Shown here: one piece after another, positions 1 to 27,867 of the stretch
Numbering within the stretch: position 1 is the first letter of the stretch
Layout: every line of letters begins with the position of its first letter
Virus record (IMG/VR): IMGVR_UViG_3300030103_005898
Location: 1-27,867 of that record
From: a virus
Length of the DNA: 27,867 bases
Reading direction: 5' to 3' (one strand)
Notes under the pieces: model-generated
Told to the model about the DNA's origin: nothing
Databases searched by the model: none
Seen by the model: only the letters and a program-made list of their open reading frames with translations
Translations under genes and position numbers: made by a program

Positions 1-10
1 GTGAGTGCAG
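1..10. repeat. 10-bp terminal direct repeat, left copy (candidate cos end)
   Basis: GTGAGTGCAG here is repeated exactly as the last ten bases of the window. A run of eight G follows a few bases later. Ten bases is a common cohesive-end length in siphoviruses, and the terminase small-subunit gene starts just inside the other end and reads away from it. I infer a cos junction. An assembly overlap is less likely because k-mer overlaps are normally much longer. Confidence 0.5.
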
Positions 11-46
11 TGCGGGGGGGGTAGCTTAGGTACACATGCCCATAGC

Positions 47-373
47 CTAGCCCTCTCGCGGGCTCTGTGGCATGTGAGAGGGCTGCCACCAATAGACCCT
101 ATCGATAGAGTCCCAAGCCCTGTAAAGACTCTCTAACCACTTATCAGTATAGAAGAACTCGTTATCCTTGGGCTGCATTAAATGAATAGAGTTTAAAAAA
201 CCCTTCGAGATATCGGAGATAAACTCTCTAACCTGCTTCTCTGAGAATCCATCTTCTAGTAATCGATTGAGATTAACCATAATAAAGAGAGGATCCTCCT
301 TATCGAGGGCCTCTTCCATATAATTTATAGCCTCTGGCATATCGAGAGGGGCTGCTAGTAATTTTATTTCCAT
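47..373 (-). CDS. hypothetical acidic phage protein (108 aa)
   Basis: I do not recognise this protein. It is a soluble, helical-looking 108-residue chain, acidic in its first half (around MEEALDKED), with a tryptophan/tyrosine-rich C-terminus (RVYWWQPSHMP). No membrane segment or signal peptide is visible. The start is supported by GAGGTACAAATG, one of eight GAGGTACA ribosome-binding boxes in this genome. It is the last gene of the leftward cluster 1515-47 and ends 46 bases from the left end. No terminator is visible after it. Confidence 0.7.
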   Translation of the reverse strand: MEIKLLAAPLDMPEAINYMEEALDKEDPLFIMVNLNRLLEDGFSEKQVREFISDISKGFLNSIHLMQPKDNEFFYTDKWLESLYRAWDSIDRVYWWQPSHMPQSPREG

Positions 374-410
374 TTGTACCTCTACTTCTGGATAAGTGTA
401 TATATTTTGT

Positions 411-884
411 CTAGAAGGAGAATCTCTTCCCCTTCTTCTTTAATGATTCCTTCGCTCTCTCAAAGAGCTGCTTATCTGCTGTCTCTACTGTTCTTCCCTT
501 CGATAGAAAAGAATACACACGAGCTCGAGCCCATTGATCTTGAGTAGCCCCTGGCCTATGACCTACCGCCCAAGCTGCTAGCCCCTTATCGAATACTTCT
601 TGGATAATCCCTCGAGGGATATCAGTAACAGAAGCTACAGCCTTAACGAATCTCTCTCGAGGCTTCCCTTCCTTCTTGGTTGCTTCCTCTTGGATAACTG
701 ATCGAAGCCCGCTATCCTTAATTCTCTTCGTATACTTACTCTCTTTTGTCTTAGCGCGAGCATCTCCGGGAAGAGGTTTAAAAGACTTCTTTCCCTTTAA
801 TCTCTTTCGTATCTCTGCCTTCCTGCGGGCTTGGGTACTCTCTCCGAGTCCCTTCGTATATTTCTTAGGAACCTTAGCAGCCAT
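411..884 (-). CDS. basic phage protein resembling DUF5872/DUF5824-type proteins
   Basis: 157 residues. The N-terminal half (about 1-75) is very rich in Lys/Arg. The C-terminal half has the ordered motif IPRGIIQEVFDKGLAAW, then GHRPGATQDQWARARVYSF, then a KGRTVETADKQLF-like tail. From memory this series (IP..I, G.AAW..G.RPGAT...W..ARV.SF, K..T..AD) is typical of a conserved protein of unknown function in environmental phages and large viruses. The exact DUF number is uncertain. The start has AAGGAAATAGAG upstream and overlaps nothing; the 26-aa gene before it stops two bases upstream. The basic N-terminus suggests nucleic-acid contact, which is inference. Confidence 0.8.
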   Translation of the reverse strand: MAAKVPKKYTKGLGESTQARRKAEIRKRLKGKKSFKPLPGDARAKTKESKYTKRIKDSGLRSVIQEEATKKEGKPRERFVKAVASVTDIPRGIIQEVFDKGLAAWAVGHRPGATQDQWARARVYSFLSKGRTVETADKQLFERAKESLKKKGKRFSF

Positions 885-886
885 CT

Positions 887-967
887 CTATTTCCTTCGAG
901 TAGTTCTTCTAGCTGTTCTACGCTTGGGCTTAATGGGTGTTTTTCTTTTCTTAGGTTTACCATACAT
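887..967 (-). CDS. tiny 26-aa highly basic peptide
   Basis: This short reading frame begins MYGKPKKRKTPIKPKRR and ends TARRTTRRK, so about half its residues are Lys or Arg and none is acidic. A CGGAG sequence lies eight bases before the ATG, inside the last codons of the upstream gene (972-1172), whose stop is only a few bases from this start. This implies translational coupling. The frame ends two bases before the next gene's ATG, so it fills its slot exactly. It resembles protamine-like or nucleoid-type basic tails. A DNA- or RNA-binding role is inference, and its very small size leaves doubt. Confidence 0.55.
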   Translation of the reverse strand: MYGKPKKRKTPIKPKRRTARRTTRRK

Positions 968-971
968 AATT

Positions 972-1172
972 TTATCTCCGATATCGGGTTCTTCTACGTT
1001 CTTCTCTTTTCTTTCGCTTCTTAGGCTTGGAGTAAGGAATCGATCCTCTAAGCTCTCCATCCTTGTACATCCTCATAGTAATCGCTGCTGCTTGGTTCCA
1101 CTGGTAGCCCTCTCTCATCAATCGAGAGATCTTGTACTGGATAAGTAGATTATCATGCTTAGATCTCCTCAT
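972..1172 (-). CDS. small phage protein with very basic C-terminus
   Basis: 66 residues from the chosen start. Residues 1-42 look like a small helical domain (ISRLMREGYQWNQAAAITMR, a pattern of short helices with EGY..xQA.AI common in small phage proteins). Residues 49-66 are almost pure Lys/Arg (KPKKRKKREERRRTRYRR). The ATG at 1172 overlaps the 3' end of the upstream gene by 14 bases and has GAGG just before it. Two in-frame ATGs further upstream (1199, 1196) could add eight or nine residues, and the second has AGAGG at good spacing. It is coupled to the 26-aa basic peptide downstream. Function unknown; nucleic-acid binding is likely from charge. Confidence 0.7.
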   Translation of the reverse strand: MRRSKHDNLLIQYKISRLMREGYQWNQAAAITMRMYKDGELRGSIPYSKPKKRKKREERRRTRYRR

Positions 1173-1515
1173 AATCCTCGCTATCCTCCTCTCCATCATG
1201 ACCTCTTACGTGGTTAACTGTAGAGAGTATCGCTCCCATTAATCCTAGAGCTGGGAAGCCTTCGTTACGAAAATCTAGATCGACTCCGTTATTATCCCAT
1301 TTGGCATATATGTAGATCTCTCCATTAACTGTTATAATGCTAGTATCTCCTATATTATCGCAACATATAGCATCATGCATCTCTTCGATCTGTGCTTGGA
1401 GAAATTCCTGAGCATTGGATATTATAAAGTTCTCCTCTATCTCGATACCGGGGAATAATTCCGAGAGAGAGATGCCTTCGATCTCTGGTATTATTGATCT
1501 CTTCTTTATTTTCAT
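1159..1515 (-). CDS. hypothetical acidic phage protein (118 aa)
   Basis: 118 residues, not recognised. It has a short basic start (MKIKKRS), a mixed alpha/beta middle with a clear strand pattern (SIITVNGEIYIYAKWDNNGVDLDF), and a very acidic tail (DGEEDSEDYEEI). No membrane segment. AAGGTG lies about five bases before the ATG. It is first in the leftward cluster and is divergent from 1546-1893 with only 30 bases between the two start codons. That gap contains a direct repeat of TTAACA (1517-1522 and 1525-1530). Its acidic tail next to strongly basic neighbours could be a charge-paired partner, which is speculation. Confidence 0.75.
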   Translation of the reverse strand: MKIKKRSIIPEIEGISLSELFPGIEIEENFIISNAQEFLQAQIEEMHDAICCDNIGDTSIITVNGEIYIYAKWDNNGVDLDFRNEGFPALGLMGAILSTVNHVRGHDGEEDSEDYEEI

Positions 1516-1545
1516 ATTAACACCTTAACATATTTGGAGGGCTTC

Positions 1546-1893
1546 ATGCCTAAGATTAGAGTACCGCGAGAGATCCAGATCCTCGCTAAGAGAGCAATAG
1601 ATTATAACCTAGAGCTACCCATTAGTAAAAGAGCATCCTATAAAGATGAGAAGGGAAAGAGAGTACCCGGTACCGGGATGAGAACTGCAAGGAGATTAAC
1701 CTCTGGAGAGGTAGATCTTAAGCAGCTAGAATTAATGGATGCTTGGTTCGCTAGGCATGGAGAGTCCGATAAAGAAGCGAAGGCTAGACAGGATAAGACC
1801 TCTAAGGCTGCTATAGCCTGGGCTCTTTGGGGAGGTACTCCTGCGAGATCTTGGGTTAAGCGTGCTATTAAGAGCCTTCGATCTAAGGAATAA
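1546..1893 (+). CDS. basic phage protein with AWFARH / IAWALWGG motif
   Basis: 115 residues, one of only two plus-strand genes. The ATG at 1546 is chosen because GGAGG ends five bases upstream; an in-frame TTG at 1534 lacks such a site. Ordered motifs are GTGMRTARRLTSGE, then MDAWFARHGE, then AAIAWALWGGTPARSWV. The pattern R.L..G..L.......M..(W/F)FARH....IAW.LWGG is one I recall from a small conserved domain in many phage proteins (DUF6321-like; number uncertain) of unknown function. The N-terminus is basic and helical. Its TAA stop lies inside the first ATAACACTA unit of the downstream repeat structure, so the repeat defines its C-terminus. Confidence 0.8.
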   Translation: MPKIRVPREIQILAKRAIDYNLELPISKRASYKDEKGKRVPGTGMRTARRLTSGEVDLKQLELMDAWFARHGESDKEAKARQDKTSKAAIAWALWGGTPARSWVKRAIKSLRSKE

Positions 1894-2146
1894 CACTAAA
1901 AAACATTAAAACTACAGAAGATAACACTAGGTATTTTCCGCGATAGTTGCGCTGCTACGGGCTAGATGCTCTGTTTTAATGGGGTTCCAGCCCTTCGCGT
2001 GTATATATAATATAAATAGATATATCAATTTATATTCTCTATATAAACTGATACTCAAAATAGGGCTATTTTTGGTACTTTGACCCCTATGGATCGAGGG
2101 TAGCGCAGAATAAACCTAGTGTTATCTTCTGTAGTTTTAGTGTTAT
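1890..2146. repeat. 33-bp inverted repeat with phased ATAACACTA units and AT-rich core (candidate replication origin)
   Basis: A 26-base perfect inverted repeat sits at 1907-1932 and 2114-2139. It extends to 33 bases per arm if one 10-base insertion in the left arm is allowed. ATAACACTA occurs at 1890-1898 and 1921-1929. Its reverse complement occurs at 2117-2125 and 2138-2146, with a degenerate fifth copy just after. Unit spacing is 31 bases on the left and 21 on the right, which is three and two helical turns. Between the arms, 2001-2057 is almost entirely A/T, like a DNA-unwinding element. The region is the only gap over 300 bases and lies beside the replication unit. An origin is favoured; a regulator array or a MITE-like insertion is possible. 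Confidence 0.6.
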
Positions 2147-2188
2147 CTAGTGTATTTTTTTATTATATCGAAGGATTTTGTACACAAA

Positions 2189-2216
2189 AAGAGCCCGGAC
2201 ATTACTCCGAGCTCTT
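2189..2216 (-). terminator. rho-independent terminator ending the early/replication unit
   Basis: On the minus strand AAGAGCTCGG, an 8-base loop, then CCGGGCTCTT form a ten-pair stem with one G-U pair, followed by five or more T. It lies 66 bases downstream of the C5-methyltransferase stop and ahead of the origin-like repeat. Confidence 0.8.
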
Positions 2217-2281
2217 AACTACTTACATTCAATCAAACAGACTAATTAGAATATACACTACTCCAGATTAGATTACAAGTC

Positions 2282-3040
2282 TTAATCTCTAGCCTGGAGG
2301 ATTCCACTCTCCCAGAGCTTCCTCCCTATCCATTCTGAGCACTGAGGAACGATAGCATTCCCTAGGGCTCTTGTCATATCTTCACCCAATTTAAAGGGAA
2401 TCCCATTATGGGCTCTACACATAAAGGGCAAGGCTTCCCCTTGAATAGCGCGGATAAACTTACCTGCTTTCCAATCTGTATTCTCCTCTTCATGCTTGGG
2501 AGGGATATATCTCCTCGATCTCTGTAATCGGAGGCCAGAGGGGTAGGCAATCGCAAACCATCTGTCCCTCTTATGGGGAAGTCCGAAGGCTCCTGCCGAA
2601 GATATAGTACTCCATTCCGCATCATACCCGATCTGGGATAATGCTCCAAGTATTGCTCCGAGCCCTCGAATATTGATCGCTGGAGAGTTCTCCATAATAA
2701 CCGCTCTGGGCTGTAACTCATTGATAATACGATAGAATTCCCACCAAAGACCAGACTTTTTTCCATTTAATCCTTCTCCCTTTCCTGCGGTTGATATATC
2801 TTGGCAAGGGAATCCACCACATAGGATATCCACTTGCTCTACATTATTCTTTGTTATGTTTCTTACATCATCATAGATTCGAGCCTCTGGCCAATGCTTA
2901 GACAGTACCTTCTGGCAGAAGGTATTCTGCTCTACTTGCCATGAGGTATAAGAACCCGGTATCGCTCTCTCCAGTCCCAGCTCGAAGCCTCCAATCCCAG
3001 CGAAGAGGCTTCCGATACTGTATCTTCTTACCTCTTCCAA
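2282..3040 (-). CDS. DNA (cytosine-5-)-methyltransferase
   Basis: Transfers a methyl group from SAM to C5 of cytosine in duplex DNA. Motif I is SLFAGIGGFELGL (11-23), motif IV is GGFPCQDIS with catalytic Cys79, motif VI is MENSP (Glu117), and motif VIII is LPHKRDRWF (154-162). The C-terminus has RALGNAIVP (224-232). At 252 residues it is shorter than the usual 300-400, with a brief target-recognition segment (about 165-205), and motif VIII has HKRDR instead of the common QxRxR. It overlaps the VapE gene by 13 bases and is last in the early unit before a terminator. It probably protects phage DNA from host restriction; the site is unknown. A second ORF is nested in its +1 frame. Confidence 0.93.
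   Translation of the reverse strand: MEEVRRYSIGSLFAGIGGFELGLERAIPGSYTSWQVEQNTFCQKVLSKHWPEARIYDDVRNITKNNVEQVDILCGGFPCQDISTAGKGEGLNGKKSGLWWEFYRIINELQPRAVIMENSPAINIRGLGAILGALSQIGYDAEWSTISSAGAFGLPHKRDRWFAIAYPSGLRLQRSRRYIPPKHEEENTDWKAGKFIRAIQGEALPFMCRAHNGIPFKLGEDMTRALGNAIVPQCSEWIGRKLWESGILQARD
2374..2766 (-). CDS. nested +1-frame ORF resembling the companion protein of phage C5-methylases
   Basis: A 130-codon frame lies wholly inside the C5-methyltransferase gene, offset by one base. It has its own ATG preceded by AGAAGGATTAA, a reasonable Shine-Dalgarno. Its sequence is protein-like: WRTLQRSIFEG, EHYPRSGMMRNGVLYLRQ, LRLPTPLASDYRDRGD, GKQVSLSALF, and a C-terminal VEPIMGFPLNW. From memory, phage proteins annotated as cytosine methylases or methylase-associated carry W(K/R)T.Q..LF, WPRSGM..NG, PTP.ASD.RDRG, GKQ..LS and VEWLMGFP.GW in this order. 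Agreement with that order is what sets it apart from shadow frames of similar length. Overprinting is therefore inferred. Whether it is translated is not shown. Confidence 0.55.
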   Translation of the reverse strand: MEKSLVFGGNSIVLSMSYSPERLLWRTLQRSIFEGSEQYLEHYPRSGMMRNGVLYLRQEPSDFPIRGTDGLRLPTPLASDYRDRGDISLPSMKRRIQIGKQVSLSALFKGKPCPLCVEPIMGFPLNWVKI

Positions 3041-4302
3041 ATTCTCTTCCCATCTAGGATAACTTGCTTATATCCAGACTCTTTACAGATTTGAGCTATG
3101 CGCTTAGCGTTACCTGTATGCTGCTGGGATACTGGAAGATCTAAATAATGCATGATCTCAGTAGTATTGTTTTTTCCTCCTGCGATCGCCTCTCTTACTT
3201 TGATAGACCAAGGATCATCTATTATATAAGCCTGCTGTAGTTCTGAGAGCATCCGCTGGGATTCCCATTCTAGAAACCATATCGATCCTCCTAAGTATTC
3301 TTCTAGCCCTTCTGCAAAGATCTGCTCTCTCCACGTTCTAAGATAATCGAGATCTACCTGCTGACTTACTGTGATAGGCCATACTCTACGCTCCGGGCCA
3401 TCGCTTAAGAATTGGTAATTATTTGAAGTTCCAGCAAAAACTACTCTCCGAAGGTACGATTTAGGGAATTGCTGATAGGAAGGCCTAAATTTATCCTCTG
3501 CTGAAGAGATAAATGATTTAAAGTTATCTGCTGTTCTACCTTGGAGAGAGTGTAGCTCCGCAAGTTCCCATAACCATGTCTCTGTAGAATGAATTAACTC
3601 TAGAGAATCCTTCTTGCCTATATCTAGAGGGCTATCGCTAAACCAATCCTCTCCAATGAGAGCTTTTAATCCTGTACTCTTGCCCAAACCCTTCTCTCCG
3701 CAGAGAATAAGGAAGTTATCCATCTTGCATCCAGGCTTCATAACTCGAGCAACGAGAGAGATAATCCACTTAGAGCTCATCTCCTGTATCAGATGCTCAG
3801 AGCCCGGTATTATCTGCGCTCGGAATGCAGTTCGGAAGAGATTATGGATTCTAGGCTCTCCATCCCAACTAGGCAGATTAGTTACCCAGTCCTTAACATT
3901 CTCTTGGATGTTCTTATGGGCTACCCTTAGGACCGCTCTCTTAATATCTGGAGAGGTGTATCTGATATTGTATGCTCTCTCGATATGGAGTCCGATATCC
4001 TCGAGATCTGGATCCCATAACTCTCTCATCTTCCAGATTACTTTATTACTGTGATCGTTATAGCAGAGGCTCTCGTATACTGGATCATTCTCTAAGATGA
4101 GCGCGATATTGTTTCTATTTGCATACGGCTTGGGAGTTCTAGTAAGTTCTCCTTCTTTGTTATACTTCGCTTCTGATTTCTGCAGCATATCCCAAGTATC
4201 GATATTAGCTTCCTCTGGAGCGAACTTATACTCCGCTTCTATCCCAAGCTGCTTAGCTATCTCTTCCATTTTCTTTATCTGTTCTTTATTGATTGGTCTC
4301 AT
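3028..4302 (-). CDS. VapE/VirE-type P-loop ATPase (replication helicase-like)
   Basis: 424 residues. Walker A is CGEKGLGKST (201-210), a Walker B-like WLWELAEL lies at 243-250, and a sensor/arginine segment is FAGTSNN (289-295) followed by DGPERRVWP. The order and the upstream WDG.PRI (146-152) are typical of the virulence-associated protein E family (PF05272), which in phages and plasmids replaces a replicative helicase beside a primase. The C-terminal 60 residues look like a small helical/winged domain. GAGGAG lies eight bases before the ATG. The gene is coupled by an ATGA overlap to a 13-codon leader. With the primase at 4686-5528 it probably forms the replication initiation/helicase core. 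Confidence 0.88.
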   Translation of the reverse strand: MRPINKEQIKKMEEIAKQLGIEAEYKFAPEEANIDTWDMLQKSEAKYNKEGELTRTPKPYANRNNIALILENDPVYESLCYNDHSNKVIWKMRELWDPDLEDIGLHIERAYNIRYTSPDIKRAVLRVAHKNIQENVKDWVTNLPSWDGEPRIHNLFRTAFRAQIIPGSEHLIQEMSSKWIISLVARVMKPGCKMDNFLILCGEKGLGKSTGLKALIGEDWFSDSPLDIGKKDSLELIHSTETWLWELAELHSLQGRTADNFKSFISSAEDKFRPSYQQFPKSYLRRVVFAGTSNNYQFLSDGPERRVWPITVSQQVDLDYLRTWREQIFAEGLEEYLGGSIWFLEWESQRMLSELQQAYIIDDPWSIKVREAIAGGKNNTTEIMHYLDLPVSQQHTGNAKRIAQICKESGYKQVILDGKRIWKR

Positions 4303-4340
4303 TTTCTGCGCTCCTCATTTAACCATTTATTAAAATACAT
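4299..4340 (-). CDS. 13-codon leader peptide upstream of VapE-type gene
   Basis: A strong ribosome-binding box (CGGAGGTACAATG) starts a short frame encoding MYFNKWLNEERRK, whose TGA overlaps the VapE ATG as ATGA. The frame fills the gap between the HTH gene stop (4363) and the VapE start. The GAGGTACA box is otherwise used here only for real genes, which supports translation. The likely role is translational coupling or control of the helicase gene; the peptide itself may be inert. An alternative is that it is a decayed gene remnant. Confidence 0.5.
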   Translation of the reverse strand: MYFNKWLNEERRK

Positions 4341-4362
4341 TGTACCTCCGTATTTTTTTGGT

Positions 4363-4689
4363 TTATTGGTTATCGTTCTTACTGTGTTTTTCCTTGATAC
4401 GTAGCCTCCGCTCCGAGAGAGCATTCTCTGGAGTGGATCTAATTCCTCTTAAGATGAGCATATTATATTCTTCTCTAGTATCGCTTAATACTTCACAGAT
4501 AGCGAGGTATACATCTAGCTTAGGATATCTCTGACCGTTCATATAGGCCAAAAGAGTTGGAGTTTTCATTCCAATCCCCTTGGCTATCTGGTCTAGTCTC
4601 ATATCTTTGTACTCTGCATATCGGAAGATATGTAGACCGAAAGATGTACAATTCATCGGAATAAGTGGGACTTTTTTACTGCTTTTCAT
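4363..4689 (-). CDS. XRE-type helix-turn-helix protein
   Basis: 108 residues from the ATG at 4689, chosen because it overlaps the primase stop as ATGA and has TTGGAG eight bases upstream; an earlier in-frame ATG adds 11 residues without a good site. The HTH is about residues 27-60: MRLDQIAKGIGMKTPTLLAY, then MNGQRYPKLDVYLAICEVLS, the usual XRE layout of A..IG....L..(W/Y)..G...P. The tail is basic (ERRLRIKEKH). It sits between primase and helicase genes, so it could be an origin-binding or copy-control factor rather than a lysogeny repressor. This is inference from position. Confidence 0.8.
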   Translation of the reverse strand: MKSSKKVPLIPMNCTSFGLHIFRYAEYKDMRLDQIAKGIGMKTPTLLAYMNGQRYPKLDVYLAICEVLSDTREEYNMLILRGIRSTPENALSERRLRIKEKHSKNDNQ

Positions 4690-5528
4690 ATTAGGTTCTC
4701 CAAGTATCCCCACCATCCACATTTATTAACCCGGTTACAGTGAGGATATCTAACCGCGTGCATTAAATCAGGATCTATAGAATAATAGACTTCTCTCTTA
4801 TTGCAAGCTGGGCAAGTTATGTTCCGAGCTACATTCCCCTCTATACTTGCTCCTATCTGCTGAGCGAGGGCCCTTCTATATTCTGGATTATGGAATAGAG
4901 CCTCCATACCACTCTTCGAGCCTGCTCTCTTGCTCTCCCATCTCTTGTATCTTTTCTTGGGTTCCTCTTTTGGAATACAAGAATACTCCAACCGCAGAAG
5001 CCTTTCTCCTTTATGGGCCTTCGTTCTCTGTAGATCTGCATCCGTTCTATCTGGGATAGCGTAGCGATAATACATCCTAGCGCAATCATTAAGCGCGCTG
5101 CTATCCGGTTCTCCTTGCCCTACTATCTTATTCCATAACTCCTTGGCTGCCTTCGCTGCTCTCTTCCAATCTGCAGCAGGTATGGGAATTTCTAATGGAA
5201 GAACTATCCTCCACTTATTCATATCCTCAGTATGAGAAAAGGAGGTATGAGCTATATAATGATAATCTAAAAAAGCTGTATGGAAGGCATAATCTGTTCC
5301 ATCATCTAGATCGAATACTAGGCAGCTAATCTCTATAGCATGGGCTCCGCTTCTATTTCCTGCGAAGGAAGTAGGACTCCAGAGAGGTAAAGAGCCCTTC
5401 TCTCTCACTGGATAGGGTACTGCTGGGATCATAAGAGCTTGAGCGAGTTTTCGGAGATCTACTTCTGCTTCTACTGGGACCTTAGCGAACTTATTAGAAA
5501 AGGTGCTTATCTTAAACTTCTTATCCAT
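4686..5528 (-). CDS. AEP-family primase/PrimPol-like protein with C-terminal zinc finger
   Basis: 280 residues. An archaeo-eukaryotic primase-like fold is suggested by three ordered motifs: VFDLDDG (71-77, the metal-binding DxD), AHTSFSHT (93-100, the sxH motif) followed by KWRIVLPL, and a SSALNDCARMYYRYAIPD segment (143-160). The C-terminus has CPAC (239-242) and HCNRVNKCGWWG (263-274), giving four Cys and a His like a primase zinc ribbon. It probably makes primers and acts with the VapE-type ATPase. It starts with AGGAGGTACAGATG, a strong site. No phage DNA polymerase was seen, so the host replisome or this enzyme itself must extend DNA. Confidence 0.78.
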   Translation of the reverse strand: MDKKFKISTFSNKFAKVPVEAEVDLRKLAQALMIPAVPYPVREKGSLPLWSPTSFAGNRSGAHAIEISCLVFDLDDGTDYAFHTAFLDYHYIAHTSFSHTEDMNKWRIVLPLEIPIPAADWKRAAKAAKELWNKIVGQGEPDSSALNDCARMYYRYAIPDRTDADLQRTKAHKGERLLRLEYSCIPKEEPKKRYKRWESKRAGSKSGMEALFHNPEYRRALAQQIGASIEGNVARNITCPACNKREVYYSIDPDLMHAVRYPHCNRVNKCGWWGYLENLI

Positions 5529-5537
5529 CTGTACCTC

Positions 5538-6167
5538 CTAGAATAATTTAGTCTGCTTAGAGTGCTCGTTATACCTGGCCTGCGTTCTCTCGAAGTACTC
5601 CGAATCGAGTTCCCAAGCATCCAAATCGAATCCCAGATCGTAGCAAGCGCAAGCAATAGAGCCCGATCCGAGATGAGTATCCAGTATCTTATCTCCTGAA
5701 GAAGCGAACTTCTCTAAACACCATTTGTATAATTCGATAGGCTTCTGGGTAGGATGTATCTTCCCTCCTCTTCGATTATCGTACTTAAATAAAGGAGCAG
5801 GCTTATTAAAAGAGGTCCAGCCCATTTCCCACCCGGAGAAGTTCTCCCAAGGCTGCACCTTATCCCAAGCAATAACGCATCTAGTTGGAGGAAGGTTAAA
5901 ATAGTTCCCTCCCCAAATGATCTGCTCTTTACTTACTCTGAAGAGCTGCTCGAAGTATTCAACTGTTGGAGCTTGGTCCCATCTCTGGATCTTCGTATCT
6001 TGATTAAGGGATCTGTTTTTTAATTTTCCCGATCCTTGGAATGCAGAAGCAGTAGCTACTCCATAAGGAGGATCTACTATCGCTAGATCGTACTGGTTAT
6101 CCTCCATCTCTCTCATAGCCTGCAGAGAGCATCCGAGATGGAGATTAATGCTTGGATTATTCCTCAT
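5538..6167 (-). CDS. DNA methyltransferase, DPPY type (N6-adenine or N4-cytosine)
   Basis: 209 residues of the N6_N4_Mtase family (PF01555). The catalytic motif IV AIVDPPYGVA lies at 29-38, then a target-recognition region, HPTQKP at 138-143, and the SAM-binding motif ILDTHLGSGSIACAC at 161-175, where most relatives have DPFxGSGT. Motif IV before motif I is the beta-class order. DPPY favours N6-adenine methylation. GGAGGAGAGAAG precedes the ATG and the gene overlaps the RusA gene by 11 bases. With the C5 enzyme it gives the phage two kinds of base methylation, probably anti-restriction. No restriction enzyme partner is seen. Confidence 0.92.
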   Translation of the reverse strand: MRNNPSINLHLGCSLQAMREMEDNQYDLAIVDPPYGVATASAFQGSGKLKNRSLNQDTKIQRWDQAPTVEYFEQLFRVSKEQIIWGGNYFNLPPTRCVIAWDKVQPWENFSGWEMGWTSFNKPAPLFKYDNRRGGKIHPTQKPIELYKWCLEKFASSGDKILDTHLGSGSIACACYDLGFDLDAWELDSEYFERTQARYNEHSKQTKLF

Positions 6168-6603
6168 CTTCTCTCCTCCATTGATAGATAGAGAATAGAG
6201 TATGCGCTTCCTCCATCTCTCCTGCGTAGTAATCTTCGCAAAAAATAGATACTACTCTATTATCATCTATCCATATCTTACTCTGAGTAAGGATATCCAG
6301 TACCATCTTAAGTAAGTTATCTAGATCTGGCTTCTTAGGCCTCCAGATTCTACCCTGGGGAAGTTCTCCTTTAACTCTACTTAGGCTCTTAGTCCGAGGA
6401 TGGATAAAGGAGATCTTAATCTGGAAGATACCTTCGAGGGGCTTCCAGTCTTCCCCTTTACTCGCTTCCAGCTGTTTTACTTGCTCATCTTTATAGGTTC
6501 TCGAGGTCTGAGCAGTATAGGCTCTCCCTGTCTTAGTAAAACGAGGCCTCCCCATTGCTACTGGAGGCCCTTGTAATATTCCTTGGTATGCTAGTTTCCA
6601 CAT
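6157..6603 (-). CDS. rusA: RusA-family Holliday junction resolvase
   Basis: 148 residues, close to the family's usual 120-150. The N-terminal strand GPPVAMGRPRFTKTGRAY and the signature KKPDLDNLLKMVLDIL (90-105) followed by IDDNRVV (112-118) provide the conserved acidic residues Asp93, Asp95, Asp103 and Asp113/114 that bind metal in RusA. The protein cuts four-way junctions during recombination-dependent replication or packaging clean-up. Its ATG shares a base with the HTH gene's stop (TAATG). Identification is by motif and length. Confidence 0.9.
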   Translation of the reverse strand: MWKLAYQGILQGPPVAMGRPRFTKTGRAYTAQTSRTYKDEQVKQLEASKGEDWKPLEGIFQIKISFIHPRTKSLSRVKGELPQGRIWRPKKPDLDNLLKMVLDILTQSKIWIDDNRVVSIFCEDYYAGEMEEAHTLFSIYQWRREDEE

Positions 6604-7118
6604 TATACCCGCTCCATCTCTACCATCTTAGAGAGTTTATTATAGCGTGCTTCCCAAGCATCCCCGGAGAGCATCTGACATAATCTAACGAGAGCAGGGA
6701 TAGAAGGGTAGGTATCCCCCGCGATCCACTTAGAGATAGCATTCTCAGTAACTCCGATAACCTCCGCAATATCTACGAGAGCATAATCAGATCCCATAAT
6801 ATAACCATGAAGGACTCTAGCGAACTGAGGAGCGAGTATCGCAGTATACTTATCTCGAGCCCACTGGATAGCCTCCTCCGGTTTATCCTCGAATACTTCT
6901 CTACGGAGTACTAGCCCGTTAATATTGATCTTCGCTTCCCATACCCAGCTACAGTAAATAGGGCTCCAGATCTTACAGATCTCTCCAATCTGCTTTACTG
7001 CATTCAATAGAGCGAGGTTATCTAAGTAGATCGGCTTGGGAGGAGTTCTGCGCTTGCTCATTTTTCGGAGCTGAGTTCTTCCATTCTCTTTTACATATCT
7101 TCTACGATGCTTATTCAT
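6603..7118 (-). CDS. helix-turn-helix DNA-binding protein
   Basis: 171 residues. The start is basic (MNKHRRRYVK) and a middle region (30-105) of unknown type contains WVWEAKININGLVLRREVF, a beta-rich segment. An XRE-like HTH at about 112-150 reads ALVDIAEVIGVTENAISKWI then AGDTYPSIPALVRLCQ. ATGGGGATTTCAAATG gives a weak but plausible ribosome site and the start overlaps the previous stop as ATGA. It is early in the leftward unit that runs from the 7.6-kb promoter, so an early transcription regulator is plausible. The N-terminal domain may add a specific partner. Confidence 0.8.
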   Translation of the reverse strand: MNKHRRRYVKENGRTQLRKMSKRRTPPKPIYLDNLALLNAVKQIGEICKIWSPIYCSWVWEAKININGLVLRREVFEDKPEEAIQWARDKYTAILAPQFARVLHGYIMGSDYALVDIAEVIGVTENAISKWIAGDTYPSIPALVRLCQMLSGDAWEARYNKLSKMVEMERV

Positions 7119-7417
7119 TTGAAATCCCCATAGTTAACTACTGTTTCGACCTTTAGAGTAATTCTAAATTGCATTATCTGTAATCGACCGTATAGTCCTC
7201 CCAATATTTTCTGTTCATGGATCTCAGCAATTTTTTTTCTAAGTACAAAAACCTGCGGCTTGGATGGTAATTGTTTTTTAATGAGAGATTCTATCGAATG
7301 ATCATCTAGAACTCGGATAATCTGCTCATTCCTATCCATAAAATTATTAATTTTCATTTTAAAGAAAATATTAAGAGAGAAGGTTCTATCCTCATCCATT
7401 CTAGCAAGCATAATCAT
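7115..7417 (-). CDS. hypothetical early phage protein (100 aa)
   Basis: Not recognised. 100 residues, no membrane segment. It contains a basic-hydrophobic middle (SKPQVFVLRKKIAEIHEQK) and a C-terminal strand pattern (MQFRITLKVETVVNYGDF). GGGGGTGTAAG precedes the first ATG; ATG codons at positions 3 and 7 are alternative starts. Its stop overlaps the HTH gene start and its own start lies one base after the 35-aa gene's stop, so all three are coupled. The region is more AT-rich than its neighbours. The tight packing supports a real gene; function unknown. Confidence 0.65.
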   Translation of the reverse strand: MIMLARMDEDRTFSLNIFFKMKINNFMDRNEQIIRVLDDHSIESLIKKQLPSKPQVFVLRKKIAEIHEQKILGGLYGRLQIMQFRITLKVETVVNYGDFK

Positions 7418-7418
7418 C

Positions 7419-7526
7419 TTACACCCCCATCACATAGCAAAGGAAGGAGAGAGTAGCTGGAACAGCAAAGAAGGCTACTGTTACTAAGATGTAGCCTAGG
7501 ATGGTTAAAGTTCTATCTTTTTTCAT
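7419..7526 (-). CDS. 35-aa single-pass membrane peptide
   Basis: The peptide starts MKKDRTLTILGYILVTV and ends LCYVMGV. Residues about 7-33 form one hydrophobic stretch after a basic start (MKKDR), which predicts N-in topology. The start has AAGAGGTACAAACAATG, the conserved GAGGTACA box. It is the first gene after the TTGACA promoter at 7568-7598 and is followed one base later by the 100-aa gene. Being first in an early unit suggests an early host-membrane function such as superinfection exclusion or host interference. This is only inference from position and topology. Confidence 0.65.
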   Translation of the reverse strand: MKKDRTLTILGYILVTVAFFAVPATLSFLCYVMGV

Positions 7527-7567
7527 TGTTTGTACCTCTTGTTTATATCCATCATTGGATATAGATA

Positions 7568-7598
7568 TGTATACCATATTTTACTATTGCTATGTCAA
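7568..7598 (-). promoter_or_regulatory. sigma70-like promoter of the early/replication unit
   Basis: On the minus strand a perfect -35 TTGACA (7593-7598) is followed after 19 bases by TATACA (7568-7573) with an upstream TGG that makes an extended -10. A 19-base spacer is long, but the extended -10 can compensate. It lies about 42 bases upstream of the 35-aa gene and is the best minus-strand promoter seen before the 5.3-kb replication unit. Confidence 0.65.
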
Positions 7599-7641
7599 TA
7601 AAAATAGATTTATTTCATATTTTATTGTGGTATATTGCTAT
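7575..7641. repeat. paired direct repeats in divergent promoter region (possible operators)
   Basis: CATATTTTA occurs at 7575-7583 and 7616-7624. ATTGCTAT occurs at 7586-7593 and 7634-7641. So the same two words follow each other twice, with two and nine bases between them. One pair overlaps the minus-strand -35 region and the other the plus-strand -10 region, which fits a shared regulator of divergent transcription. Confidence 0.4.
7628..7636 (+). promoter_or_regulatory. extended -10 promoter candidate for the 175-aa plus-strand gene
   Basis: TGGTATATT (TGN plus TATATT) lies 24 bases before the ATG at 7660, with GGAGG between them at 7648-7652. No good -35 is visible at 17 or 18 bases, so an extended -10 promoter or an activator-dependent one is proposed. 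Confidence 0.4.
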
Positions 7642-7659
7642 CGTATCGGAGGTTACGAT

Positions 7660-8187
7660 ATGAAAAGTACACAAGATAGACTACGAGAGAGCGATATTCT
7701 CTGGTTCGATTACGTAGTCCCTACGCTCCAAGATAGGTTCCCCGGTGCATGGAGGACCGAGATAGGAACGAGTAGAGATATCTATAATGGAATAGATTAC
7801 ACCTATACAGAGGAAGGGAAGGAGACTACTGTATCTGCTCGGATATGGAAGAGCAGACCTGCTAGACACTTCGCTCTAAGATGGAGGAGAACCAAGTATC
7901 CAGAGATGGAGCTGGAGATACACTCTAGAATAGCAGCGATAAAGACTGGAGAGGAGATCTCCGATCTAACTATGGAAGGCTTCCTCTGGAATGGGATGCT
8001 TTATCTCGCTATTATCAATACTCGAAGCCTCTATACTGAGATAGAAGGCCTGGTTCCCTTTATGAGTGAATTTTATGTAGAGAATAATGGACCGGAGGAC
8101 CGTACCATATTTAAGAGGGCTCCCTTTGATCTGTTCTTAGATGCTGAGATTGTGCGGATTATCCTGCCCTTAAAAACTGCGCTTTAA
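7660..8187 (+). CDS. hypothetical protein, possible PD-(D/E)XK-like fold
   Basis: 175 residues. The ATG at 7660 follows GGAGG (7648-7652); the open frame continues upstream into AT-rich promoter DNA that does not look coding. The segment TSRDIYNGIDYTYTEEGKE then TVSARIWKS and FALRWRR (36-77) recalls proteins with GIDY....G....+R seen in PD-(D/E)XK-like families, but the usual Glu-x-Lys is absent here, so the fold is a weak guess and activity doubtful. No membrane segment. It is divergent from the early unit and its last 29 bases overlap the 3' end of the holin-like gene on the other strand. No terminator follows. Confidence 0.8.
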   Translation: MKSTQDRLRESDILWFDYVVPTLQDRFPGAWRTEIGTSRDIYNGIDYTYTEEGKETTVSARIWKSRPARHFALRWRRTKYPEMELEIHSRIAAIKTGEEISDLTMEGFLWNGMLYLAIINTRSLYTEIEGLVPFMSEFYVENNGPEDRTIFKRAPFDLFLDAEIVRIILPLKTAL

Positions 8188-8476
8188 TCTCATCTACTAT
8201 TTTGAATATATGCTGTATCTTAGTCTCCAATGTAGAGACCTTCTTATCTAGATCGTTTATCTCTTGGACCAGTTCCCTCCGGATAGCATCTTCCCTCTCA
8301 TACATATCGGATATAACCTTATCGTATCGAGCCCGGATATCTGCTTCTCTTTTATCCTGCTTGAGTTCTCGCTCATCTGCTCGCTTCTGTAGCTGCTGGT
8401 TCTGCATATAGAGGAAGGCAGCGAAGGCTATATTAGCTCCTCCATTAAGTAGGATATTGATTAAGGGCTCTTCCAT
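8159..8476 (-). CDS. holin-like membrane protein (BhlA/UviB or XhlA-like)
   Basis: 105 residues from the ATG at 8476; a GTG twelve bases upstream is in frame, but GGAG sits six bases before this ATG. Residues about 4-24 (PLINILLNGGANIAFAAFLY) form one membrane segment. They are followed by a charged helix beginning QNQQLQKRADERELKQDKRE and a coiled coil with heptads (INDLDKKVSTLETKIQHIFK). This short-TM-plus-charged-coil layout matches BhlA/UviB and XhlA holin-associated proteins. The start shares a base with the amidase stop (TAATG). It likely helps release or time the amidase. Confidence 0.7.
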   Translation of the reverse strand: MEEPLINILLNGGANIAFAAFLYMQNQQLQKRADERELKQDKREADIRARYDKVISDMYEREDAIRRELVQEINDLDKKVSTLETKIQHIFKIVDEIKAQFLRAG

Positions 8477-9051
8477 TATAAACTCCACGAGATTATCCCA
8501 GATGCTATAGCAGAAGCAATAGATCTAAGGGATTCTAGATTTAAGAGATCTCTATGGGTATCCATGAACAGAGGCTCGCAGCAGATTGCAATCGGAGATC
8601 CTACTCCTTTAATCGTATACCATGCATTCTTGGTCCAGTCTCCAGAAGAACATCTCTTCGGAAGGCATCTAACTAGACCGGGGAGAGCTGCCTCTCTCAT
8701 CTTGTCACATATCGCAGAGGCTAGATCGCTTCCATCTGTGGATCCCATATGAAAAAAACTAGAGTAATCTCCTCCTCCGCTATTTAAATGGAGAGCGAGA
8801 TATACCTGCTGTTCATTCTTAAATCTCTTGGAGTACTCGTTAACTCTTTTATGTCTATCTGGGTAGAATCCATCCGAGATGGGAAGAACCTTAACTCCGT
8901 TCTCCAGTAGCCTCTCCTCTATCATGAGGGATAGATACCCGGTATACATAGCTTCTAGTCCAAGTCCAAAGGATAAGGGCTCTACAGAGGCTCCTCTATC
9001 TTCTGGGTTATTTGGCTTCCCTGCATGCTGTCTATCTATGAATACTATCAT
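8476..9051 (-). CDS. N-acetylmuramoyl-L-alanine amidase (endolysin, Amidase_3-like)
   Basis: 191 residues, a single catalytic domain with no separate wall-binding domain or signal peptide. It would cleave the bond between MurNAc and the stem peptide. Zinc ligands are suggested at His9 (FIDRQHAGK), Glu33 (FGLGLEAMY) and His88 (YLALHLNSGG), and the catalytic Glu is Glu159 in ICCEPLFMDTHRDL, equivalent to the usual E..F..N. There are six cysteines, two adjacent before the catalytic Glu. GAGG lies 12 bases before the ATG, a long spacing, so translation may be weak. It is coupled to the holin-like gene. Confidence 0.82.
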   Translation of the reverse strand: MIVFIDRQHAGKPNNPEDRGASVEPLSFGLGLEAMYTGYLSLMIEERLLENGVKVLPISDGFYPDRHKRVNEYSKRFKNEQQVYLALHLNSGGGDYSSFFHMGSTDGSDLASAICDKMREAALPGLVRCLPKRCSSGDWTKNAWYTIKGVGSPIAICCEPLFMDTHRDLLNLESLRSIASAIASGIISWSL

Positions 9052-9092
9052 AAGGCTAATATACCTCAGTATTTTATGAAAGGAGGGAAAGA

Positions 9093-10790
9093 TTACTTAC
9101 GGATGGTAACCAGAGGATTATCCTCTATATGCAGAACATATCTCCAGCGATTATCGCTCCATGACTTACTCACTATCTGACACTTATGAGAAGTTAATCC
9201 GACCCTCTCCGAAGTTATAGATACAATATCTCCGAGATCCAAATATCCATACTTAGGAGCAGCAGATATCTCTATAGCGTAATTTCCTAGAGCATGGGCT
9301 CGAATCTTATCTCTAGCAATCCGGATAGCAGTCTGGAGATCATAAACGAAGGGAGCTTCTACAACCTTCTCTCTTAATCCGTATCGAGTAAAAGATATAT
9401 AAGCGATAGGATCTTTATACTTAAGAGGCTCATCTTCTACCAGTAAAGGATCGATAGTAACCTGAGAACGATAAGCCCCGCTCATCCCTGCATAAGAAAA
9501 TCTGATAGTAATTTTATTTATAATCTCTCCCTCGAGAGGAGTTAATGGAGAGATAATCTCTAGTTCTCCGCTCTCTATGAGATGATGAGTAGGGATTATC
9601 TCTTGAGAATATGTATAAAGATTGAGGGCTACTTTTATACCATCTCCTCCCGTTACTACCATAATAGGAAGCAGGCTCCAGATATTACTCTGGATCCAAT
9701 CGAGAGCAGATACATCTAGGTCATTAACGAAGCCTCCGAACTTATACCGATCTAATATAGGAGCTAACCCATTCCAAGAGGAATAATCGTATAATAAATT
9801 TGTCTTTTCAAGTACGAATAAGGAGAGATCTACTGCTCCTTCGAGAGGTCCATCTCCAATTATACTAGGAATTCCACCTTGAGATATTCCCCAGCTAGCA
9901 TAATAAGAGAAGGCTATCTCTGGACTCGATACTTGAAAATTATCATACTGTACATTGGTCCCCTCTGGGCTTCCCACTATCAGATAAAATGGTACATACG
10001 CATGTAGGAAGCCTTTAGAATCTACCGCGATCTCTACTGGATTAGTAAAGGATCCTCCTTGACCATCGAAGATCTTAACAAGAGATACTCCGGGCTTCAT
10101 TACTTGATGATAGGCTACTTGGAAGTATTGAGTTTTTAAGGTAGCTGTTCCTCCGGCCTGATATGCAGGAGTAGCTCGAAGATCTGTATCTAATGTAATA
10201 CTTCCAGCCTGCTCTCTGGAACTTGTACCCAGTTCTCCGAATACGAAGGGAACGACCTTACCTTTACTTTTATCGAGGATAGGAATAGTATAATTATCTT
10301 CTATGATAACGTGTTCTTCTCCAAGTAGATTAGCAGTTCTAACATTAACGGAGTTTTCTATAGTAAATGCTACAGTACCCTTAGGAGCATCTGGGGCTCC
10401 GAAGATCGCTTCTAGAGCTCTCCCCTTAAATATTCCGATTCTATCCTGCTGTGTAAAGCTGGTCTTCCCATCTCGGATAATAATCATTGAGAAAGTGCAG
10501 ATAGCATCGTTTATCGTTCTACCTTTAAGGAATTCAGATACCCAGTCTACCTCCTCGAATATGAGTTCTAAAGAAATAGTATTAGCCTCGAGATCTACTC
10601 CGAGGAGGTCACTCTGGAGATTAATCGGAGGATCGGAGAGGCTCCCTCGATAGGGGATAACTGTATTCTCTGCAGTATCAGATATATCTATAGGTACTGT
10701 TGAAAAACGGTATATCGCTCCAAAGTACTCTATATCTAAGAGGAAGCAGACATCTCCCTGCTCTATCTGCGATCTCTTTATGGTATCCAT
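9093..10790 (-). CDS. tail-tip hub/baseplate-type protein
   Basis: 565 residues. The N-terminal 180 residues look like a beta-rich attachment domain (RFSTVPIDISD, NTVIPYRGSLSDPP). The C-terminus has DLQTAIRIARDKIR, then PKYGYLDLGDIVSITSERVGL, then WRYVLHIEDNP. The D.A..iA..i.....y.i and LGD.V.ITS pattern is what I know from tail hub/Tal-type proteins at the end of siphovirus tails. It starts as TAATG on the stop of the 1067-aa tail protein with GAGGAG upstream. No lysozyme or peptidase motif is evident. It probably joins the tail tube to adsorption parts. Confidence 0.65.
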   Translation of the reverse strand: MDTIKRSQIEQGDVCFLLDIEYFGAIYRFSTVPIDISDTAENTVIPYRGSLSDPPINLQSDLLGVDLEANTISLELIFEEVDWVSEFLKGRTINDAICTFSMIIIRDGKTSFTQQDRIGIFKGRALEAIFGAPDAPKGTVAFTIENSVNVRTANLLGEEHVIIEDNYTIPILDKSKGKVVPFVFGELGTSSREQAGSITLDTDLRATPAYQAGGTATLKTQYFQVAYHQVMKPGVSLVKIFDGQGGSFTNPVEIAVDSKGFLHAYVPFYLIVGSPEGTNVQYDNFQVSSPEIAFSYYASWGISQGGIPSIIGDGPLEGAVDLSLFVLEKTNLLYDYSSWNGLAPILDRYKFGGFVNDLDVSALDWIQSNIWSLLPIMVVTGGDGIKVALNLYTYSQEIIPTHHLIESGELEIISPLTPLEGEIINKITIRFSYAGMSGAYRSQVTIDPLLVEDEPLKYKDPIAYISFTRYGLREKVVEAPFVYDLQTAIRIARDKIRAHALGNYAIEISAAPKYGYLDLGDIVSITSERVGLTSHKCQIVSKSWSDNRWRYVLHIEDNPLVTIRK

Positions 10791-13700
10791 TACTCAATCT
10801 CCTCGAGATTTACTGTAGCTACTCGAAACATCTCATTAACTAATTCTTCCCCTATAACGCTCTCGATAGATACCTCTCCAGTAGTTCTCGCTAGGATATG
10901 CTGAGCTCTTCGATTTAAAATAATCTCATTTGTACCATTTAGCCCGGTTCGATATGCTGCTACATCTATTGAAGGAAGATAAACCAGAGGCTCCCGGTTA
11001 CTTAAGTATCGGAAGATTCCATTCATCAGATAAGGATCTCCATAGTTGGCTATAGGCTGGGCTCCTGCTGTATTCGATATTTGCCAATAGTCAGGACTAA
11101 GAGAAAATAATCGAGTAGTATCAATTGGCTCCGTCCAGGCTATCGAAGCTGTTCTCCTTCCTTCGCTCATCTTACGAGAAAAGAACATACCATCGAGAGT
11201 ATCTTGGGATTGAATATTTGGAGAGTAAGATATACTTCTACCCCTCTGATACTGAGGAGCGGGGAAGGCTACGGAGCCAATAAGAAGAGATCCAATCTGG
11301 AAATATCCCTCTAGAGTATCTTGTACTGGAATCTCTATTGCTAGAGCATATTGACCAAGGTTTACTCCATCTAATCTGCTCTTAAGGAAAGTTATCCGAT
11401 CTGGGATTAGTTTAAAGGTCCCAGAGGCTGGGATAGTAGCAGGATCTGTAAGATCTGTATCATACTGGAGTACAGTCTGCTTAAAACCTGCGCTTTTGGT
11501 CCAGATGCCCTCGCTATTCATTCGTATTTTTACTATCTTCATAGTTGCTCCGCTCTTTAGTTCTGCTCTCCATCCAATAGCTTCTCCATAATGCAGTAAA
11601 AATTTCTTCTGATTGTCGTTAGATATAAGAGTATTGCCCTTTTTTATGTAGGTTCCGTTAAATCCTTCACTTGTATCTACATCCGCAAGAGTTACCCAAG
11701 ATGAACCGGTCCAGCTATTAAGAAGAAAATTAGAGAAATTTATGTTAGCAAGGTGTACTCCTAAAACATCACTTAAACCCAAGTTTTTTTCCGTATCTTG
11801 CACTTTAGGATCAATGAATAGAGGGATTCGGGCTAATTCTGTATCACTAGAAGATCTCCAAGTAACTCTCGGAGAGAGCGATATTTCATGAAATATATTA
11901 TCGATAGGATAATCATATCGAGTAGCGATCTTATAAATATCCTCTCCTCGCGCTGGAGAGTCCTTCGCTGTTATCGCTAGCCCTTGATCTATGTACTGAT
12001 ACTCTCCTAAGGGTGGGAATCTTGCTCCCCTTAGATCAAATCTACCGATCCCAGCTTGCTCTCCAGATGTAATAGATACTTCCTGCCAATGTGACTCAAA
12101 AGTAGAAACACCAGAAAAAGTAAAATGGCCCCATTGTACAGTATTACCAGCTCCGCTAGTACTTTTTGTTATTCCGTTGATTGTTTCAACACTCCATTTT
12201 TTTGCTTGTGCTCCATCTGCTGCTCTATAAAATAATTCAGCATCTGTATTTAATAAACCAATTACTATTTCTGTAGATTGTGTCATATCATGAGAAATAG
12301 TAGCCTTTACTCCTGCAGAATCACGAACCTGAATAGCATTAGTGGAGAATCTTAATTGGAGCTCTAAGCTAAAGACTGAATCATCTTGAAAAATCTTTAG
12401 AGCGATAAAATCATTACTCAAAGATGAATTTTGATCTACTTTGAGTCTAATTCTGATAACTTGCCCTTCGGAAAAATACCCTCCAGTATGATTATATCTA
12501 TAAGTTCTGAAATCTCCAGAAGTAGTAATATTAAGACCATCTCCGTCTAATATTTGTGATCCTGTACCTAAAGCTGTATACTGATTAGATGAACCGGGTA
12601 GCAACAGAGGTAAATAAGTACTTTCCCATACTAAATATTGAAAAAATGCCGGGTTACCTGATCTCGCAGGATATGAAAATGAGGAATAACCTCCCAAGGC
12701 TAAACTCCATACACTGTTCCCTTTATGTCCAAAAATCTTAGCTCTTCCCTCATGTACACATGAGGATAAATTAATTAATCTGTCTGTATTATTCCCATAA
12801 TCTAAAATATATCCATTCGATACCGTAGATCCTCCTCCGCTTGCATATCTCCAAGAATTACCCAGATCATCAGAGTAGAATCCTATAAGCCTACCATCTC
12901 CGAATTCTTGAGCGATTACCCAGATTAGCCCATCTTGAAAGAAGGCTGTAACATTACCTCCGGTCATTACATTAGAGGTTATGCTGGAGAAGGTTGTACC
13001 TACTGCTATAGTATTCTCATTAGATGATAGCCATACTGAATTAGACAAACGGATACCCGGATTAGGAATCTTAGTAAAGTTTAACTCTTGAGTATCAGAT
13101 ATATAGGCTACTCCTATAGTACCATCTGGAAGGGATACTGGGGAAGGCTGGTGAAAGTATCCATCACTTATATCAGAGATAGAATCTACTAGATTAAAAG
13201 TAGTCCCTCCATCTCTCGAGATGTACTGGGCTAATCTGTTTGTATTACTAGTTTCAAGTTCTATAAAGAGGAGAACTGTATTATCTACAGTGATTAACTT
13301 CATCTTCTTAGGCTCATTCGCGCTAGATGATATAGAATCTATTAGACCTCTTGAAGAGATCTGGCTCCAGCTATCACCATTGTCTAGAGATCTATGTACT
13401 TTTATATTAATCGAGTCCGAAAGAGTATAATTAAAGTAAGCTACTAGAAGGCTACCATCCTGAAGCCTAGTTATCGAGGGGAGGCCATCACTTGAGGGAG
13501 TCCCAGCAAAAAGAATACTTACAAAGGTTTTAACGGATTGTATAGGGCCATTTTTTATCTGTCTGTGTAGGGTAATTGTATATCTTCCACTGGAATCTAC
13601 AACTTCGGAGATTACCCAGATTACACCATTAAGATCGCTCACGCAATCTGAATTTATATAACTTCCGATCGATGCACTAGAAGAAAACTTCCAATATCTA

Positions 13701-13993
13701 CTTTCTGTAAGAATATGGGCTGCATCCTTCCCCATCTCTATAGTATCCGCTCCGCTCCATTTAAATCGAGCCTCTCCTGGGAGCCCTCCCTGCATGGTTT
13801 CTATAGTTATATCTTCACCTTGAGAACCGATAGAAGAGAGAGTAAGATTTACTCCTTCTGTCTGTGCTTCTGGAATACCTGCTCTCGCGTTGGCTTGGGT
13901 GAATTGAGATTGAGCATCCCATAGATTATCCTTCGAGATGGAGATACTCGGAATAAGGAATCCTCTTAAATAGTCTGGAGTTATATTAGCCAT
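10790..13993 (-). CDS. large tail protein with sialidase-like Asp-box propeller and lectin-like domain
   Basis: 1067 residues. Three Asp-box (BNR) motifs are visible: SLDNGDSW (202-209), SRDGGTTF (259-266) and SDDLGNSW (374-381), within a beta-rich region of about 110-430 that also has SLPDGTIGVAYIS. This suggests a sialidase-like propeller. Residues about 505-645 look like a concanavalin/LamG-type sandwich. The C-terminal 400 residues are beta-rich and unassigned. DNA for the lectin-like part (about 12060-12640) is markedly more AT-rich than the rest, suggesting exchange. No signal peptide. Likely role: glycan recognition or processing at the tail tip. AGAGGA precedes the ATG. Confidence 0.75.
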   Translation of the reverse strand: MANITPDYLRGFLIPSISISKDNLWDAQSQFTQANARAGIPEAQTEGVNLTLSSIGSQGEDITIETMQGGLPGEARFKWSGADTIEMGKDAAHILTESRYWKFSSSASIGSYINSDCVSDLNGVIWVISEVVDSSGRYTITLHRQIKNGPIQSVKTFVSILFAGTPSSDGLPSITRLQDGSLLVAYFNYTLSDSINIKVHRSLDNGDSWSQISSRGLIDSISSSANEPKKMKLITVDNTVLLFIELETSNTNRLAQYISRDGGTTFNLVDSISDISDGYFHQPSPVSLPDGTIGVAYISDTQELNFTKIPNPGIRLSNSVWLSSNENTIAVGTTFSSITSNVMTGGNVTAFFQDGLIWVIAQEFGDGRLIGFYSDDLGNSWRYASGGGSTVSNGYILDYGNNTDRLINLSSCVHEGRAKIFGHKGNSVWSLALGGYSSFSYPARSGNPAFFQYLVWESTYLPLLLPGSSNQYTALGTGSQILDGDGLNITTSGDFRTYRYNHTGGYFSEGQVIRIRLKVDQNSSLSNDFIALKIFQDDSVFSLELQLRFSTNAIQVRDSAGVKATISHDMTQSTEIVIGLLNTDAELFYRAADGAQAKKWSVETINGITKSTSGAGNTVQWGHFTFSGVSTFESHWQEVSITSGEQAGIGRFDLRGARFPPLGEYQYIDQGLAITAKDSPARGEDIYKIATRYDYPIDNIFHEISLSPRVTWRSSSDTELARIPLFIDPKVQDTEKNLGLSDVLGVHLANINFSNFLLNSWTGSSWVTLADVDTSEGFNGTYIKKGNTLISNDNQKKFLLHYGEAIGWRAELKSGATMKIVKIRMNSEGIWTKSAGFKQTVLQYDTDLTDPATIPASGTFKLIPDRITFLKSRLDGVNLGQYALAIEIPVQDTLEGYFQIGSLLIGSVAFPAPQYQRGRSISYSPNIQSQDTLDGMFFSRKMSEGRRTASIAWTEPIDTTRLFSLSPDYWQISNTAGAQPIANYGDPYLMNGIFRYLSNREPLVYLPSIDVAAYRTGLNGTNEIILNRRAQHILARTTGEVSIESVIGEELVNEMFRVATVNLEEIE

Positions 13994-13994
13994 C

Positions 13995-16007
13995 TTAATA
14001 TCCTCTTATGCCTACGGGTTTAGCCCTCGAAATCCCTAGTTCCTTAGAGAATCTTCCAAAGTGCTTAAAGGGTTGAATTACTACAGTATTAACGCTTCCG
14101 GAGCCTCCCTGCTGGAGATTCCTTACTCCTTGCTCTCCTCCGATCCTTCGGACTGTAGCCCGATCCAATATAGCCTCTCCGCGCAATACTCGAGCATTAG
14201 CCTCATCCGGGGCCATCCCTCCCATATGGAAGGAAGGCATCTGCTGAGACATAACGACACCGGCCTGAGCTACCCCGGTAGCTACTGCGAGAGCAGATTG
14301 GATAGCATTAAACGGAGAGATTAATTTTTGAGCGGCTACTACTGCTTCTGCTGTACCCATTGCGATCTCTGCTAATGCCATTCCTTTTCTGAAGTTAAAT
14401 AGCCCTCGGAGGTTCTTCTGCTCCTTCTCATAGGCTGCTCGCTCGATATCGCTCATTGCTGCTATCTCTTCCTGCTTATCCTGCATAGCCTTGACATCTA
14501 TCTCGTTACCCTTAATCCTCATCTCTGTAAGTTCTGCGAGGGTTCCTCCAAGGGTTAAAGCTCCCTCGAGATTCTCTTTAAGGCCTTCTCTTCTTTTTGC
14601 TTGGAGTTCTTCTTCCTTCTTTTGGAGTTCCTTCATCCGCTCGAGATCTTTATTATGTAGCATCTGCTTTATGATATCTGCTGCGAGTTCTTCCTGTTCT
14701 GTAATCTCTCCGAGCTTCTCTATCTGCTCTATCTTATTACCGAAGGCTAGAGCTTCTCTCTGCTCTTCGCTCATAAAGGCTTGGATCTGGAAGTCCTCGA
14801 GTTTTTTATTGGCATCGATCTGTCTATCAAAAAATCTATTCTCTGCTTGGATTAAGGCTTCCATCGCTTCGAGTTCATCTTCTACTAGATCTAGGCTCTT
14901 CTTAGCAGGCTTAACTCCCTTCTCTTTCGCTGCTGCTGCTTCCTCTGTAGCATCTGCTAATTCTTTTTCGAGAGTTACTATCTCTTGAGCAGTCTCTATC
15001 GCTTCCGCTTGCATTCCTTCGATCGCTGCTCTCTGCTTCTCCTGGTTCGCGATATCAGCCTGGAGAGCCTTCTCCAGTTTTCCTAGCTCTGCTGCTTGTC
15101 TTAGTCCCTCTTGGGTTAGATCGATATTGTTTTTTACTGTAGAGGTCTGAAGTTGTAAAGTTCTTAACCTCTCCTTCTCACCTTCTGAGAGTACAATATT
15201 AGCGGAGCCCGCTTCTAGATATCCATCCTTAAGGCTCTGAATAGTTGATAGAAGAATCTTACTCTCGGAGATGTTACTCTCCACCGCTTCGAGGTTCCCT
15301 CTAAATGCTTCATTAGCTGCCTCTCCTGCCTTCTGTAACTTGAACTCATATTCGGAGATCTGGCCCGTAAGAAGTTTATACTCCAATCTCTGTTCTCGGA
15401 GTTTCCCTGCTGCATCGATAAGGTTATTTTCTTGCTCGTTCTGAGATTCTATTAGAGCCTTCTGAGCATCTCGAAGGGCTAGAGTAGTCTCTCTAACCTT
15501 CTCGAGCTCCGCTTTATGGGCTACATATCCCAGAGTTAAGGCTCCGATAGCAATACCTGCAGCTACTACGAGAGGATTAAGAGCAGCGAAGGACATAGTT
15601 AAACCCTCTGTAACTGCGAAAGCATCTGCTAATCCATCTGCTGCTTCTGCGAGTTGAGGATTAACCCCTCGAAGAGCAAGCCCTATGGAAGAGAATCCTC
15701 TATCGATATCCCCAGATGCTTCTCCAACTCTCTCCAAGCGTTCTTCCGCTCTCCGGGCTGCCTCTGCCATCTCTTCAAATTCTTTAGCACCTCGAGCAGC
15801 TGCAGCAGCTGAAGCCCTCGCAGCCTTCGCGCTCGCATCTGCGCTCTTTTTAGCAGCCTTCTCCGCTTGCTTTAGTTGCCTATCGAGAGCGGATACCATC
15901 TTCTTAGCTTCCGCTTCTGTTACATTAGGCATCTGCTTTAACTTATTAATTAGATCCTTAAGATCCGCTTTATAAGCTATATTGATAGTTCTATTTTCTT
16001 GGGCCAT
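13995..16007 (-). CDS. tail tape measure protein
   Basis: 670 residues, mostly long helices. The N-terminal 95 residues are Ala/Lys/Glu coiled coil, a hydrophobic stretch lies at about 139-162 (NPLVVAAGIAIGALTLGYV), and there are long coiled coils to about 510. The Gly-rich C-terminus contains FHMGGMAPDEANARVLRGE then AILDRATVRRIGGEQGV, the usual tape measure ending. At about 0.15 nm per residue it predicts a tail near 100 nm. It follows the chaperone and neck-like genes and its ATG shares a base with the previous stop (TAATG). It sets tail length and may aid DNA passage across membranes. Confidence 0.9.
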   Translation of the reverse strand: MAQENRTINIAYKADLKDLINKLKQMPNVTEAEAKKMVSALDRQLKQAEKAAKKSADASAKAARASAAAAARGAKEFEEMAEAARRAEERLERVGEASGDIDRGFSSIGLALRGVNPQLAEAADGLADAFAVTEGLTMSFAALNPLVVAAGIAIGALTLGYVAHKAELEKVRETTLALRDAQKALIESQNEQENNLIDAAGKLREQRLEYKLLTGQISEYEFKLQKAGEAANEAFRGNLEAVESNISESKILLSTIQSLKDGYLEAGSANIVLSEGEKERLRTLQLQTSTVKNNIDLTQEGLRQAAELGKLEKALQADIANQEKQRAAIEGMQAEAIETAQEIVTLEKELADATEEAAAAKEKGVKPAKKSLDLVEDELEAMEALIQAENRFFDRQIDANKKLEDFQIQAFMSEEQREALAFGNKIEQIEKLGEITEQEELAADIIKQMLHNKDLERMKELQKKEEELQAKRREGLKENLEGALTLGGTLAELTEMRIKGNEIDVKAMQDKQEEIAAMSDIERAAYEKEQKNLRGLFNFRKGMALAEIAMGTAEAVVAAQKLISPFNAIQSALAVATGVAQAGVVMSQQMPSFHMGGMAPDEANARVLRGEAILDRATVRRIGGEQGVRNLQQGGSGSVNTVVIQPFKHFGRFSKELGISRAKPVGIRGY

Positions 16008-16480
16008 TATATTCTCCGGATAAGATCATCAGCTAGAGCCTCTACTACTTTCTTAGCTGCTTTTCTATGAGGTTTTACCATGAGCTCATTAGATACTCTT
16101 TTTCCTTGAGGTTGGATTATATCCTGCCCTCTATTGTTTTCGGAGTCTACGCCGAATTTCATAGCCCATGAATAAGGAGCCCTATTTCTAAGAAAAGCCT
16201 CGAACCCTCCTCCGGGAATTATCCGGAAGCCTCTCTCGAACTTCTTCCAGCTACCCAGAGAGGTTTTTTTATAGAAGGTAACTTCTCCTCCTTCCTTCTT
16301 ACGGATTATCGGCTTCCGTACTGGCCAATCTTGGATAGCATCCGCTTCTATCTTCTTAAGGGTATCTTCTAAGACCTTACGAGCATTCGGAGCTACTGTA
16401 TCTAAGAATCCTGTATAGAACTCCTGAAGATCTGTATCGATCTCTATTCCTGCTCTTCCTTTATTGATTTTAACGCTCAT
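16007..16480 (-). CDS. HK97 gp10-like neck/tail protein
   Basis: 157 residues. The pattern resembles HK97 gp10-type tail/neck proteins: a helical N-terminus (LQEFYTGFLDTVAPNARKVL), basic middle (RKPIIRKKEGGEV), an RNRAPYSWAMKFG segment (about 98-110) and a C-terminal helix (HRKAAKKVVEALADDLIRRI). The central N.apYa...e.G motif is the typical mark. In most siphoviruses this protein lies before the tube gene; here it lies between the chaperones and tape measure. Its ATG overlaps the stop of the frameshifted chaperone (ATGA). Confidence 0.6.
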   Translation of the reverse strand: MSVKINKGRAGIEIDTDLQEFYTGFLDTVAPNARKVLEDTLKKIEADAIQDWPVRKPIIRKKEGGEVTFYKKTSLGSWKKFERGFRIIPGGGFEAFLRNRAPYSWAMKFGVDSENNRGQDIIQPQGKRVSNELMVKPHRKAAKKVVEALADDLIRRI

Positions 16481-17033
16481 CGATTGCCCCGTATTATCTC
16501 CTCCATTCTAGCCCTTTTTATGCGCTCTTGTCTATCCTTAGATGCTTTTGGATCTTCATGTGCTAACCTATACTCAGCTAGCAGCGATACTCGGAGATCT
16601 GGAGAGAGAGAGTAATACCAGAGAGGATCCTTCCCCCATCGAAGAGAGATCCGAAGAGCGAGGAGATCTAGCCCTCCTCTCCCTCTTGCGTAAAATTTGC
16701 CTTCTCTTCTACCTCTTGCTCGGATGGGATTACTCGCATCATCTCCAATAGAACTTCGCTTCCCATCTCGTAGATCTTAGCAGGAGTAACTCCAGCATCT
16801 AGCAATCGATCGAGGATCTTATAACCGAAGGCTATAGGATCTCCGCTGGTTACTGGATATGCTGGAAGGACTCTTTTATGATCTATGGATACTGCTATAG
16901 CAGCTGCACATATTCTCCCAAGCTGGGCTCGGTTGGGATGCGCTCCCCATATGGATACAAAGTCTAAGCAAGTAGCAATAGAGGAGGGTAACCTCCCCTC
17001 ATGCTGTCCAAGTTTTTTAAGATCTAATAGCAT
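16477..17033 (-). CDS. tail assembly chaperone GT fusion made by -1 frameshift
   Basis: A ribosome that slips back one base at A_AAT_TTT (16692-16698) leaves the 121-residue G frame after residue 114 and reads 71 more residues to TGA at 16477-16479, giving a 185-residue protein. The extension has no start codon of its own but is clearly protein-like: LDLLALRISLRWGKDPLWYY, then LRVSLLAEYRLAHEDP, then a basic helix. This is the shape of T domains of siphovirus G/GT chaperones. It sits between tube and tape measure genes, as in lambda, and its stop overlaps the next ATG. The fusion would load tube protein on the tape measure. Confidence 0.8.
16654..16698 (-). promoter_or_regulatory. programmed -1 frameshift signal (slippery heptamer plus hairpin)
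   Basis: A AAT TTT in the zero frame of the G gene is a canonical X XXY YYZ heptamer (16692-16698). Four bases later AAGAG pairs with CTCTT and, inside it, GAGGAG pairs with CTCCTC around an 8-base loop that contains the zero-frame TAG (16654-16687). Spacing and position are right for a stimulatory hairpin. Confidence 0.8.
16668..17033 (-). CDS. tail assembly chaperone G (unshifted product)
   Basis: 121 residues, helical, ending in an acidic tail (SEQEVEEKANFTQEGEEG). The start has AGGAGGTACATATG, one of the strongest boxes here. Its place between tube and tape measure genes and the frameshift near its 3' end identify it as the G-type chaperone, equivalent to lambda gpG. It would work in the cytoplasm during tail assembly and would not be in the virion. 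G proteins vary widely between phages, so the call rests on context and frameshift more than on motif. Confidence 0.8.
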   Translation of the reverse strand: MLLDLKKLGQHEGRLPSSIATCLDFVSIWGAHPNRAQLGRICAAAIAVSIDHKRVLPAYPVTSGDPIAFGYKILDRLLDAGVTPAKIYEMGSEVLLEMMRVIPSEQEVEEKANFTQEGEEG

Positions 17034-17052
17034 ATGTACCTCCTACGCTATT

Positions 17053-17544
17053 TTATGCTGCTACTAATCCACCGTAACAAGTAAAGTTAAGAGTAAAGCT
17101 ACTTGGATCTCCTTCTGAGAAGTCGAGAGAACATATACACTTAGACAAGGTAACAAAGTGATCCGCTTCTGCTGCATCTGGGCTATCTGCTAAGTACTTG
17201 ATATCGATACAATACTGCTCGATAAATGGAGTACCGCTTAATCCAGTAGAAGTATTACCAGAGTAGAATCCAGATTGAGTAATAAAATCTCGGATACTTC
17301 CTGCTTCAGATGCATCCGTAAATTGTCGAAAATGAAAAGAAAAAGAACCCGTTTTTGCTTGTGCATCTTGCTTACGCACAGCAGAAAAATTACCTCTATC
17401 CATTACCACGAGTTCTGAAAACTCTTGAGGATCTGAAAAGGTAAAGTTACCATCTTCGAAGGCTACTTCGAGAGATACACCACCATTATCGAGAAGGGTT
17501 ATAACTCCATCTCTTTTAGTCTTGGGAATTGTTGAATATGCCAT
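17053..17544 (-). CDS. major tail tube protein
   Basis: 163 residues, rich in beta strands with little helix. Strand-like segments are GVITLLDNGGVSLEVAFEDG, TGSFSFHFRQF and SSFTLNFTCYGG, and the middle carries a short helix (SIRDFITQSGF). Size and position (after the tail-completion gene, before the chaperones) fit a tube subunit that forms stacked hexamers. GGAGG lies six bases before the ATG (CCCCGGAGGCTGTAATG). A possible promoter overlaps the end of the upstream gene. Confidence 0.75.
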   Translation of the reverse strand: MAYSTIPKTKRDGVITLLDNGGVSLEVAFEDGNFTFSDPQEFSELVVMDRGNFSAVRKQDAQAKTGSFSFHFRQFTDASEAGSIRDFITQSGFYSGNTSTGLSGTPFIEQYCIDIKYLADSPDAAEADHFVTLSKCICSLDFSEGDPSSFTLNFTCYGGLVAA

Positions 17545-17570
17545 TACAGCCTCCGGGGATTATGATTAGT

Positions 17571-17600
17571 ATTTTAACCGATTGTATTAGATAGTGTGAA
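17571..17600 (-). promoter_or_regulatory. weak promoter candidate for the tail tube gene
   Basis: On the minus strand TTCACA (17595-17600), an 18-base spacer, then TAAAAT (17571-17576) lie 27 bases before the tube ATG. Three of the twelve bases depart from consensus, so the match is only fair. Confidence 0.3.
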
Positions 17601-18015
17601 GGATATTAAACGATAGAGTGATCAATATATACTCTTGAGAATCTGTAACCGTTCTCTCGGATGCAGTATATCTAATTGTAAACTGATTATCCGTAGAATA
17701 AGCCTCTAATACCTTATTAATTACCATCTCCTCAGCATCGAGGCTAGCATCGTAATCCGTAGGATAGATATCGAGAGGCCTTAATCGAAAAGAGAATAGA
17801 ACTTGCATTGGAGTAGATAGATAGACTCCTACCGCTCTTCTCTGTCTCTCTTCCATTGCTGCAGAGGAGGCTACAGAGATTGAGAATGCTTTATGGGCTA
17901 CGGTATTCTCTGTTCTTCCGAAGAAGTCCGGAGTATGCTTAGATTCTTTGAACCCGGAGAGAGTCTCTATCTTCGTAGCGATAGCCTTACGGATACTGGA
18001 GAGAGATTCTGCCAT
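17587..18015 (-). CDS. tail terminator/tail completion protein
   Basis: 142 residues with a helix (SIRKAIATKIETLSGF) then alternating strands, ending TVTDSQEYILITLSFNILHT. This alpha/beta layout and length match lambda gpU-like or tail-completion proteins. Segment PMQVLFSFRLRPLDIYPTDY followed by a long helix (EEMVINKVLEAYS) fits too. It is placed between the connector gene and the tail tube, the normal spot. The start is TAATG with GGAGGAGA upstream. It would cap the tail tube and bind the head-tail connector. Confidence 0.65.
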   Translation of the reverse strand: MAESLSSIRKAIATKIETLSGFKESKHTPDFFGRTENTVAHKAFSISVASSAAMEERQRRAVGVYLSTPMQVLFSFRLRPLDIYPTDYDASLDAEEMVINKVLEAYSTDNQFTIRYTASERTVTDSQEYILITLSFNILHTI

Positions 18016-18782
18016 TATCTCCTCCGTAATCTACGAGAGAAGTTTCCATTACCATTAAGGAAGATTACTGGCTGCTTAGCTACTCGATCATTAGGGTTCC
18101 CTGTCTGACCATCGTGATTATGGTCATAGATAAAGTTAATGCGCTTCCATTCATCTTTATATTGTGAGAAGTGCTCATTAGCGAGATCTAGATATCTTCC
18201 GTTACTCTGTCCAAGGCTAGAATGGAAGTCTCGGAATATGTAATAGAGAGCTAGATTCTGATGAGCAGCGCGAAAGGCCTCTGGAGACATTACTAGATAC
18301 TCCATCCCTCCTCCTTCGGTCCTCATTCTCTGTACCAGAGTAAACCAGGCTTCATCGATATAGGTCTGGTAAGAAGTTAGATTGGAAGGTCTGATATCTG
18401 CGAGCTGAGAATAAGTAGCAGTAAGATCTCCATCCGATACTACAGGATATAGCCTTCTTAATACTACTGCTGCCATTCTACGAAAAGTATAAGCCTCTCC
18501 TACAAGTGTAATCTTCCACTCCTGGAGATATCCCTCTCCGAGATCCAAGCTGTTATCCAAATTCGAAGAAGAGTGTACATAAGTAGGAATATTAGCAGGG
18601 AAGGTAGCGAGAGCATTATCTACAAGTTTAGTCTGATCTGGTTTAAAGAGTGTATATCTTACTTCGGTAGGTACTGCGAGCACCCCATCTCTAAATATCG
18701 GTAGAGTTGTAGTATTAGACTTCCCGCGCTCGAGGAGCTCTGGGATCTTGATCTGAGGAGCGTAAGGGGTGCTAGTAGTCAT
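18015..18782 (-). CDS. head-tail connector-like protein
   Basis: 255 residues. The first 100 look like a beta-rich domain (TEVRYTLFKPDQTKLVD, LQEWKITLVGEAYTF). The next 110 are helical: LRRLYPVVSDGDLTATYSQL, YIDEAWFTLVQRMRT, AFRAAHQNLALYYIF, LDLANEHFSQYKDEW. This series of helices with a final YK..W resembles adaptor proteins that join portal to tail. The C-terminus is basic (SRRLRRR). The call rests mainly on position between capsid and tail-completion genes. Starts as TAATG on the previous stop. Confidence 0.5.
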   Translation of the reverse strand: MTTSTPYAPQIKIPELLERGKSNTTTLPIFRDGVLAVPTEVRYTLFKPDQTKLVDNALATFPANIPTYVHSSSNLDNSLDLGEGYLQEWKITLVGEAYTFRRMAAVVLRRLYPVVSDGDLTATYSQLADIRPSNLTSYQTYIDEAWFTLVQRMRTEGGGMEYLVMSPEAFRAAHQNLALYYIFRDFHSSLGQSNGRYLDLANEHFSQYKDEWKRINFIYDHNHDGQTGNPNDRVAKQPVIFLNGNGNFSRRLRRR

Positions 18783-19441
18783 TATTTAATCTCTTTATAA
18801 AGTTCGATTCCCTTCTTCTGGAAGGCTTCGATAAATGATAACATATCTTCTCTAACCTTGTAGTGATCATCGATCTTCGCTTTTATCTCTGGGATATGCT
18901 GAGAGTTAAGCATTCTATTAACTGCTTTGAGATGAGTAAGGCTCTCGAGTTCCCAGAAGTGAGGTTCAATAGGAAGGAGAGTTCCATCTGTTATTAAAGA
19001 GCAGCTCCATTTAAGGAAGGCTTCTCTATCGAAGGATTTAATTACTCGGTTACCTACTACTCGTACAGATTGCCATTTAGGACAGTGATAGAACCCATTC
19101 CTTACTCTGTATTGATGGATATATTGATACTTCGCTGGATCGAGATAGATCCATCCCTTCTGCTGTAGATTACCAATTCTCGAGCCTGCGTTCCCTCGCT
19201 CTCCGGAGACTTGATGTACTCCATTAACTCCGGGGATAATATGTTCCATTCGGATATTAGGTACGAAGTAGAACGAGCGTTCTATTTTTGTTGTCTTACC
19301 CTTCGTTACTTCCTTCTCGAAGTAATTATACGTCCAATTGGTAGGATGCCATTTATAGAAAAAAGGATGGTTTGGTTGCTCTGGGAGAAGCTCTTTCTGG
19401 CTAGTCTGGACCGGAGCCCAAGGCTGTGGAGTTAAACTCAT
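18782..19441 (-). CDS. hypothetical virion-assembly protein after the capsid gene (219 aa)
   Basis: Not recognised. 219 residues, rich in aromatics in its first half (HPFFYKWHPTNWTYNYF, GWIYLDPAKYQYIHQYR) with a helical C-terminal third (LESLTHLKAVNRMLNS, EDMLSFIEAFQKKGIELYKE). Two cysteines, no membrane segment. The start has GAGGTACATTTTATG. It follows the terminator behind the capsid gene and overlaps the connector gene as TAATG, so it is likely a neck or head-completion part, or an assembly factor. Evidence is context only. Confidence 0.8.
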   Translation of the reverse strand: MSLTPQPWAPVQTSQKELLPEQPNHPFFYKWHPTNWTYNYFEKEVTKGKTTKIERSFYFVPNIRMEHIIPGVNGVHQVSGERGNAGSRIGNLQQKGWIYLDPAKYQYIHQYRVRNGFYHCPKWQSVRVVGNRVIKSFDREAFLKWSCSLITDGTLLPIEPHFWELESLTHLKAVNRMLNSQHIPEIKAKIDDHYKVREDMLSFIEAFQKKGIELYKEIK

Positions 19442-19463
19442 AAAATGTACCTCATTGTAAGTT

Positions 19464-19491
19464 AAAACGAGGGGAAGAGCAGAAGCCCCTC
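19464..19491 (-). terminator. terminator behind the major capsid gene
   Basis: GAGGGG, an 11-base loop, CCCCTC, then GTTTT on the minus strand (stem arms 19486-19491 and 19469-19474). The tract has only four T, so it is probably partial and would let some transcription continue into the tail genes. Confidence 0.55.
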
Positions 19492-19513
19492 CCCGTATAA
19501 GAATCCGTAAGGA

Positions 19514-20446
19514 TTAGCTTAAAGTAGCAATCTCTACTCCGCGCTCATCAGAAATAATCGCTATTCCGAGGTAAGCATGACCAACTACAGAAGTTAATGC
19601 GGAAGCGGCTGAGCGATCGAGCTCGATCATAACTTCACCCATTTGCATAGACTCAGCAGCGCCCGGAAGAGAAGCAGGCATCCCAGAAGCATAACCGATA
19701 GCACCTGGAGCGAACATAGCACCTTGATAGTTAGATCCACCATCGATTACATAAGAGCTAGTATAGATCTCTACGCCCATAAAAGAGCCTTTATAGTGAG
19801 AACCTTTAGCAGCGAGAGCCTCAAAAGAAGCAGGAGCGAAGGCTACAGCTCCAGTCTCTGAGCGGATAGAATCTTGTAATTCTGCCATTTGTGCAGGATG
19901 CAACACAGCAACGTAAGGACCCGGAGCACCTTTATTACTATCTGCAGCTTCGAGAGCTTGGATAGCATCTTGGAATGTATCTACGTTCAATGCAGAAGCG
20001 GCTCCAACTTGAGCAGTGAAACCAGAGAATACTGATGCTGTAAGTCTAGCGAAAAGAGCATCGTAAGATTTAGAGATGTGCTCAGCGATACGGAAAGGAT
20101 CGATATCCTGGCCCATACCTGTCATAGTAGCAAGATCAGTAATAGAGTAAGCGAGAGAATTTCTCTTACATACTACATCTACGTGACTATCTACGAGAGC
20201 TTTATTTGATACAGGATTATCTTCCGTTGCACCTGTAAAAGCAGTAAAGCCGTCTTCGCCATCTAAGAACGCTTTACGAACTCGGACCGTATCAGATCCA
20301 GTTCCATTAATAGATCCGATAAAATCGATAAAGGGAGTATTTTTAAGATTGACAGAATCCTTAAGAAGTAAGCGGATTTCTGCGCTAATCATTTGAGCGA
20401 GTCTTAAATCACCGACTAGCCCATTATTAGTAATTTCATTTGCCAT
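19514..20446 (-). CDS. major capsid protein (HK97-fold)
   Basis: 310 residues. Features of HK97-fold coat proteins: an N-terminal helical region with LAQMISAEIRLLLKDS, a mid-domain with YVAVLHPAQMAELQDSI (about 176-193), and a C-terminal strand region with GVEIYTSSYV and VMIELDRS. Segment LAYSITDLATMTGM precedes a long helix (AEHISKSYDALFARLTAS). Unlike its neighbours it has no GGAGG near the ATG; the upstream bases are TTCTTCTAATGGTGCAATA. It has its own near-consensus promoter and is flanked by terminators, so it is the most clearly independent late gene. No protease gene was seen. Confidence 0.85.
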   Translation of the reverse strand: MANEITNNGLVGDLRLAQMISAEIRLLLKDSVNLKNTPFIDFIGSINGTGSDTVRVRKAFLDGEDGFTAFTGATEDNPVSNKALVDSHVDVVCKRNSLAYSITDLATMTGMGQDIDPFRIAEHISKSYDALFARLTASVFSGFTAQVGAASALNVDTFQDAIQALEAADSNKGAPGPYVAVLHPAQMAELQDSIRSETGAVAFAPASFEALAAKGSHYKGSFMGVEIYTSSYVIDGGSNYQGAMFAPGAIGYASGMPASLPGAAESMQMGEVMIELDRSAASALTSVVGHAYLGIAIISDERGVEIATLS

Positions 20447-20525
20447 TATTGCACCATTAGAAGAAAAGGGAAAAAATCATTATCTGGGCTCTTCTGCTGT
20501 TTCGGGAGCGACCCTACCCATAAGA

Positions 20526-20554
20526 AGTATAAACGAAATAAATAGGACTAGCAA
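20526..20554 (-). promoter_or_regulatory. strong sigma70-like promoter of the major capsid gene
   Basis: On the minus strand TTGCTA (20549-20554), exactly 17 bases, then TATACT (20526-20531). It starts four bases after the T tract of the upstream terminator and about 80 bases before the capsid ATG. This is the best-spaced promoter in the window. Confidence 0.75.
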
Positions 20555-20558
20555 GAAT

Positions 20559-20588
20559 AAAAAAAAACCCCTCGAGGAGAACGAGGGG
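20559..20588 (-). terminator. strong rho-independent terminator upstream of the capsid promoter
   Basis: CCCCTCG, a 7-base loop, CGAGGGG, then nine T on the minus strand (arms 20582-20588 and 20568-20574). It follows the fibre gene and should end transcription from the packaging/head genes. Confidence 0.9.
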
Positions 20589-20623
20589 AAGGGCTAGGGG
20601 AGGTACATCCAAAGCCCTTTTTT
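20589..20623 (+). terminator. hairpin with T tract in plus orientation
   Basis: AAGGGCT (20589-20595), a 17-base loop and AGCCCTT (20613-20619), then a T run to 20623 on the plus strand. Back-to-back with the minus-strand terminator it could block antisense transcription. The long loop lowers confidence, and no plus-strand gene lies nearby. Confidence 0.4.
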
Positions 20624-20639
20624 AGGGATTGTAAGATGA

Positions 20640-22010
20640 TTACAAAGATACTACGATCTGAGCTCCAGTTACATTAACTACAGATTTTACCTTAAGGTTA
20701 TTGTTATCTGTAAGCTGTACTTCTAACTGTACCTTATCACCATTGCTATCATATGCTGAAACATGTACGATTTTTTCTCCGAGTGCATGGTTCAGCGTTA
20801 CGAAGGTGTTAGCGGTCAAGTTCTGAGGAGCAAAGGTTTTTCGGAATTGGCTAAGAGCGACTAGTACTTCACCGTTGGTAACTGTTGCTAAGTTGCCTGC
20901 AGCAGAATCGGCAGAGATAGCGGCTTGGGCTCGAGCATTCGTAAAGTAAAGATTCGAACCTTCTGCGATATCATCTGTATCTGCAGTTAATGTAATCTGA
21001 CCAGTACTAGAGTTATAGTTAAGTCCAGCAGCATCTACAGAGATAGCAGCTCGAGCTCTTGCATCTGTAAAGTAAAGATTAGATCCCTCTGTTACGTTTG
21101 ATGTAGAAGCATTTAAGCTATAGACACCATCAGCGTAAGATAGACCCGTACCGGCAGCGAACTCAGAAAAGACAGCTGAAGCAGGCAATGAAAGTTTTCC
21201 CGTTCCATTGTTGTATGTTAACAATTGTGTATCTGGAGAAGAAACAGCATCCAAAGAAATAGAGCTTCTTACTCGTGCTACAGTATGGTATAGATTACTA
21301 GAGCCCTCGCTAATGTTATCAGAAGTAGCAGCTAGAGTAATAACACCAGTACCAGAATTATAAGAGATCCCCGCTCCAGATACAGAGATAGCACCGCGAG
21401 CCCGAGCATCTGTAAAGTATAGATTACTAGAACCTTCGGAGATCCCGTCCGAGTCTACATTTAATTCATACGTTCCATTGCTGGAGTCATAAGACAAACC
21501 AGATCCAGCAGCAAAAAGTCCTCGAATCTCTCCTTGATCTGCGGTGAATTCTCCCGTAGAAGAGTTATAGTTTATACCAGAAGAAGCAGAGAGAGCGGCT
21601 CGGACCTCAGCATCAGTAACATCTCCGCCCTCAATTTCTGCGAAGTCAGCAGTTGTTCCAGCTGTTCCACCGTTATGGATGAAGGTCTGAGCGCGACCAG
21701 ATACAGCAGTAAGGATAATTATATCCCCTTCCTGTTTTTCATCTCCCGAGGTATAGTTAGCACTTACCCAAGCAGCAATAGAAGCAGCAGAAGTATCTAC
21801 GGATACATCTGTAATAGTAAGAGGCTTTAGCTTTAACTTAAGATCTCCATCTTCTGTAACGAGCTCTGCATAGTTAGCAGAATCGGAAGCGATACCGACT
21901 ACGCTATTTGCTTCCAAGTAAGAACGGGTAACCGCGTGATTATCAGCAGAAGGAGCTTGGTTAAGTTGAACAGCTCCCTCGAAAATATTTGTTGGTGCAA
22001 GAAATTGCAT
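20640..22010 (-). CDS. repeat-rich fibre protein (head or tail fibre)
   Basis: 456 residues from the ATG at 22010, chosen because GGAG lies six bases upstream; an ATG 12 bases earlier has no site. The N-terminus MQFLAPTNIFEGAVQL..AP is typical of phage structural attachment ends. Four copies of (I/V)xEGS(S)NLY(F/H)T.AR.R..IS (about 190-375) alternate with six copies of a (I/L)xY(N/D)xxTG or related turn. The last 67 residues form a domain with LNHALGEKIVHV and YDSNGDKV. It lies between scaffold and capsid genes, which favours a head fibre; a tail fibre is possible. A hairpin and a strong downstream terminator flank it. Confidence 0.72.
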   Translation of the reverse strand: MQFLAPTNIFEGAVQLNQAPSADNHAVTRSYLEANSVVGIASDSANYAELVTEDGDLKLKLKPLTITDVSVDTSAASIAAWVSANYTSGDEKQEGDIIILTAVSGRAQTFIHNGGTAGTTADFAEIEGGDVTDAEVRAALSASSGINYNSSTGEFTADQGEIRGLFAAGSGLSYDSSNGTYELNVDSDGISEGSSNLYFTDARARGAISVSGAGISYNSGTGVITLAATSDNISEGSSNLYHTVARVRSSISLDAVSSPDTQLLTYNNGTGKLSLPASAVFSEFAAGTGLSYADGVYSLNASTSNVTEGSNLYFTDARARAAISVDAAGLNYNSSTGQITLTADTDDIAEGSNLYFTNARAQAAISADSAAGNLATVTNGEVLVALSQFRKTFAPQNLTANTFVTLNHALGEKIVHVSAYDSNGDKVQLEVQLTDNNNLKVKSVVNVTGAQIVVSL

Positions 22011-22022
22011 TTTTAACTCCAT

Positions 22023-22057
22023 ATATAGATTAAGAGGGGATCTCCCTCGCTCTATAT
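22023..22057 (-). promoter_or_regulatory. intergenic hairpin just before the fibre gene
   Basis: ATATAGA pairs with TCTATAT (22023-22029, 22051-22057) and GAGGG pairs with CCCTC inside (22034-22038, 22044-22048). It fills the gap between the 72-aa gene and the fibre gene start. No T tract follows, so RNA processing or translational control is likelier than termination. Confidence 0.45.
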
Positions 22058-22058
22058 A

Positions 22059-22277
22059 CTATCTCAATAAAATCTCTCCAGAGAGTGAAATTTGGAAAGA
22101 TATAGTAACTCTATTTTCGCTATTATGTGTAACGGAGCCTTCTGCTATTTTACCATCACTGAGGATAATCTGTATCATCGGTTTATATCCGAAATTATGA
22201 TTAATCACAATGAGATTAGTATTAGAGAAGCTCTGTATTAAGGGCTCCGAGTTTACGCTGGGTATATATCTAAGCAT
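22059..22277 (-). CDS. 72-aa stand-alone fibre-tip-like domain
   Basis: 72 residues, all predicted beta: LIVINHNFGYKPMIQI (22-37), a turn (SDGKIAEGSV) and NRVTISFQISLSGEI. It lines up with the last 67 residues of the fibre gene next door (TLNHALGEKIVHV..YDSNGDKV..DNNNLKVKSVV..G.QIVVS): both have (I/L)NH.(F/L)G.....(I/V), then DG or NG, then N..(V/L).(I/V). The start has GGAGGAATAG and its SD lies in the end of the previous gene. It may be a small decoration subunit or trimer cap. Confidence 0.7.
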   Translation of the reverse strand: MLRYIPSVNSEPLIQSFSNTNLIVINHNFGYKPMIQIILSDGKIAEGSVTHNSENRVTISFQISLSGEILLR

Positions 22278-22586
22278 CTATTCCTCCGAGAAAACTAGAG
22301 TAACAGTAGCGGAGGCTGCTGTTTGAGTAGAGATAAAAATAGAGTCATGTTTATTTCTACCTCTTCCAAGGTTTAACACTTGCTTAGCTTCTTTTGCTAT
22401 AAAGTCCTTATCCGCTCCTAGTATTGCTCCATCTGTCCCAGATGTAGAATAAAATAATTTATGTGTTTGGGCTCCTATCTGCAGATGTCTTGCATTAGTA
22501 GGAAGTAATACCTCTGTCGCTGTCTGGTATACTGTGATAGTTTTCACTATTGGGAAGGTGTTACTCCCCTGTAGATCGATAGACAT
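22278..22586 (-). CDS. small beta-type virion protein (102 aa)
   Basis: 102 residues from the ATG at 22586, chosen because AGGAGGTACAGA lies immediately upstream; a longer frame from 22643 would overlap the scaffold gene and lacks a site. Strand-rich (TITVYQTATEVLLP, HLQIGAQTHKLFYSTSG) with a C-terminal ASATVTLVFSE. This resembles small beta-sandwich capsid-decoration or receptor-type phage proteins, but I cannot place it in a family. It sits between scaffold and the 72-aa domain. No membrane segment. Confidence 0.75.
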   Translation of the reverse strand: MSIDLQGSNTFPIVKTITVYQTATEVLLPTNARHLQIGAQTHKLFYSTSGTDGAILGADKDFIAKEAKQVLNLGRGRNKHDSIFISTQTAASATVTLVFSEE

Positions 22587-22603
22587 TCTGTACCTCCTAG
22601 ATC

Positions 22604-23251
22604 TTAGATCGATCGCGTTCCATTTAGCCGCTGCTGTCTCCAAGCCTTCATGATGGCATCTCTATTTTGTTCGTAGAACTCTCCATCCTTAAGACCTCGA
22701 GAGATAATATCTCCATTCTGTACCGGTGCAGGCTTGGCTCCTGTATTCGTTCGAGGAGGTATTAAGGGAGCACTCTCTACCGCTTCTGCTTGGATGGAAG
22801 CGGCTTCTGTATTCGGAGCGGCATCTGCTGTAGTCTCTGGAGATGCCTTCGCTCTAAGATGAGGTCTAAGAACTAAGGGAGCCTCTGCTGGATTGTCTTT
22901 TATCCCCTTTATCCAATCCTCCAAAGAATATTCGCTATTCGAGCGACTATAAGCCCATTCTACAGCATCTCTAAGATCTGGATCTGTAAATCCCATATCC
23001 GATAACATGGATATACGGCTATATTTGCTCTCTGCATCCTGTAGAGATTGCTCTAATGTATTTACCTTCTCTTGTAATGTAGAGATCTTCTGTAGTTCTC
23101 CGGATTGATTATCGAGAGTATCCTGGAGAGCCTTAGCGACTTCCTCCGCTTGGATTGCTCTCGCGCTTAGTTTAGAGATTCTATCTTTAAAAGCAGCTTC
23201 GATATCTGCTTTAAGTACGTACTCTATCCCTTCATGGTTTATTGTTTTCAT
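22604..23251 (-). CDS. capsid scaffolding protein
   Basis: 215 residues. Residues about 10-95 are coiled coil (ISKLSARAIQAEEVAKALQD, EKVNTLEQSLQDAESKYS). An Ala/Pro-rich linker spans about 130-180, and the C-terminus is a basic helix (AIMKAWRQQRLNGTR) as in scaffolds that bind coat protein. It lies between portal and capsid genes, the standard place. GAGGTACAGCTGATG starts it; the gene overlaps the Zn-finger gene by 20 bases. No protease domain is fused. Confidence 0.75.
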   Translation of the reverse strand: MKTINHEGIEYVLKADIEAAFKDRISKLSARAIQAEEVAKALQDTLDNQSGELQKISTLQEKVNTLEQSLQDAESKYSRISMLSDMGFTDPDLRDAVEWAYSRSNSEYSLEDWIKGIKDNPAEAPLVLRPHLRAKASPETTADAAPNTEAASIQAEAVESAPLIPPRTNTGAKPAPVQNGDIISRGLKDGEFYEQNRDAIMKAWRQQRLNGTRSI

Positions 23252-23555
23252 CAGCTGTACCTCTGGTTTTTTGGTTTCTTTGAGTAATATATCGAATAAA
23301 TGAGGATTCTGCTAGAACCTTATTATCCCAAGGCATTTCGAATGCAATATCCAAAAGAGCCTCCATATCTTCTACCGGGAGCCAATGATCATTCGCATTC
23401 ATCTGCTCAAAGATCTCCTTCCGCTTCTCATAGTAGCAGCAGCCCGGATGGACCAATCTTACATACATAGAGAGAGCCCACTCCTCGCAAGAGAGCCACT
23501 CTACAATAGAATCTTTTATCTTTTCGATGGGCTCTTTACACTCTTCGCAATGCAT
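23232..23555 (-). CDS. small Cys-rich (zinc-finger-like) protein next to portal
   Basis: 107 residues. The N-terminus MHCEECKEPI has CxxC, followed by a Cys at 23 and HPGCC (36-40). CxxC plus H..CC could bind one zinc ion, like a short zinc ribbon. The remainder is helical and acidic (VEDMEALLDIAFEMPW). The start is TAATG on the portal stop. Function unknown; its place between portal and scaffold suggests a head-assembly factor, but similar small zinc proteins in other phages are non-structural. Confidence 0.75.
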   Translation of the reverse strand: MHCEECKEPIEKIKDSIVEWLSCEEWALSMYVRLVHPGCCYYEKRKEIFEQMNANDHWLPVEDMEALLDIAFEMPWDNKVLAESSFIRYITQRNQKTRGTADENNKP

Positions 23556-25012
23556 TATAAGAACTCCGCTCGCTCTCTTCTGATCTGTAGAAGATACTCT
23601 CGAGCCTCTCTATCATCCATATCGTCATACATCATCATAACCGCTTGCACTGGAGATATTAATCCTGCGCTCATCTTAGCAGTTATATCCTCTCTCTGCG
23701 CTCGCATCTCATCCGGTGTTAATGGCATTGAATGATAGGATACCCTATATCCATCCTCTGGAAGAGATGTTCCGAGGAAGCGATTAGCTAAGATAGCAGT
23801 CTTCGCTAAGAGTTCCTCATCTCCCAAGCGGAATACAGGAGCAAATTTCTTTTGGGCTTCCCTCTGTCCACTCTTCGATACTGCTAGAGCATATCCAGAT
23901 CTTGGATCTCCATTTGTTCTGCTGAGTTCTGAAGGAGATAATCCAGCAGCTAATCCTACTCGCATTTCGTATTTAGAGATAGACTCTAACAGAGCATGAG
24001 GATCCGTAGGAATAGAGAAGGAGCCTACTAAGGGCTGCCCTTGAGCATCTGGATCTTGTGTAAATACTAGAATAGAGGAGGGATCTGTAGCAATAGAAGA
24101 TCTCCGGGCTATCTCATTCTGATCGATCTGTGAGAGTCCAGCTACAGATAATCCGGCTACGTACTTCTGACTCCAGCAGGCATCTCTAACAAGATGCACC
24201 CACATAGAATATAAAACAGCAGAAGTAAGAGATCCATACACCATTTGAGAAGCATTATAAGGATCCCATAAGAACCCTGTTTTTTCTGCATGGTATAAAA
24301 CTACGGGGAGGAAGGGATTACCCTCTCCATCTCGATAGGGATAATCCGCTCCTCTGTGGGTAGCGTGTCCCATAAACTCTACGGATACATCCTTACCCAA
24401 GGATCCATCCTTATTAATCTCATACATTCCGAAGATCGGTTCTTCTGGATTACGTATATCGAGTACATCTGCTACCCATACCGGCTTCCCTTCATGCTCT
24501 CGGAGTCTAGCCTCTTGATAATATACGGGGATATCTGGCTGGTCCGGATGGGCTTCGCAATATAGTAGGTCTGGAGTAACTATCCGATATTGAATACCCG
24601 GTGCAATAGTTGGAGCCCCTACTACGTGAGGATTAACATCTATCCGGATTGCGCTCTCTCGGAGTCCGATTACCATTTGTTGGGTCCTCTGCATTAGCTG
24701 CCATAGTCCAGCCTTCGTAACAAGTCCCTCTCTAGATACTAGATCGGAGATATCTCCATTGAGATTAGTAACTGCTGGAACCTCATGATATAAAACAGAT
24801 AACTGTCTAGTGATCTGCTCGAAGGGATTGGAGGAGAGATCTGCAGGACCCCAGGCCTCTCTCCGATCTGCTGGAAGATGCCTTGCGAGTTCATCTTCTA
24901 GATCTTGCTCCCATGCTCCGATAATCATCCGCTTCCGGAGTGCTGAGTGGTTCCATCTATCCTGCTCTTCTTGGTTTGGTGCTAGAGGCTTAATAGGGAG
25001 ATTAGTATACAT
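23555..25012 (-). CDS. portal protein
   Basis: 485 residues, normal for portal subunits (400-550), which form the 12-mer DNA entry channel at one capsid vertex. Family-like features: helix-rich start with ALRKRMIIGAWEQDLE, a central DLLYCEAHPDQPDIPVYYQE segment, a KTGFLWDPYNAS loop, and SPSELSRTNGDPRSGYALAV followed by a helix with SGQREAQKKFAPVFRL, which is where portals have their crown/stem helices. The C-terminus is a helix with MRAQREDITAKMSAG. It starts two bases below the terminase stop. Identity also rests on its place between TerL and scaffold. Confidence 0.85.
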   Translation of the reverse strand: MYTNLPIKPLAPNQEEQDRWNHSALRKRMIIGAWEQDLEDELARHLPADRREAWGPADLSSNPFEQITRQLSVLYHEVPAVTNLNGDISDLVSREGLVTKAGLWQLMQRTQQMVIGLRESAIRIDVNPHVVGAPTIAPGIQYRIVTPDLLYCEAHPDQPDIPVYYQEARLREHEGKPVWVADVLDIRNPEEPIFGMYEINKDGSLGKDVSVEFMGHATHRGADYPYRDGEGNPFLPVVLYHAEKTGFLWDPYNASQMVYGSLTSAVLYSMWVHLVRDACWSQKYVAGLSVAGLSQIDQNEIARRSSIATDPSSILVFTQDPDAQGQPLVGSFSIPTDPHALLESISKYEMRVGLAAGLSPSELSRTNGDPRSGYALAVSKSGQREAQKKFAPVFRLGDEELLAKTAILANRFLGTSLPEDGYRVSYHSMPLTPDEMRAQREDITAKMSAGLISPVQAVMMMYDDMDDREAREYLLQIRRERAEFL

Positions 25013-25013
25013 A

Positions 25014-26429
25014 TCAATAGATCCTTAGTTTACCGGGGATATTTGCTTTACTGGATTCAAGGGTAGGAACGATACAATATCGGAGAGCGTCGACCGAGTG
25101 ACCCCACTCATCGCGAGATCTCGCGGATTGGTTGCGCTTCATTGTCCACCGCTGCAGAGAGAGGATTAACCGCTCACATTTAGGATGGATAAAGAATTGC
25201 CTTCGAGCCATAATAGAATGTATCATAGCGCTACCGTAATATACACTATATCTCGGCTTCTTGATTGTACGAATTCTGAAGGGGAGATTACCCTGGGGAT
25301 AACCCATAACTCTCTCGAAGGCCTTCATTAGAAGCGAGTTACTCATCTTCCCACCTCCGGAGCCTCCATAATGAATATTATCTCCGGTCCATCTGCAGGA
25401 TGCAGCCTCGATAGAGTTTCTACTCAGCATCTCCAATATCGCTCTAGCATGGGCTTCCGGAGGAGCGGATCCAGATACGTACTCATCTAGAACATATACC
25501 CAAGGCTTAGAGCTATCTGTCATCTCTACAGCTGCGAGGATTGCTACTTGTGCATTAGGTTGCGATCCATGGTCTACTCCAATGCAGAAGGAATAGTTAC
25601 CCATTGGAGCAGGATCCTTAGATATCATATCTTCAGAGAACTGATCGAATACTCTTCCCTCTGGAATACCCACTACCCAGTCTCCATTTAATCTAGCAGC
25701 TCTATCTATTGGGAGATAAGTCTGAGAGATTGTATCTACCTGCTCCTGAGAGATAATCGGTTTACAGTACTTTGGAGTTGTAGCTTCTACGGTTAAGGGG
25801 GCTCTATGGCAAGTTACCCTCCCTTGATCTACTAGCTCCTTAAGATAGGTTACATCTTGCCCTACTGGAGTCATTGTTATACCTATCGTTCCAGTAGTCC
25901 CTCCCGCTCCTCCTCGAAGAACACGAGCAGCGAGCTCTCCCCATACCTCACCGGATACGGGCTCATCGATTGCAACGTAAGCAACGGTAGCAGAGGCTAA
26001 TCCGAGACCCTGATTAGCCGTTTTAATGTAAATCATAGATCCGTTATTGAATTTTACTACTGGATGAATACCTCGGAAGCCGCGGCCAGGTATAAACTCG
26101 CAGGAAGGATGGAGAGCATCCTTCGGAATCATAGCATAGAGTTTTTCCTGGATCGTTATGCTCTGCTGATGAGAGTGAGTAATAAGGAAGGCTTGAATAG
26201 GGGGAGGATCTGTATCTAGATAGGGATGGTTCCCAAGGCATCGGTAGAGGAGTTCTGCTGTCTGAGCGTAGGTTTTACCTACTTGATTACCTCCGAGGAG
26301 TAATTTAATCTTACTTGGATCCTTAAGCCAAGCCTCCTGCGGAGGAGTAGGACAAAAGTAAGCGAGCGGATTCTGGCTAGCCCGGTTCTTTAATCTCCTT
26401 AGATTCTTTGTAGTATCTCGGATGCTCAT
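25014..26429 (-). CDS. terL: terminase large subunit
   Basis: 471 residues, full length. The ATPase domain has Walker A GGNQVGKT (46-53), Walker B YVAIDEP (151-157, Asp155/Glu156) and coupling TMTPVG (185-190). The nuclease domain has Asp286 in GVDHGS, Asp350 in WTGDN and Asp447 in HSVDALRY. All are expected of a packaging motor that cuts concatemers and pumps DNA into the head. Its ATG shares a base with the HTH gene stop (TAATG). No truncation. Motif strength gives high confidence. Confidence 0.95.
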   Translation of the reverse strand: MSIRDTTKNLRRLKNRASQNPLAYFCPTPPQEAWLKDPSKIKLLLGGNQVGKTYAQTAELLYRCLGNHPYLDTDPPPIQAFLITHSHQQSITIQEKLYAMIPKDALHPSCEFIPGRGFRGIHPVVKFNNGSMIYIKTANQGLGLASATVAYVAIDEPVSGEVWGELAARVLRGGAGGTTGTIGITMTPVGQDVTYLKELVDQGRVTCHRAPLTVEATTPKYCKPIISQEQVDTISQTYLPIDRAARLNGDWVVGIPEGRVFDQFSEDMISKDPAPMGNYSFCIGVDHGSQPNAQVAILAAVEMTDSSKPWVYVLDEYVSGSAPPEAHARAILEMLSRNSIEAASCRWTGDNIHYGGSGGGKMSNSLLMKAFERVMGYPQGNLPFRIRTIKKPRYSVYYGSAMIHSIMARRQFFIHPKCERLILSLQRWTMKRNQSARSRDEWGHSVDALRYCIVPTLESSKANIPGKLRIY

Positions 26430-26662
26430 TAGAACTTAATCCCCATTGCTTTAACTCCTTCTCGTATTGTTTTCTCTATGGGCTCCTTCCTCAGAACGGA
26501 AATCTCCTTGCATACTAGGAAGAAATATTCTGTTTTCGGGTTGGATAAGCCTGCTCTCCACTTGCACAATAGAGAAGGATGGGAGCCTATTCTGCCAGCT
26601 AGCCAGCTAAGGCTCTTCTCGTGCTTCATGAGTTCCAATTGTACCCATAATCCGAAGTTCAT
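26429..26662 (-). CDS. small XRE-type HTH protein in the terminase cluster
   Basis: 77 residues. The HTH reads LSWLAGRIGSHPSLLCKWR then AGLSNPKTEYFFLVCKEIS (about 18-55), an XRE pattern with W.aG...P. The C-terminus EKTIREGVKAMGIK is a helix. It lies between the membrane protein and TerL and is coupled to TerL. A packaging-site or late-gene regulator is possible, or a second small-terminase-like DNA binder. The ribosome site (GGGGTAGAGA) is weak. An in-frame ATG at codon 12 is a second choice. Confidence 0.7.
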   Translation of the reverse strand: MNFGLWVQLELMKHEKSLSWLAGRIGSHPSLLCKWRAGLSNPKTEYFFLVCKEISVLRKEPIEKTIREGVKAMGIKF

Positions 26663-26716
26663 TCTCTACCCCATGACAATCGCAAGGACTACACCCGCAT
26701 ATCTCGCAGAATCCCT

Positions 26717-27142
26717 CTATTTCCGAGTATCCAGTACTTTTATACATTGGTCTATCTCTATTTCCATATTCTTACATTCACTCAGAATAGATATCGTATT
26801 ATTGAGATTAGCGATCTCCTCGCATTCACTCTGGGAGGCTCCATCTCCTTCTCTGGTCTGGAGTCTACAGAACATCTCTCGACAGAGGCCCTCTCCATTC
26901 TTAAAGATAAAATCAGCAGAGCAGGGAACCTCGATAAGATCTGGAGCAGTAAGGCTCTTACGGATATCGAGTTCCTCTTTATGGATTGAGTTCTGCAGCG
27001 TTGCTAAGCTGTTAATAACTTCTGTTTGTTCTGTGGATATCTTTTCCCATCTCTTACTCTTGTTATCTAATGCTATGAGAGCTCCAGTAGTTAGAAGAGA
27101 GCCTCCCATCGCTGAGATTAGAATAATCTGTAGTATTGTCAT
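26717..27142 (-). CDS. single-TM cysteine-rich protein, possible i-spanin-like
   Basis: 141 residues. Residues 3-25 (ILQIILISAMGGSLLTTGAL) are one membrane segment, then a helix/coiled coil (TEVINSLATLQNSIHKEELD), then a domain with six cysteines (74, 87, 92, 107, 123, 133), an even number that fits disulfides outside the cytoplasm. A TM then coiled coil recalls Rz-type i-spanins, but the positive residues after the TM leave topology unclear. The ATG overlaps the TerS stop (ATGA). Its place between the two terminase genes, far from amidase and holin, is unusual. Confidence 0.7.
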   Translation of the reverse strand: MTILQIILISAMGGSLLTTGALIALDNKSKRWEKISTEQTEVINSLATLQNSIHKEELDIRKSLTAPDLIEVPCSADFIFKNGEGLCREMFCRLQTREGDGASQSECEEIANLNNTISILSECKNMEIEIDQCIKVLDTRK

Positions 27143-27804
27143 TTTTTCACCTGCGGAATATGGAGTACATCTTGCATAGAGTGTATCGTACCTTCCAGCC
27201 TCTGTCTAAGGATTGGAGGAAGAGATACGATAGCGGAAGTAATCTCCGAGAGAAGCTGCTCATCTGTTAAGCCTTCGAGCTCATCTCCCATACCTTCCTC
27301 CGCTTCGATCTGTCTGATCTGCTGGACTACCTGCAGTAGCTGCCTCTGGAGTGCTGCATATGCTTGCCAGCTCTGGGAGGCTTCTGCCTTGGCCATACTG
27401 GAGCGGAGTTCCTGCGCTTGGATCTTCATCAGTTCTAGAATACTCGATGGAAGAGGATCCTCTTTTATCTGCTTATCTTCCTTAACTACCCCATCTTTTG
27501 AATAACCGTGTCTACGCTCTAGCAACCAAGCCGCGGCCTTCCAATCCTTCTTCGAGGCTTGGGCTATCGTTCCGAGATGTACTACCGCTCCTTCTGCTTC
27601 TGCCTTTTTTATATTGTCGTAAAAAGTACGATACACTCCGCTATCAAATCCCTCTCCCTTTTTAATCCACTCATAGAGAGTACTTCTAGATATCCCTGCA
27701 TATTGAGCAGCGATCTCATAAGTAGTACCAGCCCGGAGAGCCTCTATTATTCGCTCTCTTACTGGTTCTGTAAATTTGCTCTTCCTTCCCTTCGGTTTAG
27801 GCAT
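27139..27804 (-). CDS. terS: terminase small subunit
   Basis: 221 residues. The basic start KPKGRKSKFTE is followed by an HTH (YEIAAQYAGISRSTLYEWIK, 29-48), then FYDNIKKAEAEGAVVHLGTI and KAAAWLLERRHGY (about 61-101), a series typical of small terminase proteins (kaeae......a...w.aa.wlLERr.p). The C-terminal half is helical with Gln-rich stretches (ALQRQLLQVVQQIRQIEAE), likely the oligomer segment. It would bind the packaging site close to the right end and hand DNA to TerL. AGAGGATAATACG precedes the ATG. Confidence 0.88.
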   Translation of the reverse strand: MPKPKGRKSKFTEPVRERIIEALRAGTTYEIAAQYAGISRSTLYEWIKKGEGFDSGVYRTFYDNIKKAEAEGAVVHLGTIAQASKKDWKAAAWLLERRHGYSKDGVVKEDKQIKEDPLPSSILELMKIQAQELRSSMAKAEASQSWQAYAALQRQLLQVVQQIRQIEAEEGMGDELEGLTDEQLLSEITSAIVSLPPILRQRLEGTIHSMQDVLHIPQVKK

Positions 27805-27857
27805 CGTATTATCCTCTTTTTTTTGTAAAAATTAACCCATATCAAAAAAATCTCGCG

Positions 27858-27867
27858 GTGAGTGCAG
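27858..27867. repeat. 10-bp terminal direct repeat, right copy (candidate cos end)
   Basis: GTGAGTGCAG, identical to bases 1-10. It lies 54 bases upstream of the TerS ATG. The bases in between (27805-27857) are mostly A and T on the minus strand and hold no clear promoter. Confidence 0.5.

Follow-up and report, generated by a model that had tools for sequence, protein, structure and literature searches.

The replication origins of SaPI elements contain two sets of iterons arranged around an AT-rich region. The ori of phage lambda lies within gene O, and iteron plasmids use Rep proteins that are not helicases. A SaPI origin with its Rep/PriRep initiator-helicase was reportedly described by Ubeda et al. 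in 2007 and 2012. The C-terminal domain of SaPI Rep recognises a short-iteron origin located directly downstream of the rep gene, apparently as two hexamers, and the C-terminal domain of the SCCmec protein Cch2 likewise binds iterons downstream of its helicase gene (PMC7581432). The SaPI type of iteron origin is already known as a kind. For the corresponding pattern downstream of VapE genes, we found no description in the searchable literature on VapE with iterons or origins, outside which many subscription papers lie.

Here we describe two inverted arrays of short repeats near the vapE gene of an uncultivated phage. The window analysed is an entire IMG/VR virus contig of 27,867 bases. A sequence-only reading of this window had proposed that an origin lies here and that a phage protein, for instance a VapE-type ATPase, binds it, and comparison across relatives, phages, satellites and plasmids supports that proposal. 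The paired repeats are very probably the replication origin of the phage. We further hold with good confidence that positions 1884-2162 would constitute an origin of the SaPI type, most likely bound by the C-terminal winged helix of VapE. The likely location of a replication origin is thereby provided for an uncultivated phage group.

Genome organization

The first and last ten bases of the window (1-10 and 27858-27867) are identical (GTGAGTGCAG), and the small-terminase gene starts 63 bp from the right end. Illumina adapter sequence in one relative (L022) begins at the point corresponding to the window end, and the sequence of another (L017) continues through the end junction. The window is probably a complete linear 27.86-kb genome of the cos type with short cohesive ends. 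Most genes point leftward, with terminase, portal, head and tail genes and an endolysin-like gene followed by a replication block that encodes HTH proteins, RusA, an N6/N4 methylase, a primase-like protein, a VapE-type helicase (PF05272) and a C5 methylase. Pfam and PHROGs scans of about 30 ORFs recognised no integrase, recombinase or partition gene, and a search for close DNA relatives among named phages found none. The repeat region contains no tRNA and has no Rfam match near gathering thresholds. Convergent with vapE is a gene for a 115-aa protein that has no Pfam or PHROGs match; distant relatives of this protein occur in hundreds of viral contigs.

Two mirror-image arrays of phased iterons

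Four perfect ATAACACTA units (Table 1, units L1, L4, R4 and R2) with spacings of 31 and 21 bp had been recognised previously, as had a 26-nt perfect inverted match said to be far beyond chance. Both descriptions are accurate, and first-order Markov simulations of the window (n = 60) gave no match longer than 15 nt. The core of ~155 bp between the arms includes the 57 bp of AT-rich DNA (84% AT) that had also been pointed out. The proposed 10-base insertion in the left arm has to be abandoned, however, since the two arms align without gaps over 62 nt (82%; 1884-1945 with 2101-2162), and the supposed insertion is a diverged iteron unit. An outer unit of the right arm, AATACACTA, had been overlooked.

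Each arm is composed of four ~10-bp units whose starts are spaced by 10, 11 and 10 bp in mirror orientation (1890, 1900, 1911 and 1921 on the plus strand; 2156, 2146, 2135 and 2125 on the minus strand). Two or three units per arm are strong and the others are degenerate, and the same slots in relatives often hold better units (e.g. AATACACTAGATAACAGTAAAAATACACTAGATAACACTAGG in L006). Because both arms are four-unit arrays, the structure extends over about 1884-2162. Elsewhere in the window, ATAACACTA with one mismatch allowed occurs at chance level (9 found versus 6.85 expected). The GC-skew plot that had been suggested as a check shows no inflection near 2 kb in the window; skew tracks gene direction and is therefore uninformative as an origin marker.

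Table 1. Features of the proposed origin and its surroundings (window coordinates).
Feature	Position	Strand	Remarks
115-aa protein gene, convergent with vapE	1546..1893	+	highly conserved in nearer relatives
Left arm of inverted repeat	1884..1945	+	62 nt, ungapped pairing with 2101-2162
Iteron unit L1 ATAACACTA	1890..1898	+	overlaps stop codon of 115-aa gene (1891-1893)
Iteron unit L2 AAAACATTA, degenerate	1900..1908	+	within supposed insertion; units occupy this slot in relatives
Iteron unit L3 ACTACAGAA, degenerate	1911..1919	+	TACACTAG in several relatives
Iteron unit L4 ATAACACTA	1921..1929	+	
Core hairpin GGGCTGGA...TCTAGCCC, ~19-nt loop	1958..1994	-	end points approximate; covarying pairs in relatives
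AT-rich core, proposed DNA-unwinding element	2001..2057	.	84% AT; highly conserved in close relatives
Conserved core block AAAGTACCAAAAATAGCCCTATTT	2058..2081	-	
Right arm of inverted repeat	2101..2162	-	ungapped pairing with 1884-1945
Iteron unit R4 ATAACACTA	2117..2125	-	
Iteron unit R3 ACTACAGAA, degenerate	2127..2135	-	
Iteron unit R2 ATAACACTA	2138..2146	-	
Iteron unit R1 AATACACTA	2148..2156	-	
Intrinsic-terminator-like hairpin	2189..2216	-	end of vapE/methylase transcription unit, before proposed origin
C5 cytosine DNA methylase gene	2282..3040	-	between vapE and arrays; missing from this position in several relatives
VapE-type helicase (PF05272), proposed initiator	3028..4302	-	modelled winged helix, residues ~366-423
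Putative primase-like protein, replication module	4686..5528	-	weak PHROGs primase matches

Short arm-like repeats on either side of a ~155-bp core also give the region an outline like that of a lambda-type attP, in which short arm repeats flank a core. The arrays might accordingly be read as arm-type integrase sites of a temperate phage. That reading is hardly probable at all: the integrase it requires was not recognised among the ~30 ORFs of an apparently complete genome, the arrays adjoin vapE rather than an integrase gene, and DnaA boxes accompany them in relatives. Moreover, a vapE profile scan covering one genome for each of 84,980 species found only one weak relative, although the host may be unrepresented. 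An interpretation of the AT-rich palindrome as a telomere-resolution or Xer dif site was also considered; the palindrome sequence is not kept in more distant array-bearing relatives.

Comparison with known origins and a proposed mechanism

The likeness to SaPI origins, drawn from descriptions and homology, lies in a VapE that is homologous to the initiator-helicase and in an origin of multiple short iterons that follows the helicase gene directly. Here, 4+4 short iterons surround an AT-rich region downstream of the putative initiator gene. The locus differs in that it belongs to a tailed phage in which no integrase was recognised and the primase-like gene is separate, in having its own unit sequence, in that a methylase gene may intervene between vapE and the arrays, and in the DnaA boxes of some relatives. 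The SCCmec pattern-2/Cch2 system is also similar; there too a putative origin follows an AAA+ helicase gene, whose product binds the iterons through its C-terminal domain (PMC7581432). However, Cch2 represents another helicase family (D5_N/Primase_Cterm), its iterons are just three 5-nt AAGTG sequences, and the flanking inverted repeats of the SCCmec origin are dispensable for binding. In lambda-type and plasmid iteron origins (O/Rep), too, iterons are placed by an AT-rich unwinding region, and DnaA boxes are found in some relatives of the present phage; the present locus differs in its pair of mirror arrays downstream of a helicase gene.

We infer a mechanism in which VapE, most likely by way of its C-terminal winged helix, would bind eight ~10-bp sites that lie on one DNA face in two helically phased arrays of mirror-image orientation. 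By analogy with SaPI Rep and Cch2, one VapE ring would assemble on each array, each facing the other. The rings would then melt the AT-rich DNA between the arrays, self-load as helicases and travel away from each other, and synthesis would be primed by host enzymes and the primase-like protein of the phage. The sequence features on which this origin activity is proposed are the arrays, their phasing and conservation, their position after vapE, homology to PriRep1, and clusters of DnaA boxes in some relatives.

Arrays downstream of vapE in uncultivated relatives

Searches of IMG/VR for vapE yielded 32 and then 80 loci, which were clustered into 37 independent loci. If the origin proposal is correct, related phages should carry arrays beside the same genes, and inverted arrays were indeed found 3ʹ of vapE in 31 of the 37. 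Each of the 31 exceeds the 99th percentile of the scores from 394 control windows; the median score is 22 downstream of vapE and 11 in the controls (Mann-Whitney p = 8e-15 for this comparison). No such array pair was found after vapE in L149, L150, L160, L161 and L164, and the contig of the sixth exception (L013) ends before reaching the region. The sequence-only reading had named the absence of the repeats from close relatives that keep the replication genes as grounds for refutation. This was not observed among close relatives whose contigs extend far enough past vapE; all of these carry the homologous region 3ʹ of vapE, whether or not the methylase gene lies between. When IMG/VR was scanned with the ATAACACTA pattern, the meaningful matches among the loci examined were vapE relatives, and a degenerate pattern of the core block AAAGTACCAAAAATAGCCCTATTT matched only in vapE relatives.

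The arrays lie 97-1355 bp 3ʹ of vapE in relatives and ~870 bp away, across the methylase gene, in the window. In more distant relatives the sequence has changed completely and the architecture of two inverted arrays is retained, with arrays of 20-76 nt and cores of ~140-235 bp in most (58 bp in L014 and 66-150 bp in the most distant relatives); the core is AT-rich in nearer relatives. Units at the same position have different sequences (ACACTAG, ACAGATA, ACACGTAA, ATCAGATA, CCACATAA and AAGACAACC). The clade with 69-77% VapE identity uses ACAGATA, clades with 41-47% identity use AATACACGTA, AAATCAGATA, AATACACCAA and CCACATAAA, and loci with 31-36% identity use AAGACAACC, TTCCTAACC and TTGCCAACC. 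Arrays persist even at 31-36% identity, where vapE is the only shared early gene detected. Autocorrelation of 88 arms has peaks at 10, 21 and 31 bp, which correspond to the helical repeat.

The DnaA box TTATCCACA has a density of 0.45/kb over the 1.4 kb that follow vapE versus 0.04/kb elsewhere in the 37 independent loci, with the boxes coming from six loci (2-7 boxes each, often 10-22 bp apart). One locus of the redundant set, L108, has eight strict boxes. Such clusters may recruit or titrate host DnaA. There is no strict DnaA box in the window, which counts against the origin reading, and the window's own clade mostly lacks them. Dense clusters of perfect boxes at or close to the arrays were noted in L108, L109, L123, L132-L134, L140-L145, L154, L160 and L161, those of L160 and L161 being 2-3.6 kb after vapE.

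The core between the arms

The minus-strand hairpin of the core (GGGCTCGA/TCGAGCCC in relatives) is preserved in three clades. Changes on both sides were seen in 4 of 10 tested pairs, a count that none of 500 shuffles reached and that compares with at most 2 in slid controls; this covariation lends moderate support, because each changed pair rests on a single sequence. The hairpin might be a transcribed element (RNA) or a single-stranded structure for priming or initiation.

A covarying hairpin in the gap between convergent genes would also suit a site of transcription control or partition, that is, an operator array, a bidirectional terminator or a centromere. We regard this as very improbable given that a separate terminator-like hairpin is present (Table 1), that distant phages carry arrays after vapE despite co-directional downstream genes, and that the scan of about 30 ORFs recognised no partition gene.

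A locus that counts against the origin reading is L014, which lacks most of the AT-rich core although its arrays and VapE are kept. The segment concerned (L014:12259-12442) retains both arrays, the hairpin and an intact VapE without ~100 bp of AT-rich core that is present in the closely related L108/L109; either a natural deletion or an assembly artefact would account for this. Separately, a block outside the iterons, GGTCAAAGTACCAA, is shared by the window (about 2070-2087, minus strand) and L017 (about 6142-6156). Seen in VapE orientation, one clade has it beside the left array, the other beside the right array.

VapE as the candidate initiator

A profile search with VapE matched PDB entry 7PDS ('similar to D. 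nodosus vapE', with dsDNA; E = 7e-39), which, going by the entry name, we take to be a SaPI Rep of the PriRep1 type. The AlphaFold model of VapE (pLDDT 87.7, pTM 0.74) gave chains of 7PDS as its six best Foldseek matches (E 2e-21 to 2.4e-24; TM 0.62-0.68 by query length), and the last ~58 residues are modelled as helix-helix-helix-strand-strand, the layout of a winged helix. Homology thus places VapE among putative self-loading AAA+ helicases of the Rep/PriRep1 type. That its nearest solved relative is the SaPI PriRep1 initiator-helicase, whose iterons lie just downstream of rep, strengthens the original proposal of an origin at this site.

Of the early proteins, only VapE was detected at all array-bearing loci (L166, L023 and L168 among them), a result that arises partly by construction because the loci were found through vapE. 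Across 34 loci, iteron similarity correlates with VapE identity in the C-terminal (rho 0.735), N-terminal (0.708) and AAA+ (0.695) regions, and the partial correlation is 0.37 for the C-terminus versus 0.18 for the rest of VapE. As a sign of the binder, the correlation with the C-terminus is weak evidence that is confounded by shared ancestry. On balance, VapE probably binds the arrays.

Alternatively, the protein that binds this origin could be the 115-aa neighbour or an HTH protein, and VapE would then be recruited later as the helicase. The 115-aa gene adjoins the arrays and is co-conserved in nearer relatives, and the identity of its product tracks iteron similarity about as well as the VapE C-terminus does (partial correlation 0.36 with the VapE C-terminus controlled for, over the 21 loci in which 115-aa, RusA and primase-like genes are also present). 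However, no 115-aa or HTH gene was detected in L163, L166, L023 and L168, all of which have arrays, and arrays also occur in named phages and plasmids whose neighbouring genes differ. In addition, the 115-aa protein is ~73-82% identical throughout four different iteron types. Binding by one of these proteins is therefore unlikely, and VapE is retained here as the preferred binder.

The Walker A motif of VapE (window residues 202-210) reads GSKGMRKST or GDKGMRKSS in L017, L018 and L021 instead of GEKGLGKST. The glycine preceding the catalytic lysine is arginine in the clade with 44-46% VapE identity.

Named phages, satellites and plasmids

With some reserve, we favour a general model in which PF05272 VapE helicases of phages, satellites and small plasmids from many bacterial phyla would be self-loading initiators, with the origin just 3ʹ as two inverted arrays phased at 10.5 bp and with iterons co-evolving with the C-terminal winged helix. 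The recurrence of the vapE-downstream architecture with clade-specific units is the part most worth following. If the model is true, it would provide a readable code for initiator-origin specificity, and the sequence alone would suffice to locate origins in hundreds of genomes. VapE-encoding elements would gain a simple annotation rule, the code for iteron recognition by the initiator would become testable, and 'virulence-associated protein E' would usually be a replication initiator.

The same pattern occurs in cultured phages, satellites and plasmids, some of which are tractable in the laboratory. As controls, streptococcal satellites and plasmids took the place of SaPI1 and other toxin-bearing islands. 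We assembled 24 annotated phage or satellite records and scored a record as positive if its best inverted repeat directly after vapE was well above controls or if two-orientation iterons were evident by eye. About a dozen of the 24 are positive. They comprise the staphylococcal phages phiSa2wa and phiSP15-1, Marinobacter PS3, Paenibacillus Dante, Enterococcus phiFL4A, APSE-1, Lactobacillus LfeSau, S. pneumoniae phiARI0468-2, S. thermophilus CHPC1282, Pseudomonas U5 and Corynebacterium StAB, as well as the satellites Javan292 and Javan86. Iterons in two orientations directly follow vapE in Dante, phiFL4A, APSE-1, LfeSau, phiSa2wa, PS3, Javan292 and Javan86.

Several named phages join the five uncultivated loci in counting against the origin reading, in that no array pair was found after vapE: Croceibacter P2559Y, Bacteroides/Phocaeicola phages (BV200P1, EMB1), Bcep781, FoX3, ECOO78, Leuconostoc 1-A4 and a Coprococcus phage. 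The vapE-downstream rule is therefore not universal in position.

As elements that have to replicate, plasmids provide a useful independent test. Both pKNA06 and phiCFAL8171I carry iterons in both orientations directly after vapE. Nothing was found in the 0.9 kb past the annotated vapE stop of the 5.8-kb plasmid pAL20115c; inside the annotated vapE gene, however, the cluster of its commonest 9-mer and the best inverted repeat of the whole plasmid lie just 3ʹ of the VapE match. In these array-bearing plasmids, vapE is likely to encode the Rep protein.
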